A stretch of 64,000 nt of DNA from Polaromonas sp. (GTDB lineage Bacteria > Pseudomonadota > Gammaproteobacteria > Burkholderiales > Burkholderiaceae_C). A model generated the notes under the pieces. That model did not search any database, was not told the origin of the DNA, and saw only the letters and a list, made by a program, of their open reading frames with translations. How positions within the stretch are numbered: the stretch's first letter is position 1; every line of letters starts with the position of its first letter. The position numbers were made by a program, and so were the translations under genes. Positions 1 to 64,000 of the stretch are shown in pieces. The stretch is from the NCBI RefSeq assembly GCF_016185115.1, contig NZ_JACPOF010000017.1, forward strand, positions 186,001 through 250,000, written 5' to 3'.

Positions 1-224
1 ACACCGGCATTGCGCCAGTGCACACGGGTATCCGGCCAGGTGTAGGCGGCGTTGAAGGTTGAAAGCGGGAAAACGCTCCGTATGTCTTGCGGCTCCTTTC
101 CGGGCACAAGATCAGCGCCAGCCTCCAGCAGCAGAACATGAACCCCAGGATTTTCCGAAAGACGGCTGGCCAGTACCGCGCCCGCTGCACCGGAACCCAC
201 GATCACGTAGTCATAAGAAACCAT
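1..224 (-). CDS. GMC-family oxidoreductase, N-terminal part only (runs off the left edge)
   Basis: The first 74 codons are present on the minus strand, starting from ATG at 222-224. They open with a beta-strand followed by [16 protein letters not shown], the FAD ADP-binding Rossmann motif (GxGxxG), and then LLLEAG, which normally holds the acidic residue binding the adenosine ribose. This pattern, with the later PDTRVHWRN stretch, is typical of glucose-methanol-choline oxidoreductases such as choline or alcohol dehydrogenases. These are cytoplasmic flavoproteins that oxidise an alcohol to an aldehyde or ketone. The gene lies 67 bp downstream of a Bug receptor gene on the same strand, so it probably belongs to that catabolic operon. 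The substrate cannot be told from this fragment, and the catalytic C-terminal His is outside the window. Confidence 0.8.
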
Positions 225-291
225 ATGAATTTTTTAGAGGGGAAAAGTCAGCATTGAAAACGGGCGTGCAGATCTGCCCGGCATGCCCCGG

Positions 292-1320
292 TCAATCAAC
301 ACGGATATTCCTGGACTTGATGAGTGCCCCCAGCTTTGCCTTTTCTGCTTCGAGAAATTGCACGAATGCCTCCGGGCGCCCACCGCCGGAGATGAAGTCC
401 ATCTGGCGGAAGGTCTCCTGAAGCTGGGGGGACGCCAGCACGGCATTGACGTCAGCGCCAAGCCGGGCCTGAAGCTCAGGCGGTGTTTTGGCCGGAAGAA
501 AAAGACCAAACCAGCTGCCGGAGCGAAAGCCTTTCAGGCCTGCGGCCTCAGCCGTTGGCAACTCCGGCCAGGAAGCCAGTGGTTTTTCACTGCCGACCAT
601 GAGTGCACGGATTTTTCCGGTCTCGGCCATGCTGCGCGAGCCCGAAGACTCAAAGACCGCGTCAATGTGACCGCCCGCCATGGCTGGTATTGACGCACTG
701 CTGCCGGGATAGGGAATGCTCAAGAGTTTGAAGCCCGACATCGCTGCGAGTTCTTCTGCATTCAGATGCGGACTGGACGCAACGCCGGAAGTACCGAAAG
801 CAACGCCGTCAGCTTTTTTTCTGGCCCACTCCGCAAACTCGCGGTAATTGGTGGCTGGAATATTGCTGCGGATGTAGAGGACGCTGGGCGTACTGCCCAG
901 GTAGACAACCGGTACCAGAGCCTTGACGTCAAACGGCGCGCCGCGGCTCTGGAACTGCGTGGTGATGTAACCCAGGCTACCCAGAAGAATGGTTCGGCCG
1001 TCAACGCCGCCCTGGTCTATGGCGTAGCGAATCCCCACAACAGAGGCCGCTCCAGTCTTGTTGACAACAACCACCGGCTCGCCCCACTTCTTTGACAGTG
1101 CATCGGCAACATGACGCGCGATGGCATCCGTGAAGCCGCCCGCGGCATACGGAACAACCAGCTCAATGGGTTTGCCATGGGACAGCCCGGAAATGCCGCC
1201 TGATATGAGGATGACAAGGATGCGCGCAAGGGCACGCAGTCTGGTGCCAGCCCCGGGGAAATACTTTCCCAGAAAAACAAAACGCGATTGCAGCGCCTGA
1301 AGGCCTGACAGCTTGTTCAT
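292..1320 (-). CDS. Bug-family tripartite tricarboxylate transporter substrate-binding protein
   Basis: This 342-residue protein matches the Bug (TctC-like) periplasmic receptor family, which is greatly expanded in Bordetella and Comamonadaceae and captures carboxylates and similar small molecules. The mature part begins near IELVVPYAAGGFTDAIARHVADAL, the usual family start, and contains the mid-protein GTSGVASSPHLNAEEL segment that shapes the ligand loop. The N terminus is long: about 30 residues precede the hydrophobic export segment LARILVILISGGISGLS, so a later start is possible. No tctA or tctB membrane gene is adjacent, which is common for orphan Bug genes. The gene follows an FAH-family hydrolase on the same strand (124-bp gap). 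The ligand is probably a substrate of this catabolic cluster, but that is inference. Confidence 0.88.
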   Translation of the reverse strand: MNKLSGLQALQSRFVFLGKYFPGAGTRLRALARILVILISGGISGLSHGKPIELVVPYAAGGFTDAIARHVADALSKKWGEPVVVVNKTGAASVVGIRYAIDQGGVDGRTILLGSLGYITTQFQSRGAPFDVKALVPVVYLGSTPSVLYIRSNIPATNYREFAEWARKKADGVAFGTSGVASSPHLNAEELAAMSGFKLLSIPYPGSSASIPAMAGGHIDAVFESSGSRSMAETGKIRALMVGSEKPLASWPELPTAEAAGLKGFRSGSWFGLFLPAKTPPELQARLGADVNAVLASPQLQETFRQMDFISGGGRPEAFVQFLEAEKAKLGALIKSRNIRVD

Positions 1321-1444
1321 GATGTTGTCTCCATTTCAGCTTCGGATTCAGGTCTTGCTGCCGCTTGCGGCACTGCCTGCTTTGGGTTGGTAAATTTGTA
1401 AGGCCAGGTCGACAGAACAGGCGGAATATCCTGAGGCGTATCCA

Positions 1445-2320
1445 TCAGAGACCTGAATGCGCCTGAGCTTCGTCGACCACGGTATTGCGCAATATGCCGA
1501 TCTGGCTGATCTCGACTTCGACCGTATCACCCGGCTTCATCCAGAGCACAGGATTGCGTCGGGCGCCTATGCCCGCGGGCGTACCGGTTGCAATCACATC
1601 TCCCGGGAGAAGATGCGTAAAGCCTGACACATAGGCAACAAGCTCCGCCACTGAATGAATGAACATGGATGTGCTGGCCTGCTGGACTACTGCGCCATTC
1701 AGCCTTGTTGTCAGACGCAAGTCGGCCGGATCGGGGAGTTCATCCGCCGTGACGAGCCAGGGACCAAAAGGCCCGGTGGCCGGAAAATTTTTCCCGGCCG
1801 TAATCGACTCTTTCTGATAGTCGCGCACGCTCACATCGTTGAAACAGGTGTAGCCAGCGACAAAGGAAAGCGCATTGCCGACGGGGATGTGCCTGCCCTC
1901 ATGGCCAATCACCAGCGCCAGCTCTCCCTCGAAGTCCAGTTGCAGCGACTGCCTGGGGCGAACAATGGCTTGCCCGTGCCCCAGCAAGGTGTCCGCAAAG
2001 CGCGTAAAAAAGATGGGTGCAGCCGGCGCAGCGCTCCCCGATTCGGCAGCATGCGCCGCATAGTTGAGACCCACAGCCAGTACCTTTGACGGATCAATGA
2101 CGGGCGGCAGCAACTGGACGGTGTCAAGATCAATCGCATGCCCAGACCTGCTGACGGCGAGGGCGACCTGCTGTAGTGCCGAATCCTGCAACACCTGTCG
2201 CACGCTGCCGTAGCGACCGTCGGTAGCGGCTGTTCCATCAACAATCTGCAGGCGCCGTTGACGTTCGACAACAGCACCCCAACACTGCTTGCCCTGCAAC
2301 TCGTAGCTTGCAAGCTTCAT
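1445..2320 (-). CDS. Fumarylacetoacetate hydrolase (FAH) family protein
   Basis: The chosen ATG at 2320 gives 291 residues beginning MKLASYELQGKQCWGAV. The frame stays open further upstream, but those codons do not look like the family. The FAH fold is clear from VLAVGLNYAAHAAE, the metal-binding stretch LDFEGELALVIG (acidic ligands), VAGYTCFNDVSVRDYQ and the C-terminal GDVIATGTPAGIGA loop. Members hydrolyse or decarboxylate C-C bonds in acylpyruvates, or isomerise oxo-acids, at the end of aromatic or sugar-acid catabolism, using Mg or Mn. The neighbours are a SnoaL-like protein upstream (55-bp gap) and two Bug receptor genes, which fits a carboxylate-uptake and degradation unit. The exact reaction cannot be assigned from sequence alone. 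Confidence 0.85.
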   Translation of the reverse strand: MKLASYELQGKQCWGAVVERQRRLQIVDGTAATDGRYGSVRQVLQDSALQQVALAVSRSGHAIDLDTVQLLPPVIDPSKVLAVGLNYAAHAAESGSAAPAAPIFFTRFADTLLGHGQAIVRPRQSLQLDFEGELALVIGHEGRHIPVGNALSFVAGYTCFNDVSVRDYQKESITAGKNFPATGPFGPWLVTADELPDPADLRLTTRLNGAVVQQASTSMFIHSVAELVAYVSGFTHLLPGDVIATGTPAGIGARRNPVLWMKPGDTVEVEISQIGILRNTVVDEAQAHSGL

Positions 2321-2375
2321 CTGGATGAACTTCGCAAACCTTGCCAGACGCCCGGTTTCTTGTGACGACGGCGGC

Positions 2376-2900
2376 TCATGGCTTGCGCAGTTCCTGAAGA
2401 ACGGGCCCCAGCGTATTGAGGCCCCAGTGTTCAAAATAGCGGCCATTTTTGACGCGCACAATGTCTATCACGTCGATAGACACCTTTCTGTTTGTCGGTG
2501 CAATGCCCATCAGAACCCCGAGATGTGTGCCCGAAATGGTTTTGCGGCTGGTGACAAGGTCGCCCTCTGCAACCTGCTCGTGTATCACTACCTTGAGGTC
2601 TGGAAAGGCGGGCCTCAGCACATTGTTAAAGGTGTTGATCATGCCGGCAGGGCCGTTGTCCATACCGGGCGGGGCGGAGTGATTTACAAAAGCCGGGTCC
2701 ATGAGCTCCTGAAAACTGTCAAGACGCCCCTGCTCAATGACCTCTTTGTTAAACCTGCTGACGACTGCCTTATTCATCTGGATGTGTTCCTGGGTGAAGG
2801 GTCGTGGACGCTGGACCTGACCCGTGCCTTGCGCATCGGCATGGGGGCATGCAGCCAGGCAAAACGACAGGACGACAAGCGACAGGTGTGGAAATGTCAT
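2376..2900 (-). CDS. SnoaL-like / ester cyclase family protein, probable lipoprotein
   Basis: This 174-residue protein has the NTF2/SnoaL-like core: an N-terminal helix (NKAVVSRFNKEVIEQG), the LMDPAFVNHSAPPG segment, AFPDLKVVIHEQVAEGDLVTSRKTISGTHLG, and a C-terminal DIVRVKNGRYFEHWG strand. SnoaL-like proteins include polyketide cyclases and many uncharacterised isomerase-like proteins. The first 18 residues end in SFCLAAC, a good lipobox (L-A-A-C), so the protein may be exported and lipid-anchored. That is unusual for the fold. An internal start at Met42 would give a cytosolic version instead. It lies between FAH and Bug genes in a same-strand run. The function is unknown and catalysis is not demonstrated by any motif I can name. 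Confidence 0.75.
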   Translation of the reverse strand: MTFPHLSLVVLSFCLAACPHADAQGTGQVQRPRPFTQEHIQMNKAVVSRFNKEVIEQGRLDSFQELMDPAFVNHSAPPGMDNGPAGMINTFNNVLRPAFPDLKVVIHEQVAEGDLVTSRKTISGTHLGVLMGIAPTNRKVSIDVIDIVRVKNGRYFEHWGLNTLGPVLQELRKP

Positions 2901-2959
2901 GAAGTACTTTCAGATGCGGACGTTGTTTGGGTGCAGCCCGGCAGGCATGCGGGTGAACA

Positions 2960-3970
2960 CTAGTCAACAGTAATCTGTGCATCCCTGATCACCTTTCCAA
3001 AGCGTTTCCTTTCCTCCGATACGAACGCGGCAAACGCGACTGGTGTACTGAAATATGGTTCAGCCGCCTGTTGCGCGAGTTTCTCCCTCAGATCCGCACT
3101 GGCGACTGCAAGCTTCAGGGCGTTCGACAATCTGGTGACGATGGCCTCAGGGGTGCCCGCCGGAGCAGCCAGGCCAGACCATCCCGTCACGGCTGATCCG
3201 GGGAAACCGGCCTCTTCTATCGTTGGCACGTCAGGGAGGGACAGTGCACGTTGCTTGCCGGTAACCGCAAGGGCGCGCAACCTGCCGGCCTTGATCAGTG
3301 GCAAGGCCGAAGCCATGTTCACGAACACTACAGGTGTCTGCCCGGCCATGGCATCCGTGAGCGCGGCCGCATCACCACGGTAAGACGCATGAACCATGTC
3401 GATATGCGCAACGCTCTTGAAAAGCTCTGCCGCCAGATGGGGCGTGGTCCCGTTTCCCGGCGAACCGAATACCAGTTTGCCGGGTTGTGCCTTTGCGAAC
3501 GACACCAGGTCTTTCAGGGTTTTGAACGGGGCGCCCGCGCTGACGGCCACCAGTCCCTGAAAGCTGGTGAACTGCCCGATAAAAGCGAAATCCCGCTGGG
3601 GGTCAAACGACATCCGTGAGTAAAGCCATGGATTGATGGCCAGGGCGGCCGAAGGCGCCAGCAAAAGCGTGTAGCCGTCGGGCTTGGATTTTGCAACAAG
3701 CTCGGCGCCGATATTGCTGCCGGCGCCGGGCTTGTTGTCCACGATCACCTGCTGCCCCAGCGTCTCCGCGAGTTTGCTGGCCAGCACGCGCGCCTGCACA
3801 TCGGCAGCACCACCTGCGGGGAATCCGACCACCAGCCGCACGGGACGTGAGGGGAACGATTCAGGGGCCTGGGCCATGCCGGGCACTGCATGAACAGCGG
3901 CCTGCAAAACGCAAGCGCCGATCAGGAATTTTTTCAACAGACTGAAGGCTTTGGATGCGGAATGGGTCAT
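2960..3970 (-). CDS. Bug-family tripartite tricarboxylate transporter substrate-binding protein (second copy)
   Basis: This 336-residue protein starts with a basic n-region and hydrophobic core (LLKKFLIGACVLQAAVHAVPGMAQA), a normal Sec signal peptide. It continues with the Bug hallmark FPSRPVRLVVGFPAGGAADVQAR. The ligand-loop segment FGSPGNGTTPHLAAELF and the ALAVTGKQRALSLPDVPTIEEAGFPG stretch are both present. It is only distantly similar to the other Bug gene at 292-1320, so the two probably bind different ligands or arose by old duplication. As the gene closest to the divergent LysR regulator, it is likely the first gene of the operon. The receptor works in the periplasm, and its membrane partner (TctAB-type) is not in this window. 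Confidence 0.9.
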   Translation of the reverse strand: MTHSASKAFSLLKKFLIGACVLQAAVHAVPGMAQAPESFPSRPVRLVVGFPAGGAADVQARVLASKLAETLGQQVIVDNKPGAGSNIGAELVAKSKPDGYTLLLAPSAALAINPWLYSRMSFDPQRDFAFIGQFTSFQGLVAVSAGAPFKTLKDLVSFAKAQPGKLVFGSPGNGTTPHLAAELFKSVAHIDMVHASYRGDAAALTDAMAGQTPVVFVNMASALPLIKAGRLRALAVTGKQRALSLPDVPTIEEAGFPGSAVTGWSGLAAPAGTPEAIVTRLSNALKLAVASADLREKLAQQAAEPYFSTPVAFAAFVSEERKRFGKVIRDAQITVD

Positions 3971-4134
3971 GGTCAGGGTCTCCGGATTCTTGTTTTTTCA
4001 GCCGAAATTGATGCAAAAGAAGCACCAGGAAAATTGCTCAATCCCGCGAATGCCGCAAGTCTAAGTACGTAGAATCATCAAAACAAGACCGAAATTTCAA
4101 TCGCAATCCATAAATTTTCCTGAAGTAATTCAAA
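3971..4134. promoter_or_regulatory. Divergent promoter region between the Bug operon and the LysR gene
   Basis: This 164-bp AT-richer spacer separates the divergently read Bug receptor gene and the LysR-type regulator gene. That arrangement is classical for LysR control, where the regulator binds T-N11-A sites between the two start points. I see several short AT-rich dyads here but none clear enough to name as the operator. Assignment as the control region rests on gene arrangement only. Confidence 0.5.
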
Positions 4135-5037
4135 GTGTCACGCCTCAACCTCGTCAATTTTGAAACCGTATGCTGTATTGCGCGCCTGGGCAGCTTCAGC
4201 GCTGCGGCGCTGCGCCTGAATGCATCCCAACCTGCGGTGACGGCCCGGGTGCGTGAACTTGAGTCTTCGGTGGGCATCGCGTTTTTCCAGAAGAGCGGGC
4301 GGCGCATGGAGTTGACGATAGCCGGACGCGAATTTCTGCAACGTGTCGAACCGCTGGTTCAGCAGATCGAGCAGGAGGTACTCGCGCATGCCGCACCAGA
4401 TTCGTTGAATGGCGTTGTGAGAATCGGCGTTTCCCATGTCATGTTGAGCTGGTTTCCGGAAGTGATCGCCCAGCTCAAGCGCGACATGCCCGGTGTCCGG
4501 TACGAAATAGACCTGGATGCCGGGGCCAGCATGGTCCAGAAGCTGGAAGCCGGCCGCATGGACATTGCGGTGGTCGCAGGCAAGGCCCAAAGCCCCCGCA
4601 TGGCCTCAGTAAGCCTTCAGCCCGAGGAACTGCAATGGCTGATGTCTTCACGCATACCGCGCAAGCTTGCCGGCCGGAAGCGGCCAACGGCAGACCTGCT
4701 GGCAGGTTCACCAATATGGCTGGTGCCACGCAGCTCGATACTCTTTGCCGATGCAATGGCAGCATTGCGGCAACACAATGTGCAGATGCACAACCTCAAT
4801 GCCTGCGTCAACATGGCCGGCATCCTCAGCATGATCGATCACACGACAGGCATAGGCTTGACCGCAACCTCGGTAGCACAAGCGCATCTCGCAGCCGGTC
4901 TGGTTGAACCGGTCGGCGCCGATCTTCCTGCGATCAGGCTGGACGTGACCTTGATGTATCACAGGGACCAGCATCAGACCATCGTACGCAAGGTCATCGA
5001 ACGTATCGTCGAATTCGACCAGCGCAGGCCAGTTTGA
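4135..5037 (+). CDS. LysR-family transcriptional regulator
   Basis: This 300-residue protein starts at GTG. It has the LysR winged helix-turn-helix at the N terminus (about residues 1-65). The recognition region ARLGSFSAAALRLNASQPAV is followed by the wing helix TARVRELESSVGIAFFQKSGR. The remainder is the periplasmic-binding-protein-like effector domain (VVRIGVSHVMLSWFPEVIAQL onwards). Its length is standard for the family. It is transcribed away from the Bug-SnoaL-FAH-Bug-GMC operon and most likely controls it in response to the substrate or an intermediate. That link is positional inference. It converges with the SDR gene at 5083. Confidence 0.93.
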   Translation: MSRLNLVNFETVCCIARLGSFSAAALRLNASQPAVTARVRELESSVGIAFFQKSGRRMELTIAGREFLQRVEPLVQQIEQEVLAHAAPDSLNGVVRIGVSHVMLSWFPEVIAQLKRDMPGVRYEIDLDAGASMVQKLEAGRMDIAVVAGKAQSPRMASVSLQPEELQWLMSSRIPRKLAGRKRPTADLLAGSPIWLVPRSSILFADAMAALRQHNVQMHNLNACVNMAGILSMIDHTTGIGLTATSVAQAHLAAGLVEPVGADLPAIRLDVTLMYHRDQHQTIVRKVIERIVEFDQRRPV

Positions 5038-5082
5038 CATCGGAGCGGGAGATTGTTGAAAAACCCGCCACGACTCCACGCT

Positions 5083-5787
5083 TTAACTCAATCCCGTGAC
5101 CGGGAGGGAAGCACCATGCACGGCCCTCGCGTCGTCAGAGGCGAGAAACCGGATGACGGATGCCAGATCATGAGGTGCTACCCAGCATGCCGGATCAGCA
5201 TCGGGCATTGCGGCGCGATTCTGTGGCGTGTCCAGAATCGTTGGCAGCACGCAATTGACATTGATATTTTTATCCCGCAGTTCCGCCGCCATCGACTCGG
5301 TAAGACGCATCACCGCGCTTTTGGAAGCGATGTAAGCACCCATCCGCGCAGCCCCTTTTTGTGCAGAGTACGCGCTGACGTTAACGATCTTGCCTCCCCC
5401 CATGCCGACCATGTGCGGCACGACAGCATGAGTGATGTTCAACAGGGTACGGACATTCATGTCAAACATGCCATTCCAGTTCGCTGCTGATGTCTCGTGC
5501 ACGGCCTCACCCATGTGAAAGCCGCCAGCAAGATTGCAGAGTACATCTACCCGTTGATACCGCTCAACAGCAGCTTCGATAACTCCTGATGCGTTTTCAG
5601 GTTCAAGCAGGTTGGCGGGCGCAAGCATGAGTTGCGCAGTTTCCATGCCAAAGGTTTCAAGCAGGGCATCCTTGTGAAGGTCAACCAGCACAACCCGGGC
5701 ATCCTGATCCATGAACAGCCTGGCAACAGCGCGGCCCAGATTGCCGGTTGCGCCTGTGATGACGACCGTCTTGTTCGCAAAACTCAT
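5083..5787 (-). CDS. SDR-family NAD(P)-dependent oxidoreductase
   Basis: This 234-residue classical short-chain dehydrogenase has the cofactor motif TGATGNLG near the N terminus (TGxxxGxG type), CNLAGG in place of NNAG, and the catalytic YxxxK within MGAYIASKSAV, preceded by the catalytic Ser of VNVSAYS. Its start codon overlaps the stop of phhA by 4 bp (ATGA type), so it is translationally coupled to the phenylalanine hydroxylase genes. In other bacteria the third activity next to phhA/phhB is often a pterin-recycling or tyrosine-pathway enzyme. A dihydropteridine reductase role is possible but unproven. The substrate is unknown. Confidence 0.88.
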   Translation of the reverse strand: MSFANKTVVITGATGNLGRAVARLFMDQDARVVLVDLHKDALLETFGMETAQLMLAPANLLEPENASGVIEAAVERYQRVDVLCNLAGGFHMGEAVHETSAANWNGMFDMNVRTLLNITHAVVPHMVGMGGGKIVNVSAYSAQKGAARMGAYIASKSAVMRLTESMAAELRDKNINVNCVLPTILDTPQNRAAMPDADPACWVAPHDLASVIRFLASDDARAVHGASLPVTGLS

Positions 5788-6692
5788 GTGACGACTCCCC
5801 CGATGCGACCCCGATGGTAGTCACCGGTACCGCGTGAGATGACATGATCGGTGGAAAGCACGGTGCCCGGCAAATGCTCAGGCCCTTCTTCTGCACGACG
5901 ATAGAACGGACCGAAGTCGACATGGGCAAGGTCCAGCAGCCGGTCAATATCTTCAATCACAAAATAGCTTTCCTGAAAATCATCAATGCGGTAGTGGGTG
6001 CGCATCACCCGTTCAAGATCAAAAGCAATACGATTGGGGGAAGCCGCGGACAAGGCGAATACGCTCTCGGTATAAGACGACGCGATACCGGCACCATAGA
6101 TACGCAGGCCACCGTTCTGCCTGACCAGTCCAAACTCCACCGTATACCAGTACACACGCGCCAGTTTGTCGAGCACACCCAGGTCCCGGGCACGCAGGCC
6201 ACCCATCCCGTATGCCTGGATGTAATCCGCGATGGAGGGATTCATCAGCATTGGTACATGGCCGAAGACATCGTGAAATACATCAGGCTCTTCAAGGTAG
6301 TCCAGTTGATGAGGTTCGCGTATGAAATTTCCTGCGGGAAAGCGGCGATTGGCAAGATGCTCAAAGAAGACCTCATCAGGAACAAGCCCGGGCACTGCCA
6401 CCACCTGCCAGCCGGTACGCCGTACAAGCACCTCATTGAGGCGATTGAAATCCGGAATCTCATCCGGGCCCATGGGCAGGTTTTGCATTCCCTGCACAAA
6501 TTCGTCGCAGGCGCGGCCAGGCAGCAGCTTCGTCTGACGCTCGAACAGTGTTTTCCAAACTTGGTGCTGCTCGGGCGTGTAGTTCTTCCAGCCCTGGTCT
6601 ATGGTCCAGTCGGGCCGCTCCGGTTTCGAAACGACTCCGGCTGCGCTGCCATGCTTTTCGGATAGGCCTGCAGAATCAACAGCTTCATTCAT
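5784..6692 (-). CDS. phhA: Phenylalanine 4-monooxygenase
   Basis: PhhA hydroxylates L-phenylalanine to L-tyrosine in the cytoplasm using O2, non-haem iron and tetrahydropterin. The sequence carries the family signature DVFHDVFGHVPMLMNP, containing two of the iron ligands (H and H of HDVFGH). It also has the downstream VYWYTVEFGLV segment with the third ligand, Glu. The 302-residue length matches bacterial single-domain enzymes. I chose ATG at 6692 because GGAG lies 6 bases upstream. A GTG at 6710 overlapping the phhB stop and an ATG at 6704 are alternatives and would add up to 6 residues. It sits between phhB and an SDR gene, forming one tight operon. Confidence 0.95.
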   Translation of the reverse strand: MNEAVDSAGLSEKHGSAAGVVSKPERPDWTIDQGWKNYTPEQHQVWKTLFERQTKLLPGRACDEFVQGMQNLPMGPDEIPDFNRLNEVLVRRTGWQVVAVPGLVPDEVFFEHLANRRFPAGNFIREPHQLDYLEEPDVFHDVFGHVPMLMNPSIADYIQAYGMGGLRARDLGVLDKLARVYWYTVEFGLVRQNGGLRIYGAGIASSYTESVFALSAASPNRIAFDLERVMRTHYRIDDFQESYFVIEDIDRLLDLAHVDFGPFYRRAEEGPEHLPGTVLSTDHVISRGTGDYHRGRIGGVVT

Positions 6693-6706
6693 CACTGTCT
6701 CCATGA

Positions 6707-7030
6707 TCACTCTCCCCGCTCCACTGCAGACGGCTGCAGTTTTGCAAAAATGCTGTCGGCCAGCCGGGCAAGCTCAATGTCCCGCATCGACAGTCCATTG
6801 ACATCGTGAGTGGTGAGCGTGATCTCTACCCGGTTGTATATGTTTGACCACTCGGGATGATGATCCCTCTTCTCGGCAGCCAGTGCCAATTGCGTCATGA
6901 ACCCGAAGGCCTCACCGAAACCGTCGAAAACGAATTCACGCTTTATCAGGCCTCCTCGTGCCTCGTCAAACCTCCAGGCCGGCACGCTTGCCAGATGCCC
7001 GGCATCAACAGGGCTTTGCAGTCTTTCCAT
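6707..7030 (-). CDS. phhB: 4a-hydroxytetrahydrobiopterin dehydratase (pterin carbinolamine dehydratase)
   Basis: This 107-residue PCD/DCoH protein dehydrates the 4a-hydroxy-pterin formed by PhhA so that the cofactor can be recycled. The active-site pattern is visible in AAEKRDHHPEWSNIYNRVEITLTTHDVNGLS, with the paired His (DHHPEW) and the later His of TTHD. I chose ATG at 7030 because AAGG precedes it by 5 bases. Upstream in-frame starts at 7048 and 7075 (GTG) lack such a site. It is the first gene of the phhB-phhA-SDR operon, so the promoter should lie in 7031-7395. Confidence 0.93.
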   Translation of the reverse strand: MERLQSPVDAGHLASVPAWRFDEARGGLIKREFVFDGFGEAFGFMTQLALAAEKRDHHPEWSNIYNRVEITLTTHDVNGLSMRDIELARLADSIFAKLQPSAVERGE

Positions 7031-7395
7031 ACTTGCCTTTCCAATCATCAGGGGGTCGCCGACACGGCACCGCACTCAGGGGAATGCTAGGCAATCAGAG
7101 AGGAGAATTACTGCGTCTTTTGATGCATTGAGTGCAGTTACTGCAGGAATCCTGCAACTCCCGGACCAATCGAAAACCCCTCAAGGCAGGATGTGTGGCT
7201 GATGCGGGGCAACTCATCGCTTCATCTCCCGGCACGGAAGCTCGAATGAGACATGCAACGTAGAATCCGGACACATCACGCCGTACCTTGTTAAAAGTAT
7301 CAGACGGCAAAGCTGGCCGGGTTTCATCGGATATCCCTCCCGGATATGGTGTAACACCTGAATTTCCTTTTTGAAATGTAATGGGATCTCCGTTC
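7031..7395. other. Intergenic region between phhB and xth (365 bp), probably two divergent promoters
   Basis: No convincing gene is present here. The region separates the divergently read phhB and xth genes, so it should contain both promoters. It includes a 15-bp perfect palindrome at 7142-7156 (listed separately). The AT-rich stretch before xth (about 7360-7395) is a reasonable place for its promoter, but I do not see clear -35/-10 pairs. No Lrp/AsnC-type regulator gene, often found facing phhA elsewhere, is present. Confidence 0.5.
7142..7156. promoter_or_regulatory. Perfect 15-bp palindrome upstream of the phh operon, candidate operator
   Basis: TGCAGGAATCCTGCA reads the same on both strands except for the central base (7-bp arms). 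It lies about 112 bp upstream of the phhB start within the divergent spacer. Its position suits a repressor or activator site for phenylalanine degradation. It is not a TyrR/PhhR box that I can recognise (TGTAAA-N6-TTTACA), so the binding protein is unknown. Confidence 0.35.
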
Positions 7396-8172
7396 ATGAA
7401 GATCACGACCTGGAACGTCAATTCGCTCACTGCACGCCTGCAGCATGTACTGGACTGGCTGGCCGCCAACCCGGTGGACGTGCTCTGCCTGCAGGAGCTG
7501 AAAATGACCGACGACAAGTTTCCGCTTGATGCGCTCAAGGCGGCAGGTTACGAGGCAGTGGCGTTCGGCCAGAAGACCTATAACGGCGTCGCCGTCCTGT
7601 CGCGAACGCCTGCGCGCGATGTGGTCAAAAACATTGTGGGCTTTGAAGACGAACACTCGCGCGTGATTGCGGCAACTGTCGACAGCCCTTCAGGCCCCAT
7701 CCGTGTGATGAACGGTTATTTCGTCAACGGACAGGAGCTGGGCAGCGAAAAATTTGCCTACAAGATGCGCTGGCTGACCGGCCTGCAGGCCTATGTGCGC
7801 GCCGAGATGGCAGCCCATCCGCAATTTGTATTGCTGGGCGACTTCAACATCACGCCAGCCGACGAAGACTCCTTCGACCCCGAAGGCCTGCGCGAAACCA
7901 TACACCACAGCACAGCAGAACGTGACCAGTTTCGCCAGTTGCTGGCGCTGGGCCTCGCCGACAGCTTTCGCATGTTCGATCAGCCACCAAAAAGTTTTTC
8001 ATGGTGGGACTACCGCATGCTGGGCTACCAGAAGAACCGCGGACTGCGCATTGACCATATCCTGGTCAGTGATGCGCTCAAGCCGCTGGTCAAAGCCTGC
8101 ACCATTGACCGCGTACCCCGCAAATGGGAAAAGCCCAGCGACCATGCACCTGTGACGGTGGAACTCGCCTGA
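7396..8172 (+). CDS. xth: Exodeoxyribonuclease III (AP endonuclease)
   Basis: This 258-residue enzyme acts at abasic sites and 3' blocked ends in base-excision repair. The family motifs are MKITTWNVNSLTARL, VDVLCLQELKMTDDKFP (metal-binding Glu), the GDFNITP catalytic Asp-Asn pair, and the terminal SDHAPVTVEL with the catalytic His. I chose ATG at 7396 rather than one 15 bases earlier because the conserved fold begins exactly at MKITTW. It ends at a bidirectional terminator shared with ntrC. The adjacency to ntrC is common in Comamonadaceae, but the gene is independently transcribed. Confidence 0.95.
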   Translation: MKITTWNVNSLTARLQHVLDWLAANPVDVLCLQELKMTDDKFPLDALKAAGYEAVAFGQKTYNGVAVLSRTPARDVVKNIVGFEDEHSRVIAATVDSPSGPIRVMNGYFVNGQELGSEKFAYKMRWLTGLQAYVRAEMAAHPQFVLLGDFNITPADEDSFDPEGLRETIHHSTAERDQFRQLLALGLADSFRMFDQPPKSFSWWDYRMLGYQKNRGLRIDHILVSDALKPLVKACTIDRVPRKWEKPSDHAPVTVELA

Positions 8173-8192
8173 ATCGCCGGGACGAAGCCCTA

Positions 8193-8220
8193 AAAAAAGC
8201 GGACCTGGGTCCGCTTTTTT
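8193..8220. terminator. Bidirectional rho-independent terminator between xth and ntrC
   Basis: The stem AGCGGACC / GGTCCGCT with a 2-base loop is flanked by A6 on the left and T6 on the right, so it can terminate transcription from either side. It lies 20 bp after the xth stop, and the ntrC stop codon at 8219-8221 overlaps its T run. Confidence 0.92.
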
Positions 8221-9751
8221 ATTCGAGATTTAACTCCTGGATTTTTCTGGTGATGGTGTTTCGCCCTATTCCCAGCTTCTGGGCCGCTTCAATCCGGCGG
8301 CCACGCGTATTGAGCAGCGCGGTCTGGATAAGTTTTGATTCAAAACGCCGCGTCAGCACATCCCAGACATCGCTGCGTCCCGTTGCCAGCAAAGCCTGCG
8401 CTTCAATCTCCAGTCCGGCTTCCCAGGCTTGGGCACCACCGCCGTGCTCCAGGTTTGCAGAAGTAGCGACGCCCTCCGCAGCGACACCCATCGATGCATC
8501 CGGATCGGAAGCAGCTTCTGCCCTGACCACGGGTTTTGTGGCCGTCGCGCTATCCGGCGCCAACGAACTCTTGCTGTAGTCAGGAGCAGCGCCCAGAACT
8601 TCAGGGGGCAAATCCTTGGGCTCTATCACCTGCGCCGGCGCCATCACTGTCAGCCAGTGGCAGATGTTTTCAAGCTGGCGAACGTTGCCGGGAAAAGAGA
8701 ACTGGCTCAGTTGCTGCAATGCCGCATCTGAAATGCGTTTGGGCTCTACCCCCAACTGCTTGGCGCTTTGCTGCAGGAAGTGGCGGGTCAGCATGAACAC
8801 ATCCTCGCGCCGCTCACGCAGCGCGGGCAAACGCAGGCGGATGACGTTGAGGCGGTGAAACAGATCTTCGCGGAACACGCCTTCCTTCACGCGCTGCTCC
8901 AGGTCCTGGTGCGTCGCGGCAATCACACGCGGGTTGGCCTTGATGGCGTTGTGGCCGCCAACGCGGTAGAAATGCCCGTCGCTCAGCACGCGCAGCAAAC
9001 GCGTCTGCAGGTCAAACGGCATGTCGCCGATTTCATCAAGGAACAGCGTGCCGCCTTCGGCCTGCTCGAAGCGGCCACGGCGCATGGTTTGCGCGCCTGT
9101 GAAAGCGCCGCGCTCATGGCCAAAGAGTTCGCTCTCAAGCAAATCCTTGGGGATGGCCGCCGTATTGATGGCGACAAACGGGCCGTTGGCGCGCGTTGAA
9201 TGTTTGTGCAGGGCGCGTGCGACCAGTTCCTTGCCGGAGCCGGATTCACCAGTGATCATGACGGTCACGTTGCTCTGGCTCAAGCGGCCAATGGCGCGAA
9301 AGACATCCTGCATGGCAGGCGCCTGACCCAGCATTTCCGGCGCATTGGCCATGCGCTCTTCGGCGACTTCCTCACGCTGACTCTCTTCAACTGCGCGGCG
9401 GATGAGTTCAACCGCCTTGGGCAAATCGAAAGGTTTGGGCAGGTATTCAAACGCCCCACCCTGGAAGGCAGACACGGCACTGTCGAGATCAGAGAACGCC
9501 GTCATGATGATGACGGGCAGGCCGGGGAGCTTTTCCTTGACCTTTTCAAGCAGGTCCAGGCCAGAGCCGCCCGGCATGCGGATATCGCTCACCAGGATTT
9601 GGGGGCCGTCTTCGTCGGTTGCGACCTCCAGTGCGGCAAGCACCTCGCGCGGATTGGTGAAGCTCCGCGTCGGCAGGTCTTCACGCAGCAAGGCTTTTTC
9701 CAGAACAAACCGGATTGACTGGTCATCATCAACGATCCAGATCGGTTTCAT
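8219..9751 (-). CDS. ntrC: Nitrogen regulation response regulator NtrC (NR(I))
   Basis: This 510-residue sigma-54 activator has three parts. The receiver domain has phospho-acceptor Asp56 (LVSDIRMP) and Lys106 (PKPF). The AAA+ domain has Walker A GESGSGKE at 168-175, the sigma-54 contact loop GAFTGA and Walker B GGTLFLDEIGDM. The C-terminal Fis-type helix-turn-helix ends in the last 35 residues. An extended Ala/Ser-rich linker (about residues 395-440) separates AAA+ and HTH and makes it longer than the E. coli protein (469). When phosphorylated by NtrB it should activate glnA, whose promoter in this window carries matching NtrC sites. It is read after ntrB with a 61-bp gap. Confidence 0.97.
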   Translation of the reverse strand: MKPIWIVDDDQSIRFVLEKALLREDLPTRSFTNPREVLAALEVATDEDGPQILVSDIRMPGGSGLDLLEKVKEKLPGLPVIIMTAFSDLDSAVSAFQGGAFEYLPKPFDLPKAVELIRRAVEESQREEVAEERMANAPEMLGQAPAMQDVFRAIGRLSQSNVTVMITGESGSGKELVARALHKHSTRANGPFVAINTAAIPKDLLESELFGHERGAFTGAQTMRRGRFEQAEGGTLFLDEIGDMPFDLQTRLLRVLSDGHFYRVGGHNAIKANPRVIAATHQDLEQRVKEGVFREDLFHRLNVIRLRLPALRERREDVFMLTRHFLQQSAKQLGVEPKRISDAALQQLSQFSFPGNVRQLENICHWLTVMAPAQVIEPKDLPPEVLGAAPDYSKSSLAPDSATATKPVVRAEAASDPDASMGVAAEGVATSANLEHGGGAQAWEAGLEIEAQALLATGRSDVWDVLTRRFESKLIQTALLNTRGRRIEAAQKLGIGRNTITRKIQELNLE

Positions 9752-9812
9752 GCTTTTGCAGTCCCTTCGGGTTTAACCCGTTTTATATGTCAAACAATCG
9801 GGACGGCAGCGC

Positions 9813-10901
9813 TCAAGGCAGAGGTATCAGCAGCTTGAAATCTGTTCGCCCCGGGACGCTGTCACACTCGATCAAACCGTGATGTTGCTGGACAAAAGTT
9901 TGCGCCAATGTCAGCCCCAGCCCGGAACCGCCTTCCCGCCCCGAGATCAGGGGATAGAAAATCCGGTCCTTGATGGAGTCCGGCACGCCCGGTCCATTGT
10001 CAATGACATGCAATTCCAGTGCCAAGCGATAGCGTTGCTTGCCAAAAGTTACCTGACGGGCAATTCTGGTCTTGAAACTGATCTGCGCATCGCCCTGTGA
10101 GATGCGTTCTGCAAGCGCGTGCGCGGCGTTGTGGGCAATATTCAACACTGCCTGGATGAGTTGCTCCCGGTCACCGCGAAAGTCGGGAATCGAGGTGTCA
10201 TAGTCGCGCAACACGCGCAGGCCCTTGGGGAACTCGGCCAGGATGAGCGATCGCACGCGCTCGCAAACTTCATGGATATTGACATCGCCCACCAGGTGGG
10301 GCCGGCGATGCGGCGCCAGCAGGCGGTCCACCAGTGTTTGCAGGCGGTCGGCCTCATGGATGATGACCTGGGTGTATTCGGTCAGGTCCTTGCCGATTTC
10401 CATCTGCAAGAGCTGCGCAGCGCCGCGAATGCCGCCCAGCGGGTTCTTGATTTCATGGGCCAGGTTGCGGATCAGTTCCTTGTTGGCCTGGGCCTGGTCT
10501 ATCAGGCGCTCTTCCCGGTCCTGCTTGGCCTGCTGCTCCAGCGGCAGCAATTCAACAATCGCCTCACCCGGCGTATCGGTTTGCGCCACCACCACGTGAA
10601 CCGGCATGGGCTCACGGTTCATGGGCCTGAGCCAGGCGTCATAGCGCAGGGCGGCAAATTCATTGCTGCCCGCACCTTCCAGCGCGTTCTGCAGGATATG
10701 CGGCTCGGTAAAGCAGTCGGGCAACTGCGAACCTTCAATGGTGCGGCGCGAGGTGCCAAGCGCGTCTTCAAGCGCAGCGTTGGCAAATACCACACCGCCG
10801 TCCGTGCGCACCACGGCTATCAGCGTGGCCAGCAGGTCAAACGATTGAAAGCGTGGCGGGTTCGCAGCAGGCGACAGGGCAAAAAATTTGGGGGTTTTCA
10901 A
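9813..10901 (-). CDS. ntrB: Nitrogen regulation sensor kinase NtrB (NR(II))
   Basis: This 362-residue cytoplasmic histidine kinase phosphorylates or dephosphorylates NtrC depending on PII and nitrogen status. It has no membrane segments. An N-terminal PAS domain (about residues 20-115) is followed by the H box NLAHEIKNPLGG, in which His149 is the phosphorylation site. The N box NIAHNAAHAL, the G1 box DNGPGVP and the G2 box GGSGLGL follow. The sequence HEIKNPLGGIRGAAQLL is the NtrB-specific version of the H box. It is followed by ntrC on the same strand and preceded by a DUF4124-like gene and glnA. Confidence 0.96.
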   Translation of the reverse strand: MKTPKFFALSPAANPPRFQSFDLLATLIAVVRTDGGVVFANAALEDALGTSRRTIEGSQLPDCFTEPHILQNALEGAGSNEFAALRYDAWLRPMNREPMPVHVVVAQTDTPGEAIVELLPLEQQAKQDREERLIDQAQANKELIRNLAHEIKNPLGGIRGAAQLLQMEIGKDLTEYTQVIIHEADRLQTLVDRLLAPHRRPHLVGDVNIHEVCERVRSLILAEFPKGLRVLRDYDTSIPDFRGDREQLIQAVLNIAHNAAHALAERISQGDAQISFKTRIARQVTFGKQRYRLALELHVIDNGPGVPDSIKDRIFYPLISGREGGSGLGLTLAQTFVQQHHGLIECDSVPGRTDFKLLIPLP

Positions 10902-10975
10902 GCCCCCATTTTGACCGAAACCCGGGCCGGCCCAAACAGGTACTTTTGGGGAATGTTGGGGCTTTTGGGCCAGAG

Positions 10976-11491
10976 TCAGTTGCTTGAAGGAATGCGCGAA
11001 AGTTCACGCTTGAGGCCGGCGATGTCGCTCTGGTTGCGGGCAATGCTCTCCTTGAGCTCGGCCACACGGTCGAGGTAACGCTGGTAGTTTCTGCCTTCTA
11101 TGCCCTGCTTTTCGGGCTCGCCGTTGTTGAATTCTTTTTGCTGCTCGGCCAGCTTGGCCTCGGCTTTTTTGAGTTCTGACTCAAGAATGCTGCGCGAATC
11201 GCTCTCGCGCGCCTTTTGCTCGGCACTGCCCTCCGGCCGGGTGAAGCCTGGATTGGCGCCTGCGACGCGCACTGGAGCCTTGGCCACGGGAGCGTTCTGC
11301 ATGACGGTGACGTGGCCACCCTGCATGGTCTTGCATCCGCGCGTCTGGGCTTCTTTGGCATTGTTGATGTATTCAACAGGCACGCCGCCAGCACCGCCGC
11401 AACGGTAAACCTGCGCCATGGCAGGGGCTGAAACGCCGGCCAGCAAGGCCAGAGCCAGCAAACATCCGGGAAACGACAAGGCTTGGTTCAT
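10976..11491 (-). CDS. DUF4124-like exported coiled-coil protein, unknown function
   Basis: This 171-residue protein starts at ATG 11491 with GGGGTGA just upstream. It has a signal peptide (MNQALSFPGCLLALALLAGVSAPAMAQ). It continues with a short QVYRCGGAGGVPVEYINNAKEAQTRGC segment resembling the DUF4124 pattern (xYxCxxxxGxxxYxxxPC). The second half is a charged helix (ESELKKAEAKLAEQQKEFNNG and YLDRVAELKESIARNQSDIAGLKREL) that likely forms a coiled coil. DUF4124 proteins are common near glnA-ntrBC in Burkholderiales and have no established role. It lies between glnA and ntrB on the same strand, after the glnA terminator. Confidence 0.8.
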   Translation of the reverse strand: MNQALSFPGCLLALALLAGVSAPAMAQVYRCGGAGGVPVEYINNAKEAQTRGCKTMQGGHVTVMQNAPVAKAPVRVAGANPGFTRPEGSAEQKARESDSRSILESELKKAEAKLAEQQKEFNNGEPEKQGIEGRNYQRYLDRVAELKESIARNQSDIAGLKRELSRIPSSN

Positions 11492-11588
11492 ATATTCACC
11501 CCTTAGACCGAACATCAGGGACGGTCTGTCAGTATGCTGCAAAGCCCCAAAAACTCAAAATGCAGGGGATAACCACGCGCCGCACCAT

Positions 11589-11620
11589 GAAAAAAGGACG
11601 GCCAGGGCCGTCCTTTTTTA
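11589..11620 (-). terminator. Rho-independent terminator after glnA
   Basis: The stem AAAGGACGGC / GCCGTCCTTT with a short loop (CAGG) is flanked by A and T runs. It lies about 45-75 bp beyond the glnA stop codon and before the DUF4124-like gene. glnA can therefore be transcribed alone, while ntrBC needs read-through or its own promoter. The hairpin is symmetrical and could work in either direction. Confidence 0.88.
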
Positions 11621-11664
11621 ACAACACCATGTAAGCAAAGCTACATGGCGTGCCCTTGCCGGGT

Positions 11665-13080
11665 TTACAGCGAGTAATACATGTCGAACTCGGCTGGATG
11701 GGTGGCCATGCGCATGCGCGTGACTTCCTGCATCTTGAGGTCGATGTAAGCGTCGATGTACGAGTCGGTGAACACGCCACCCTTGGTCAGGAAGGCGCGG
11801 TCGGCGTCGAGGCAGTCCAGCGCCTGGTCCAGGCTGTGGCAGACGGTTGGGATCAACGCGTCTTCTTCCGGCGGCAGATGGTAGAGGTCCTTGCTGGCGG
11901 CTTCGCCAGGATGGATCTTGTTTTCAACGCCGTCCAGACCCGCCATCAGCAGGGCCGAGAAGCCGAGGTAGGGGTTCATCAGTGGATCAGGGAAGCGTGC
12001 CTCAACACGGCGGCCCTTGGGGTTTGCCACAAACGGGATACGGATCGAAGCGGAGCGGTTCTTGGCAGAGTAAGCCAGCTTGACCGGAGCCTCAAAACCA
12101 GGAACCAGGCGCTTGTAGCTGTTGGTGCCGGGGTTGGTGATGGCGTTCAGGGCGCGTGCGTGCTTGATGATGCCGCCGATGTAGTACAGGGCGAAATCAG
12201 ACAGGCCTGCATAGCCGTCGCCGGCGAACAGGTTCTTGCCGTCTTTCCAGACCGACTGGTGAACGTGCATGCCGGAACCGTTGTCGCCAACGATGGGCTT
12301 GGGCATGAAGGTGGCGGTCTTGCCGTAGGCGTGGGCCACGTTGTGGATCACGTACTTCTGCAGCTGAACCCAGTCGGCGCGCTGGATCAGCGTGCTGAAT
12401 TTGGTGCCCAGTTCCATCTGGCCGGCGTTGGCGACTTCATGGTGATGCACTTCGACAGGAATGCCGAGGGCTTCGAGCACCAGGCACATTTCGGAGCGCA
12501 TGTCCTGGAAGCTGTCAACTGGTGGCACAGGGAAATAGCCACCCTTGACAGCAGGACGGTGTCCGCTGTTGCCATGCTCGTATTCCTTGCCGGTGTTCCA
12601 GGAGGCTTCTTCAGAGCCGATCTTCACGAAGCAGCCGGACATGTCGGTTTGCCAGCGAACGCTGTCGAACACGAAAAACTCCGGCTCGGGACCGAAGTAA
12701 GCGGTGTCGCCCAGGCCGGAGGCCTTCATGTAGGCTTCGGCGCGCTTGGCCAGCGAACGCGGATCGCGCTCGTAGGCTTTGCCGTCGGCCGGATCAATGA
12801 CGTCGCAGGTCAGGATCAGCGTTGTTTCTTCAAAAAACGGATCGATATTGGCGGTATTGGGGTCGGGCATGAGTTGCATGTCCGAGGCTTCAATGCCCTT
12901 CCAGCCAGCGATGGACGAGCCATCAAATGCGTGGCCGGAAACAAATTTGTCTTCATCGAAATGGGAAACAGGCACGCTGACGTGCTGCTCCTTGCCCCGT
13001 GTGTCGGTAAAACGGAAGTCAACAAACTTGACTTCGTTTTCCTTGACCATTTTTATGACGTCTGCGACGGTCTTTGCCAT
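11665..13080 (-). CDS. glnA: Glutamine synthetase type I (GSI-beta)
   Basis: GlnA condenses ammonia and glutamate to glutamine with ATP, in a cytoplasmic dodecamer. The 471-residue length fits. Motifs include [14 protein letters not shown] near the N terminus, the DGSS signature after [18 protein letters not shown] in the metal site, and [18 protein letters not shown]. The adenylylation loop [10 protein letters not shown] contains the regulated Tyr, so activity should be controlled by GlnE. The start is ATG at 13080 with GGAGA upstream, and an adjacent TTG codon is not needed. Transcription should come from the sigma-54 promoter at 13132-13147 under NtrC. Confidence 0.98.
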
Positions 13081-13131
13081 CAAATTCTCCTGTGCGGGAT
13101 GGTTGTAAAAAATCTTGTCGGAACTGCTGAA

Positions 13132-13147
13132 TGCACTTTTTGTGCCA
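13132..13147 (-). promoter_or_regulatory. Sigma-54 promoter of glnA
   Basis: On the minus strand the sequence is TGGCACAAAAAGTGCA. It matches the sigma-54 consensus TGGCAC-N5-TTGCA, with GG and GC separated by exactly 10 bases. It is 52 bp upstream of the glnA ATG, placing the likely start point near 13121. Two NtrC-type sites lie about 120-160 bp farther upstream, a normal enhancer distance. Confidence 0.88.
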
Positions 13148-13264
13148 CAGCCGGTGCATTCCCGGCCATCTTGTGCGCCCCCGATTGTGCCGCCAAATTT
13201 ACCGCCATCGACCCGCAGGCCGCATGAAACAGGGATCAGGCTGCAAAATCCGGATCAAATGGAA

Positions 13265-13281
13265 TGCACTTATTTGGTGCA
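13265..13281. promoter_or_regulatory. NtrC binding site 1 upstream of glnA
   Basis: TGCACTTATTTGGTGCA is a 17-bp dyad almost identical to the strong NtrC sites of enteric glnA promoters (TGCAC-N5-TGGTGCA pattern). It sits about 120 bp upstream of the sigma-54 promoter and pairs with a second, weaker site 26 bp away centre to centre. Confidence 0.88.
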
Positions 13282-13290
13282 AATACAAAT

Positions 13291-13307
13291 GACACAAATA
13301 TGGTGCG
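13291..13307. promoter_or_regulatory. NtrC binding site 2 upstream of glnA (weaker)
   Basis: GACACAAATATGGTGCG keeps the CAC and TGGTGC halves of the NtrC consensus with the same spacing as site 1. Outer bases differ, so it is expected to be weaker alone but to act cooperatively with site 1. It overlaps the end of the intergenic region just before the CinA-like stop codon. Confidence 0.7.
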
Positions 13308-13312
13308 TTTTG

Positions 13313-14221
13313 TTATCGCACCAATTCGGGGCCAATCTTGAAGTCAAATTTCCGGACGCCGGAAAGCAGCTCCGGATAGGCTGCATCGACAGATGCAGGC
13401 ATGCCTTTGACCCCCAGTTCGATGTGACGGCCATAGGTGGGATGGTCAACGCTGGGCAGGCTGAACACCTTGACGCCCGGATGCGCCGCTTCGATGTCCT
13501 GCATCAGCGGCGTCAGTGTGGCCTCCATGGAGCCAAACACGATCACGGATTTTTCGACATAGGCCTCGGTCCTGTGAAGGTGTTTGTATTTCTGGTCCAG
13601 CACTGCCTCCATCATGGGCCAGGCCATGACAGGAAAGCCGGGAAGAAAATGTACGCCCCCACGCTTCCCCACTGCGTGTGGGTCGCTGCCCCCCGAGGGG
13701 GCTGTGCTTGCTTGGGGCGGCCCGGCGCGGCGCACTTGCGGACTTTGCCCCGGATAAATTGAAAACCCGGGAATCTTGTTGTAGGGGTTGGTGATGATCT
13801 CCGCACCGACCGGGAACACACCCATGTTGAGGCGGTGGATGTTGTCATGCCGGTCCGGGTCAAACGGCACGCCCTGCTCTTTTGCGGTGTCCTTCATGCG
13901 TTCCGTGATGAGCAGCTTCGCCTCGGGGTGCAGCGCAAGCCCGACGCCCAGCGCCTTCGCGGCGCACTGGCGCGTGTGGTCATCGGGCGTGGCACCTATG
14001 CCGCCGCAGGAGAACACCACATCGCCCGACTTGCGCGCGCCCTCAAAGGCGCGGGCCAGGGTGGCCGTGATCCGATCCGGGTCGTCGCCCACATAGTCGG
14101 CAAACGACAGCTGCAGGCCGCGTGCGCCCAGCAGTTCTATGAATTTGGGCAGGTGCTTGTCAGCGCGTTTGCCGGAAAGGATTTCATCGCCAATGATGAC
14201 AATGCCAAAAGATGTGGTCAT
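13313..14221 (-). CDS. CinA/MoCF-domain molybdopterin-binding-like protein with an in-frame repeat insertion
   Basis: This 302-residue protein has the MoCF (MoaB/Mog) fold of competence/damage-inducible protein A. The motifs IGDEILSGKRADKH, VVFSCGGIGATPDDHT and MGVFPVGAEIITNPYNKIPGFSI are present. It lacks the C-terminal CinA deamidase domain, as many family members do. Between PGFSI and FLPGFPVMAWPM there are about 36 extra residues (156-191), rich in Pro, Gly, Ser and Arg. They are encoded by a dispersed DNA repeat at about 13649-13756 that is also found between genes elsewhere in the window. Normal homologues have only a few residues there. The reading frame is preserved. It is the last gene of a five-gene same-strand run. 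Confidence 0.88.
   Translation of the reverse strand: MTTSFGIVIIGDEILSGKRADKHLPKFIELLGARGLQLSFADYVGDDPDRITATLARAFEGARKSGDVVFSCGGIGATPDDHTRQCAAKALGVGLALHPEAKLLITERMKDTAKEQGVPFDPDRHDNIHRLNMGVFPVGAEIITNPYNKIPGFSIYPGQSPQVRRAGPPQASTAPSGGSDPHAVGKRGGVHFLPGFPVMAWPMMEAVLDQKYKHLHRTEAYVEKSVIVFGSMEATLTPLMQDIEAAHPGVKVFSLPSVDHPTYGRHIELGVKGMPASVDAAYPELLSGVRKFDFKIGPELVR
13649..13756 (-). repeat. Dispersed GC-rich repeat inserted in frame in the CinA-like gene (family A, copy 1)
   Basis: Read on the minus strand, the segment contains GGGCCGCCCCAAGCAAG, a CCCCCTCGGGGGG hairpin and CACACGCAGTG, and ends in GCGTGGGGGC. Each of these recurs in the same order at 57261-57336, and in part at 32215-32287. The copy is about 108 bp and causes no frameshift or stop in the CinA-like gene. 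Confidence 0.85.
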
Positions 14222-14247
14222 GCGGTTTGGGAAATTGCGGAAGGGAT

Positions 14248-15174
14248 TCAGGGAGGAAGGTCAGTCTTGCCGCCCGGCATGCCAAAGCCCGGCGCAGGTC
14301 CCGGCAAGGCTTGGGGTGCGAGGTCGGTGGCAATGGATGAGACGGCCTGTTGCGCCAGCGGGTCGGGCGCGAAAGCATTGTTTTTCTGCCTGAGCTGCTC
14401 CAGCGCGGCCAGCGTGTAATGCGCGAACCAGAGCGATGAAAAGGCGAATACCAGCGTGTAGATCCAGATCGCGGCCGGCACCAGGATAGGCGCCATCGCC
14501 ACAAACATGGCGCCAGACGCCCACAGGATGCTGGGAGCTGCGCCCAGGTAGCCGCTGATGATGCCAATGCCGAGCAGCTGCACGCGGTGTTCCCTGAATA
14601 TCTGGCGACGCTCCTCGCTGCTGGCGTGGTCCACCATGGCGTCGTAAGACATCACGCGGTAAGTCAGCCAGCCCCAGATCAATGGCGGCAGTATGAGAAT
14701 CAGCGGCGGTACCAGCCAGAGCGGGATGGACAACACCAGCGCAATCAACGCCAGCAGCGTGGAGCCCAGCGACCAGAACACGCTGGCGACCATGGAGCCG
14801 CCCTTTTTGCGCTCCAGTTGCGGGAAGCGCCGCTCGGCCACCAGCGCCACCATGGACGGCGTCATGAACAGCGCGACGAACAGTAGCGAAACGATGACGA
14901 TCACCGGAATCGCCATGAACAGCAGCAGCACAGGCGCAAGCACCACACGCAGGTTGGACAGGCCCAGGCCCTCGATCCAGCGCACCATGGAACTCACGAG
15001 TTCATAACTGTCCAGGTTGTTGCGTATCGCGGCAATGGTGCTTTCCCAGAAGAAGTAACCCAGACCCAGCGACAGCGCTGCCATGATGACCAGCGGCAGC
15101 ACAGACAGCGCGATCACCCGCGGATGCAGGCAATACATGGCCGCGCGCCAGAAAGAGTCGAGGAGTTTGCCCAT
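14248..15174 (-). CDS. EI24-domain integral membrane protein (CysZ-like)
   Basis: This 308-residue protein has about six hydrophobic segments: residues 20-42, 78-105, 132-155, 157-172 and two in the 200-245 region. It matches the EI24 family, which includes the sulfate uptake protein CysZ. The N-terminal LLDSFWRAAMYCLHPRVI and internal VALVAERRFPQLERKKGGS are typical of the betaproteobacterial branch. The tail is Pro/Gly rich. No cys genes are adjacent, so a sulfate role is not supported by context. It is 18 bp downstream of the sterol-desaturase gene and 26 bp upstream of the CinA-like gene. Confidence 0.82.
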   Translation of the reverse strand: MGKLLDSFWRAAMYCLHPRVIALSVLPLVIMAALSLGLGYFFWESTIAAIRNNLDSYELVSSMVRWIEGLGLSNLRVVLAPVLLLFMAIPVIVIVSLLFVALFMTPSMVALVAERRFPQLERKKGGSMVASVFWSLGSTLLALIALVLSIPLWLVPPLILILPPLIWGWLTYRVMSYDAMVDHASSEERRQIFREHRVQLLGIGIISGYLGAAPSILWASGAMFVAMAPILVPAAIWIYTLVFAFSSLWFAHYTLAALEQLRQKNNAFAPDPLAQQAVSSIATDLAPQALPGPAPGFGMPGGKTDLPP

Positions 15175-15192
15175 AGGCAGAGGATAACGCGG

Positions 15193-16155
15193 TCAGGCTT
15201 TGCCGAACAGGCGCTTTAAACCTACCCATTGCTGCGACCAGAATCCACGGCCGTAATCGCGATTGGCTTCAACCTGGTCACGTATGCCCGTCGGGTCGTA
15301 ACGCTGCTGGAAGTTGGCTGTGCCGAACAGTACATCCCACCACGGCAGCAGTACACCGAAGTTATGGCCACCCAGAACAGTCTGTTCGTTCTTCAGGCTT
15401 TCATGCCCTATGCCAATGCTGTGATGCACGCGGTGAAAGCGCGGGCTCACCCACAGGTATTCGCCAATGCGGCCAAACGACAGACGCAGGTTGGCGTGCT
15501 GGAAACTTTCACTCAATTGCGTGAATGCGACAAGCGCCACAAACTGCCCTGGCGCCACGCCTATGAGCTGCGCGACCAGCACGACGATCACGTCATTGAT
15601 CACATCGTCTGCCAGGTGGTTGCGGTTGTCGCTCCACATGGTCATCTGCCGCTGCGCATGGTGCAGCGAATGCAGGCGCCACCACCATTCAACATGGTGC
15701 TGGCCACGGTGCGTCCAGTAGGCGACAAAGTCAAACACCACCAGGTAAATCAGAAAACTCACGATGGCGTTGTCGGTCACGCCGGGCCATATCTGGTCGA
15801 GGTGAAAGGTGCCGTAACCTGCGGCGCGCAAGATGCCAAACAACTCGTCAAACCATGGCTCTAGCGTGAAGAACAGGACGACGCGAAACACGCCGAGACG
15901 GTGGATCAGCGTGTAGAGGATGTCGGTGCGTATGGTGGCGCGGTCAGTCACCGGCTCAACTGGCCGCCAGCGCTGAAGCGGCCCGATGATGGCCAGCAAA
16001 ACGATGATTTGAATGACACCCGCCAGCAGCCACGCGGTGGCCTGGTAGCCATCTTCCAGAAAGTTGGCCATGCCCATCGAAAACAGCAGCGGCTGCGCCA
16101 CCGCATTGAACAGCCACTCCTGCACATTGCCGAAAAGATCCGTGAACCAGCCCAT
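15193..16155 (-). CDS. Sterol desaturase / fatty acid hydroxylase family protein
   Basis: This 320-residue membrane protein has the di-iron histidine boxes of the family: YWTHRGQHH, WRLHSLHHAQRQM and FHRVHHSIGIGHE. A tail also contains GGHNFGVLLPWWDVLFGT. Such enzymes hydroxylate or desaturate lipids in the membrane. In bacteria without sterols they often act on hopanoids, carotenoids, acyl chains or ether lipids. About four hydrophobic segments precede and separate the boxes. It follows the deacetylase gene with a 5-bp gap. The substrate is unknown. Confidence 0.9.
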   Translation of the reverse strand: MGWFTDLFGNVQEWLFNAVAQPLLFSMGMANFLEDGYQATAWLLAGVIQIIVLLAIIGPLQRWRPVEPVTDRATIRTDILYTLIHRLGVFRVVLFFTLEPWFDELFGILRAAGYGTFHLDQIWPGVTDNAIVSFLIYLVVFDFVAYWTHRGQHHVEWWWRLHSLHHAQRQMTMWSDNRNHLADDVINDVIVVLVAQLIGVAPGQFVALVAFTQLSESFQHANLRLSFGRIGEYLWVSPRFHRVHHSIGIGHESLKNEQTVLGGHNFGVLLPWWDVLFGTANFQQRYDPTGIRDQVEANRDYGRGFWSQQWVGLKRLFGKA

Positions 16156-16160
16156 GGCTT

Positions 16161-16973
16161 CTATTTTGCAGGCGCTGTATTTGGCGCGCCCATGCGGCTG
16201 TCAATCCAGGCCTTGTACTGGGGGTGTTCGCGCAAGGTCTTGAAGCAGAAGCCGCGTGACTGCAGGCCGGTGATGAGCGGCTCAAAAACAGCGGGCGCCC
16301 AGGCGTCCTTGCGCGACCAGATACCGAGGTGCGCCAGCAGGATGTCGCCGGGTTTGATGCCCTGCAACGCTTTTTTCAGCAAGGCATCGTTGGGAAATTT
16401 ATCGCTGGGCAACTCGTCGCCCAGAAAGCCTGCAGGCGACCAGCCCACATGTTCATAGCCGCATGACTTTGCGGCAGCCAGCAGCGCAGGTGAGGTCTTG
16501 CCACCCGGCGCACGGAACAGTGGCAGCGGTTTTTTGCCGGTGATGTCCTGCAGGCGGGTACTGGATTTGGCGATCTCTTCGCAATACTGCTTTGCCGTCC
16601 AGGTGAAATCCTTGCCCTCTTGTGGGCCTGCGGAGGGCCGCATTTTGAAGCTGACTGGATTGCCAGCCACATCGCCACGCCAGTAGGTGTGGTCGAAGGT
16701 GTGCGAAGCAAATTCATGCCCCTCGGCCGCACGCGCCTTCCACCACGGCGCCCAGTCCTTGCCCAGGCTGCCGTCGCCGGTCTTCGTGCGCTCATTGGCC
16801 GCAAAAAAAGTAACCTTGACCTGGTACTTGTTCAGGAGGTCAGCCATCAGGGGCGCGACCTCCATATGGCCTGTGTCAAGCGTCAGGTAAACCGGTTTGC
16901 AAGCCGGTTGAGCCTTGGCTATACCGGCCAAAAATGCGCAGCCTGCCGCCAGCGCGAAGGTGGCGAGCCGCAT
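16161..16973 (-). CDS. Polysaccharide deacetylase-like (NodB-domain) exported protein
   Basis: This 270-residue protein, chosen start ATG 16973, begins with a signal peptide (MRLATFALAAGCAFLAGIAKAQ). The NodB fold shows YLTLDTGHMEVAP in place of the usual TFDDG motif: Asp33 (catalytic base) is kept, but the metal-binding second Asp is Thr34. The second motif FASHTFDHTYW supplies His91 and His95. Motif 3 LFRAPGG and a later ILLAHLG complete the family pattern. It should act in the periplasm on an N-acetylated glycan, if active. It starts 7 bp after the YVTN gene, so the two are probably co-translated. An in-frame upstream extension overlaps that gene and was rejected. Confidence 0.85.
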   Translation of the reverse strand: MRLATFALAAGCAFLAGIAKAQPACKPVYLTLDTGHMEVAPLMADLLNKYQVKVTFFAANERTKTGDGSLGKDWAPWWKARAAEGHEFASHTFDHTYWRGDVAGNPVSFKMRPSAGPQEGKDFTWTAKQYCEEIAKSSTRLQDITGKKPLPLFRAPGGKTSPALLAAAKSCGYEHVGWSPAGFLGDELPSDKFPNDALLKKALQGIKPGDILLAHLGIWSRKDAWAPAVFEPLITGLQSRGFCFKTLREHPQYKAWIDSRMGAPNTAPAK

Positions 16974-16980
16974 GGCGCTT

Positions 16981-18063
16981 CTAGCGTGGGGAGTGGTCCA
17001 GCGTCCAGACACCGTGGGGGCTCTTTCCGACATTGACCTGGCGGACGATCTTGCGCGTGGCGACATCGATGACGGTGAGCTTGCGGGCCCAGCGCGAGGT
17101 GACCATGATCTGCTTGCCGTCGCGGCTCACGTCGATACAGTCCGGGCCGCCAGGTGCAGGGTAGTTGTCAACCACTTCCAGCGTCTGCAGGTCTATCCTG
17201 CTGATGCTGTTGGCCACGCGGTTGCTCACCAGCACATGGCGCTGGTCACCAAAGGCGCGGAAGGCATGGGCGCCGGCGCCGGTCTTGATGCTCTTGTGGC
17301 GCACAGGCGTCTTGCCGCTGACGTCATAGACCTCAACTGCATCACTGCCGGTCAGGCCGACCAGCAGGAATTTGTCATCGGCCGTGCCATAAACGTCTGC
17401 GGGGATCGAGCCGGTTTTGGTACGCCACTTCACGGTTTGCGTGGCCAGGTCGAGCGCGATCAGTTCGTCACTGTCCTGCATGGTCGAATAAATCGTGGTG
17501 CTCTTGCTGTCTATCCACAAATGGCTGGGGGTCTTGCCGGTGGGCACGCGCTTGACCAGCGTGATGTCCTTGCCGTCCCACTTGTAGATGTCGATGTGGT
17601 TCAGGCGGTTGGCTGCCGTGACAAACCATTTCATGTCCGGCGAAAACCGCAGCTGGTAGGGGTCAATGATGCCGCGTATGGTGCGCTGCACTTCGGCGGT
17701 TTTGGGGTCGATAAAGGTCAGCGAATCCGACAGTGCGTTGGCGACGATGACCGATTTTTCATCCGGCGTCAGGTAGATGTGGTGAGGCTGCTTGCCGGTG
17801 GGGATGCGTTTGGTCTCGGCCCAGGTCACGGGGCTGATGACGCTGACGCTGTCGTCGAGCGAATTGAGCACAAACACGGGGTTGGTCATGGCCGCTGCGG
17901 GCTGCGCCGGTTTGGGCGCTGCAGCAGCCGATGCACTTGGTGCGGCGGCAGAGGCCGCTGGTTTGGCGGGCGTCTGGGCCAGCGCCGGAACACACAGGAT
18001 GCCAGTCAGGGCGAACGTTGAGGCCATCAGCCCAAAGGCCGGAAAACGAAGGGAAACAGTCAC
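16981..18063 (-). CDS. YVTN-type beta-propeller exported protein
   Basis: This 360-residue protein has a signal peptide (FGLMASTFALTGILCVPALAQ) followed by an Ala/Pro-rich linker (residues about 31-58). It then has repeated blades of the YVTN/cytochrome-D1-like propeller, seen as VLNSLDDSVSVISPVTW, IPTGKQPHHIYLTPDEKSV, VPTGKTPSHLWIDSKS and VNVGKSPHGVW. Such proteins are periplasmic, often cofactor-free and involved in binding or redox partner roles. No haem motif is present. It is the first gene of the run YVTN, deacetylase, desaturase-like, EI24, CinA-like. Its promoter should lie in the 109-bp divergent gap before the hydrolase at 18173. Confidence 0.85.
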   Translation of the reverse strand: MTVSLRFPAFGLMASTFALTGILCVPALAQTPAKPAASAAAPSASAAAAPKPAQPAAAMTNPVFVLNSLDDSVSVISPVTWAETKRIPTGKQPHHIYLTPDEKSVIVANALSDSLTFIDPKTAEVQRTIRGIIDPYQLRFSPDMKWFVTAANRLNHIDIYKWDGKDITLVKRVPTGKTPSHLWIDSKSTTIYSTMQDSDELIALDLATQTVKWRTKTGSIPADVYGTADDKFLLVGLTGSDAVEVYDVSGKTPVRHKSIKTGAGAHAFRAFGDQRHVLVSNRVANSISRIDLQTLEVVDNYPAPGGPDCIDVSRDGKQIMVTSRWARKLTVIDVATRKIVRQVNVGKSPHGVWTLDHSPR

Positions 18064-18172
18064 AAAACGGGCTTTCTGAGGTCTATCGTGTCAATTGGCT
18101 AGTGTACCGGGCCGGGCACGCTGGACAGGCTGAAACGCCTGTGGAAGTAAGGGCATCACTTACGATAGCGGG

Positions 18173-18946
18173 ATGAATTTACGGCTTGTTGACGATACGC
18201 AACTGGAGGTCAAACAGATTGCCGGCCCGGCCACCCTGGCGCCGCTGGTTTTTCTGCATGAAGGCTTGGGCTCTGTCAGCCTGTGGACGCAGCGCGGCCT
18301 GGACTGGCCAGCCGCCGTATGCGCGGCCACGGGCCGGGCTGGCATCGTGTATTCACGGCGCGGCTATGGGCAGTCATCGCCTGTGCCCCCGGTGCGCAAT
18401 TACCTCAAACCAGACTACATGCATGTCGAGGCGTGGAGGGTACTGCCTGCGCTGCTCGGCGACCTGGGCATCGCAAAGCCCGTGCTGCTGGGCCACTCTG
18501 ACGGCGCGACCATCGCCCTCCTGCACGCCAGCCGCTTTCCCGTGACGGCCTGCATCGCCATGGCGCCGCATGTGATCGTGGAGGACATCTCGGTCACCGC
18601 CATCGCCGGCGCCAAAACCATGTTCGAGTCGGGCGGGCTGCGCGAACCGCTGGCAAAGCACCATGCCGATGTCGACGGCGCCTTCTGGCAATGGAATGAC
18701 ATCTGGCTGTCTGGGGGTTTTCGCAGCTTCGACGTCCGCGCCGCATGTGCGGGCATCACCGCACCGCTGCTGCTGGTTCAGGGCCTGGATGACGAATACG
18801 GCACCTTGCTGCAGCTTGATGAAATCGCAAAGGCCGCGCCTCATGCACAGCAGCTCAGGCTGGCCGATTGCGGCCATTCACCACAGCGCGACCAGCCGCA
18901 ACAGGTGATAGCTGCGGTTGCCAACTTCCTTATCGATTTGCCCTAG
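18173..18946 (+). CDS. Alpha/beta hydrolase
   Basis: This 257-residue hydrolase has the oxyanion region LVFLHEGLGSVSLW, the nucleophile elbow GHSDGA (Ser109), the acid in LVQGLDDEYG and the base in DCGHSPQRD. The HEGLGS oxyanion variant and the overall length fit the carboxylic-ester or C-C hydrolase group. The protein is cytoplasmic (no signal). It is read alone, divergent from the YVTN gene, and its stop overlaps the convergent pseudouridine synthase stop by 4 bp. The substrate is unknown. Confidence 0.88.
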   Translation: MNLRLVDDTQLEVKQIAGPATLAPLVFLHEGLGSVSLWTQRGLDWPAAVCAATGRAGIVYSRRGYGQSSPVPPVRNYLKPDYMHVEAWRVLPALLGDLGIAKPVLLGHSDGATIALLHASRFPVTACIAMAPHVIVEDISVTAIAGAKTMFESGGLREPLAKHHADVDGAFWQWNDIWLSGGFRSFDVRAACAGITAPLLLVQGLDDEYGTLLQLDEIAKAAPHAQQLRLADCGHSPQRDQPQQVIAAVANFLIDLP

Positions 18947-19680
18947 GCTTTTTTACCCGCAATATCCAGCAGGTCCTGCGCCGTCAGCCAGCGCCAGCCG
19001 CCAGGCTTGAGGTCCCCGGGCAGCTGCAGATCGCCAATACGCGAGCGGTGCAGGCCGGCCACTTCTTCAACCCGGTTGCCCACAGCGGCAATCATGCGTT
19101 TGACCTGGTGGTACTTGCCTTCGGTCAGCGTCAGGCTAAGGGTGTTGTCACCGGTTTTTTCGCAGGCGGCCGCCTTGACGGGTTTGGGGTCATCATCCAG
19201 CACCACGCCCGACAACAGCTTTTGCACCTGCTTGTCGTCTACCGGGTGTTTGGCGCGCACTTCGTACACCTTGGGCACATGGTGTTTGGGCGAGCTCATG
19301 CGGTGGATGAATTTGCCGTCGTCCGACAGCAGCAGCAGGCCTGTGGTGTCCTGGTCCAGCCGCCCGACCGCCTGCACACCGGCAGCCGCACCGCCGCCGC
19401 GCTGGCGAATCGGCGCGGGCAGCAGTGTGTAGATGCTGGGATAGGTGCTGGGCTTTTGCGAGCATTCATAGCCCGCAGGTTTGTGCAGCATGAGGTAGGC
19501 CTTCTCGTGGTATTCCCACGGGGTGCCCTGCACAACGAACTGGAGGCCGGTGGCTTCAAGCTCTTCGGTTGGGTCGTCTATCGTTTTGCCATCAACGGCC
19601 ACATGGCCCTGCTGAACCAGACCTGCGCAGACACGACGTGTGCCAAAGCCCTGTGAAAAGAGAATGTCCTGAAGTTGCAT
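18943..19680 (-). CDS. RsuA/RluB/E/F-family rRNA pseudouridine synthase
   Basis: This 245-residue enzyme has an S4-like N-terminal RNA-binding region (QDILFSQGFGTRRVCAGLVQQGHVAVDGK). Its catalytic domain contains AVGRLDQDTTGLLLLSDDG, where Asp109 is the nucleophile, and TLTEGKYHQVKRMIAAVGNRV. It isomerises a uridine in 16S or 23S rRNA, and the exact target cannot be told. Two ATG codons lie in tandem at 19678-19683. The frame stays open upstream, but those codons belong to a 238-bp inverted-repeat element. The element's end touches the start codon and supplies the weak AGGA ribosome site. Confidence 0.92.
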   Translation of the reverse strand: MQLQDILFSQGFGTRRVCAGLVQQGHVAVDGKTIDDPTEELEATGLQFVVQGTPWEYHEKAYLMLHKPAGYECSQKPSTYPSIYTLLPAPIRQRGGGAAAGVQAVGRLDQDTTGLLLLSDDGKFIHRMSSPKHHVPKVYEVRAKHPVDDKQVQKLLSGVVLDDDPKPVKAAACEKTGDNTLSLTLTEGKYHQVKRMIAAVGNRVEEVAGLHRSRIGDLQLPGDLKPGGWRWLTAQDLLDIAGKKA

Positions 19681-19681
19681 C

Positions 19682-19919
19682 ATCCTAGAAACCGCAGTTG
19701 AATGCATCGGAGGGCACCGCGCTTGGGGTGCCAGGCAAGGCGCGAGGACGCAGCGCACCCTTGTGCGCAAGGACGAGTAACACAGCATGGCGCAGCGAGC
19801 ACTGTGCCTTCGGGTGCATAGCGCTCTTGCGCACGAGTTGAACTCCATCGGCGCAGAAAAACTCAATGAACATTCGGCGCTCCAAAGGTAAACGAGCGGT
19901 CAACTGCGGTTTCTAGGAT
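19682..19919. repeat. 238-bp element with perfect 20-bp terminal inverted repeats (MITE-like)
   Basis: ATCCTAGAAACCGCAGTTGA at 19682-19701 is repeated exactly, inverted, at 19900-19919. Inside are further dyads, such as CTTGTGCGCAAGG near 19770 and the partly matching CTCTTGCGCACGAG near 19830. No protein of credible type is encoded. Size, ends and internal folding resemble non-autonomous mobile repeats. The left end overlaps the ATG of the pseudouridine synthase gene. Confidence 0.88.
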
Positions 19920-19980
19920 CATGGCCATGCCGGTATTGTCGCCGGGCAGCTACCCCCTGCCGTGAGGGCCCACGCCGTTC

Positions 19981-20046
19981 ACTATCAATTCGATAGCTGC
20001 TCACGTGCGCATTTAAAGGGCTGGAGGCCAATTTGGCACCTGAAAT
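19981..20046 (+). repeat. CACGTRCGTATT-type dispersed repeat (family B, copy 1)
   Basis: The copy reads GATAGCTGCTCACGTGCGCA followed shortly by GGCTGGAGGCCAATTTGGCA. Related copies at 31741-31807, 47951-48021 and (inverted) 48214-48282 share the same order: GCT-rich left part, CACGTRCGTATT core, GGCCTNNAGCC dyad, and TTTGGCACC tail. It is intergenic and non-coding. Confidence 0.8.
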
Positions 20047-20114
20047 TGGGCTTTTTCAGGCGTTTTGAGCGGTTTTGCCAATCCCATCACCTTCCTGAAA
20101 CCGTCTTTTTCTGA

Positions 20115-20159
20115 TTTTTTAACGTACACATTAAATTTTTAACGTCAACGTTAAAAATT
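20115..20159. repeat. Tandem AACGT palindromes downstream of the sirtuin gene
   Basis: Two near-copies of TTTTTAAYGTNNACRTTAAA lie side by side. The second, at 20134-20159, is a perfect dyad with 12-bp arms and a CA centre. The same motif recurs at 48090-48153, again beside family B repeats, so it looks like part of one composite element. It could also act as a terminator-like or protein-binding site. Confidence 0.65.
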
Positions 20160-20163
20160 GGCC

Positions 20164-21009
20164 TCAACCGGCTTCCAGCGCCCGGTCAATCGCCCGCAGC
20201 CCCACCAGCGCGCCCATGGGCAAACCCACGTCCAGGCTGGACGGCACAGCCGCTTCACGCAGGTTGATGCGCACCAGCCGCCCGCCGTGCTGGTGGACAA
20301 CACGCTGGCTGAAATGCCGCACCGACGGAATCGCAGTGCCCGCACCCAGCTCTATCACCACCGGCCGGCTGACCGTGGCCAGCCATGCCTCCTGCCGCGA
20401 CTGCTGCTGTGCCGCGCGCTGCTCCAGCCAGCCCCAATCGTTGAACATGAGCACGTTGGGGCGCGCGAGGCCACCGCAGGCCGGGCAGCGCGGCAACTCG
20501 TTGAGCAACAGGCAATTGACCTCATCAACTTCAGGCACAAACGCATCGGCCGGCCAGATGCCGCCTGAAGCTACGCTGCAGTCCATGCACTGCAGGTGAT
20601 GCAGCGAACCGTGGCATTCATGGATGGTCTGTGCATCAAAACCCGCTTTCTGAAACTGGCCATCCACATTGCTGGTGAAGACGCTGTAACCCATGGCGGC
20701 GCTCTGGCCCCACTGCCTGAGCAAACCGAAACCCTCATGTGGCTCTGTCGCGCGGTAAAGCTTCAGCCGATGACCGTAAAAGCCCCAGGCCAGCGCCGGG
20801 CTGGCTTCAAAACTCTGCGGCGAGGCGATCTCGTGGAAGTCGATCTTCGCCTGCGCCAGTGCCGGGTAAGCCTGCCAGAAGCCCTCCTTGCCGCGAAAAT
20901 CAGGCAGGCCGGAATCCACGCCCATTCCCGCACCAGCCGCAACGACCAGACCATCGGCCTGGTCTATGAGTTCAGCCGCATGGGCAATCAGGGCGTCAAG
21001 ACTCGCCAT
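20164..21009 (-). CDS. Sir2-family NAD-dependent protein deacylase (sirtuin)
   Basis: This 281-residue sirtuin has the NAD-binding GAGMGVDSGLPDFRG (residues 26-40) and TSNVDGQ in the position of TQNIDGL. The catalytic His133 lies in ECHGSLHHLQC, and the zinc site is C141-x2-C144 and C175-x2-C178. It is longer than typical bacterial CobB (about 240-270). It should remove acyl groups from lysines in the cytoplasm using NAD+. It overlaps the upstream nitrilase gene by 14 bp, so the two are co-transcribed. Confidence 0.92.
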   Translation of the reverse strand: MASLDALIAHAAELIDQADGLVVAAGAGMGVDSGLPDFRGKEGFWQAYPALAQAKIDFHEIASPQSFEASPALAWGFYGHRLKLYRATEPHEGFGLLRQWGQSAAMGYSVFTSNVDGQFQKAGFDAQTIHECHGSLHHLQCMDCSVASGGIWPADAFVPEVDEVNCLLLNELPRCPACGGLARPNVLMFNDWGWLEQRAAQQQSRQEAWLATVSRPVVIELGAGTAIPSVRHFSQRVVHQHGGRLVRINLREAAVPSSLDVGLPMGALVGLRAIDRALEAG

Positions 21010-21991
21010 CAGGCAATTGCGGTGGATTCACGCCGCTACGACTCACCATGGCCGGCACCGCATCGTTGACATACAGGGTGAACACATCGGGCCGGTTGTA
21101 GTGGCCGGCGAAGTCGTTGAGGATTTTCGACACCATGGTGTCGTTCAGATCAACGTCGGCATACACAATGCCCTCGCCGTCCAGCGGCTGGCTCAAGACC
21201 TGGCCGCTGGGGCCGATGATGGAGGCGTAGCCCACGCCCCTGAGTTTTTCCAGGGTGGCGCGGGCATCGCCTTCCAGCTGAAAATCGTCCAGCGCCGCAT
21301 CGTCCACAACGCCGGTGGCATTGATGACAAAACAGCCCATGCTGTAGGCGAGACCACGGCTGATGGCCATGATGACGTCCGAGAGCTTCACGGCTGGCGA
21401 CACAAACGCCGGCCATGAAGCGACATGCGCCACCGGGTACATGGCCATGAGGGCACTGGCGGCCAGCGGGTTGGCGTTTTCACCGCAGATCAGGCCGCTG
21501 ACCATGCCGAATGGCGCCTCATAAGCCTTAAGCGTGTCGCCCCAGCCGCCGGTGTGCACAATGCGCTCGGCCAGCGTGGGCATCAGCTTCTGGTGCTTGC
21601 CGAGAATGCTGCCATCAGGCCCGATGAACAGCTGGGTATTGAACATGGTGCCGGTGGTGCCCGCACGCTTTTCACAGAGGCCGATGACGGCGGTGACGCC
21701 CGCATCCCGGCAGGCCTCACCGAGTTTGTCGGTTTGCTCGCCGGGGATGATCACCGAGTTCTGGAACAGCTTTTGCGAAAGTCCCAGGCTGATCCTGCCG
21801 GTACCGGGCTGCACGGTGAACCACGAGGGGTGGGCCGGAATGAATCCTTCGGGAAAGCCGACCAGCGCGGCTCCGGCCCTGCCGGCTTCACGGATCAGGC
21901 CACAGGCTTTTTCAACGGTCGCATCGCGGTCCAGATGCACCGACGAGGCCTGTACCGCCGCCAGCCTGATATTTTTCAACGCATCGCCCAT
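20996..21991 (-). CDS. Nitrilase / carbon-nitrogen hydrolase family protein
   Basis: The catalytic triad of the nitrilase superfamily is complete: Glu48 (GFPEGFIP), Lys135 (KHQKLMPTLAER) and Cys169 (SGLICGENANPLA). The KLMPT and CGEN motifs place it near true nitrilases and cyanide or aliphatic nitrile hydrolases rather than amidases. At 331 residues it is a typical length. I chose ATG 21991, preceded by GAGGGG. A TTG three codons earlier is less likely. It lies between an AI-2E-type permease gene (68-bp gap) and the overlapping sirtuin gene. The natural substrate is unknown. Confidence 0.9.
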   Translation of the reverse strand: MGDALKNIRLAAVQASSVHLDRDATVEKACGLIREAGRAGAALVGFPEGFIPAHPSWFTVQPGTGRISLGLSQKLFQNSVIIPGEQTDKLGEACRDAGVTAVIGLCEKRAGTTGTMFNTQLFIGPDGSILGKHQKLMPTLAERIVHTGGWGDTLKAYEAPFGMVSGLICGENANPLAASALMAMYPVAHVASWPAFVSPAVKLSDVIMAISRGLAYSMGCFVINATGVVDDAALDDFQLEGDARATLEKLRGVGYASIIGPSGQVLSQPLDGEGIVYADVDLNDTMVSKILNDFAGHYNRPDVFTLYVNDAVPAMVSRSGVNPPQLPDGES

Positions 21992-22059
21992 GCCATTCAA
22001 CCCCTCATCGTTACCAGCTCAAATTGAATGGCCAATATAGATGATCGCGATGGCCGGAG

Positions 22060-23325
22060 TCATGAGCCCAGAAACTCACCTACGGGCTTGAGGTCTTCAA
22101 CACGGTCGCAGACAGCCTTGAAGATCATCAGGATGGGAATGCCCAGCAGCAGTCCCCACACACCCCAGAGCCAGCCCCAGGCCAGCAGGCCGGCGAACAC
22201 GGCCACCGGATTCATGCGGCTGGCGCGGCTGGTCAGCCACGGCGTGATGAGGTTACCGACCACGGTGTGGATAACCAGCGAGGCGCCACCCACCAGCAAG
22301 GCCATGTTGAGCGAGCCGAACTGCAGGAAACCGACCAGCGCTGATGCGCCCGCAGTGACCAGCGAACCGACATAGGGCACCAGGTTCAGCACGGCCGCCA
22401 CAATCCCCCACACGGCCGCGTTTTCCAGCCCGATGAAGGCGAGCGCCACGCCCGTGAGCACACCGACGATGGCGCTAGTCAGCAACTGCACCTGCAGGTA
22501 GCGCTGGATCTGCCCGGTGATCTCGTCGAGCGCCTCCAGGGTGATTTTTTTCGTGCTCAGGCTGGGGCCCGCCAGCCGGACCAGCTTGCGCCGGAAAGTA
22601 TCGCCGGAGACCATGAGGAAATAAGCCAGGAACACCACCGCCGTGAACTGGCCGAGCAGCGCGATAAGGCCTATGGTGCCGGACCAGAGGTAGTCCTTGA
22701 TATTGAAGCGTGTCGGTTCTATCACCACGCGCATGGCACCACGCGTGTTGGTGGCCGGCGCGCCCTGCGTCGCCTGCTCTATCTGTGTAGCCGCTTTCTG
22801 CACCGTGTCCAGCGTGCTGCCCTGGGCGGTGCGCCGGTTCTTCAGGGCATCGGTAAATTTCTGTGCCGCCGCGGGCATCGAGTCCACCAGCTTTCCTGCC
22901 TCGTCGCTCAGTGAGTAGGCCGTGGTGCCCATGGCGCCAAGAATGGCCAGCAACAACACGCCGGCACCGACGGAACGCGGCACCCCTTTGGTTTCGGCCC
23001 AGTTGACGAGGGGCGACAGCGCATAGCTGGCCAGCAGCCCGAGCATGAAGGGAATGAACACGGCCTTGGCCCAGTACAGCACATACAGACCCGCGAAGCT
23101 CGCCAGCAAGACCATGGACAGATTGCGCACGCTGACCGGCATGTGTATCTGTATGGGTTCGCGCGTCCGCGACGTGCGCGCTTCGCGCCCGGCGGCATTG
23201 TCGGGCGGACGGGAATCACCAATGAGAGGCTGCGCCGGATGACCGGCATTGATGGGCGCGAGGCCATCCTGATGGCCGGAAGTGTGCGTTGCGGTTGGCG
23301 TCTGTGGGGCGGTGTCTGTTGTCAT
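22060..23325 (-). CDS. AI-2E transporter family (PerM/TqsA-like) membrane protein
   Basis: This 421-residue protein has a disordered N terminus (about 60 residues rich in Thr, Pro and His). It is followed by the family's helices: LSMVLLASFAGLYVLYWAKAVFIPFMLGLLASYALSP, then VGAGVLLLAILGAMG, a long soluble region, and five or six C-terminal helices including VGVLTGVALAFIGLENAAVWGIVAAVLNLVPYVGSL. The PYVG motif in the sixth helix is characteristic. Family members export diverse small molecules, and the autoinducer name is historical. It probably starts the permease-nitrilase-sirtuin operon. Confidence 0.88.
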   Translation of the reverse strand: MTTDTAPQTPTATHTSGHQDGLAPINAGHPAQPLIGDSRPPDNAAGREARTSRTREPIQIHMPVSVRNLSMVLLASFAGLYVLYWAKAVFIPFMLGLLASYALSPLVNWAETKGVPRSVGAGVLLLAILGAMGTTAYSLSDEAGKLVDSMPAAAQKFTDALKNRRTAQGSTLDTVQKAATQIEQATQGAPATNTRGAMRVVIEPTRFNIKDYLWSGTIGLIALLGQFTAVVFLAYFLMVSGDTFRRKLVRLAGPSLSTKKITLEALDEITGQIQRYLQVQLLTSAIVGVLTGVALAFIGLENAAVWGIVAAVLNLVPYVGSLVTAGASALVGFLQFGSLNMALLVGGASLVIHTVVGNLITPWLTSRASRMNPVAVFAGLLAWGWLWGVWGLLLGIPILMIFKAVCDRVEDLKPVGEFLGS

Positions 23326-23372
23326 CAGATTCTCTTTCTGGACGCCTGTGGACGCGAGTAGCGATGCACGTG

Positions 23373-24092
23373 TCAGGCTTCGATTGAATAGCGCAGCTTG
23401 CGTAGCGGCAAGCCGAGGTAATACTTCCTGACATATTCGAACCTGGCCGCAGCAGAAAAACTGTAGGACGGCTCCGCCGGCACATACCAGCTGTTAAGCC
23501 CTGTGCGCATGAGCAGGCGGTAATTGCTGCGCCGCATGAGGCTGTGTTTTTGCAGGTGCGTGACGTGGTCTTCAATCAGCACCAGCTTCGGTTTCCATCT
23601 TGCAAAGCTGAAACCCGACAGCGCCACCAGCTCGTGGCCCTCGATGTCAATCGACAGCAAGTCAAAGCCGGGCTGCGCACCGTGGGTTTCAAGAATATGG
23701 TCAAGTGTTTCGCATTGCACAGCAACAGTGGACCGCACCACCGCGCCCAGCGCAATGGGTTTGTCCTCCAGTGTGGAATGCGGGCCTGCACGGTTGAGCT
23801 GCAACTGTTTGCCCGCGTTTTCCGGGCTGGAGCAGGCCATCTCGACCACCGTGCCGGTGCGCGTCTTGCGCAGCAGTTCGCAGCAGTCGGGATCAGGCTC
23901 AACCAGCAGACCTGTCCAGCCGATCGCCTCAAGATGCTGCGACTGCGAATCGAGCACCGGGTCGTTCGCACCCACATCAACATAAAAGCCCTTGCGCCCG
24001 CCGAAGAAGGCCTGCACCAGCGCCTTTTCAACTGCAGGCTCGTTGCTGAATTGCTGGATGTGGCGCGCGGTGAAATCGGCTCGGCTGTTCAT
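23373..24092 (-). CDS. FkbM-family methyltransferase
   Basis: This 239-residue protein, start ATG 24092, has the SAM-binding start YVDVGANDPVLDSQSQHLE. It also has the family features WTGLLVEPDPDCCELLRKTR, the mid-domain VQCETLDHIL and DLLSIDIEGHELVAL. FkbM enzymes O-methylate polyketides, glycans or small metabolites. No polysaccharide or secondary-metabolite cluster surrounds it here. It is followed 47 bp later by the AI-2E permease gene on the same strand. Its upstream flank is the 541-bp palindrome. Confidence 0.87.
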   Translation of the reverse strand: MNSRADFTARHIQQFSNEPAVEKALVQAFFGGRKGFYVDVGANDPVLDSQSQHLEAIGWTGLLVEPDPDCCELLRKTRTGTVVEMACSSPENAGKQLQLNRAGPHSTLEDKPIALGAVVRSTVAVQCETLDHILETHGAQPGFDLLSIDIEGHELVALSGFSFARWKPKLVLIEDHVTHLQKHSLMRRSNYRLLMRTGLNSWYVPAEPSYSFSAAARFEYVRKYYLGLPLRKLRYSIEA

Positions 24093-24782
24093 GGGGCTTG
24101 TTTTGCAGTGTTCGGGGGAAATGCTGATTATCAGCGTAGCAACATGAGTCGCTTTCGTCACCCCTACGTGATCCGGGATCGATCCCTGTTTCGCGTTGAG
24201 GTGTGCCCTTCACGACCAGGCCGGGTCTCGCCCCGGCGGGCGAGGCACTTTTCTTTGCTTCGCCAAAGAACAAGTACCCAAAAGAAAGGCGACCCGACGT
24301 CTGGGTCCCTTCGGGCAACCTGCGCTGCTCGACTCCGGCGGCAGTCCAAACAACTCGCCTGCGGCTCAGACAAGTTTGGCCTGACCTTCCGCCTCCGTCT
24401 GCGCTGCTCGGCCCAGCCTCCACGGGGTTGGGGATGATTGCGGGATCGGATGCGGGGAGCCCAAAGCGCGAAGCGCTTTGGGCGAGTCTTCGGACTGCGT
24501 CCCCAAAACCCTTGGAGAGGAGCCGAGAAGCGCAGGGCCAGACGGATCAGGGCTGAAACTTGTTTGAGCCGCAGGCGAGTTGTTTCAGACCCCGGCTGGA
24601 ACGAGCATCGCAGGGTGCCCCGAAGCGAAGCGTAGGGGACGACGAACAGGGTCGCCTTTTCTTTTGGTTACTTTGCTTTTGGCGAAGCAAAAGAAAAGTG
24701 ACTTGCCGCCGGGCAACCCCCGGCTTCTGCGTGAAGGGCACAACGCTCGCCCCGTATGACAGCCGGGACCCTATCCAACTCT
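24093..24782. other. Gene-free region (690 bp) dominated by a giant palindrome
   Basis: Between the FkbM gene and the LytTR regulator gene I find no believable coding region. The short open frames here are artefacts of the symmetrical repeat. Nearly all of it is the 541-bp element at 24202-24742. The remaining flanks (24093-24201 and 24743-24782) show no clear promoter. Confidence 0.8.
24202..24742. repeat. 541-bp giant imperfect palindrome with a perfect central hairpin
   Basis: TGTGCCCTTCACG at 24202-24214 is mirrored by its reverse complement at 24730-24742. The arms stay recognisably complementary inward: the CTTTTCTTTGCTTCGCCAAAG region at about 24248-24268 pairs with about 24676-24695. 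AACAACTCGCCTGCGGCTCA near 24350 pairs with its mirror near 24576. The centre is GCCCAAAGCGC-GAA-GCGCTTTGGGC (24459-24483), a perfect 11-bp stem at the exact midpoint. Confidence 0.92.
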
Positions 24783-25523
24783 TCAGCTGGCAATCGCTTC
24801 CCGCACAGCACTGAGCTGCCGCCGCGAAACAGCCAGCAGTTCATCAATGCCATTGAGCCGCACAGCCCATCCCTCCCCCTCCTCAGGATCGAAATGCTTT
24901 TCAAGCGCACGCACCGCACGGCGCGCAATAAGGGCGTTGCGGTGTATGCGCATGAACTGCTTTGCGTATTTTTCTTCAAGCTCGCTCAGCGAACCGTCAA
25001 GGATGTAGCTGCGCGTGGCCGTGCGCACGGTGATGTATTTGAGTTCGGCCTTCAGGTACAACACCTCGGCCAACGGTACACGCTCGGTGCGGCCCCTGTC
25101 CTGGATGAGCAGGGTTTCTTCAGGCTGGTCATGCTGTGGTTCACGTGAAGGCTGCCTTGCACGTTCCACCTTCAGCAGCGCCTGCTGCAGGCGCTCCAGC
25201 CGCACCGGCTTGGTCAGGTAATCGACGGCTTCAAGCTCGAAAGCCTGCACCGCGTGCTCGGCATGCGCGGTGACAAACACCACGGCGGGCGGACGGGGCA
25301 GCGCTGCAATATTGCGGGCCAGCATGAGTCCGTCCGCGCCCGGCATGTGAATGTCCAGCAGCACGACGTCAAATGTTTCGCGCTGCAGTGCGGTCATGGC
25401 CTGAACCGCATTGGCTGCTTCGGCATGCACGTCCGCGCCCGGCTGCGTGCAATCGCCCAGCAGGGTGCGCAAGCGGGCACGTGCCAGGCTCTCATCGTCA
25501 ACGACCAGCACCCTGAGCTTCAT
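24783..25523 (-). CDS. LytTR-family response regulator (AlgR-like)
   Basis: This 246-residue protein has an N-terminal receiver domain with phospho-acceptor Asp57 (VVLLDIHMP), switch Thr/Ser (FVTAHAEHAV) and Lys (YLTKPV). Its C-terminal LytTR DNA-binding domain starts around residue 145 (YLKAELKYITVRT, FMRIHRNALIARRAV). It overlaps its kinase gene by 4 bp. The order argH, kinase, LytTR regulator parallels argH-algZ-algR of Pseudomonas, so it is probably the AlgR orthologue group. In Pseudomonas hemC follows algR, but here a large palindrome and an FkbM gene follow. Confidence 0.92.
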   Translation of the reverse strand: MKLRVLVVDDESLARARLRTLLGDCTQPGADVHAEAANAVQAMTALQRETFDVVLLDIHMPGADGLMLARNIAALPRPPAVVFVTAHAEHAVQAFELEAVDYLTKPVRLERLQQALLKVERARQPSREPQHDQPEETLLIQDRGRTERVPLAEVLYLKAELKYITVRTATRSYILDGSLSELEEKYAKQFMRIHRNALIARRAVRALEKHFDPEEGEGWAVRLNGIDELLAVSRRQLSAVREAIAS

Positions 25524-26593
25524 GCCGGTATCTCCATGCGGACCTGGAAGACGCCATCCCTGAAGACGGTCTGGAAACGCGCCTGCACATCATGCAGCAG
25601 CAGCAGCCGGTCGCGCACATTGGCCAGCGCCAGGCCGTGGCCGCGCTCGCCCACACCCGAGGGCGAAGAGTTGGTGACCTTGATGACCACCGTACCGGCG
25701 CGGCGCACCGTCGATATCTTGACCTGCGCCCCGCTGGCGCTGGGCTCGACGCCGTGGCGTATGGCGTTCTCTACCAGCGGCTGCAGCAGCAGGGGCGGCA
25801 GCCGCGCTTCGCTGGCCAGGGGGTCCAGACTCCATTCGACACGCAGGCGCTCGCCAAACCGTATTTCCTCAATCGCCAGATAGCGCCGTGCCAACGTGAT
25901 CTCCTGGCCCAGGGTGACCGATTCGGCAGGGTCGGCCAGCGCGCTGCGAAACAGCTCGCTGAGGTCTTCAAGCACGGCCTCGGCCTTGAGCGGCTCGGCA
26001 CGTACCAGTGCAATGGCGCTGTTGAGGGTGTTGAACAGAAAGTGCGGGCGAATGCGTGACTGCAGTTCGGCCAGGCGGGCTGTTGTCTCTGCGGGCATGC
26101 GCGCCCGGGCACGCCAGAACAGGCCCGCCATCAATACCGCCGACATCAATGCGCCCGAGGCAGCGCTGGCCCACCACAATGCCGGCTGGAGCAGGCCCAT
26201 CCAGTACAGCAGGCCGCACCCGTAAAGCCCCGCCACGCCGCCAAGAGCGATGCCGGCCAGCCACTGACCTCGCGTGCGCAGGCGGTTGAGGTACTTTTTG
26301 AGGCCGCAGGCCACAATCAGCCACGCCAGCGTGGCCGGCAGGAAACCGCCTGTCAGTATGGCGAAGCGCAACACCCAGTCCGAAGGGCGTGCCGCGCCAA
26401 ACATCGCACCTACCGCCACCACAGCCTCGACAAACAGCACAGCACGCAGCACCACACCGACCTGGCAGGCGTCAAACATGCCGGGCCGCACAGGCGCCGC
26501 AGCGGCAGCGTCCTGCAAGCCGGACGTGAAGCTGCCCATGAGCGTGGACTCTGCAAAGTGACCGGAATGGCCTGAATCGGGCAGCAGCGGCAT
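25520..26593 (-). CDS. LytS/AlgZ-type sensor histidine kinase
   Basis: This 357-residue kinase has about four membrane segments between residues 45 and 162. They are followed by the His_kinase domain of the LytS group: RIRPHFLFNTLNSAIAL with His184, and an HATPase with LLLQPLVENAIRHGV and GHGLALANVRDRL. It partners the overlapping LytTR regulator gene. The gene is divergent from argH with a 171-bp spacer. The signal sensed is unknown, and the membrane part has no recognisable ligand domain. Confidence 0.9.
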   Translation of the reverse strand: MPLLPDSGHSGHFAESTLMGSFTSGLQDAAAAAPVRPGMFDACQVGVVLRAVLFVEAVVAVGAMFGAARPSDWVLRFAILTGGFLPATLAWLIVACGLKKYLNRLRTRGQWLAGIALGGVAGLYGCGLLYWMGLLQPALWWASAASGALMSAVLMAGLFWRARARMPAETTARLAELQSRIRPHFLFNTLNSAIALVRAEPLKAEAVLEDLSELFRSALADPAESVTLGQEITLARRYLAIEEIRFGERLRVEWSLDPLASEARLPPLLLQPLVENAIRHGVEPSASGAQVKISTVRRAGTVVIKVTNSSPSGVGERGHGLALANVRDRLLLLHDVQARFQTVFRDGVFQVRMEIPA

Positions 26594-26764
26594 GTGGACG
26601 GTGGGGGGGCGCGCAGCCCCAGATAAAATCAGGCCTCAAGTATTGCACTGGTCGCGGCCCCGTGGACAGGGTTTGCCCCCCGCTCACGGGTATTTCGCTG
26701 CTGATTCGTTCCTGATCTGCAATGAAATCGCTCCCGCCCTGCCCAGCGCCAAAGAAAGCCTCCC

Positions 26765-28156
<1,392 letters not shown>

Positions 28157-28162
28157 ACGAAG

Positions 28163-29596
28163 CTAGTTCTTGCGCCCTATCACCTCATGCCCGGCCTGCG
28201 CAGACAGCTTCAGGTAGGGCAGCAGGCTCAAGATGCCGATGATGCAAACGCCCACAAAGGCGATGCGGAAATCCGTCACACCCAGCGCCGCGCCGCCATG
28301 AAAGGCTTGCGCGCCAGCAAGCAGCAGCGCCGCCATGGTGATGCCCAGCGTCTGGCCCAGCGATTGTGAAATTGATGTGAGCGTTGCTGCATGCGCGCGC
28401 TCTGCATTGCTCACATCCACAAAAGCCAGCGTGTTGATGGCGGTGAACAGCATGGAGCGCACCCCACCGGCCAACACCAGCACCGCGACCGTGAACACAA
28501 AAGGTGTCTGCGGCGTGAGAAAGCCGATCACGGCAATCAGCAGCATGGCCATCATGCCGTCGACCAGCAGCACCTGTTTGAAACCAAAGCGTCTCAGCAT
28601 GGGGCTGGTGATGGACTTCATCACCAGGTTGCCCAGAAAGTAGGGCAGCATCATGGCGCCGGCAGCCGCAGCACTCAGGCCAAAACCCAATTGCAGGCCC
28701 AGCGGCAGCAGGTAGGGCGTCGCATGCAGGCAGGCCGCTGAATAAATGCCGGCCGATGCCGTTGCCAGCCTGAAGGTGTCGGCCTTCAGCGGCGCCAGGC
28801 TGATGACCGGGTGCGCGGTGCGTTTGAGGTGCCTGAAGGCGAGCGACAGAAGAATGGCGCCCACCGCAACCAGCCCCATGGCCAGCGGCCAGCGCCCTTT
28901 TTCAGACGCGGCAATCACCGTCATCTCAAGCCCGCCGAACAGCGCGGCCAGGCCTGTGGCTGTCATCGCGGCGCCCGGCCAGTCCATGGGCAGGCGATGC
29001 GCCTTGCCGTCTTTGGGAACAAATTTCATCGTCAGCCCCAGCGCGACCAGCCCCAGCGGGACATTGATCAAAAAGTTCCAGCGCCAGGATGCATAGGTGG
29101 TGATCAGCCCTCCAATGGGCGGCCCGAGCACGGGCGCCAGCAAGGCGGGCCAGACCAGCATGGAGGTGATGTTCAGCAGGTCAGACTTGGGCGCATCGCG
29201 TATGGCCAGCGTGCGGCCCACGGTGAACATCAGCCCGCCGGCTGCGCCCTGCACCACACGCGCGGCAATCAGTTGCCACAGCGCCATCGATGCGCCGCAG
29301 GCGGCAGACGACAGCATGAACAGCGCAATCGCCGCCAGGTAGACACGGCGTGCGCCGAACTTGCCGCACAGCCAGCCGGACAGCGGCATGGCGACGACCG
29401 ACGCCAGCAGATAGCCGGTGATCGTGGGGCTGAGCGCGAGCGGCTGTACGCCCATGCTGAGCGCGACCTGCGGCAAAGATGTGTTGAGAATGGAACCGTC
29501 GAGCAGCAGCAGGAAGAACACACCTGCCACGGTGAGGACAGCAGCGCGGGAACTGCTGGATTTCGGTGCAGTCGCTGCCGCTTCGGAAATGGTCAT
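28163..29596 (-). CDS. MFS transporter, DHA2 (14-helix drug/H+ antiporter) family
   Basis: This 477-residue polytopic protein begins with a short soluble tail and helix 1 carrying the DHA2 motif LLLDGSILNTSLPQVALSMG. It is followed by ITGYLLASVVAMPLSGWLCGKFGARRVYLAA (motif A) and AARVVQGAAGGLMF (motif C-like). About 13-14 hydrophobic segments can be counted. Such pumps export drugs or metabolites with the proton gradient. It faces the OmpR-type two-component genes across a 92-bp spacer that contains inverted repeats, so that system may control it. That is inference. Confidence 0.9.
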   Translation of the reverse strand: MTISEAAATAPKSSSSRAAVLTVAGVFFLLLLDGSILNTSLPQVALSMGVQPLALSPTITGYLLASVVAMPLSGWLCGKFGARRVYLAAIALFMLSSAACGASMALWQLIAARVVQGAAGGLMFTVGRTLAIRDAPKSDLLNITSMLVWPALLAPVLGPPIGGLITTYASWRWNFLINVPLGLVALGLTMKFVPKDGKAHRLPMDWPGAAMTATGLAALFGGLEMTVIAASEKGRWPLAMGLVAVGAILLSLAFRHLKRTAHPVISLAPLKADTFRLATASAGIYSAACLHATPYLLPLGLQLGFGLSAAAAGAMMLPYFLGNLVMKSITSPMLRRFGFKQVLLVDGMMAMLLIAVIGFLTPQTPFVFTVAVLVLAGGVRSMLFTAINTLAFVDVSNAERAHAATLTSISQSLGQTLGITMAALLLAGAQAFHGGAALGVTDFRIAFVGVCIIGILSLLPYLKLSAQAGHEVIGRKN

Positions 29597-29598
29597 TC

Positions 29599-29658
29599 CC
29601 CAATCTTAGAGAAACTTCGATCGCCCTGCAGGGCCATCAGGCCCACCTAAGATTTGGG
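29599..29658. promoter_or_regulatory. Divergent spacer with inverted repeats between MFS and response regulator genes
   Basis: CCAATCTTAG at 29600-29609 is mirrored by CTAAGATTTGGG at 29647-29658 with one mismatch. A 12-bp perfect dyad GCCCTGCAGGGC lies between them at 29623-29634. The geometry suggests protein binding or DNA folding at the two promoters. No known box (for example PmrA CTTAAT repeats) is clearly matched. Confidence 0.4.
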
Positions 29659-29688
29659 CGGCATACTCCGGGTATCAAAGGACTTTGA

Positions 29689-30348
29689 ATGCGTTTACTG
29701 CTGGTTGAAGACGACGCCATGATCGGGGAGACGGTTCTCAATGTGCTGCGCCGCGAGCACTATGCCGTCGACTGGGTGCGTGACGGCAGCATGGCCGACC
29801 AGGCCCTGCGTACGGCCGGGTACGACCTCGTGCTGCTGGACCTCGGCCTGCCCAAACGCGATGGGCTGGATGTGCTGCGCGCATTGCGCAGCCGCCGCAG
29901 CACCGTGCCGGTGCTGATCGCCACCGCGCGTGATGGCGTCAGCGACCGCATCGCCGGACTGGACGCCGGCGCCGATGACTATGTCGTCAAACCCTATGAC
30001 ACCGACGAACTGCTCGCCCGCATACGCGCCCTGCTGCGCCGCAGCGCAGGCCGCGCGGAGCCGGCGTTTGAACACAAGGGCGTCAGCCTGAACCCCGCCA
30101 CCCGCGAGGCATCCGTCAACGGCCAGCCGGTGTCGCTCTCGGCCCGCGAATGGGCCGTGCTGGAGCCGCTGATTGCACGGCCAGGCGCGGTGCTGTCTCG
30201 CACCCAGCTTGAAGAAAAACTCTTCAGCTGGAAAGACGATGTCAGCAGTAACGCGGTCGAGGTCTACATCCACGGCGTGCGCAAGAAGCTGGGCAATGAT
30301 TTCATCCAGACCGTGCGCGGACTGGGCTACCTGGTGCCCAGGGAATGA
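29689..30348 (+). CDS. OmpR/PhoB-family response regulator (QseB/TctD-like)
   Basis: This 219-residue regulator has a receiver domain with phospho-acceptor Asp51 (LVLLDLGLP), the switch Thr (IATARD) and Lys (VVKPYDTDEL). A winged-helix domain follows (LSAREWAVLEPLIARPGAVLSR to VRGLGYLVP). Length and sequence style match the QseB/PmrA/TctD subgroup. It overlaps the kinase gene by 4 bp (ATGA). Likely targets include its own operon and perhaps the divergent MFS gene. The signal is unknown. Confidence 0.94.
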   Translation: MRLLLVEDDAMIGETVLNVLRREHYAVDWVRDGSMADQALRTAGYDLVLLDLGLPKRDGLDVLRALRSRRSTVPVLIATARDGVSDRIAGLDAGADDYVVKPYDTDELLARIRALLRRSAGRAEPAFEHKGVSLNPATREASVNGQPVSLSAREWAVLEPLIARPGAVLSRTQLEEKLFSWKDDVSSNAVEVYIHGVRKKLGNDFIQTVRGLGYLVPRE

Positions 30349-31727
30349 GCGCGACACACTCTTTAAGAGCGCGCCTGCTCTGGTTCATTCTGGTAGCAAT
30401 CCTGCTAGGCGCCGTGCTGCAGGCCATCACCGCCTACCGCGGCGCACTGCAGCAGGCAGACGCCATGTTTGACGATCACCTGCAGCAGGTGGCGCGCTCC
30501 ATGCGCAGCGGCGCGCCGCTGGGAGGCGCATTTGAAGAAGGCACCGATGGCGACGGGTTTGATCTGTATGTGCAGATCTGGGGGCCGGACGGCACGCAGC
30601 TCTTTCGCTCGTCACGCTCTGCCCTGCCGCCGCGCGCGGTGCTGGGTTTCTCGGATGTAGAAGCCAATGGCAACCGCTACCGCGTTTACTCGCTGCAAAC
30701 GCCTTTGCAGACGGTACAGATTGCCCAGGACCTGAGCGCCCGGACCGCGCGCGCGCGTGCGCTGGCCATCAGGGCTGTGCTGCCGTTTGCGCTGCTCACG
30801 CCGCTGCTCATGCTGGCCGTGTGGTGGGTCATCAGCCGCTCACTCGCGCCCATAGAGCGCGCCCGCAAACAGGTTGCGCAGCGCGCGGCCGACGACTTCT
30901 CGCCACTGCCGAATACCGATTTGCCGGACGAGGTCAGGCCGCTGGTGGACGAACTCAACCTGCTCTTCGGCCGGGTACGCGGCGCCTTCGATGCGCAGAA
31001 AAATTTTGTTGCCGATGCCGCGCATGAGCTGCGCTCGCCGCTCACGGCGCTCAAGCTGCAGGCACAGGCCCTGCGCAAACCCGACGACGACCCCGCCGCG
31101 CGCGAAGCAGGCGTTGCACGGCTGAACCAGGGCATAGACCGCGCCATCCGGCTGGTAGAGCAACTGCTGGCGCTGGCGCGTGCGGAAGCTGCAGGCACGC
31201 CGGCCAGCGGCAGCGCACACGCCGCGCTGCAGGATGTGGTGAAGCTGGCTGTGGCCGATGTACTGCCGCATGCCCAGCACCGGCAGATAGACCTTGGTGT
31301 GGCGGGCGACCTGCCTGACGCGCCCGTGAAGGTCAGCGGTCAGCTTGAAGCGCTGCGCGTGCTGCTGCGCAACCTGCTGGACAACGCCGTCAAGTACACG
31401 CCCACGGGCGGGCGGGTCGATGTGTCGCTGCAACTTGACGGCGGCCAGCCCCTGCTGCGCGTGGAAGACAGCGGCCCCGGCATCGCCGAGGAAGAACGCG
31501 AGCGCGTGTTCGACCGCTTCTACAGGGGCGCCCAGACGGTGGCTGCTGCGAACCACGGCGAAGAAGCATCTGCCGAAGCCGCGCCCGCAACAGGCAGCGG
31601 CCTGGGCCTGGCCATAGTGCAGGCGATTGCCGCGCAGCACGGCGCAACGCTGCAGTTGGGCCGCTCCGAACGCCTGGGCGGGTTGCAGGTGGATGTGCGC
31701 TTCCCGCCCAGCGCATCCCCACGCTGA
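30345..31727 (+). CDS. Sensor histidine kinase (QseC/TctE-like)
   Basis: This 460-residue membrane kinase has TM1 at about residues 11-27, a periplasmic domain of about 115 residues of the 2CSK_N type, and TM2 at about 144-164. A HAMP-like linker follows, then the H box ADAAHELRSPLTALK with His228. The catalytic domain has NLLDNAVKYTP (N box), DSGPGIAEEER (G1), FDRFYRG (F box) and GSGLGLAIVQ (G2). A short Ala/Glu-rich insertion lies between the F and G2 boxes. It phosphorylates the regulator encoded immediately upstream. A family B repeat lies directly after its stop codon. Confidence 0.94.
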   Translation: MSATHSLRARLLWFILVAILLGAVLQAITAYRGALQQADAMFDDHLQQVARSMRSGAPLGGAFEEGTDGDGFDLYVQIWGPDGTQLFRSSRSALPPRAVLGFSDVEANGNRYRVYSLQTPLQTVQIAQDLSARTARARALAIRAVLPFALLTPLLMLAVWWVISRSLAPIERARKQVAQRAADDFSPLPNTDLPDEVRPLVDELNLLFGRVRGAFDAQKNFVADAAHELRSPLTALKLQAQALRKPDDDPAAREAGVARLNQGIDRAIRLVEQLLALARAEAAGTPASGSAHAALQDVVKLAVADVLPHAQHRQIDLGVAGDLPDAPVKVSGQLEALRVLLRNLLDNAVKYTPTGGRVDVSLQLDGGQPLLRVEDSGPGIAEEERERVFDRFYRGAQTVAAANHGEEASAEAAPATGSGLGLAIVQAIAAQHGATLQLGRSERLGGLQVDVRFPPSASPR

Positions 31728-31740
31728 TACGGAAATCATA

Positions 31741-31807
31741 TTTGCTACTGATTTAATAGCTTCTCACGTGCGTATTTATTGGCCTGCAGCCTTTTTTGCC
31801 CCTAAAA
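31741..31807 (+). repeat. CACGTRCGTATT-type dispersed repeat (family B, copy 2)
   Basis: TTTAATAGCTTCTCACGTGC, GTATTTATTGGCCTGCAGCC and TTTTTTGCCCCTAAAA follow one another as in copies at 19981, 47951 and 48214 (inverted). It lies 13 bp after the kinase stop and upstream of the xre promoter region. Confidence 0.78.
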
Positions 31808-31868
31808 GTAGCCCCAAATCGCTATTTTTGAGCCTGCTGAGACCCGTTTGACGGCCCCAGGCTCCAAA

Positions 31869-31888
31869 ATGTAAAGTAAACTTTACAT
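31869..31888. promoter_or_regulatory. Perfect 20-bp palindrome upstream of the xre gene, candidate autoregulatory operator
   Basis: ATGTAAAGTAAACTTTACAT has 9-bp arms and an AA centre with no mismatch. It ends 31 bp before the xre ATG. A possible -35 (TTGACG, about 31849) with a poor -10 overlapping the palindrome (TAAAGT) would put the operator across the promoter. Small Xre repressors usually bind such dyads to control themselves. Confidence 0.7.
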
Positions 31889-31919
31889 CATCCAAAAACT
31901 GCACTGGAGATCGCCCCGC

Positions 31920-32123
31920 ATGAACAACCGCATCCACGAACTCCGCCTGGCCCGTGGCCTGTCGCAAGCTGCGCTGGCAGCCGAGCTCCAGGTGTCACGC
32001 CAGACCATCAACGCCATAGAAGCCGGCCGCTCCGACCCCAGCCTGGCGCTCGCCTTTGCGATTGCGCGCCTGTTCGGCACACGCATAGACAAGGTCTTCC
32101 AGGACCACGCGCCCAGCCTGTGA
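31920..32123 (+). CDS. Small Xre-family helix-turn-helix regulator
   Basis: This 67-residue protein consists almost entirely of one HTH_3 domain: IHELRLARGLSQAALAAELQ and VSRQTINAIEAGRSDPSLAL, then an AFAIARLFGTRIDKVF tail. It belongs to the compact Xre group often paired with a membrane protein or toxin, but no such partner is next to it here. The gene after it, degP, lies 247 bp away beyond a repeat. GGAG lies about 8 bases before the ATG. The 20-bp palindrome upstream suggests self-repression. Its target genes are otherwise unknown. Confidence 0.88.
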   Translation: MNNRIHELRLARGLSQAALAAELQVSRQTINAIEAGRSDPSLALAFAIARLFGTRIDKVFQDHAPSL

Positions 32124-32199
32124 GGCTGCGCAACTAGCCACACGCTGCGGCTTCAAACGGAGATGAACGGCCCACAGCGAAGCGAGGTCTTCGCAAGCA

Positions 32200-32287
32200 G
32201 GGTCCGCGGAACCGGCTTCGCCGGGCCGCAGGAGCAGCGCCCCCTCGGGGGGCAGCGCAGTACGCGAAGCGACAAGCGTGGGGGCCT
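32200..32287 (+). repeat. GC-rich dispersed repeat (family A, copy 2) between xre and degP
   Basis: The stretch GGCTTCGCCGGGCCGC, then GCGCCCCCTCGGGGGGCAGC and GACAAGCGTGGGGGCCTTAA, follows the same order as the copy inside the CinA-like gene and the one at 57261-57336. It is less similar in the middle. The CCCCCTCGGGGGG core is a hairpin. It is non-coding here. Confidence 0.72.
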
Positions 32288-32370
32288 TAAGACTTGTCTA
32301 AGACTCCATCCTCATAGTTATGGGTACCGGCAACAAGCCGTGTGCCCATCAACCTATCAAGGATGAAACC

Positions 32371-33870
32371 ATGAAATCTGCAGCCCTTAAAAACACATCA
32401 CTGGTTGCCGCCCTTCTGACTGCCGGCGCCATTGGCGGTGCCGGTGTGAGTGCATTGAACGCCCTGCACTCGCCATCCGTCGCCGCACCAGCCCCCATCG
32501 TCTCCAGTGCAACCGGCATCACCGGCGGCGCAACCCTGCCAGACTTTCCGCAAATCACCGAGCGCTACGGCCCGGCCGTGGTCAACATCAGCGTGACCGG
32601 CACCACCAGGGTGTCTGATGACGATGCATTGGCCCAGGGTGAAGACGGCGCGGGCATGGACCCCTTCCTTGAATTCTTCAAGCGCTTCCAGCAAGGCCAG
32701 GGCATGTCGCCCGGCCAGCGTCGTGGCGCACCGCAGGAGATGCCAACGCGCGGCCAGGGCTCGGGTTTTATCGTCAGCCCTGACGGCATCATCCTGACCA
32801 ACGCCCACGTGGTGAAGGGCGCAAAAGAAGTCACCGTCAAGCTGACCGACCGCCGCGAATACCGTGCCAAGGTGCTGGGCTCTGACCCCAAGACCGATGT
32901 GGCCGTGCTGCGCATTGATGCGAAGAACCTGCCAGTGGTCTCCATAGGCAAAACCTCCGACCTGCGCGTCGGCGAATGGGTGCTGGCGATCGGCTCGCCC
33001 TTCGGTTTCGAGAACACCGTCACCGCAGGCGTGGTCAGCGCCAAGGGCCGCTCACTGCCCGACGACAGCGCTGTACCCTTCATACAGACCGACGTGGCTG
33101 TGAACCCCGGCAACTCGGGCGGCCCGCTGTTCAACTCGCGTGGCGAGGTGGTCGGCATCAACTCGCAGATCTACAGCCGCAGCGGCGGTTACCAGGGTGT
33201 GTCGTTTGCCATCCCCATGGACATCGCCACCAAGATCAAGGACCAGATCGTCGCCACCGGCAAGGCCGAGCACGCGCGCCTGGGCGTGGCCGTGCAGGAA
33301 GTCAACCAGACCTTTGCCAACTCCTTCAAGCTCGACAAGCCCGAAGGCGCGCTGGTCTCGAATGTTGAAAAAGGCGGCCCCGCCGACAAGGCAGGCCTGC
33401 AGCCCGGCGACGTGATCCGCAAGGTCAACGGACAGGCCGTGATTTCTTCCGGCGATTTGCCTGCAGTCATCAGCATGGCCGCGCCCGGCGACACGGTGAA
33501 GCTGGAGATCTGGCGTCAGGGTTCGTCGAAAGAACTCTCGGCACGCCTGGCCAATGCCAACGACAAGAGCAAGGAAGTGGTCGGCAAGAACGAGGCACCC
33601 AGCCAGGGCAAGCTTGGCCTGGCGCTGCGCCCTCTGCAGCCCGATGAACGCCAGGAAGCAGGCGTGGACAGCGGCCTGGTCGTGCAGCAGGCCACCGGCC
33701 CTGCCGCGCTGGCAGGCGTGCAGTCAGGCGACGTGCTGATCTCCATCAACGGCACGGCCGTAAAGAACGTGGACCAGGTTCGCGCTGCAGTGGCCAAGTC
33801 AGACAAATCAGTCGCCCTGCTGATCCAGCGCGGCAGTGACCGGATTTTTGTGCCGGTGAACCTGGGTTGA
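32371..33870 (+). CDS. Do-family periplasmic serine protease/chaperone (DegP/MucD-like)
   Basis: This 499-residue protein, ATG 32371 after AAGGA, has an N-terminal hydrophobic export segment (TSLVAALLTAGAIGGAGVSAL). The trypsin-like domain has a complete triad: His146 (LTNAHVV), Asp176 (DPKTDVAVL) and Ser249 (NPGNSGGPL). Two PDZ domains follow (about residues 300-390 and 405-495). It degrades misfolded envelope proteins. A long unstructured QQGQGMSPGQRR loop corresponds to the LA loop. It ends in a strong terminator and contrasts with the degenerate trypsin-like protein at 53036. Confidence 0.94.
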   Translation: MKSAALKNTSLVAALLTAGAIGGAGVSALNALHSPSVAAPAPIVSSATGITGGATLPDFPQITERYGPAVVNISVTGTTRVSDDDALAQGEDGAGMDPFLEFFKRFQQGQGMSPGQRRGAPQEMPTRGQGSGFIVSPDGIILTNAHVVKGAKEVTVKLTDRREYRAKVLGSDPKTDVAVLRIDAKNLPVVSIGKTSDLRVGEWVLAIGSPFGFENTVTAGVVSAKGRSLPDDSAVPFIQTDVAVNPGNSGGPLFNSRGEVVGINSQIYSRSGGYQGVSFAIPMDIATKIKDQIVATGKAEHARLGVAVQEVNQTFANSFKLDKPEGALVSNVEKGGPADKAGLQPGDVIRKVNGQAVISSGDLPAVISMAAPGDTVKLEIWRQGSSKELSARLANANDKSKEVVGKNEAPSQGKLGLALRPLQPDERQEAGVDSGLVVQQATGPAALAGVQSGDVLISINGTAVKNVDQVRAAVAKSDKSVALLIQRGSDRIFVPVNLG

Positions 33871-33890
33871 AATTTTTCATCTCCATCTTG

Positions 33891-33917
33891 AAAAGCGGGC
33901 CCTGTGCCCGCTTTTTT
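33891..33917 (+). terminator. Rho-independent terminator after degP
   Basis: The hairpin AAGCGGGC / GCCCGCTT with loop CCTGT is followed by six T residues and lies 20-47 bp after the degP stop. It separates degP from the alpha-2-macroglobulin gene. Confidence 0.9.
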
Positions 33918-33963
33918 GTTACATACAAATCAGCTACGCTTGACCCTCCAATGAGGAGGATTC

Positions 33964-36900
33964 GTGGTCAAGTTCACTACAAAAATAGCCGTCGCCATGA
34001 TGGCAACTGCAGCCATGCAGGCGCACGCATTCCAGGTCACCAGCCTTTCGCCGCAGGGAGAGGTCTCGCGCGTTCGCCAGGTGGTTGCCAAATTTGACGA
34101 CAGCGCCGTGAATTTCGGCGATCCCAAGGCTCCGGCACCACTTTCCTTAAGTTGCAGCGATGCGCAGGCCAGCAAGGGCAGCGGGCGCTGGACCAGTGAC
34201 CGCGAATGGGCGTTTGAATTCGAGAACGACCTGCCGCCCGGCGTGAGCTGCAACCTGCAGGTGCGCAACGGGATGAAGTCCGCGTCCGGAGTGACCCTCA
34301 CAGGCCCGGGCGCCTACAAATTCAACACCGGCGGCCCCTTCATCACCAGCCTCAGGCCCGGCTCCTACGAACGCATCGACGAAGAACAGTACTTTTTGCT
34401 GCGCCTCAATGGCCCTGCCACGTTGCAGAGCGTGCAGGAGAACGTCTGGTGTTCGGTGGAAGGCCTGGGTGAACGCGTTCCCGTCAAGCTCATCGCGGGC
34501 GCCGAGCGCGAAGGCCTGCTGAAATCGCAGGGCCTGGACAAGGCCGCCGCCAAAGACCCCCTGAAGTTCGTCACGCTGGCCTGCAACCGCCGGCTGACAC
34601 CGGCGGCAAAGATACAGCTGGTCTACGGCAAGGGCGTGAGCACGCCCAGCGGCGTGCCCAACTCGATTGAAAAGCGCTACAACTTCCAGGTGCGTGAGCC
34701 GTTTGCGGCCAGCTTCAACTGCGAGCGTGAAAACGCACAGGCTGCCTGCCTGCCGATTCGCCCCATGAGCCTGAACTTCAACGCACCTGTGCCGCGCAAG
34801 CTGGCAGAGGGCATACGCCTGAAGTCGGGTTCCAATACGCTAAAGCCAGTGTTCGATGCTGAAAGCGGCGACGCCGCCGATGTGGTCAGCAACATCATCT
34901 TCAAGCCACTGTTTGCCGAGCAGGCGCAGTATGTGCTGGAATTGCCGAAAGACTTCAAGGACGCATCGGGCCGCACCTTGCGCAACGCCGACAGCTTTCC
35001 GCTCAAGGTGGCTACCGGCGCCATGCCGCCGCTGGCGAAATTTGCGGCATCGCCCTTCGGCATCGTCGAGCGTTTTGCAGAACCCAATACCAAAGCCAGC
35101 GACCCGGCGCTTCTGCCAGTTACGCTGCGCAATGTTGAGGCAGCCCTGCAGGTCAAGGGCGTCACGCCGGCAGCCATCACTGCCCCTGCCGGAAAGGTCA
35201 GCGACCTCCAACCCAAAACCGACGCCGACATCATCGCGTGGTTCCGCAAGGTGCAGCGCTATGACGACTATGAGGTCGAGCGCAAACAGGCCGCGGCAGA
35301 TATCAAGGGGCCGCTGCCAAAAATACTTGATGCGAAAACAAAAGAGTATGTGCAGACGCGCATGCTGTCGCTGCTGGCAGGCCAGCCGGGTGTGAAGACG
35401 CTGGATCTGCCCAAGCCTGTGAACAACGACCCAAGGCCTTTTGAAGTGGTCGGCATACCGCTCACGCCGGGCTTTCACGTCGTTGAAATCGCATCGCAAA
35501 AACTCGGTACCTCGCTGCTCGACGAACGCCACGGCGCCAGCCGGACCATGTATGTGCGCACGTCAGCGCTGGTCACCAATCTGGGCGTGCATTTCAAGCT
35601 GGGGCGCGAAAACGCAATGGCCTGGGTTACCACACTGGACAAGGGCGCGCCCGTGGCCAACGCCGTGGTACGTGTCTCAGACTGTCAGGGCGCAGAGCTT
35701 GCGAAGGCCACCACCAATGCGCAGGGTATTGCCAACTTCACGGGCCTCTCGCCGCAGGCGCCTAAATGCGGGCGTGATGACTATCGCTCGGCTTACTTCG
35801 TCAGTGCCCGGGTAGCTGTATCTGGCGTGGAAGATATGGCTTTCACATGGAGCGACTGGCATAAAGGCATAGAAGCCTGGCGCTTCAATGTGCCGACCAG
35901 TACCGAAATGCGACCCGATGAAGTGGCCCACACGATTTTTGACCGCACGCTGCTGCGCGCCGGTGAAACCGTGTCGATGAAACACATATTGCGCACGCAA
36001 ACCAGCAAGGGCTTTGGCCTGGCCGAAGTGCAGCCGTCGACACTGGTCGTCACGCACATCGGCAGCGGGCAGAAATACACGCAACCCATCACCTGGCGCA
36101 AGACGGCGACGGGCGGCTCAAGCGCAGAGAACACCTTCGCGATTCCGCCTGCGGCCAAGCTGGGCATGTACGAAGTGACATTGCAGGGCGACCCGAAAGC
36201 GGACGAACGCAGCCGCAACTTCACCAGCGGCCAGTTCCGGGTTGAAGAGTTCAGGCTGCCTGTGCTTGAAGGCCGGGTGACGCCTGCCGAGAAAAAAGCG
36301 CTGGTCAATGTGAAGACGGTGCCGACGGATGTGCAGATCAACTACGTCGCCGGCGGCGGCGCGGTCAGCCTGCCGGTCCGGGTGTCTGCACTGGTGCGCG
36401 GCAAGGGCTTGAGCTACAGCGACTACGAAGAATTCAACTTCTCGCCACCGCGCGGCAAGCGCAGCGACAACCCCGACGCCGACGAAGAAAACACCGCCTC
36501 GCAAGACCAGCGTGTGATTGCCGACAAGCTGCCGCTGACGCTGGACCGCAACGGCGCAGGCAAGGTAACCGTCGATAACGTACCGGTGTCAAAACAGCCG
36601 CAGGAGCTGCTGCTGGAAGCCACCTACGCCGACCCCAATGGTGAAGTGCAAACCATACGCAGCGTCTCCACGCTGTGGCCGGCCAGTGTGATCGCCGGCA
36701 TCAAGACCGAGGGCTGGGTATCCGCCAGCCAGAAGATCAGGTTCCAGGCACTGGCGCTTGATTTGAGTGGCAAGGCCGCGGCCGATGTGTCCATGGAAGT
36801 CAAAGCCATTGCGCGCATCGTCACCACCAGCCGCAAACGCATGGTGGGCGGTTTTTACACCTACGACAACAAGACCGAAACAAAAGACCTCGGCAGCGTC

Positions 36901-39900
36901 TGCAGCGGCAAGAGCGATTCGCGCGGCCTGCTGCTCTGCGAAACAAAACTGGGCGAAGCCGGTGAGGTTGAACTGATCGTCACCGCAAAAGACAAGGACG
37001 GCAACACCATACAGGCGGCAAGTTCTGTTTACGTGACCAAGCAGGGCGAACTGTGGTTCGGTGGTGAAAACCATGACCGCATGGATGTGCTGCCCGAAAA
37101 GAAAAGCTACCAGCCCGGCGACACCGCGAAGTTCCAGGTGCGCATGCCTTTCCGTTTCGCGACAGCGCTGGTGGCCATTGAGCGCGAAGGCATCATCGAA
37201 ACACAGGTGGTGCAGCTCAACGGCCAGGACCCGACCATCAATCTGAAGATCAAGGACGGCTGGGGCCCGAATGTGTATGTGAGCGTGCTGGCCCTGCGTG
37301 GGCGGCTGCGCGAGGTGCCGTGGTACAGCTTTTTCACCTGGGGCTACAAGGCGCCGCGTGAATGGTGGACATCCTTCTGGTACGAGGGCCGCGAATATGT
37401 CGCGCCGACTGCGCTGGTCGATTTGAGCAAGCCGGCCTTCAGGCTTGGCCTGGCGGAAATCCGCGTCGGCACCAAAGCGCACCAGCTTGATGTGAGCGTG
37501 AAGGCCGACAAGGAAAGCTATGCCGTGCGCAGCCAGGCCAGGGTGACTATTCAAGTCAAGCTGCCAAATGGCCAGCCCGCCGCGAATGCCGAAGTGGCAC
37601 TGGCCGCCGTTGACCAGGCGCTGCTGGAGTTGATGCCCAACAGCAGCTGGAACATCCTTGACGCCATGTTGCAGCGCCGCGCCTGGGGCGTGGAAACGTC
37701 AACCGCGCAGATGGAAATCATTGGCCGCAGGCACTATGGCCGCAAGGCCGTGGCAGCAGGTGGCGGCGGCGGGCGCAGCAACACACGCGAACTGCTGGAG
37801 ACCCTGCTGCTCTGGAACCCGAAGGTGGTGCTGGACGCCAACGGCCAGGCGATTGTGAATGTGCCGCTCAATGATGCACTGACGACCTTCAAGATTGTGG
37901 CCGTCGCCGATGCGGGCACCGGCATGTTCGGCATCGGGCAGACCAGCATCAAGGCGACGCAGGATTTGCAGATCATCAGCGGCCTGCCGCCGCTGGTGCG
38001 AGAGGACGACAACTTCCGTGCTCAGCTCACCCTGCGCAACACGACCAAGGCGGCGATGAAGGTGGAAGTGACGCCGCGTGCCACGCTGCTCGACCTGAAA
38101 CCGCAAACGGTAGACATTCCGGCAGGTGAAGCACGTGAAGTCGCATGGTTGGTGACGGCACCGGCACAACTCGCCTTCACGCGGGCCGAAGCCATACTCT
38201 GGGAGATAGAGGCCAAAGACACGGTGAGCGGCGCGCGTGACGGCCTGAAGGCGCGCCAGCGCATCATCCCTGCTGTGCCATTAACGGTGCAGCAGGCCAC
38301 GCTGGTGCAGGTTGATGGCTCGTTCAACCTAGACGTCAACCCGCCTGCAGATGCGCTGCCGGGCCGGGGTGGACTGAAGATGTCGCTGCAACCAAAACTC
38401 GCCGAAGGCATGGACGGGGTGCGTGACTGGTTTGCCAACTACCCCTTCGCCTGCCTGGAACAGAAGACCAGCAAGTCAGTGGGCCTGCGTGACGGCAAGC
38501 TGTGGCAGACAGTTGTGGGGCAGATACCCAACTACCTGGACAGTGACGGCCTGGCCAGCTACTTCCCGCCGCGTGAGGGCGAAGGCTCACGCGGCAGTGA
38601 CATCCTGACCTCTTACCTGCTGGCTGCCACCCATGAAGCCGCCAGCATCAACCCGGCGTTTGCACTGCCTGACGAGGTTCGTGCGCCCATGGAACGCGGC
38701 CTCATCGGTTTTGTCGAAGGCCGCATTCAGCGCGAGTTCTGGAGCCCGCGCAAGGACCTCGACGTGCGCAAGCTCGCCGCCATCGAAGCGCTGTCGCGCT
38801 ACGGCAAGGCGCAGGGCCGCATGGTCGGCAGCATCACCATCGCGCCCAACCAGTGGCCGACAAGTGCAGTGATCGACTGGCTGAACATCCTCAAGCGCGT
38901 GGCCGATGTGCCGCAGCGCGAGCAGCGCCTGGCGGAAGCAAACCAGATCATCCGCTCGCGCCTGTCCTTCCAGGGCACCAAGCTGATCTTCAGCACCGAA
39001 AAGGACGACTACTGGTGGTGGCTGATGACCAATGGCGATGTCAACACCGCGCGCCTCATGCTGGCCGTGATGGACGACCCGGCGTGGAAAGACGACATGG
39101 GACGGCTTGCCAATGGCTTTATTGCTCGCCAGCAAAAAGGCGCATGGCACACCACGACTGCCAACCTGTGGGGCGGGCTGGCGCTGGACAAATTCTCTGC
39201 AAGGTTTGAAGCCACGCCCGTGGCCGGCGTCACCAGGGCCACACTGGCCTCGGCGGCGGCAGCTACGGCCAGTGTGGACTGGAGCAAGGTCGACCGGGTC
39301 AAAGCCACCGACTCTGCGGGCGCACCCAACCAGACTACGTTCTTCGGCGCACCAGCATCGCCCGGTAACCTGCGTAACAACAGCATGTTCCTGCCATGGG
39401 GCAAAGCGGGCAAGGACACGCTGACCGTGACGCATCAGGGCGCAGGCAAGCCGTGGCTGACGCTGCAGTCGATTGCGGCCATCCAGCTGAAAGAGCCCTT
39501 CAACGCGGGCTACCAGATCAAAAAGACCATCACCCCGGTCGAGCAGGCCGTCAAAGGGGTGTACACACGCGGCGACGTTCTGCGCATCACACTTGAAGTG
39601 AATGCCAGCGCCGACATGACCTGGGTCGCCATCACCGACCCGGTGCCCGGTGGCGCGACGATTCTCGGCAGCGGCCTGGGCCGCGATTCGCAGATCGCCA
39701 CCAGCGGCGAAAAGAAATCAGGCGCAGGCTGGCCGGCATTCGAAGAGCGCAGCTTCGAGGCCTTTCGCAGTTACTACGAGTACCTGCCCAAGGGTGTCGT
39801 GAAGATGGAGTACACCGTGCGTCTCAACAACGTCGGCGAGTTCGCCCTGCCGCCAAGCCGTGCAGAGGCGATGTATGCGCCCGAGATGTTTGGCGAGGCG

Positions 39901-39936
39901 CCGAATGCGCGGGTGAAGGTGGAGGCAGTGAAGTGA
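33964..39936 (+). CDS. Bacterial alpha-2-macroglobulin with thioester motif (YfhM-like)
   Basis: This 1990-residue protein starts at GTG after a good GAGGAGGA site. A Sec signal peptide (KFTTKIAVAMMATAAMQAHA) has no lipobox, so it is probably soluble in the periplasm. E. coli YfhM, by contrast, is a lipoprotein. It contains repeated macroglobulin domains, a bait-like region and the thioester motif CLEQ at residues 1497-1500 inside YPFACLEQKTSKSVGL. A2M proteins trap attacking proteases by covalent linkage. The stop overlaps the start of pbpC, which encodes PBP1C. This is the well-known yfhM-pbpC pairing, thought to combine protease trapping with peptidoglycan repair. Confidence 0.95.
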   Translation: MVKFTTKIAVAMMATAAMQAHAFQVTSLSPQGEVSRVRQVVAKFDDSAVNFGDPKAPAPLSLSCSDAQASKGSGRWTSDREWAFEFENDLPPGVSCNLQVRNGMKSASGVTLTGPGAYKFNTGGPFITSLRPGSYERIDEEQYFLLRLNGPATLQSVQENVWCSVEGLGERVPVKLIAGAEREGLLKSQGLDKAAAKDPLKFVTLACNRRLTPAAKIQLVYGKGVSTPSGVPNSIEKRYNFQVREPFAASFNCERENAQAACLPIRPMSLNFNAPVPRKLAEGIRLKSGSNTLKPVFDAESGDAADVVSNIIFKPLFAEQAQYVLELPKDFKDASGRTLRNADSFPLKVATGAMPPLAKFAASPFGIVERFAEPNTKASDPALLPVTLRNVEAALQVKGVTPAAITAPAGKVSDLQPKTDADIIAWFRKVQRYDDYEVERKQAAADIKGPLPKILDAKTKEYVQTRMLSLLAGQPGVKTLDLPKPVNNDPRPFEVVGIPLTPGFHVVEIASQKLGTSLLDERHGASRTMYVRTSALVTNLGVHFKLGRENAMAWVTTLDKGAPVANAVVRVSDCQGAELAKATTNAQGIANFTGLSPQAPKCGRDDYRSAYFVSARVAVSGVEDMAFTWSDWHKGIEAWRFNVPTSTEMRPDEVAHTIFDRTLLRAGETVSMKHILRTQTSKGFGLAEVQPSTLVVTHIGSGQKYTQPITWRKTATGGSSAENTFAIPPAAKLGMYEVTLQGDPKADERSRNFTSGQFRVEEFRLPVLEGRVTPAEKKALVNVKTVPTDVQINYVAGGGAVSLPVRVSALVRGKGLSYSDYEEFNFSPPRGKRSDNPDADEENTASQDQRVIADKLPLTLDRNGAGKVTVDNVPVSKQPQELLLEATYADPNGEVQTIRSVSTLWPASVIAGIKTEGWVSASQKIRFQALALDLSGKAAADVSMEVKAIARIVTTSRKRMVGGFYTYDNKTETKDLGSVCSGKSDSRGLLLCETKLGEAGEVELIVTAKDKDGNTIQAASSVYVTKQGELWFGGENHDRMDVLPEKKSYQPGDTAKFQVRMPFRFATALVAIEREGIIETQVVQLNGQDPTINLKIKDGWGPNVYVSVLALRGRLREVPWYSFFTWGYKAPREWWTSFWYEGREYVAPTALVDLSKPAFRLGLAEIRVGTKAHQLDVSVKADKESYAVRSQARVTIQVKLPNGQPAANAEVALAAVDQALLELMPNSSWNILDAMLQRRAWGVETSTAQMEIIGRRHYGRKAVAAGGGGGRSNTRELLETLLLWNPKVVLDANGQAIVNVPLNDALTTFKIVAVADAGTGMFGIGQTSIKATQDLQIISGLPPLVREDDNFRAQLTLRNTTKAAMKVEVTPRATLLDLKPQTVDIPAGEAREVAWLVTAPAQLAFTRAEAILWEIEAKDTVSGARDGLKARQRIIPAVPLTVQQATLVQVDGSFNLDVNPPADALPGRGGLKMSLQPKLAEGMDGVRDWFANYPFACLEQKTSKSVGLRDGKLWQTVVGQIPNYLDSDGLASYFPPREGEGSRGSDILTSYLLAATHEAASINPAFALPDEVRAPMERGLIGFVEGRIQREFWSPRKDLDVRKLAAIEALSRYGKAQGRMVGSITIAPNQWPTSAVIDWLNILKRVADVPQREQRLAEANQIIRSRLSFQGTKLIFSTEKDDYWWWLMTNGDVNTARLMLAVMDDPAWKDDMGRLANGFIARQQKGAWHTTTANLWGGLALDKFSARFEATPVAGVTRATLASAAAATASVDWSKVDRVKATDSAGAPNQTTFFGAPASPGNLRNNSMFLPWGKAGKDTLTVTHQGAGKPWLTLQSIAAIQLKEPFNAGYQIKKTITPVEQAVKGVYTRGDVLRITLEVNASADMTWVAITDPVPGGATILGSGLGRDSQIATSGEKKSGAGWPAFEERSFEAFRSYYEYLPKGVVKMEYTVRLNNVGEFALPPSRAEAMYAPEMFGEAPNARVKVEAVK

Positions 39937-42209
39937 CAAGCGATATCGTTGCGGGGTCGACCCGCAATCCATCTGCCGGCTTTCAAATCGGTGTTGGCAT
40001 GACGCGCCTGATGGGCGGACTGTTGATCTCGGCTTCTGCTTTTTCTGCCTGGGCATTGCCTGCGTTCGACGAAGTCAAACGCGATTTCAAACCATCTGAC
40101 ACAGTCATCCTTGACCGCAATGGTGAAGTCATACAGCGCCTGCGCACCGATGCCACGGTGCGGCGCGGCCAGTGGGTGGCGCTGCCGGACATCTCGCCGG
40201 CGCTGCGCACGGCGCTGGTGCTCAGCGAGGACAAGCGTTTTTATGAACACAGCGGCGTGGACTGGCGTGCCGTATCTGCTGCGGCCTGGGGCAACCTGTG
40301 GAACACAAAGACACGCGGCGCATCGACCATCAGCATGCAGCTTGCAGGTCTCGTCGATGAAGACTGGCGCGCAGGCGCCCGTGGCCGAAGCCTGACGCAG
40401 AAGATAGGCCAAACGGTGTCAAGTCAGGTGCTGGAAGCGCGCTGGCGCAAGGACCAGATCCTGGAGGCTTACCTCAACCTTGTGCCGTTTCGCGGTGAGA
40501 CTGTGGGCATTGATGCGCTGAGCCGCACGCTCTTCGGCAAGGCTGCGCACGGGCTGGATGAACGGGAGGCTGCGCTGGCGGCTGCACTGGTGCGTGCGCC
40601 GAATGCAAAAGCGGCGCAGGTCACGCAGCGCGCGTGTGGGGTTCTCAAGCTCCTTCAATCTCCGGCAAAAGCGGACTGCGAAGGCCTGGACCTGTTCGCC
40701 ACTGCGGCGCTTCAGCGCAAGGCATTCGATGCGTCTGAAGGATTCGCGCCGCACTTTGCACGCCAACTGGTACGAGCTGACACGCCTGCAAAAAAAGCCG
40801 CACCGGCCAGCATCTCATCCACCCTGCGCGCCCCGCTGCAGCGCTTTGCCGTGCAAACACTGACCCAGCAACTGCGTGAACTGCGGGGCCGGCATGTGGA
40901 AGACGGCGCCATCATCGTGCTGGACAACGCCAGCGGCGAGGTGCTGGCCTGGGTGGGCTCATCGGGTGAACTCAGCGGCGCGGCAGAGGTTGACGGCGTG
41001 CTCGCGCTGCGCCAGCCCGGCTCCACGCTCAAGCCTTTTCTCTACGCCCAGGCCATTGCAGAAAAACGCATGACGGCCGCATCGCTGCTTGATGACTCCC
41101 CCACCAACATACAGACCGCGGGCGGGCTCTACATTCCGCAAAACTATGATCGCCAGTTCAAGGGCCATGTGTCTGCACGCACCGCACTGGGCGCTTCACT
41201 CAACGTGCCCGCCGTACGCACACTGGTCATGGTGTCGCCAGATGCTTTCCAGAAGCAGCTCAAACTGGCGGGTGTGCCATTGAAAGAATCTGGGGACTAC
41301 TACGGCTATAGCCTGGCACTGGGCAGCAGTGAGGTGTCGCTGCTGTCACTCGCCAATGGCTACCGTACCCTGGCCAATGCGGGCCGCTACAGCCCCGTCG
41401 CGATGGGCAGAACCGTCAAACCCGAGTTCACGCCAGCGATAGACCCGCGCGCCGCCTTCATCGTTACCGACATCATGGCCGACCCGCTGGCACGTGCCCG
41501 AACCTTCGGCACCGACAGCGTCCTGGCCACGCGTTTCTGGACCGCCGTGAAAACCGGTACCAGCAAGGACATGCGCGACAACTGGGCCATGGGGTATTCG
41601 CAGCGTTACACCGTCGGCGTCTGGGTGGGCAATTCAAGCGGTGCCCCGATGTGGGATGTCAGCGGCACCAGCGGCGCAGCGCCTGTGTGGGCTGCGGTGA
41701 TGAACTACCTGCACAAAACAGAACCCAGCCGGTCACCCGCACCGCCCCCAGGCCTGGTTCAGGCGCGCACAGGGTTTGGCAAACAACTTGAGGCGGCACG
41801 CAACGAATGGTTTATCGCCGGTACCGAGCAAAAAGTATTTGCCATGGATGCGCCAGGAGATGCCGGTTTCAAGCGTGCCAAAAACACATCTGAAGAGGCG
41901 CAGGAAGCACCTCGCATCACCGCACCGGCCTCGGGCACCATCATCGCGCTCGACCCGGACATCCCGCCCAATCGCCAGCGCCTGAGCTTCAGCGCTGAAG
42001 GCCGAAACCTGCGCTGGCTGATGGACGGCAAGGAGTTTGCACGTGGCAGCGACGCCCAGTGGCTGCCCTGGCCGGGTCGGCATGTGGTGCAACTGGCTGA
42101 TGCCCGCGGCAAGGTGCTTGACGAAATACGCCTTGAAGTGCGCGGTGCAGGCGTCAAAAACACGCCAGAACCGGCCCCGAAAGCAGCGCCCAAGCCCGCA
42201 TCAAAATAA
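39933..42209 (+). CDS. pbpC: Penicillin-binding protein 1C
   Basis: This 758-residue bifunctional protein has a membrane anchor (LMGGLLISASAFSAWALPAF). The glycosyltransferase domain has EDKRFYEHSGVD, GASTISMQLA and the RSLTQKIGQ region. The transpeptidase domain has the catalytic Ser in GSTLKPF, an SLN motif (GASLNVPA) and KTGTS. The C-terminal PBP1C domain (about residues 650-740) follows. It builds peptidoglycan in the inner membrane. The GTG start overlaps the A2M stop and has GGAGG upstream. Its first 22 residues are partly encoded by a REP-like repeat, and ATG 39999 (MTRLMGGL) is an alternative start that would exclude them. Confidence 0.95.
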   Translation: MTSDIVAGSTRNPSAGFQIGVGMTRLMGGLLISASAFSAWALPAFDEVKRDFKPSDTVILDRNGEVIQRLRTDATVRRGQWVALPDISPALRTALVLSEDKRFYEHSGVDWRAVSAAAWGNLWNTKTRGASTISMQLAGLVDEDWRAGARGRSLTQKIGQTVSSQVLEARWRKDQILEAYLNLVPFRGETVGIDALSRTLFGKAAHGLDEREAALAAALVRAPNAKAAQVTQRACGVLKLLQSPAKADCEGLDLFATAALQRKAFDASEGFAPHFARQLVRADTPAKKAAPASISSTLRAPLQRFAVQTLTQQLRELRGRHVEDGAIIVLDNASGEVLAWVGSSGELSGAAEVDGVLALRQPGSTLKPFLYAQAIAEKRMTAASLLDDSPTNIQTAGGLYIPQNYDRQFKGHVSARTALGASLNVPAVRTLVMVSPDAFQKQLKLAGVPLKESGDYYGYSLALGSSEVSLLSLANGYRTLANAGRYSPVAMGRTVKPEFTPAIDPRAAFIVTDIMADPLARARTFGTDSVLATRFWTAVKTGTSKDMRDNWAMGYSQRYTVGVWVGNSSGAPMWDVSGTSGAAPVWAAVMNYLHKTEPSRSPAPPPGLVQARTGFGKQLEAARNEWFIAGTEQKVFAMDAPGDAGFKRAKNTSEEAQEAPRITAPASGTIIALDPDIPPNRQRLSFSAEGRNLRWLMDGKEFARGSDAQWLPWPGRHVVQLADARGKVLDEIRLEVRGAGVKNTPEPAPKAAPKPASK
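39946..39972 (+). repeat. REP-like motif overlapping the start of pbpC (family C, copy 1)
   Basis: GTTGCGGGGTCGACCCGCAA, then TCCAT, resembles CATTGCGGGCTTGACCCGCA, then ATCCAT, at 50047-50072. GCGGGGTCGACCCGC forms a dyad. It lies between the GTG and the next in-frame ATG, so it is translated if the GTG is used. Confidence 0.72.
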
Positions 42210-42287
42210 TTTCACGCGCAAAAAGCAGTATTCACACCGGGCAACGCAGCCCGCCACTAACATCTCTGGCAAACGAAGGAGACATCC

Positions 42288-43439
42288 GTGCCCGTGATCA
42301 CCAATATTTCAGACCTGCGCGAGCTGGCCAAAAAGCGCGTGCCGCGCATGTTTTATGACTATGCCGACTCGGGCTCCTGGACCGAAGGCACTTACCGGGC
42401 CAACGAGGCCGATTTCCAGAAAATCCTGCTGCGCCAGCGCGTGGCGGTGAACATGGAAAACCGCAGCACAGCCACCCTCATGGCCGGCGTGAAAACGAAA
42501 ATGCCTGTGGCCATCGCACCCATAGGCCTGATGGGCATGCAGCATGCCGATGGCGAAATCCACGCTGCACGGGCGGCCGAAAAATTCGGCATTCCCTTTA
42601 CGCTGTCGACCATGAGCATCTGCTCCATGGAAGACATCGCCGCCGCGACACAGGCGCCCTTCTGGTACCAGCTCTACATGATGCGTGACCGCAGCGCCAT
42701 GGAGGCCATGATTGCCCGGGCCCGCAAGGCCCGCTGCAGCGCACTTGTTTTGACGCTGGACCTGCAGGTCATAGGCCAGCGCCACAAGGACATCAAGAAT
42801 GGCCTCACAGCGCCACCCAAACCCACCATTGCCAACATCATCAACCTGATGACCAAGCCGCGCTGGTGCATGGGCATGGCCGGCACAAAACGCCGCAGCT
42901 TCGGCAACCTGGTCGGCCACGTGAAGGCCGTGAGCGACATGAGCTCGCTCGCAGTGTGGACCAACGAGCAATTCGACCCGCGCCTGTCATGGGCCGATGT
43001 CGCCTGGGTGCGTGAGCGCTGGGATGGCAAGCTGGTACTCAAGGGCATACAGGATGTCGAGGACGCGAAGCTGGCCGCACAAAGTGGCGCAGATGTCATT
43101 GTCGTCAGCAACCACGGCGGCCGCCAGCTGGACGGTGCGCCATCGAGTATCACCGCCCTGCCGCCCATCGTCGAAGCGGTGGGCGACCAGATCGAGGTCT
43201 GGATGGACGGCGGCATACGCTCGGGTCAGGACGTGCTCAAGGCATGGGCGCTGGGCGCGCGTGGCACCATGATTGGCCGTGCCGTGGTCTACGGGCTGGG
43301 GGCCATGGGCGAAGCGGGCGTGACCAAAGCCCTGCAGATCATTCACAAGGAACTTGACGTGACCATGGCGTTTTGCGGCCACACCGACATCCAGAAAGTA
43401 GACAGGGCGATTTTGTTGCCAGGCACTTACCCGGTCTGA
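42288..43439 (+). CDS. lldD: FMN-dependent alpha-hydroxy-acid dehydrogenase (L-lactate dehydrogenase type)
   Basis: This 383-residue enzyme oxidises an L-2-hydroxy acid, probably lactate, to the keto acid and passes electrons to the membrane chain. The family marks are FYDYADSGSWTEGTYRANE at the N terminus, the TLSTMSICSMEDIAA segment, the FMN-binding Lys in KLVLKGIQDVEDA and the catalytic His in VSNHGGRQLDGAPSS. GGIRSGQDVLKAWALGA binds the phosphate. It starts at GTG 42288 after GAAGGAG, 78 bp beyond pbpC. Glycolate, mandelate or other hydroxy acids cannot be excluded as substrates. Confidence 0.9.
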   Translation: MPVITNISDLRELAKKRVPRMFYDYADSGSWTEGTYRANEADFQKILLRQRVAVNMENRSTATLMAGVKTKMPVAIAPIGLMGMQHADGEIHAARAAEKFGIPFTLSTMSICSMEDIAAATQAPFWYQLYMMRDRSAMEAMIARARKARCSALVLTLDLQVIGQRHKDIKNGLTAPPKPTIANIINLMTKPRWCMGMAGTKRRSFGNLVGHVKAVSDMSSLAVWTNEQFDPRLSWADVAWVRERWDGKLVLKGIQDVEDAKLAAQSGADVIVVSNHGGRQLDGAPSSITALPPIVEAVGDQIEVWMDGGIRSGQDVLKAWALGARGTMIGRAVVYGLGAMGEAGVTKALQIIHKELDVTMAFCGHTDIQKVDRAILLPGTYPV

Positions 43440-43518
43440 TCGACACAGGTCGGGTAGCCAACTTCCCTATACCGGCAGGACTGCGCGCATTCATTTTCAG
43501 AAGCGGCAAAATCGGGGG

Positions 43519-44730
43519 ATGCCCCCCATTCGCCGAATCGCCCACCTCGACATGGACGCTTTTTTTGCGTCCGTCGAACTGCTGCGCTACCCCCAGCTCA
43601 AGGGGCTGGCCGTGGTCATCGGTGGCGGCAGGCGCAAGGTGGATGAAGCACTCAGCGCCGTCCCCGAGCGGCAGCCGCGCTTTATTCCCGTGGCGGACTT
43701 CCCCCTGCTCAAGGATTACGTCGGGCGCGGCGTGATCACCACGGCCACCTATGCGGCGCGGCAGTTTGGTGTGGGCTCTGCGATGGGCATGATGAAGGCG
43801 GCAAAACTCTGCCCGCAGGCCATCGTGCTGCCGGTGGATTTTGACGAGGTACGGCGTTTCTCGCGCCTCTTCAAAAGCACAATTGCAGAGATCGCACCCG
43901 TCATGCAGGACCGCGGCGTGGATGAGGTTTACATCGATTTTACGGATGTCCCGGGCGGGCAGCGCGAGGGTGGCCGTGTGCTGGCGCGTCTCATACAGAA
44001 AGCGATTTTTGAGAAGACAGGCCTCACCTGCTCGATAGGTGTTGCGCCCAACAAGCTGCTGGCCAAGATGGCCAGCGAGTTCAACAAGCCCAACGGCATT
44101 TCCATCGTTTATGAAGAAGACCTGGAAACAAAGATCTGGCCGCTCAATGTGCGCAAGATCAACGGCATAGGCCCCAAGGCGGGTGAGAAGCTGGCCAAAC
44201 TTCATATTCACACCATAGGAGAACTCGCCGCGCAGGACCCCCAGTGGCTGATAGACAACTTCGGGAAATCCAGCGGCGCATGGATGCATGAGGTCGCCTG
44301 GGGCCGCGATGACAGGCCGGTGGAAACCCACAGCGAGCCGGTGAGCATGAGCCGCGAGACCACCTTCGGGCGCGACCTGCACGCCGTGCGCGACAAGGCC
44401 GAACTGGGCGAAATATTCACATCACTGTGCGAGAAGCTGGGCGAGGATTTGCAGCGCAAGGGTTATGTCGCCAAAACCATAGGCATCAAGCTGCGTTATG
44501 ACGACTTCAGGATTGCCACCCGCGACCAGACCATCCAGGCCTACATAGCCGATGGCCAGACCATCCGCAAGATAGCCGGGCAGTGCCTCAAGCGGGTAGC
44601 GCTCGACAGAAGGCTCCGGTTGCTGGGCGTACGCGCCAGCACCCTGGCCAGGGCTGGCGACGAAGCGGTCAGCGCCGCTTCACCCCCGCAGGCGGCAGAA
44701 GCCGTGGTGGCAACAGACCAGCTCTTCTAG
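43519..44730 (+). CDS. dinB: DNA polymerase IV (Y-family translesion polymerase)
   Basis: This 403-residue Y-family polymerase has the first catalytic acid in IAHLDMDAFFASVELL and the DE pair in VDEVYIDFTD. It also has SIGVAPNKLLAKMASEFNKPNG and the helix-hairpin-helix NGIGPKAGEKL. It makes error-prone DNA across lesions during SOS. Compared with E. coli DinB (351) it is longer, with an insert near residues 38-60 (VDEALSAVPERQPRFIPVAD) and an extra C-terminal tail without a clear clamp-binding motif ending the sequence. The VDEVY sequence replaces the common SIDEA. No LexA box is clearly visible in its 79-bp upstream gap. Confidence 0.93.
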   Translation: MPPIRRIAHLDMDAFFASVELLRYPQLKGLAVVIGGGRRKVDEALSAVPERQPRFIPVADFPLLKDYVGRGVITTATYAARQFGVGSAMGMMKAAKLCPQAIVLPVDFDEVRRFSRLFKSTIAEIAPVMQDRGVDEVYIDFTDVPGGQREGGRVLARLIQKAIFEKTGLTCSIGVAPNKLLAKMASEFNKPNGISIVYEEDLETKIWPLNVRKINGIGPKAGEKLAKLHIHTIGELAAQDPQWLIDNFGKSSGAWMHEVAWGRDDRPVETHSEPVSMSRETTFGRDLHAVRDKAELGEIFTSLCEKLGEDLQRKGYVAKTIGIKLRYDDFRIATRDQTIQAYIADGQTIRKIAGQCLKRVALDRRLRLLGVRASTLARAGDEAVSAASPPQAAEAVVATDQLF

Positions 44731-44738
44731 CAAATGGA

Positions 44739-45194
44739 TTATTTGAGCGTGGCGAGGTAGGCAATCAGGTCGGCCCGCTCCTGGGCACTGTCAACCTGAA
44801 AACCCATGCGCTGGCCCCTGACCAGCTCTTCGGGGTCTTCAAGCCAGACATTGAGCGTCTGCGGCGTCCAGCGCAGGCGTGACGCCGCAAGCTCATCCGA
44901 ATATTTGTAGCCCGGCAAGCTGCCTATGCGCCTGCCCATGACACCGCGGTGCGCGGGCCCAATCCTGTTGCTGTCTACCGCGTGGCAGGCCGTGCACCGG
45001 GCCTGGTAGAGCGCCGCACCGCGCTGTACATCACCAGTTGCAGGCGTCACCCATTCACGCGCCGCCGCAGGCTTTGCTACTGCCTGCGCCTGGGCAGAAC
45101 CCATGGCGCTGAGTGACAGAAGCAGGACGGCAAGCACCCTGCCAGGTCTTTGTCCCGCCAGCCACGCCGTGCTGGCTGTACACATGAAACGCAT
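44739..45194 (-). CDS. Exported c-type cytochrome (class I)
   Basis: This 151-residue protein starts at ATG 45194 after GGGAG. It has a signal or anchor segment (VLAVLLLSLSAMGSAQA) and one haem site CTACH at residues 67-71, with distal Met130 (GQRMGF) as the likely sixth ligand. RIGPAHRGVMGRRIGSLPGYKYSDEL is typical of cytochrome c2/c550-like electron carriers. It acts in the periplasm. The gene is divergent from the YfaZ-globin-cupredoxin group across a 212-bp spacer, so it may exchange electrons with the copper protein. That link is inference. Confidence 0.93.
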   Translation of the reverse strand: MRFMCTASTAWLAGQRPGRVLAVLLLSLSAMGSAQAQAVAKPAAAREWVTPATGDVQRGAALYQARCTACHAVDSNRIGPAHRGVMGRRIGSLPGYKYSDELAASRLRWTPQTLNVWLEDPEELVRGQRMGFQVDSAQERADLIAYLATLK

Positions 45195-45406
45195 AAAACT
45201 CCCTGCCTTGGCTTCAACTGTTACCGGACCTCGGAAGGGTGCCGTCATGTTCTCAATACGTGAAGTAGTTCCGTTTTGGATTCACGGACAGACAAATTAA
45301 AAGTTTTCACAAAAAGCTGAATCCAGTTGTATCAAAAGGTACGTATAGCAGTTCGAGCATGCATTCGCATTGCACGCCGCCCCACGATTCCCCTCCAAGG
45401 ACTGCC

Positions 45407-46333
45407 ATGAACAAGAATTTTGCAATCACCCTCCTGGCCGCCTCAGCGGCACTCTCCTTCACAGGTGCCCAAGCCGAAACCGGCAAGCTGCTGCTGACCG
45501 GCGGCGTCAGCAGTGTTGATGGTGCAGCCGGTGGCGGCCTGACGCCCTGGGCCGTGATCGGCAGCAATGCCACAGACGGCGAAACCGGCTTCTCGGCATT
45601 TGCCACCCGCGCTGGCACAAAGGACTATGGCCTGACTGTTCTGGGCGCAGCCATCGGCTTCAACGATAAATATGAAATCTCGATTGCCAGCCAGGACCTG
45701 GACACGCGCAGCGCGGTTGCGGCATTGGGCCTGCCCGGCCTGCACCTGAAACAGACCATCCTGGGCGCCAAGGTGCGCGTGCTGGGCGATGCCATTCTTG
45801 ACAGCGACAGCCTCATGCCGCAGGTTGCCGTGGGCGTGGAATTCAAGAACCTCGGCAGTTCCAGGTTCGACGGGACGCTTGCGGCACTGGGCGCCAAACG
45901 CAGCGGCGTCGACCTGTATGTCAGCGCCACCAAACTTTTTCTGGGCCAGAGCCTGCTGCTCAACGGAACCCTGCGTGCAACCAGGGCCAACCAGAATGGG
46001 CTGCTCGGCTACGGCGCAACACTGGGGGGCAGCGAAAACAGCTATTCCCTGCAGCCCGAGTTCTCGGTGGGTTACCTGCTGAGCAAAAACGTGGTCGTAG
46101 GCGCCGAATACCGCTTCATGCGCAACAAGCTCGAAAAAGCGGGCAACGCCGCCTTCGGTGCGGGCTCGGGCGCATTGCGCTCACAAGACTGGAAAGACAT
46201 CTACATCGCCTGGGCACCCACCAAAAATTTCTCGCTCACCCTGGCCTATGCAGACCTCGGCGTCATCGTGCCCGCCACGACCGCCAGCCGCAAGCAGGCC
46301 GGTTACTACATCTCTGCCCAGCTCGCCTTCTGA
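45407..46333 (+). CDS. YfaZ-family outer membrane protein
   Basis: This 308-residue protein, ATG 45407, has a Sec signal peptide (NFAITLLAASAALSFTGAQA). It then has alternating amphipathic strands typical of a small beta-barrel, ending in YYISAQLAF with the terminal Phe used by the Bam machinery. Internal segments such as LLLTGGVSSVDGAAGGGLTPWAVIG, SEISIASQDL-like strands and VVGAEYRFMRNKL match the YfaZ_2 group seen in betaproteobacteria. The function is unknown. It is first in a run with the truncated globin (44-bp gap) and the cupredoxin-like protein. Confidence 0.82.
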   Translation: MNKNFAITLLAASAALSFTGAQAETGKLLLTGGVSSVDGAAGGGLTPWAVIGSNATDGETGFSAFATRAGTKDYGLTVLGAAIGFNDKYEISIASQDLDTRSAVAALGLPGLHLKQTILGAKVRVLGDAILDSDSLMPQVAVGVEFKNLGSSRFDGTLAALGAKRSGVDLYVSATKLFLGQSLLLNGTLRATRANQNGLLGYGATLGGSENSYSLQPEFSVGYLLSKNVVVGAEYRFMRNKLEKAGNAAFGAGSGALRSQDWKDIYIAWAPTKNFSLTLAYADLGVIVPATTASRKQAGYYISAQLAF

Positions 46334-46377
46334 TCAGGCCGGCACCACACAACATCAACACATATTCAGGACTCACC

Positions 46378-46818
46378 ATGAGAAAAACACTTGTTTCCCT
46401 GGCTATCGGTGCATCGCTTTTGGTGGCGGGTACGTCTTTCGCGCAGATGGCGCAGCAAGGCGACCAGCTCTACAGGGCCTTCGGTGAAAAAGCCGGCCTC
46501 GTCGCCCTGATGGATGACTTCATGGTCCGCCTGCTGGCCGACCCACGTACCGGCCCGCACTTCAAGCCGGCGAACCAGCAGCGCGTGAAAGAGCAGCTGG
46601 TAGACCAGTTCTGCGCGCTCGGCGGTGGCCCCTGCGTCTACAAGGGTGCCGACATGAAAAGCTCGCACGCCAACCTGGACATCACGAAGTCAGACTTCCA
46701 TGCACTGGTTGAAGTGCTGCAGCAAAGCATGGATGCCAAAGGCATTCCGTTCACGAAACAAAACCAGATGCTGGCGCTGCTGGCGCCCATGAACCGCGAC
46801 ATCATCACGCCGAAATAA
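46378..46818 (+). CDS. Exported group 1 truncated hemoglobin
   Basis: This 146-residue protein has a clear signal peptide (MRKTLVSLAIGASLLVAGTSFA), followed by a TrHb1 domain: LYRAFGEKAGLVALMDDFMVRLLADPR, RVKEQLVDQFCALGGGP and MKSSHANLDITKSDFHALV. Proximal His97 is in SSHANL. Most truncated globins are cytosolic, so the predicted periplasmic location is noteworthy. It binds O2 or NO through haem, and the physiological role is unknown. It is flanked by the YfaZ gene and the copper-protein gene (12-bp gap), suggesting co-expression. Confidence 0.9.
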   Translation: MRKTLVSLAIGASLLVAGTSFAQMAQQGDQLYRAFGEKAGLVALMDDFMVRLLADPRTGPHFKPANQQRVKEQLVDQFCALGGGPCVYKGADMKSSHANLDITKSDFHALVEVLQQSMDAKGIPFTKQNQMLALLAPMNRDIITPK

Positions 46819-46830
46819 GCTGACACCATC

Positions 46831-47490
46831 ATGAAAAAAACCCTGCTCCTGACCACCCTGTACGCCGCCTGTACGCTGGCGTCTGCCGGCAACCTGGTCG
46901 TGTCTGTCATCGACAGGGACGGCAAACCAGTGCAGGACGCCATCGTGGTGGTGATACCGGCCAACAAATCGGTGTTGCCCAAAACAGCGCTGCCCGCAGA
47001 GGCCGGCATCGTGCAGGAGAAGATGCAGTTCATACCGGCGGTATCACTGGTGGGATCGGGCGCAAGGATCAGGCTTTCAAATAACGACCCCTGGAACCAC
47101 CACGTACGTTCTTCACCTGCAGGGGCAGAGCAGTTCAACTCCAGCAAAGTCGGTTTTGACATGATGATCGAAGGCAAACCGGAAGGCAAACCTGCCAAAA
47201 CAGCAGACATCACGCTCGACAAACCCGGGGTCGTGGTCGCCAACCTGCTGGGCTGCTACATCCACGGTTCCATGCGCGGCTACATCTATGTGAGCGAATC
47301 GCCGTGGGCAGCCAAAACCAGCCCCGAGGGCTTCACCACTTTCGAGAACCTGCCCGACGGGCCGGCACAGGTCAAGGTCTGGCAGGGCGAGCAGCTGATC
47401 GACCTGGCGCCCCAGCAAACCGCCATAGGCGCGACACTGGGCAAAAACGTGTTTCAACTGACGGTGGTGCCACGCAGGCGGCGCAGCTAG
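46831..47490 (+). CDS. Exported cupredoxin-like protein (methylamine-utilisation/plastocyanin type)
   Basis: This 219-residue protein has a signal peptide (KTLLLTTLYAACTLASAG) and a first strand pair VVSVIDRDGKPVQDAIVVV. Type-1 copper ligands can be placed at His90 or His91 (NDPWNHHVRS), Cys142, His145 and Met148 (GCYIHGSM). A C-terminal FENLPDGPAQVKVWQG segment resembles a carboxypeptidase-regulatory-like fold. Such proteins are annotated as methylamine utilisation proteins or plastocyanins and transfer electrons in the periplasm. It is the last gene of the YfaZ-globin-cupredoxin run. A partner could be the adjacent cytochrome c. Confidence 0.82.
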   Translation: MKKTLLLTTLYAACTLASAGNLVVSVIDRDGKPVQDAIVVVIPANKSVLPKTALPAEAGIVQEKMQFIPAVSLVGSGARIRLSNNDPWNHHVRSSPAGAEQFNSSKVGFDMMIEGKPEGKPAKTADITLDKPGVVVANLLGCYIHGSMRGYIYVSESPWAAKTSPEGFTTFENLPDGPAQVKVWQGEQLIDLAPQQTAIGATLGKNVFQLTVVPRRRRS

Positions 47491-47535
47491 AACTGTGGTG
47501 CAAGCCACGGGCTTCCAGTGCCTGTAACACGCCCT

Positions 47536-47549
47536 AGACTGCACAGTCT
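47536..47549. promoter_or_regulatory. 14-bp palindrome just upstream of a strong promoter
   Basis: AGACTGCACAGTCT has 6-bp arms and a CA centre. It lies 10 bp before the -35 box of the promoter at 47560. The location suits an operator or activator site. It lacks a T-run and so is not a terminator for the preceding gene. Confidence 0.4.
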
Positions 47550-47559
47550 GGAAACGTCG

Positions 47560-47588
47560 TTGACACACTCCGGGCTCAAGCCTAGATT
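47560..47588 (+). promoter_or_regulatory. Sigma-70-type promoter of the small membrane protein gene
   Basis: TTGACA at 47560-47565 and TAGATT at 47583-47588 are separated by exactly 17 bases. This is the best consensus-type housekeeping promoter that I see in the window. The next ATG, preceded by GGAGG, is 47 bp downstream. Confidence 0.72.
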
Positions 47589-47635
47589 GAAGCCATGCGT
47601 GAACCTGACCGGTTGGCGCATGGACCGGAGGTTTC

Positions 47636-47935
47636 ATGGCACAGGCTCACACCCCACCGCCGCGGCATTCGACCATTGCCCGGCTGCATCGCATCAAGAA
47701 ATGGCATGTCAACCACAAGGAAGACCACCCGCTGGAATACCAGATCTGGGATGTCATGCTGACCTTCTGGGTCATGGGCTGGATTGCCTGGGTACCGGCA
47801 ATGGCACTGGACGCGCCCTGGGCTTACCCGCTATGCATTGCTGGCGTCTGCCTGCCGGGCCTGTACATGCGTTTGCGGTTGCGCGCCCATGAGAGCCTGC
47901 GCCTGCGCTGCGACTGGGTTGACGAGATTCGCTGA
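47636..47935 (+). CDS. Small conserved-type membrane protein, unknown function
   Basis: This 99-residue protein has a basic N-terminal part (RHSTIARLHRIKKWHVNHKEDHP) and two hydrophobic segments (about residues 43-60 and 64-80: VMLTFWVMGWIAWVPAMAL and AYPLCIAGVCLPGLYMRL). Its C terminus is charged. GGAGG lies 6 bases upstream of ATG and a consensus promoter lies before that, so the gene is surely expressed. I do not recognise a named family. It stands alone between the globin/cupredoxin cluster and a repeat region. Confidence 0.75.
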   Translation: MAQAHTPPPRHSTIARLHRIKKWHVNHKEDHPLEYQIWDVMLTFWVMGWIAWVPAMALDAPWAYPLCIAGVCLPGLYMRLRLRAHESLRLRCDWVDEIR

Positions 47936-47950
47936 CCGGCCTGGGCTGGA

Positions 47951-48021
47951 AAATTGCTATGCTTTCAGTAGCTAGCCACGTACGTATTCATTGGCCTACA
48001 GCCTGATTTGGCACCTCAAAA
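47951..48021 (+). repeat. CACGTRCGTATT-type dispersed repeat (family B, copy 3)
   Basis: Contains GCTTTCAGTAGCTAGCCACG, TACGTATTCATTGGCCTACA and GCCTGATTTGGCACCTCAAA. This is the best preserved copy, and it pairs with the inverted copy at 48214-48282. Confidence 0.82.
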
Positions 48022-48089
48022 TGGCCTGAAAAGCATTTTTTTGGCCGCCAAAGCCCCACGCGAACCAACTTTCAAGGCACTTGGGCCTG

Positions 48090-48153
48090 TTTTTAATGTT
48101 TACGTTAAATTATTGCCGTATACATTAAATTTTTAATGTATACGACAAAAACT
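48090..48153. repeat. AACGT-type palindromes between opposed family B repeats
   Basis: Three motif copies can be seen: TTTTTAATGTTTACGTTAAA, GTATACATTAAA and TTTTTAATGTATACGACAAA. They follow the YTAAYGTNNACRTTAA pattern also found at 20115-20159. The run is much more AT-rich than its surroundings. Confidence 0.65.
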
Positions 48154-48213
48154 ACCAAGTGGCTGTTTTAACGCCCTGCAAACATCGCCAAAACAAGCCA
48201 GAAAACGCGTATT

Positions 48214-48282
48214 TCCGGTATCAAATTGGCATCCAGCCCAATGAATACGTACGTATGCAGCTACTGATTTAATAGCAAAATC
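48214..48282 (-). repeat. CACGTRCGTATT-type dispersed repeat, inverted (family B, copy 4)
   Basis: Read on the minus strand it gives TTGCTATTAAATCAGTAGCT, then ACGTACGTATTCATTGGGCT and GCCAATTTGATACCGGAAA. It touches the queF stop codon and may serve as part of its 3' end. Confidence 0.8.
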
Positions 48283-49108
48283 ACTGCCTCGCCGTGCGCA
48301 CATTGTGTGGCAGCGCCTGCGGGTGGCTGGTACGGAAGGGGTTGATGTCCAGCCCGCCGCGCCGCGTGTAACGCGCGTACACCGACAGCCTGAGCGGCTT
48401 GCAGCGCGTCCACACGTCCATGAAGATGCGCTCGACGCACTGCTCGTGAAACTCGTTGTGGTTGCGAAAGCTCACCAGGTATTGCAGCAGCCCTTCCTGG
48501 TTGATCTGCGGGCCTGAGTAACTGATCTGCACGCTGCCCCAGTCGGGCTGGCCGGTGACCAGGCAATTGCTTTTGAGCAGGTTGCTGGTCAGGGTTTCCT
48601 GCACCGGCGCTTCATCGAACTCGGCAAACAGCAGTTCGGGCATGGGCGTGAAGTGGCTGCACTCGACATCCAGCCGGTCCAGGTTCAGGCCGTCCATCTC
48701 GTGCACAGGCTCGCGGTCAAACAGCTCCGGGCCCAGGGTCTTGATACCGACGCCGGCGCCGACAGCAGCGTTCAGGTCTGCACGTATGCGCTCACGCACG
48801 TCGCGCGCGTCGGCAAAACGCGTGTTGTTAAAGCTGTTGAGGTAGAGCTTGAAGGATTTGCTCTCAACGATATTGGGCGACTCGCAGGGCACGGTGATGT
48901 GCGCCAGCGCCACCTGCGGCTTGCCGCGCAGGTTGAGCCAGCTCAGCTCGTACGCCGTCCACATGTCGGCACCGAAAAAAGGCGGCGCATCGGTCACGCC
49001 AATTTCTGCACGCTTGCCGGCACGCGGGATGGGAAACAGCAGCGACGCGTCGTACTGGTCGATATAGGCCGAAGTTTTGCCGAGCTGGGATTGTTCTGGG
49101 GTGTTCAT
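48281..49108 (-). CDS. queF: NADPH-dependent 7-cyano-7-deazaguanine reductase
   Basis: QueF reduces preQ0 to preQ1 in queuosine synthesis. The 275-residue length fits the long (E. coli-type) class. Cys182 lies in [14 protein letters not shown], the nucleophile that forms the thioimide, and Asp189 follows. The NADPH-binding EHSFKLYL-like motif appears as [17 protein letters not shown], and the C-terminal [12 protein letters not shown] is present. The start overlaps the stop of the alpha/beta hydrolase gene by 4 bp, so the two are coupled. No other que genes are nearby. Confidence 0.95.
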
Positions 49109-50019
49109 ATGAATCGGGGGTTCTGCAGGGCATCTGCAGCCTTTAAGTGCGGAATCAAGGGCGCGAGGATGCGCTCAACGACGCCGGGTGGCAAATCATG
49201 CCCCATGCCGTCCACGCTGTGCAGCACCGCACCGGGAATACGCCTGGCCGTGTCTTCGCCGCCCGCAAAAGGCACCAGCGGGTCTGCCCTGCCATGAATG
49301 ACAAGTGCAGGCACGCTGATGGCCTGCAGCTCTGAAGCCCGCGTGGTGTCAGCCACGATGGCGACCATCTGGCGCACGATGCCGGGCGGGTAAAAACTGC
49401 GCGCTGCAGCCGCCGCGACTTTCTCGCGCAGTTCGGGCTGCGGCGTGGGGAAACCGGGGCTGCCTATGGTTTGCAGCAGTTTCACGGTGTGGTCTATCGC
49501 CGCATCAAGGCCCTTGCCGGGCCGCTTGAGCAGCACCCGCGTGACCGCAGGACTGGCCTCCGGCAGGCCGCGTGCGCCGCTGGTGCTCATGATGCTGGTC
49601 AGGCTTTTCAGGCGGGTGGGCGCCAGCAGGGCCAGGCGCTGCGCCATCATGCCGCCCATGCTGACGCCGACAACATGGGCCTTCTCAATTTGCAGTGCAT
49701 CCAGCACGCCCAGCGCATCGGCCGCCATGTCCTTGAGGCTGTAGCGCGGCGTGATGGTCATGCGCAACCGGAACTTCAGTCCTTCCCACAGCAGGTTGGG
49801 CATGCCGAGGTGGGCGAACTTCTGGCTAAGCCCCGCGTCGCGGTTGTCAAACCGTATAACGCGATAACCGGCATCGACCAGCGCCTGCACCATGCCCGGC
49901 GGCCAGGCAATGAGCTGCATGCCGAGCCCCATGATGAGCAGCACCACCGGGCGGCCCGAAGCGTCACCGGGGTGGGTGTCTTCAACCTCGATGTCGATGT
50001 TGTTGGCTTTGAGTTTCAT
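49105..50019 (-). CDS. Alpha/beta hydrolase
   Basis: This 304-residue hydrolase has [14 protein letters not shown] at the oxyanion position, [12 protein letters not shown], the nucleophile elbow [10 protein letters not shown] (Ser120), the acid in [10 protein letters not shown] and the base in [10 protein letters not shown]. The FDNRDxGLS pattern is seen in a widespread group of uncharacterised esterases and haloperoxidase-like enzymes. The protein is cytoplasmic. It is translated directly before queF (4-bp overlap), though no functional link to queuosine is known. Confidence 0.9.
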
Positions 50020-50045
50020 CCGGACATTATGTATACAGCTCTCTC

Positions 50046-50129
50046 GTCATTGCGGGCTTGACCCGCAATCCATGACTTCTGCGCCGCGCCGAATACGGGG
50101 ATGGATCCCGGATCGAGTCCGGGATGACA
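50046..50129 (+). repeat. REP-like repeat pair upstream of the hydrolase gene (family C, copy 2)
   Basis: TCATTGCGGGCTTGACCCGC, then AATCCATGA, and later ATGGATCCCGGATCGAGTCC, then GGGATGACA, form two adjacent dyads with GCGGG/CCCGC and CCCGGAT/GTCCGGG arms. Such paired motifs are common extragenic palindromes in proteobacteria. The first half resembles the repeat at the start of pbpC. Confidence 0.8.
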
Positions 50130-50146
50130 GCCCGGAAACTGAAGGC

Positions 50147-50980
50147 TTAAGTGAACTCCCGTTCACGCAGCCACTTGGTCGCAATCCATTTTTCACCAGC
50201 GGTCACCGGATCGCCGCCATGCAAACTCAGGCTTGAAGGGTGGGCCCGCGGGTAGCTGAAAAACACGGCGTTGCCGCGTTTGGGCAGCACATTGAACTTG
50301 ACGGACGGGAACACCGTCGCGCCGCCCTGCGCCGGCTCATTCAGATACATGATGAGTGTGGCAACCCGCTGGCCGCCGCACTCCAGTATCGCCGGGGTGC
50401 CGGGCTCGACCGGATCGAAATAATCGTAGTGAGGTTTGTACTGGTCGCCCGGGCCGTAGCAGAGCACCTGCAGGCCTTCACCGTTTTGCTGGGGCCAGCC
50501 CAGCAGCCTGGCAATGCGGGCCTCGACACGCCGCACCACTTCAGTTTCGCCACGTGCGTAAAACATGCCGTCGCTGGTGCGCGCGGGGTTCAGCTCCTCG
50601 CCGCCGGTGCGGGTGTCTACCGTCAATGATCGCGACAGCCGGGGCCGTGCTTCTTCAATCAGCGCCTCACATTCGCTGTCGCTGAGCAGGCTGGCGAACA
50701 CAACAATGTCTGGAGTGGCCGACTGGTGAATCACCTGTACCCACTTGTCCCCGGCATCGACCATGCCGCCCGTGACAGGCAGCGCCAGAGCGGGAACGGG
50801 CAATACACGAAGCGACTCCCGCAGCATCTGCACGGCACGTGTGGCTGAATCGTGATTCCAGCCGGCGTCGAGCATGGCCTGGAACAGGGCTTCTTCTGAA
50901 TGCCCGGCCAGCGCCTGTGCAGCCATCCAGTCAAGCACCTCACTTGTGAGGATTTGCTCTCTGGCGGCCTGCTTCTTCAT
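50147..50980 (-). CDS. 2-oxoglutarate/Fe(II) oxygenase, prolyl 4-hydroxylase-like
   Basis: This 277-residue protein has the P4H catalytic set: His184 and Asp186 (KPHYDYFDP), His254 (SLSLHGGDP) and Lys264 (GEKWIATKW). It also has ATLIMYLNEPAQGGATVFP, the hydrophobic jelly-roll strand. The first 60 residues form a helical region of unclear role. Bacterial P4Hs hydroxylate prolines, for example in elongation factor Tu or collagen-like proteins. The substrate here is unknown. It follows yaaA by 8 bp on the same strand. Confidence 0.92.
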   Translation of the reverse strand: MKKQAAREQILTSEVLDWMAAQALAGHSEEALFQAMLDAGWNHDSATRAVQMLRESLRVLPVPALALPVTGGMVDAGDKWVQVIHQSATPDIVVFASLLSDSECEALIEEARPRLSRSLTVDTRTGGEELNPARTSDGMFYARGETEVVRRVEARIARLLGWPQQNGEGLQVLCYGPGDQYKPHYDYFDPVEPGTPAILECGGQRVATLIMYLNEPAQGGATVFPSVKFNVLPKRGNAVFFSYPRAHPSSLSLHGGDPVTAGEKWIATKWLREREFT

Positions 50981-50988
50981 GACGAGGT

Positions 50989-51765
50989 TCAGGCTGGCTG
51001 TTTGCGGCGAAACACCAAACGGTCAGGTGAAGAAGCTTTCGCATCAAAAGCGTACCCTTCGGCATCGAAACCCTGCAGTTTTTTGACCGTGCCGGCCTTG
51101 TTCTCAATCGCGTAGCGCGCCATCAGCCCGCGTGCGCGTTTGGCGCTGAAGCTGATGATTTTGTACTTGCCGGCACGCAACTCTTCGAACACGCAGCTCA
51201 CGACACGCACCTTCAGCGCCTTCAGGTCGACCGCCCTGAAATATTCTTCACTGGCAAGGTTCACGATGACAGGCGATGTGTCGGCCGCAGCGCGCTTGTT
51301 GAGGTAATCCGATATCTGTGTGCCCCAGAACTGGTAGAGGTTGCTGCCCCTGTCAGTTTTGAGCGCCGTGCCCATCTCCAGCCGGTAGGCCTGCATGCGG
51401 TCCAGCGGACGCAGCACGCCGTAAAGGCCGCTAAGAATGCAGAGATGGTCCTGCGCCCAGTCGAGTTGTTCGGCGCTGAGGGTTTTGGCGTCCAGCCCGC
51501 CATAGACATCGCCATCAAACGCCAGTGCGGCCTGTTTTGAATTTTTTGCGGTAAAGCGTGGTGACCAGGCCTGGTAGCGGCCCACGTTGAGACCTGCGAG
51601 CGTGTCCGAGAGCTTCATCAGCGTGCTGATCTGCTGTGGCGTTTTTTGCCTGAGGACCTCAATCAGTTCGGCCGACTGGCTGGCAAACAGCGCCTTGCTA
51701 TGGGTGGCCACATGCGGTGGCGTGTCGTAATCGAGGGATTTGGCAGGAGAAAGTAAAAACAGCAT
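50989..51765 (-). CDS. yaaA: YaaA-family peroxide stress protein
   Basis: This 258-residue DUF328 protein begins MLFLLSPAKSLDYDTP. It carries LNVGRYQAWSPRF, AALAFDGDVYGGLDA, LSGLYGVLRPLDRMQAYRLEMG and FSAKRARGLMARYAIEN, all conserved in YaaA. In E. coli YaaA lowers free iron during peroxide stress and binds DNA. ATG 51765 was chosen because it aligns with the family start. An upstream ATG adds six residues. It is probably the first gene of a yaaA-P4H pair, both touching iron biology. Confidence 0.94.
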   Translation of the reverse strand: MLFLLSPAKSLDYDTPPHVATHSKALFASQSAELIEVLRQKTPQQISTLMKLSDTLAGLNVGRYQAWSPRFTAKNSKQAALAFDGDVYGGLDAKTLSAEQLDWAQDHLCILSGLYGVLRPLDRMQAYRLEMGTALKTDRGSNLYQFWGTQISDYLNKRAAADTSPVIVNLASEEYFRAVDLKALKVRVVSCVFEELRAGKYKIISFSAKRARGLMARYAIENKAGTVKKLQGFDAEGYAFDAKASSPDRLVFRRKQPA

Positions 51766-51884
51766 GCTGGATATCAGTATCAATATGTATTCAAAGCCTG
51801 ACTTTACGACAGCGGCCGAGGCAACCGGTCAAGACGGGCAATCTGCTGCCCTCTGTTGTCAGGCCAGGCTTGGCACGGGGCCAT

Positions 51885-51922
51885 AATTACGTTAAAGTAA
51901 ATCAATTACGATTAGTTAAATC
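51885..51922. promoter_or_regulatory. AT-rich 19-bp tandem direct repeat upstream of the VOC gene
   Basis: AATTACGTTAAAGTAAATC and AATTACGATTAGTTAAATC lie immediately end to end. The outer 7 and 6 bases are identical and the middle 6 differ. The stretch is about 70-108 bp before the VOC start and is strongly AT-rich, so it could be an upstream binding site or promoter element. Confidence 0.5.
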
Positions 51923-51992
51923 ACAAAAGCCATCCCCCGGAGCCCCATGCAGGGGCCACCAACTGATTCAGGCTTCCCAAGGAGACCCGTCC

Positions 51993-52640
51993 ATGTCCGC
52001 CATTGTTCAAACTACACCGCCAGCGATGACCAAGGCCAGCCTTCCGCCACCCGCAGGCATACAGCAGTTGCATCACTATGCCTACCGCGCCAAAGATGCT
52101 GAAGAAACACGGCACTTTTACGAAGACATTCTTGGCCTGCCGCTGTATCACATCATCCAGAGCGACCATGTGCCCAGCACTGGTGAGTACTGCCCCTACA
52201 CGCACTTCTTTTTCCGCCTGCGGGACGGCTCCTTCATCGCTTTTTTTGACCTCGGTGACGATGTCGCCGCACTGCCGTCGCCCAACACGCCGGCCTGGGT
52301 GAACCACATCTCCTTCCGGGTCGACACGGTGGCCGACCTGCAGGCCATGAAAGCGCGGCTGGAAGCCGAAAACATCGACGTGCTGGGCGTGACCGACCAC
52401 CATGTGTTCAAGAGCATCTACTTCTTCGACCCCAACGGCATAAGGCTTGAGCTGACCGCGCAGCTGGCCACGGAAGACGAGATGGAAAAGGAAAGCCACA
52501 TCGCCCACGCCCGGCTGGCGGAATGGACGGCGCGCAAGCAGCAATGGCGCCAGGAGCGGGCAGAAGGCAAAACCGCCGCGCCGCTCAAACCACAGAAAAA
52601 TGACAGGCCTGAAGCCGGCGCAAGGGCGGCCAAAGCCTGA
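51993..52640 (+). CDS. VOC-superfamily (glyoxalase/extradiol dioxygenase fold) protein
   Basis: This 215-residue protein has two VOC modules: LHHYAYRAKDAEETRHFYEDILGLPLYH followed by FFFRLRDGSFIAFFDLGDD, and VNHISFRVDTVADLQAMKARLE followed by YFFDPNGIRLELTAQL. Metal ligands fit His (LHHY), His (VNHI) and Glu (RLELT). ATG 51993 with AAGGAGA was chosen over an upstream extension that runs into yaaA. Members include glyoxalase I, dioxygenases and thiol transferases. The long charged C-terminal tail suggests no named subgroup. It is read alone. Confidence 0.87.
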   Translation: MSAIVQTTPPAMTKASLPPPAGIQQLHHYAYRAKDAEETRHFYEDILGLPLYHIIQSDHVPSTGEYCPYTHFFFRLRDGSFIAFFDLGDDVAALPSPNTPAWVNHISFRVDTVADLQAMKARLEAENIDVLGVTDHHVFKSIYFFDPNGIRLELTAQLATEDEMEKESHIAHARLAEWTARKQQWRQERAEGKTAAPLKPQKNDRPEAGARAAKA

Positions 52641-53035
52641 GGGTGAAAGCCCTGAAAAAAAGAGCCGGTTTTTGGCCTCAGCCTATTGCGGAGATTTTGA
52701 AACAGGCGCATTCTCTAGGGCCTGTCATCCTGTAAATCGCCTCCGCGTGGCCGCCGGAAAGGATTGCAATCTAGGCGCGAAACGAAGCCGGGGTAATCCC
52801 CGGTGAGGCTTCGCAACAACGAGTGCTGTCCTTTCCGGGTGCCACCCGCAGGGCTGGGGCTGCAAGGAATGCCCCGCGTCGTTGCAGCCCTTGACCGGGG
52901 ATTACCCCGGCCTGCGGTCTGCGCCTAGCGCTGCACCCCTTGCAGCCCCAGCGCGGAGGCGATTTACAGGATGGCAGGCCCTAGTTACGTGATTTGACGC
53001 CATCCCGCGCCGGACACGGCTTCATGGAGTCCACC
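52641..53035. other. Gene-free region with a 270-bp palindrome (395 bp)
   Basis: The region between the VOC gene and the degenerate trypsin-like gene holds the palindromic element 52715-52984. The flanks, about 75 and 51 bp, show no clear terminator. The last flank carries the GGAG ribosome site of the downstream gene. Confidence 0.8.
52715..52984. repeat. 270-bp imperfect palindrome with CTAGGGCCTG ends
   Basis: The first 31 bases, from CTAGGGCCTGTCATCCTG through AAATCGCCTCCGCG, are mirrored with one mismatch by 52954-52984. Inner arms also pair loosely: CCGGGGTAATCCCCGG near 52788-52803 and GGGGATTACCCCGG near 52899. The centre contains a small CGGGT-GCC-ACCCG hairpin at 52836-52848. No protein is encoded. 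Confidence 0.88.
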
Positions 53036-54097
53036 ATGCGTGCTTCAAGTCTCTGGCTTTCTGTCGCGTTATCCATCTCCGCCCCCCTTGCCCTTCCGGT
53101 GGCTTCCCACGCAGCGACGCCCGCAACGCCCAGCGTGCAGGCCATCATGGAGGCCATGAACAAGGCCAATGCGGCTGTTGTCGGCATCCGGGTTACTGCT
53201 GTTGAAGGATCAAGATCGGCTGAAAACCTGGGCAAAAAACGCACCGGCTCCGGCGTGGTCATAGGAGCCGACGGCCTGGTGCTCACCATCGGCTACCTGA
53301 TGCTCGAAGCCGAACATATTGAAATCGTCACGCAGGACAACCGGGTATTGCCCGCCACCGCCGTCGCCTACGACATTGCCACCGGCTTTGGCCTGGTGCG
53401 CCCCCTGCTCCCGCTGCGCGGGGTGGCCCCCGTCACCCTGGGCAGCGTGCGTGACCTGAAACCCGGTGAACCGCTGATGGCCGCGACCGGCAATACCGGC
53501 GGCGCGAATGGCGACAATGGCGGCGTCAGCATGACGCAGCTCGTCAACACGCGGGCCTTCTCGGGCACCTGGGAATACCACCTCGACACAGCGATATTTA
53601 CCAGCCCGCCTGTAGCGTCCAGCCGGGGCAACCACAGCGGCGCACCGCTGTTTAACCACAGGGGCGAACTGGTTGGTGTGGGCTCACTGCTGGTGATGGA
53701 TGCAGCAGGTGAAAACCGCCGCAACCCCGGCAACATGTTTGTGCCTGTAGACCTGCTCAAGCCCATACTGGCAGAGATGCGCCAGTCAGGCAGCAGCAGC
53801 CAGAGCCGCAGGCCATGGCTGGGCCTGACCTCCAGCGACCGTGAAGGCAAGGTGCAGATCGTGCGCGTCAGCGCGGACAGCCCCGCAGAAACAGCGGGCC
53901 TGATGCCCGGCGTCATTGTGCTGGCCGTCGATGGCGACCAGGTCACCACACTTGAGGCCTTTTACAAGAAGGTGTGGGCGCGCACCGCGCCCAATGAACC
54001 CATCAAGCTGACCATCATGCAGGGCAGCGAGGTCAAGACCATCGTGCTGACGCCGCAGGACCGCATGCTGACGCTGAAAAAGCCCGCCGGCATTTGA
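53036..54097 (+). CDS. Trypsin-like/PDZ exported protein with degenerate catalytic triad
   Basis: This 353-residue protein starts at ATG 53036 (GGAG 6 bases upstream). It has a signal peptide (RASSLWLSVALSISAPLALPVASHA), an S1C trypsin-like domain and one PDZ domain (about 260-350: KVQIVRVSADSPAETAGLMPGVIVLAVDG). The catalytic His is Tyr87 (VLTIGYLML) and the catalytic Asp is Gly117 (YDIATGFGLV). Ser201 remains in GNHSGAPLFNHRG. It is probably not a protease, and perhaps a binding or chaperone-like relative of the DegP at 32371. It lies directly after a palindromic repeat. Its frame is intact. Confidence 0.88.
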   Translation: MRASSLWLSVALSISAPLALPVASHAATPATPSVQAIMEAMNKANAAVVGIRVTAVEGSRSAENLGKKRTGSGVVIGADGLVLTIGYLMLEAEHIEIVTQDNRVLPATAVAYDIATGFGLVRPLLPLRGVAPVTLGSVRDLKPGEPLMAATGNTGGANGDNGGVSMTQLVNTRAFSGTWEYHLDTAIFTSPPVASSRGNHSGAPLFNHRGELVGVGSLLVMDAAGENRRNPGNMFVPVDLLKPILAEMRQSGSSSQSRRPWLGLTSSDREGKVQIVRVSADSPAETAGLMPGVIVLAVDGDQVTTLEAFYKKVWARTAPNEPIKLTIMQGSEVKTIVLTPQDRMLTLKKPAGI

Positions 54098-54199
54098 ATT
54101 CGACGGCTGATTGGCCTGCAAACACACCACCCCGGCGGGGTATGGCCAGTCGAATAAAATCAGGGGTCCCATTTACACCTCAACGCGGCATCGCTCTCG

Positions 54200-57130
54200 A
54201 TGCCGCTTTTCATTGCGCCCATGACCGAAGCTGTCCCATCACAAGCACCCACGCCCACCAACCCCGCATCCGATGCTGTCAAGGTGGTCGTACCGACGCC
54301 GGGGCTGGACGCACTGGCCAAGTCATTTGCGCCCACCGAGATTGAACGCCATTGGGGCCCGCTCTGGGAGCAAAGCGGCCAGTACGAGCCCACACTGGAC
54401 GCCGCCAAACCCTCGTTTGCCATCCAGCTGCCGCCACCCAACGTGACCGGCACGCTGCACATGGGCCACGCCTTCAACCAGACCATCATGGATTCGCTCA
54501 CGCGCTACCACCGCATGAAGGGCGATAACACCTTGTGGGTGCCGGGCACCGACCATGCGGGCATCGCCACGCAGATCGTGGTCGAACGCAAGCTGCAGGG
54601 CGAAGGCAAATCGCGCCATGACCTGGGCCGCAAGAATTTTGTGGCGAAGGTGTGGGAGTGGAAGGAAGAATCCGGCACCACCATCACACGCCAGATGCGC
54701 CGCATGGGCGACTCGGTGTCGTGGAAGCACGAATATTTCACCATGGACCCCAAGATGTCAAAGGTCGTCACCTCGACCTTTGTGCAGCTCTATGAACAGG
54801 GCCTGATCTACCGCGGCAAGCGCCTGGTGAACTGGGACCCCATCCTGAAATCGGCTGTGTCCGACCTCGAAGTCGAAAGCGAGGAAGAAGACGGCTTCAT
54901 GTGGCATATCCGCTACCCGCTGGCCGATGGTTCGGGCTCGCTGACAGTAGCCACGACCCGGCCTGAAACCATGCTGGGCGACGTGGCCGTGATGGTGCAT
55001 CCCGAGGATGATCGCTACAAGCACCTCATCGGTCAACTGGTGTCGCTGCCGCTGTGTGATCGCACCATCCCCGTGATTGCCGATGACTATGTAGACAAGG
55101 AGTTTGGTACGGGCGTCGTGAAGGTCACGCCCGCGCACGACACGAATGACTATGCGGTCGGCCAGCGGCACCAGTTGCCCATCATCGGCGTGCTGACGCT
55201 GGATGCAACCATCAACGACAACGCACCCGAAAAATACCGCGGCATGGACCGCTTTGTGGCGCGCAAGGCTGTGGTTGCAGATCTGGAAGCACAGGGCTTT
55301 CTCGTCGAAGTCAAAAAACACAAGCTCATGGTGCCCCGTTGCGCACGTACCGGCCAGGTGATCGAACCCATGCTGACTGACCAGTGGTTTGTGGCGCTCA
55401 GCAAGGTCAGCGACAAGGACCCCACCGGCAAATCAATCGCGCAAAAAGCCATTGACGCCGTGAGCAGCGGCGACGTGAAGTTTGTGCCGGAACAATGGGT
55501 GAACACCTACAACCAGTGGATGAACAACATCCAGGACTGGTGTATCTCGCGACAGCTCTGGTGGGGCCACCAGATACCGGCCTGGTACGACGAGGACGGC
55601 AAGGTCTATGTGGCCGAGAACGAGGAAGACGCGCAAAAGCAGGCCCCTGGCAAAAAACTGGTGCGCGATGAAGACGTGCTCGACACCTGGTATTCGTCAG
55701 CACTGGTGCCCTTCTCTTCACTGGGCTGGCCTGAAAAGACAAAAGAGCTCGACCTCTTTTTGCCATCAAGCGTGCTGGTCACGGGTTACGACATCATCTT
55801 TTTCTGGGTCGCCCGCATGATCATGATGACGACACACTTCACAGGCCAGGTGCCTTTCAGACACGTGTACATCCACGGGCTTGTGAAAGACGCGCAGGGC
55901 AAGAAGATGAGCAAGTCCGAAGGCAATGTGCTGGACCCCGTCGACCTGATTGATGGCATCGAACTGGCGCCCCTGCTCGAGAAGCGTTCGCAAGGCCTGC
56001 GCAAACCCGAGACGGCGCCCCAGGTTCGCAAGAACACCGAGAAGGAATTCCCTGCCGGCATTCCCGGCTATGGCGCTGACGCATTGCGTTTTACCTTTGC
56101 ATCATTGGCCAGCCTGGGCCGCAGCATCAACTTCGACAGCAAGCGCTGCGAGGGCTATCGCAACTTCTGCAACAAGCTCTGGAATGCCACGCGTTTTGTG
56201 TTGATGAACTGCGAAGGCCAGGATTGCGGCCTTGCCGAACACACCAAAGAACAATGCCAGCCTGGCGGTGAGTTCCACAACTACATGAGCTTCTCGCAGG
56301 CCGACCGATGGATCTCGTCAACCATGCAGCGCGTCGAAGCCGACGTCGCGAAAGGCTTTGCCGAGTACCGCCTCGACAACGTGGCCGGCAGCATTTACCA
56401 GTTTGTCTGGGACGAGTTCTGTGACTGGTACCTGGAAATTGCCAAGGTGCAGATACAGACCGGCAATGACTCGCAAAAACGCGCCACGCGCCGCACTTTG
56501 ATACGCGCCCTTGAGGGCATTCTTCGCCTGGCGCACCCCGTCATTCCCTTCATCACTGAAGAGCTGTGGCAGAAGGTTGCACCTGTCGCCGGAATGAAAA
56601 AAGGCGACTACATCGGCAACATGGCCTACCCGAAAAGCCAGCCCGAGAAGATCGACGAAAAAGCCGAAGCGCATGTCGCCAAACTGAAGACGCTGGTGGA
56701 CGCCTGCCGCAACCTGCGAGGCGAAATGAATGTGTCACCCGCCACGCGCCTGCCGCTGTTTGTGCTGGGCGATACGGACTTCATGAGCTCGGTCGCGCCC
56801 GTGCTGAAGTCACTTGCCAAACTCAGCGAAGTCAAGGTGTTTGGTGACGAAGCCAGCTGGGTCGCAGCAGCACAATCGGCACCCGTCGCCATCGTCGGCG
56901 AAGCCCGGCTCTGCCTCTACATGGAAGTCGATGTGGCTGCAGAAAAAATCCGCCTGCAAAAAGAAGAAGCCCGCCTGACCGGCCAGATCACCAGTTCCGA
57001 AACCAAGCTGGCCAACGAAGCCTTCGTCAACAAGGTGCCGCCGGCCGTGCTCGAACAGGAACGCAAGCGTCTGGCCGACAACAATGCCGCGCTGGAGAAG
57101 ATCCGCGAACAGCTGGTGCGATTGAAGTAG
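54200..57130 (+). CDS. valS: Valyl-tRNA synthetase
   Basis: This 976-residue class I synthetase charges tRNA-Val. [14 protein letters not shown] contains the HIGH-type motif and [13 protein letters not shown] the KMSKS motif. [14 protein letters not shown] and the editing (CP1) domain with [17 protein letters not shown] are present. A C-terminal coiled-coil tRNA-binding arm (about residues 910-976) ends the protein. ATG 54200 is used here; an in-frame ATG at 54221 would also fit. A short AATAAAAT stretch about 40 bp upstream may be part of its promoter. It ends in a strong terminator. Confidence 0.97.
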
Positions 57131-57145
57131 GCCTCCGCACAACAG

Positions 57146-57173
57146 AAAAAGCCCCGCTGGCCGGGGCTTTTTT
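57146..57173 (+). terminator. Rho-independent terminator after valS
   Basis: The stem AAAGCCCCG / CGGGGCTTT with loop CTGGC is followed by T6 and lies 15-43 bp after the valS stop. Confidence 0.93.
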
Positions 57174-57224
57174 GATGCTGGAAACGGAGAGCCTTCGCAA
57201 ACAGGGCCTGCAAGGCCTCGGGAT

Positions 57225-57251
57225 CTACACGCAGTGAGCGAACGTGGAGGC
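57225..57251 (+). repeat. Partial tail of the GC-rich dispersed repeat (family A, fragment)
   Basis: CTACACGCAGTGAGCGAACG then TGGAGGC matches, with one mismatch, the end of the full copy at 57261-57336. The full copy therefore has an extra tail copy about 84 bp upstream in the same orientation. Confidence 0.75.
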
Positions 57252-57260
57252 GATCGGCCG

Positions 57261-57336
57261 CCGCGCAGGGCCGCCCCAAGCAAGGCCAGCCCCCTTGGGG
57301 GGCAGAGAGCTACACGCAGTGAGCGAACGTGGGGGC
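57261..57336 (+). repeat. GC-rich dispersed repeat (family A, copy 3) after valS
   Basis: GCCGCGCAGGGCCGCCCCAA, then GCAAGGCCAGCCCCCTTGGG, GGGCAGAGAGCTACACGCAG and TGAGCGAACGTGGGGGC match the copy within the CinA-like gene, with about ten differences over this length. It lies 5 bp past the stop of the downstream minus-strand dehydrogenase gene. Confidence 0.85.
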
Positions 57337-57341
57337 TATAT

Positions 57342-58364
57342 TTACCGGTTATCGAATTCCGGCTCTACCCACTGTGAGCCAGAACCAGAATCTGCCGAGG
57401 TCCCGGTCAGGTCCATCGGTGCGCTGAGCGACGAGTCGCTGGCGGGCTTTTCGGACGTCACAGCCTCATGCATGCGATGCGCCACATACCAGCTCGACCG
57501 CAGGCGCGCCTCCCGCGTGTGCGAGCCCAGGCGAGGCGTGACAAACAGGTTCTTCAGCCCGTGCAGCGGCGAGGTCTCGGCCAGAAACCGGGGTTCTGCG
57601 CCGTCAATCACACAGGCTTCTATGCGGCCATCCGTCAGCGCCGCAGCCAGGGCCGCCTCATTGAAAAGTTCACTGCGGCTGATGCCCACCCAGAGCTGGT
57701 TCTTCTTGCAGGCCGCCAGCAGCTTGTCGTTGACAAAACCCTTGAAGCGGCTGGCGTAAAGCATCTGGACCGAGACTGCATCGGCCTGGCTAATGAGTTC
57801 AGGCAGCGTGACAGGCTTGATGCGAAGACGCTCCCAGATGGGCGCCGTGTGATGCACGGCAGGGTCGTAACCGATCAGGCGCACGCCCAGGCCGTTCAAC
57901 ATGCCCGCAAGCGTATGCGCAGTGGGTGCGAGGCCGAGGATACCCACAGTGCTGCCACTGAGTTCACGACCCATCTGCGCAGAAGGATGGCGGCGCCCCA
58001 TGAGCGCAGACACGACACCGCGGCGGTAGAGAATCAGCAGGCAGCTGAGCAGGTATTCGGCATTCGAACGGACATTGGCGCTGCTGGCATGAATGACCTT
58101 AATGTCGCGTTCCTTGCAGGCTTCGAGGTCGGTGTTGTCCGTGCCCACATGCAGGCGGCCAACGGCCTTGAGTTTGGGCAGGAAATCGAGGAACTCGCGC
58201 GTCACGACGGTCTGGCGCGGGAAGATGATGCCCCGGGTCTTGTAGGCGGCCTGACGCAATGAAACAAGGTCGTCGGCGAATTCGGGGCGGTACTCGAGGC
58301 TGTGCCTGGCTTCAAGCCAGGCCATGGCCTCTGGTACGAGTGCGTCTAGAAGTAAGATGTCCAC
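57342..58364 (-). CDS. D-isomer 2-hydroxyacid dehydrogenase-like protein, active site partly degenerate
   Basis: This 340-residue protein has the two-domain D-2-hydroxyacid dehydrogenase fold: LKAVGRLHVGTDNTDLEACKERDIKVIHASSANVRSNAE (substrate domain) and STVGILGLAPTAHTLAGMLNGLGVRLIGYDP (Rossmann). Arg230 (ISRSELF) and Glu257 (GAEPRF) are in place. The usual catalytic His of the TPH motif is Arg278 (TPRLGSH), and the second glycine of GxGxxG is replaced. It resembles SerA-like proteins but may be non-catalytic or use other chemistry. The disordered tail ends next to a repeat element. Confidence 0.85.
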   Translation of the reverse strand: MDILLLDALVPEAMAWLEARHSLEYRPEFADDLVSLRQAAYKTRGIIFPRQTVVTREFLDFLPKLKAVGRLHVGTDNTDLEACKERDIKVIHASSANVRSNAEYLLSCLLILYRRGVVSALMGRRHPSAQMGRELSGSTVGILGLAPTAHTLAGMLNGLGVRLIGYDPAVHHTAPIWERLRIKPVTLPELISQADAVSVQMLYASRFKGFVNDKLLAACKKNQLWVGISRSELFNEAALAAALTDGRIEACVIDGAEPRFLAETSPLHGLKNLFVTPRLGSHTREARLRSSWYVAHRMHEAVTSEKPASDSSLSAPMDLTGTSADSGSGSQWVEPEFDNR

Positions 58365-58490
58365 CCTGCTGTCCTTGGTTCGCTGTTTTTTCGTTTTGTG
58401 GGCGTTTGTGTCGCTCTAAATTGCGGAATTGTCCGACGCGCCGGCCGCACCGGCCGCCGCAAACTCAATGTTTTCCCCTGATCTAACCCG

Positions 58491-59381
58491 ATGCCCAAAA
58501 TCACGAATTTGAACAAAGCCGTTTTTCCGGTTGCCGGCCTTGGCACCCGCTTCCTGCCGGCCACCAAAGCCCAACCCAAAGAAATGCTGCCGGTGGTAGA
58601 CAAACCACTGATTCAATACGCTGTGGAAGAGGCCTATGCGGCAGGCATCCGTCACATGATTTTTGTAACAGGACGCAATAAGCGTGCCATTGAGGATCAT
58701 TTCGATACAGCCTATGAGCTTGAAAACGAACTTGAAGTCGCCCAGAAGCTGGAACTGCTCAAGCTCGTCAAATCCGTGCAGCCCCAGGACATGGATTGCT
58801 CGTATGTCCGTCAGCCGCGATCCCTTGGCCTGGGCCATGCGGTGCTTTGCGCCGAGCACCTTGTCGGCAATGAGCCTTTTGCAGTTTTGCTGGCTGATGA
58901 CCTGATGGTCGGCCCACAGGATGGCCAGCCGGTTCTGGCACAGATGAGCGCCCAGTTTGACAGGCTCAAACAATCCATTCTTGCGGTTCAGGAAGTCCCT
59001 GCGGAACATACCCGCCGTTACGGCATCGTGGCCGGCGAGGAGATGAAAGACGGCCTGATGAAGGTCAACGCCATGGTCGAGAAACCAGCGCCCGAAGCTG
59101 CACCTTCGCGCATGGGTGTGGCGGGCCGCTACATCCTCACACCGGCAGTTTTCAGACATATCCGCAACCAGCCGACAGGCGTGGGCGGGGAAATCCAGCT
59201 GACCGATGGCATTGCGAGCCTCATGAAGGAAGAAGCGGTGTATGCCTTCCAGTACAAGGGCAAGCGCTATGACTGCGGCAGCAAGTCGGGCTTTCTGGAA
59301 GCGACGGTAGAGCTGGCCCTGCAGCACCCCGAAGTGGGTGAGAACTTCAGGGCCTACCTGAAAGAGCTCAAACTCGGCTGA
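58491..59381 (+). CDS. galU: UTP-glucose-1-phosphate uridylyltransferase
   Basis: This 296-residue enzyme makes UDP-glucose for surface glycans. The nucleotide-binding start [39 protein letters not shown] is intact. LAWAMR-like [21 protein letters not shown], the [11 protein letters not shown] segment and [15 protein letters not shown] are typical. No other sugar-nucleotide gene adjoins. A 6-bp-stem hairpin follows its stop, but with no T-run. Confidence 0.96.
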
Positions 59382-59452
59382 CCGGCAACGCAGGCAGCGC
59401 TTTTAGAGGCATTTAACGCCTCTTGAGAGTATTTATCGATACTTATCAAGCT

Positions 59453-59680
59453 TTAACGGCGTTTGAGGACGTGAATAAAATCGCCGCCAGACGTACTTTG
59501 CTCCATCAGCTCGTTGCCCGTCTGCTTTGCAAAAGCCAGAAAATCCCGGGTAGAGCCCGAGTCTGTAGACACCACACGCAGCAGTTCGCCGCTTTGCATG
59601 TCGGCCAGTGCTTTTTTGGCTTTCAGTATGGGCAGCGGACAGTTGAGGCCGCGGGTGTCGAGTTCTTTGTCAATGTTCAT
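59453..59680 (-). CDS. TusA-family sulfur carrier protein
   Basis: This 75-residue protein has the defining CPxP motif within RGLNCPLPILKAKKALADM, with Cys14 carrying the persulfide. The rest (GELLRVVSTDSGSTRDFLAFAKQTGNEL) follows the ferredoxin-like fold. TusA relays sulfur for tRNA thiolation and molybdenum cofactor or Fe-S assembly. It lies 43 bp after the Nudix gene and downstream of cysM on the same strand, a plausible sulfur-metabolism grouping. Confidence 0.92.
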   Translation of the reverse strand: MNIDKELDTRGLNCPLPILKAKKALADMQSGELLRVVSTDSGSTRDFLAFAKQTGNELMEQSTSGGDFIHVLKRR

Positions 59681-59723
59681 CTTGGTCCTTGGGTTGCCCT
59701 CATTTTAAAAGGTGCTGGTGGCC

Positions 59724-60254
59724 TCAGTCGCGACGGGGCCATTCCACAAACTCGGGGTTATGGCCTTTTGACTTCAGCCAGTCGGCCAGGGCATAGCCCG
59801 TTCCGGCGGGCCAGCATTTGACCTTGTCAAAGTCATACAGCTTGTAGTCGACCAGTTCGGCAGACAGGGCCACCTCGCCCTCGCAGACGGCATGGTAGGC
59901 AATGATGATCTGGTTCATTCGCTGGAAGTCGTAAACACCAATGAGGTCCAGCGACAGGGTGCGCAGGCTGGTCTCCTCCTGGATCTCGCGCTTGATGCCG
60001 CCCTCCGGCGTCTCGCCGGCCTCCATGAAGCCTGTGATCAGGGCGTAAGCCTTGTGGCTCCAGGCGGCATTGCGCGCCAGCAAAATCCGGCCCTCATATT
60101 CAATGACGGCCGCCAGCACGGGGGTGGGGTTGTTCCAGTGGGTATAGCCGCAGGCCGGGCAGCGCAGGCGGGCCTTTTCGCCGCCGTCTTCCATCTGGGT
60201 GACCATCTCCAGCGCCGTCGCGCAACTGGGGCAGAACCTGAATTCATGGGTCAT
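59724..60254 (-). CDS. Nudix hydrolase with N-terminal zinc ribbon
   Basis: This 176-residue protein has a zinc ribbon with Cys8, Cys11, Cys32 and Cys35 (FCPSC, RCPACGY). The Nudix box occupies residues 75-97 (GFMEAGETPEGGIKREIQEE), with all catalytic acids present. Such proteins (NudC-like) hydrolyse NADH, FAD or other nucleoside diphosphates. The NudC-type C-terminal SQPWPFPxS motif is absent. The start overlaps the cysM stop by 4 bp, so translation is coupled. Confidence 0.9.
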   Translation of the reverse strand: MTHEFRFCPSCATALEMVTQMEDGGEKARLRCPACGYTHWNNPTPVLAAVIEYEGRILLARNAAWSHKAYALITGFMEAGETPEGGIKREIQEETSLRTLSLDLIGVYDFQRMNQIIIAYHAVCEGEVALSAELVDYKLYDFDKVKCWPAGTGYALADWLKSKGHNPEFVEWPRRD

Positions 60255-61153
60255 GCGGGGAACACCCCTGTCGACAGGTATCGATCACCGCGGTCGCACA
60301 CCACAAACACGATCACGGCATTGGTCACGGTTTTGGCGATTTCCTGGGCCACCCAGCAGGCGCCCGCTGCTGAAATACCCGCAAAAATGCCCTCTTCGCG
60401 CGCCATGCGCCTGACCATGTCTTCGGCGTCAAGCTGGCTGACGGACACCTGCCGGTCCACCGTGCTGGCGTCATAAATTTTCGGCATGTAGGCTTCCGGC
60501 CACTTGCGGATACCGGGAATACGCGAACCCTCGGCGGGCTGGGCGCCAATGATCTGGATGGCCGGATTTTTCTCTTTCAGGTAACGCGAAACACCGGTAA
60601 TCGTGCCGGTTGTGCCCATGGCACTGACAAAATGTGTCACTTTGCCTGACGTATCTGTCCATATTTCAGGCCCGGTAGTTTCATAGTGAACTCTGGGGTT
60701 GTCCTGGTTGGCGAACTGGTCCAGCACCCTGCCCTGACCTTCTTTTTCCATTTTTTCGGCCAGATCGCGGGCGTGCTCCATGCCGCCGCTTTTGGGCGTC
60801 AGGATCAGTTCAGCGCCAAAAGCCTTCATGGTCTGGGCACGTTCAATCGACAGGTCCTCCGGCATGATGAGCACCATGCGGTAGCCCCTGATGGCCGCCG
60901 CCATGGCCAGCGCAATGCCGGTATTGCCCGAGGTGGCTTCGATCAGCGTGTCGCCGGGCTTGATGTCGCCGCGCTCTTCTGCGCGCCTGATCATTGAAAG
61001 CGCAGGCCGGTCTTTCACCGACCCGGCGGGGTTGTTGCCTTCAAGCTTTCCGAGGATGACGTTGCCGCGTTTTTTATTCTCGGCAGCCCCTATGCGCTGC
61101 AGCGCCGCCAGGGGCGTTTTGCCAATGGCGTCTTCGATGGTTGGGTATTTCAT
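60251..61153 (-). CDS. cysM: Cysteine synthase B (O-acetylserine sulfhydrylase)
   Basis: This 300-residue PLP enzyme makes cysteine from O-acetylserine and sulfide or thiosulfate. The cofactor lysine is Lys47 in EGNNPAGSVKDRP, and the phosphate loop is TSGNTGIALA. VSAMGTTGTITGVSRYL and the C-terminal IFAGISAAGACW segment fit the CysM group. ATG 61153 starts MKYPTIEDAIGKTPL, the normal N terminus, and an ATG six codons earlier was rejected. The gene leads the cysM-nudix-tusA run and is divergent from tRNA-Leu. Confidence 0.94.
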   Translation of the reverse strand: MKYPTIEDAIGKTPLAALQRIGAAENKKRGNVILGKLEGNNPAGSVKDRPALSMIRRAEERGDIKPGDTLIEATSGNTGIALAMAAAIRGYRMVLIMPEDLSIERAQTMKAFGAELILTPKSGGMEHARDLAEKMEKEGQGRVLDQFANQDNPRVHYETTGPEIWTDTSGKVTHFVSAMGTTGTITGVSRYLKEKNPAIQIIGAQPAEGSRIPGIRKWPEAYMPKIYDASTVDRQVSVSQLDAEDMVRRMAREEGIFAGISAAGACWVAQEIAKTVTNAVIVFVVCDRGDRYLSTGVFPA

Positions 61154-61194
61154 AGACCCACACTGTGCCATAATTCGAGGCTTCGCTCATTCCA

Positions 61195-61279
61195 GCCCGG
61201 GTGGTGAAATTGGTAGACGCAGGGGACTCAAAATCCCCCGCCGCAAGGCGTGCCGGTTCGATTCCGGCCCCGGGCACCA
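61195..61279 (+). tRNA. tRNA-Leu (anticodon CAA)
   Basis: An 85-base cloverleaf includes an encoded CCA end. The acceptor stem GCCCGGG pairs with CCCGGGC. The anticodon stem GGGGA/TCCCC encloses loop CTCAAAA with anticodon CAA (reads TTG). The long variable arm CGCCGCAAGGCG marks a class II Leu tRNA, and GGTTCGATTCC is the T arm. A CATAAT hexamer about 21-26 bp upstream may be its -10 box. Confidence 0.97.
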
Positions 61280-61345
61280 GGACTCAATACGACATGAGCC
61301 TGAGTAGCGCAGCACATTCCCATTAATACATCCAGCCGCCCTCAC

Positions 61346-62557
61346 TTGACACAAACGCTGTCTCCGGCGCGCATCAACACCACCGTCACACTGATGGCCT
61401 GCGCGGCCTTCTTCAGTGGCGCCGCCCTGCGCATCTGCGACTCACTGCTGCCGCGGCTGGCGCTTGACTTCAACCACACACCGGGCGCGGCGGGCCAGGT
61501 CATCATCAGTTTTTCAATCGCCTACGGCCTGATGCAACTGGTGTTCGGCCCGCTCGGCGACCGTTACGGCAAGGCGCGCCTGATCTGGATATCACTGGCC
61601 GGTTGCGCTTTGGCGGCACTGGCCTCAGCCCTCGCCGGCAGGTTTGAAATCCTGGTCTGGACACGTGTCGCCTGGGGCATGAGCGCTGCCGGCGTGATGC
61701 CGCTGGCCATGGCCTGGATAGGCGACAACGTGCCCTATGAACAGCGGCAGGCCACCCTGGCGCGGTTTATCACCGGGAGTCTGTCCGGCATGATGGCCGG
61801 GCAACTGGCCGGTGGTCTTTTTGCCGATTCATCGCTGGGATGGAAAGGTGCTTTCCTGAGCCTCTCGCTGGGTTTTGCCATCACTGCATTCCTGCTCTGG
61901 TACTGGCTGCGCACAGCGCCCGCACACAAGGCGCCTGCGGGCGGGTTGAATGTGGCCGGCCAGTTGCGTGCAGTCGTGACAGCGCCCTGGGCACGTGTGG
62001 TGCTGGCTGCGGTGCTGGCAGAGGGCATCTTCCTGCTTGGCCCGATCAGCTATTTGCCCTCATACCTGCATAACCGGCATGGTCTGAGCCTGTCTTTCGC
62101 GTCGGCGCTGATTGCGCTTTATGCGGTGGGTGGACTGATATACGCGCTGACCGCCAAAAGGATTGTTCAGAAATATGGCGAGCGCCGCATGGTGCTGGCG
62201 GGCGGGGTGTTGATGGGCACGGGCTTCCTGGGTCTGCTGCTGTCACTCGTGCCGTGGCTGGCCGGCCCGCTGGCGCTGCTGACGGGTTTCGGCACTTACC
62301 TGTTCCACAACACGCTGCAGACCCATGCCACACAAATGGTGCCGGCGTTTCGGGGCACGGCCGTGGCGCTGTTTGCATTTGGATTGTTTGGCGGGCAGGC
62401 GATTGGCGTGCTAATTGCCGGCTACACCTATGACCACCTGGGCTATACCTTCATGTTGCTGGTGCCGGCCATCGCCCTGCCACTGACCGGCTGGGCTTTC
62501 GCCCGCGCCTTGCGCCTGCGTATCGCGACGGAAACCGCCGCAGTCACCGCGAAATAA
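61346..62557 (+). CDS. MFS transporter (12-helix, DHA1-like)
   Basis: This 403-residue polytopic protein has about 12 hydrophobic helices and the MFS motif GPLGDRYGKARLIW between helices 2 and 3. Helix 1 holds LMACAAFFSGAALRICDSLLPRLALDF. It is likely a proton-coupled exporter or uptake carrier with unknown substrate. The first codon appears to be TTG at 61346, without a strong ribosome site. The first ATG (61397) would cut into helix 1, so TTG or a nearby start is preferred, with uncertainty. It is read alone after tRNA-Leu and converges on the isochorismatase gene with no gap. Confidence 0.88.
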   Translation: MTQTLSPARINTTVTLMACAAFFSGAALRICDSLLPRLALDFNHTPGAAGQVIISFSIAYGLMQLVFGPLGDRYGKARLIWISLAGCALAALASALAGRFEILVWTRVAWGMSAAGVMPLAMAWIGDNVPYEQRQATLARFITGSLSGMMAGQLAGGLFADSSLGWKGAFLSLSLGFAITAFLLWYWLRTAPAHKAPAGGLNVAGQLRAVVTAPWARVVLAAVLAEGIFLLGPISYLPSYLHNRHGLSLSFASALIALYAVGGLIYALTAKRIVQKYGERRMVLAGGVLMGTGFLGLLLSLVPWLAGPLALLTGFGTYLFHNTLQTHATQMVPAFRGTAVALFAFGLFGGQAIGVLIAGYTYDHLGYTFMLLVPAIALPLTGWAFARALRLRIATETAAVTAK

Positions 62558-63253
62558 TCAGGCTGCGGCGGCCACGTTCTCCCTGGCCGGCACAAGCCTG
62601 CGGGCAACGTCGTCGACAGACAGTACATCGCCGAACACCAGCATCCAGTTGTTCAGCGCCCAGATGTGCTCGTCGGGCGTGAAGGCAGACAGCGCATCCT
62701 CGACCATGACCACGCGGTAGTTCTGCATCATCGCGTCGCGGCCTGTGGAGTCGCAGCAGACATTGGTGGCCGTGCCGCCTATCAGCACGGTTTCAATGCC
62801 CAGTTTTCGCAGCAGCTGGTTCAGCTCGGATGAGCCCTGCACCATCGCGCTGTAGCAAAGCTTGACCACGTGCTCATCACCGGGTTGCACATCGAGCTCG
62901 CTGTGCAGGGCGTAGCCCCTTGCGGCGGGGTCAAGGCTCTCCATGCGCTTTTGCTTGCGCTCCGGCGTATAGGTCTCGCTGTAATGCAGCGAAAGGTGCA
63001 CGTCCGAGTTCACCGAGGTGGTCTGTATCCATACCACCTTGCCGCCCGCCTCGCGTACGGCTGCCGCAAGCCGGTTGATGGCGGGAATGGTCGCAGCCGC
63101 AGAGGGCACAGCAGCGGGAAAACCGGGCAGCACAAAGTGGTTCTGCATGTCGACCACCACGAATGCGAGTTTGCCTGCATCAAAACTGTCGTACGGGTGA
63201 AGACTGCCTTGCCGGCTGGTGACGCGGTCAACAATCCACTGGGGAAATTCCAT
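62558..63253 (-). CDS. Isochorismatase-family cysteine hydrolase
   Basis: This 231-residue protein, ATG 63253, carries the triad: Asp35 (FVVVDMQNHF), Lys131 (HVVKLCYSAM) and Cys166 or Cys167 (GGTATNVCCDSTGRDA). The TATNVCC pattern is the nicotinamidase/isochorismatase signature. The start MEFPQWIVDRVTSRQG was chosen over an extension of 21 residues upstream. Substrates across the family range from isochorismate to nicotinamide, N-carbamoyl amides and biuret, so none is assigned. It is 37 bp downstream of the ExbD genes. Confidence 0.9.
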   Translation of the reverse strand: MEFPQWIVDRVTSRQGSLHPYDSFDAGKLAFVVVDMQNHFVLPGFPAAVPSAAATIPAINRLAAAVREAGGKVVWIQTTSVNSDVHLSLHYSETYTPERKQKRMESLDPAARGYALHSELDVQPGDEHVVKLCYSAMVQGSSELNQLLRKLGIETVLIGGTATNVCCDSTGRDAMMQNYRVVMVEDALSAFTPDEHIWALNNWMLVFGDVLSVDDVARRLVPARENVAAAA

Positions 63254-63290
63254 GTTCAAACTCCTGAAATTAAAAAGAAAATTATTGGGT

Positions 63291-63716
63291 TCATCCGCCC
63301 TGGTTGACCACGCCAACCTTTTGCAGCCCCGCCCTGTTGGCCATCACCAGGAAGGCCGCAACAAAAGAATAGGGGGTGTCGAAAGACGGCTTCAAGTGAA
63401 TCTCTGGTTGCACAGGCTGCGCCCTTGCAGCTGCCATGCGCGCCTGCACGGCCTGCATATCGGCAAGCGTTTCGCCGTTCCATTGAAGAAAACCGGCAGC
63501 ATTCATCTGCACCTCGACCACCTCGGGCATAGTGCCGGCCTGCATGGACGGCATGTCGAGATTGACAGAGTGCAGCTGCACGGGAATAGTGATGATGAGC
63601 ATGACCAGCAGCACCAGCATCACGTCGATGAGCGGTGTGGTGTTCATCTCTACCATGGGTCCGGCCTCGGGGTCATCGCCGCTGCTTCTGGACAGGTGTT
63701 GTGTGTAGAGCTTCAT
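63291..63716 (-). CDS. exbD: ExbD/TolR-family biopolymer transport protein (second of a pair)
   Basis: This 141-residue protein has one N-terminal membrane helix with the family's essential Asp (NTTPLIDVMLVLLVMLIITIP). A periplasmic domain follows (EVVEVQMNAAGFLQWNGETL and LQKVGVVNQ). ExbD proteins convert proton flow through ExbB into force on TonB-dependent receptors. It overlaps the upstream ExbD-like gene by 4 bp. The presence of two ExbD-like genes in tandem is seen in some TonB systems, and the ExbB gene is presumably outside the window to the right. Confidence 0.92.
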   Translation of the reverse strand: MKLYTQHLSRSSGDDPEAGPMVEMNTTPLIDVMLVLLVMLIITIPVQLHSVNLDMPSMQAGTMPEVVEVQMNAAGFLQWNGETLADMQAVQARMAAARAQPVQPEIHLKPSFDTPYSFVAAFLVMANRAGLQKVGVVNQGG

Positions 63717-64000
63717 CGGTTTTGCGCCGGCTCGGTCACCAGGCTGACATGTGCGAAGCCGTGGCCCTGCGCCGTGTCTATCACCTGGCCGATGTAGGCA
63801 TAGGGTGAGTTGGCGTCGGCGCGTATGTGGATCTCAGGTTGCGGCTTCAGGGCGGCGATGTCACCGATCAATGACGAGAGCGCCTGGATGTCTGGCGCGA
63901 AGCTGTCGTTGAAATACAGGTTGCCGACCCTGTCTACCGTGACCACCACATAGTCACCGCTGGTGTCGCGCCACTGCGCTGATTCGACCGGCAGGTTGAC
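63713..64000 (-). CDS. exbD: ExbD/TolR-family biopolymer transport protein (first of a pair, 5' end outside window)
   Basis: The C-terminal 95 codons are present: VNLPVESAQWRD, then DYVVVTVDRVGNLYFNDSF and EIHIRADANSPYAYIGQVIDTAQGHG. These form the periplasmic domain of ExbD. The frame is open to the window edge, so the membrane helix is missing here only because of truncation. A Met at 63949 is internal and not the start. The stop overlaps the next ExbD gene (ATGA), so both are translated together. Confidence 0.87.
   Translation of the reverse strand, partial: VNLPVESAQWRDTSGDYVVVTVDRVGNLYFNDSFAPDIQALSSLIGDIAALKPQPEIHIRADANSPYAYIGQVIDTAQGHGFAHVSLVTEPAQNR

Follow-up and report, generated by a model that had tools for sequence, protein, structure and literature searches.

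A non-coding 270-bp palindrome in a Polaromonas genome as a probable stranded mini-transposon with two inverted copies of a conserved folded module

The window, the whole 64-kb stretch of DNA analysed here (positions 186001–250000 of contig C20 in a Polaromonas genome of 4.81 Mb), contains a 270-bp palindrome at 52715–52984. Sequence, inverted repeat, fold and genomic copies together delimit it as C-TA-[264-bp element]-TA-G, and it runs C-TA-GGGCC...GGCCC-TA-G through an outer stem, a left arm, a CCCGCAGGG mini-hairpin, a right arm and the outer stem again. Positions 52715–52747 pair with 52952–52984, forming 33-bp arms with one mismatch that can be read directly in the sequence and that bear out the mirrored ends described in the original prediction. 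The terminal inverted repeats that make up the outer stem, as given by the inverted-repeat list, lie at 52718–52747 on the forward strand and 52952–52981 on the reverse strand. In the predicted fold they enclose a left hairpin arm (52748–52844, forward) and a right hairpin arm (52854–52951, reverse), where pairing is looser than in the ends, with the small hairpin near the centre at 52845–52853; both of these features had also been anticipated. Each hairpin arm holds one copy of an ~82-nt module, M, and the two copies are mutually inverted. A covariance model (R1) places the left copy at 52756–52836 on the forward strand (80.8 bits) and the right copy at 52862–52943 on the reverse strand (89.5 bits, a score that is not independent because this copy belongs to the R1 training set).

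Folded as DNA, the palindrome reaches −105.1 kcal/mol, compared with −56.1 ± 3.8 kcal/mol in 200 dinucleotide shuffles, none of which matches its stability (0/200; z = −13). The inverted repeat that spans the whole element (I1) tops the list for the window, which covers repeats up to 1 kb apart. A single ORF of at least 60 aa enters the palindrome, a 68-aa frame running from 52600 whose start lies outside the element. The palindrome is therefore short, without coding capacity and bounded by a 33-bp terminal inverted repeat, as is characteristic of MITEs. At gathering score it is unmatched in Rfam, where the sole match from the window is a tRNA at 61195–61276, and a search of 11 loci with E up to 5 returned two matches, both at chance level.

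The palindrome is also dispersed in several copies, a further MITE property. The host genome carries three full copies, that in the window included, and one half copy, so that the absence of other copies, named in advance as counting against such an element, is not what is found. The two other full copies are 93–94% identical to the window copy. R1 detects 61 copies of M in this genome, and the elements delimited around them fall into at least seven families whose ends are unrelated. Families A to D carry two copies of M per element and end in TAGGGCCTGTCATCC (family A, which contains the window palindrome), TAGGGCCTGTTCACACTATTTTCAGGAG (family B), AGAGCCTGTTTATGAACTGTAGGGG (family C) and AGAACTTGTCCGTGAGTAATTTGG (family D). 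One copy of M is present in families E (~165 bp), F (~105 bp) and G (238–246 bp). The family A copies examined are located between genes or at gene ends. Family F copies (L092, L093, L096, L097, L103, L104, L106, L110, L112, L118 and L119) directly follow stop codons and are flanked mainly by tandem genes; in about 9 of the 11, M runs antisense to the gene before the element.

The window contains other long palindromes. That at 24202–24742 (541 bp) had been proposed to have the same architecture as the 270-bp palindrome, a proposal that does not hold: a scan of the window with filters off finds no M within 24202–24742, and the two palindromes are therefore of different kinds. The genuine second member in the window is instead a 246-bp palindrome on the forward strand at 19678–19923, assigned to family G from its inverted repeat (I10), family delimitation and R1, with a single M at 19721–19800. 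This palindrome has ATCCTAGAAACCGCAGTTGA ends, and there are further family G copies in the genome. The 541-bp palindrome is characterised by GCTTCGCCAAAGAACAAGTACCCAAAAGAAAGGCGACCC-type repeats. A third long palindrome, 325 bp at 47954–48278, has 67-nt arms that are 72% complementary, TAGCTAGCCACGTACGTATTCATTGG-type ends, an AT-rich centre and no M.

Evidence for mobility comes from sister elements. Copy A2 of family A adjoins the end of a conserved gene and reads GCC-TA[element]TA-ATTTGA, where three genomes of the same genus have GCC-TG-GTTTGA; the element has one TA on each side, set against three uninterrupted relatives. The comparison of empty sites that had been suggested for the palindrome thus yields an empty site and a target duplication for this sister copy, and no comparable empty site for the window copy among the 30 genomes searched. 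Uninterrupted sites in relatives were also found for copies B3, B7 and C3, which lie at gene ends beside stop codons that use the TA. Target duplications are imperfect or absent in families C, D and F. In another genome of this order, G238, which is complete at 5.47 Mb, there are at least 20 end pairs at two-M spacing, and the seven elements retrieved from it are 272 bp long, 98.5–100% identical and bounded by TA on both sides, with unrelated flanks beyond. Near-identical elements in unrelated flanks indicate recent movement. By comparison with the A2 empty sites and these recent copies, we infer that the left TA (52716–52717) and right TA (52982–52983) of the window palindrome are the two copies of a target duplication.

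The G238 genome also contains the probable source of this mobility. An 859-bp element bounded by the ends of the two-M elements occurs there in about 12 copies, and eight of these that were compared show 0–2 base differences. Two overlapping ORFs of the 859-bp element match PF13340 (DUF4096, IS4/5 transposase) and PF01609, and both match NF033580, the IS5 family. The MITE and this insertion sequence (IS) are identical over 21/21 bp at one end and near-identical at the other, and have nothing else of note in common; M is absent from the 859-bp IS. These observations argue that the MITE has an unrelated core and is not a shortened IS, and that M is dispensable for IS5 transposition. Compared with the IS5 family (DUF4096 + DDE_Tnp_1), whose G238 member and its two-M MITE have common 21-bp ends and TA duplication, the window element differs in that it encodes nothing and its interior is not common to the IS. 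By analogy, the outer ~20 bp of the left terminal inverted repeat are presumed to be the transposase site.

A partner transposase of the IS5 family was found for the G238 sister family only. In the window genome PF13340 (DUF4096) has no match at all, the family A end pattern matches MITE copies and no autonomous IS, and no recognisable transposase was seen by eye between neighbouring copies on C18, C11 and C16. Family B ends searched in 300 genomes of the order bound no longer element, and no autonomous partner of the TAGTACTCTTTCAAGG family was found in G654, G669 and G769, where many copies lie at contig ends. The IS5 link is thus drawn from one sister family: neither the ends of families A and B nor the second family searched, TAGTACTCTTTCAAGG, yielded a partner. 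The window element is probably IS5-mobilised, by extension from the shared ends in G238. Within-family identity is 81–96% in the window genome, compared with ~100% in G238. Given these diverged copies and a genome without a DUF4096-type transposase, the window element looks like a stranded remnant, provided that it is not mobilised by a different type of transposase. The original prediction of an active class of non-coding palindromes is accordingly sustained in part: a repeated class with multiple families exists, and its activity in this genome is unsupported, because copies within a family differ by 4–19% and the search for a DUF4096 (PF13340) transposase gene found none.

Several known systems resemble the palindrome in part. 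The enterobacterial repetitive intergenic consensus (ERIC) inserts at TA. ERIC elements are non-coding, palindromic, intergenic and strongly folded, and are treated as MITEs (PMC10969869, PMC3733652). The window palindrome has the first four of these features in common with ERIC (127 bp) but differs, as judged by description, in length, sequence and two-arm plan; no M was found within described ERIC, and Rfam gave no match. TA duplication and a link to the IS5 family are known for Correia/NEMIS elements. These elements of Neisseria are MITEs with terminal repeats that act near genes and for which RNase III processing is reported (PMC10969869). They are like the window palindrome in being bacterial MITEs with terminal repeats and are set apart, again by description, by their ends (here TAGGGCCTGTCATCC), size and interior; they are reported in Neisseria, and not described as a structured family that spans a phylum and carries M. 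We do not claim membership of the window palindrome in ERIC or Correia. Integron attC sites have R'/R'' core sites and occur in clustered cassettes, whereas copies of the window family are dispersed. The intergenic, MITE-like R0 and R2 repeats of Pseudomonas fluorescens SBW25, whose inverted repeats match two insertion sequences (PMC2718517), can be likened to the window palindrome by description but measure 89 and 110 bp rather than 270 bp. The GTAG/CGTC REPs and REPINs are short palindromes of intergenic regions that frequently occur as inverted pairs; REPs are 20–40 bp long, with tetranucleotide tags and stems of 6–13 bp (8–9 bp in CGTC REPs) (PMC3733652). They have neither long terminal repeats of such a type nor TA duplication, and the loops of CGTC REPs differ from those here. 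A CGTC/GTAG REP identity is ruled out by the 270-bp length, the 82-nt modules and the long terminal inverted repeats. In P. glacialis, a one-M element (L031, 1388–1642) is flanked by a pair of CGTCATTCCCGCGAAGGCGGGAATCC-type repeats in inverted orientation that look like a split REP pair of the CGTC type.

Matches to M extend across the Pseudomonadota, occurring in 176/399 genomes of the order (87/159 genera), 93/369 genomes of the class (75/272 genera) and 70/399 genomes of the phylum; these counts are lower bounds, as scoring was limited to a few top candidates in each genome. Two-M elements follow a single plan of ~268 bp, in which an outer stem encloses two M arms in inverted orientation and a CCC-NNN-GGG centre, and 58 of 65 such elements measured are 264–273 bp long. 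A central CC(C)-loop-GG hairpin, the counterpart of the CCCGCAGGG mini-hairpin, is present in 49/49 two-arm elements inspected, with CCC-TNC-GGG or its complement CCC-GNA-GGG prevailing. Both would be favourable loops, of the UNCG kind in RNA and of the C(GNA)G kind in DNA. A search of viral contigs with one strict M pattern had no match, and so revealed no phage link, and plasmids gave a single distant match, in Comamonas odontotermitis; the record of this replicon, the sole annotated record read, has no feature at the element site. Many draft contigs in G654 and G525 end inside two-M elements, which indicates that these repeats fragment assemblies and that their copy numbers in these two genomes are underestimated. 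At L214 (G098), both family B ends are fused end to end over ~45 bp and the interior is missing, which may reflect deletion from a two-M element.

The paired structure of M appears to be under selection. In a first set of 20 sequences, collected by BLAST and a simple motif without a structure model, 20 of 25 predicted pairs show two-sided changes. With 117 sequences, in an alignment that was fitted to the model and whose rows are related, standard pairs fill 95.4% of pair cells, two-sided changes occur in 23/25 pairs and the covariation score is 0.882, compared with 0.197 for shuffles and at most 0.134 for slid controls. Against this caution, the 117 sequences show a very strong effect, and no model was used to build the first alignment. 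The sequence of the long stem is not fixed. The near-invariant bases lie in or beside an asymmetric internal loop, C-W-A-G-G-C-G-C facing G-C-A-A-C-R-M-M-G, and comprise C followed by A-G-G-C-G-C on one side, faced by G-C-A-A-C and, further along, a G.

Mismatches in the stems of M are strongly asymmetric. On the M strand, G.T outnumbers A.C by 127 to 4, a ratio that may be inflated because the alignment was gathered with a model allowing G-U pairs, and by 75 to 4 after two T-G-rich columns are dropped. In 45 partner arms found by geometry, a smaller set in which G.T and A.C were scored alike, the counts are 31 and 6. The outer stem, an internal control, has 37 G.T and 46 A.C. All of these counts come from related sequences and are not independent events. 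Constraint on a double-stranded palindrome or cruciform would make G.T as frequent as A.C on one strand; the comparison suggests that one strand of M is kept foldable alone, as it seems from the sequences, either as RNA or as single-stranded DNA. The G.T excess could alternatively stem from a strand-biased mutation process. An mRNA-only role was rejected on gene orientation in single-M elements: the M strand is mainly sense to the preceding gene in P. glacialis elements and mainly antisense in family F, which is G.T-biased nonetheless (49 G.T, 10 A.C), and read-through mRNA alone therefore does not account for the choice of strand.

The reading that we favour, with a probability of roughly three in four, is that the palindrome is a gene-less, stranded MITE at a TA site, spread by an IS5-family transposase acting in trans, in which M is selected as a folded strand. 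An IS5-family DDE transposase would recognise the outer ~20 bp and insert the element at TA (here CTAG), duplicating the TA. Between the element ends, two inverted 82-nt copies of M are joined by the CCC-NNN-GGG mini-hairpin, each apparently kept by selection on its one-strand fold and asymmetric internal loop. Inverted doubling gives one M per DNA strand, so that either strand, single-stranded or transcribed, presents one correctly folded M. The folded strand, as RNA or as single-stranded DNA at replication forks, may be bound by a putative host or transposon protein that aids spread or persistence of the element. The broader proposal, a phylum-wide mini-transposon superfamily with varied IS5-type ends and M as a conserved cargo recognised by protein when folded as single-stranded DNA or RNA, its inverted pair serving either strand, is put forward tentatively, at a little under even odds.

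A protein-bound single-stranded DNA hairpin and a structured RNA are our leading guesses for M. It is possible, though we would not wager on it, that M is a structured RNA, folding in read-through transcripts so that protein or RNase binding would change the stability or termination of the mRNA; with similar tentativeness, such an effect could be made independent of insertion direction by the inverted pair. One-strand tolerance of G-U, the many two-sided changes, the UNCG-like central loop on one strand and the position of elements directly after stop codons are consistent with an RNA, but the mainly antisense M of family F still prefers G.T, Rfam has no match and G.T is the better tolerated mismatch in DNA as well. 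Likewise a candidate of less than even probability is a single-stranded DNA hairpin that replication exposes; a transposase or a DNA-binding protein of the host would recognise it and so favour copying or insertion of the element. This reading fits a strand bias that is independent of gene direction, the central loop that reads C(GNA)G on one strand and the presence of one M per strand, such that one always lies on the lagging-strand template; against it, the IS5 partner moves without M, DDE transposases act on double-stranded ends, and no Y1 or other single-strand transposase was noticed alongside M.

A passive palindrome, in which an ordinary MITE keeps its pairing through gene conversion, or through template switches from one arm to the other, and no functional selection is involved, is improbable: copying with a strand switch is able to regenerate perfect palindromes and produce double changes, but the invariant bases at unpaired internal-loop positions, the strand asymmetry limited to M and the constant plan across the phylum are left unexplained. 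Chance or one ancient duplication without mobility is refuted by the multiple copies, the empty sites and the near-identical recent copies in G238, and we give it almost no credence.

What is new in the mini-transposon reading is the structured core common to the elements. The Polaromonas JS666 genome paper reportedly describes MITEs. A literature search of incomplete coverage, with that paper outside it, found no published description of the M superfamily, which is apparently undescribed. Bacterial MITEs are mostly viewed as decayed insertion sequences, and the interior of these elements does not derive from an IS. A single architecture is held across a phylum though nearly all of its sequence changes, and strong compensatory change together with strand bias suggests that a folded single strand within a mobile element is under selection. 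M elements account for many intergenic palindromes, and the R1 model detects them in many genomes, which makes it a testable question what binds M and whether the transposon or the host benefits.
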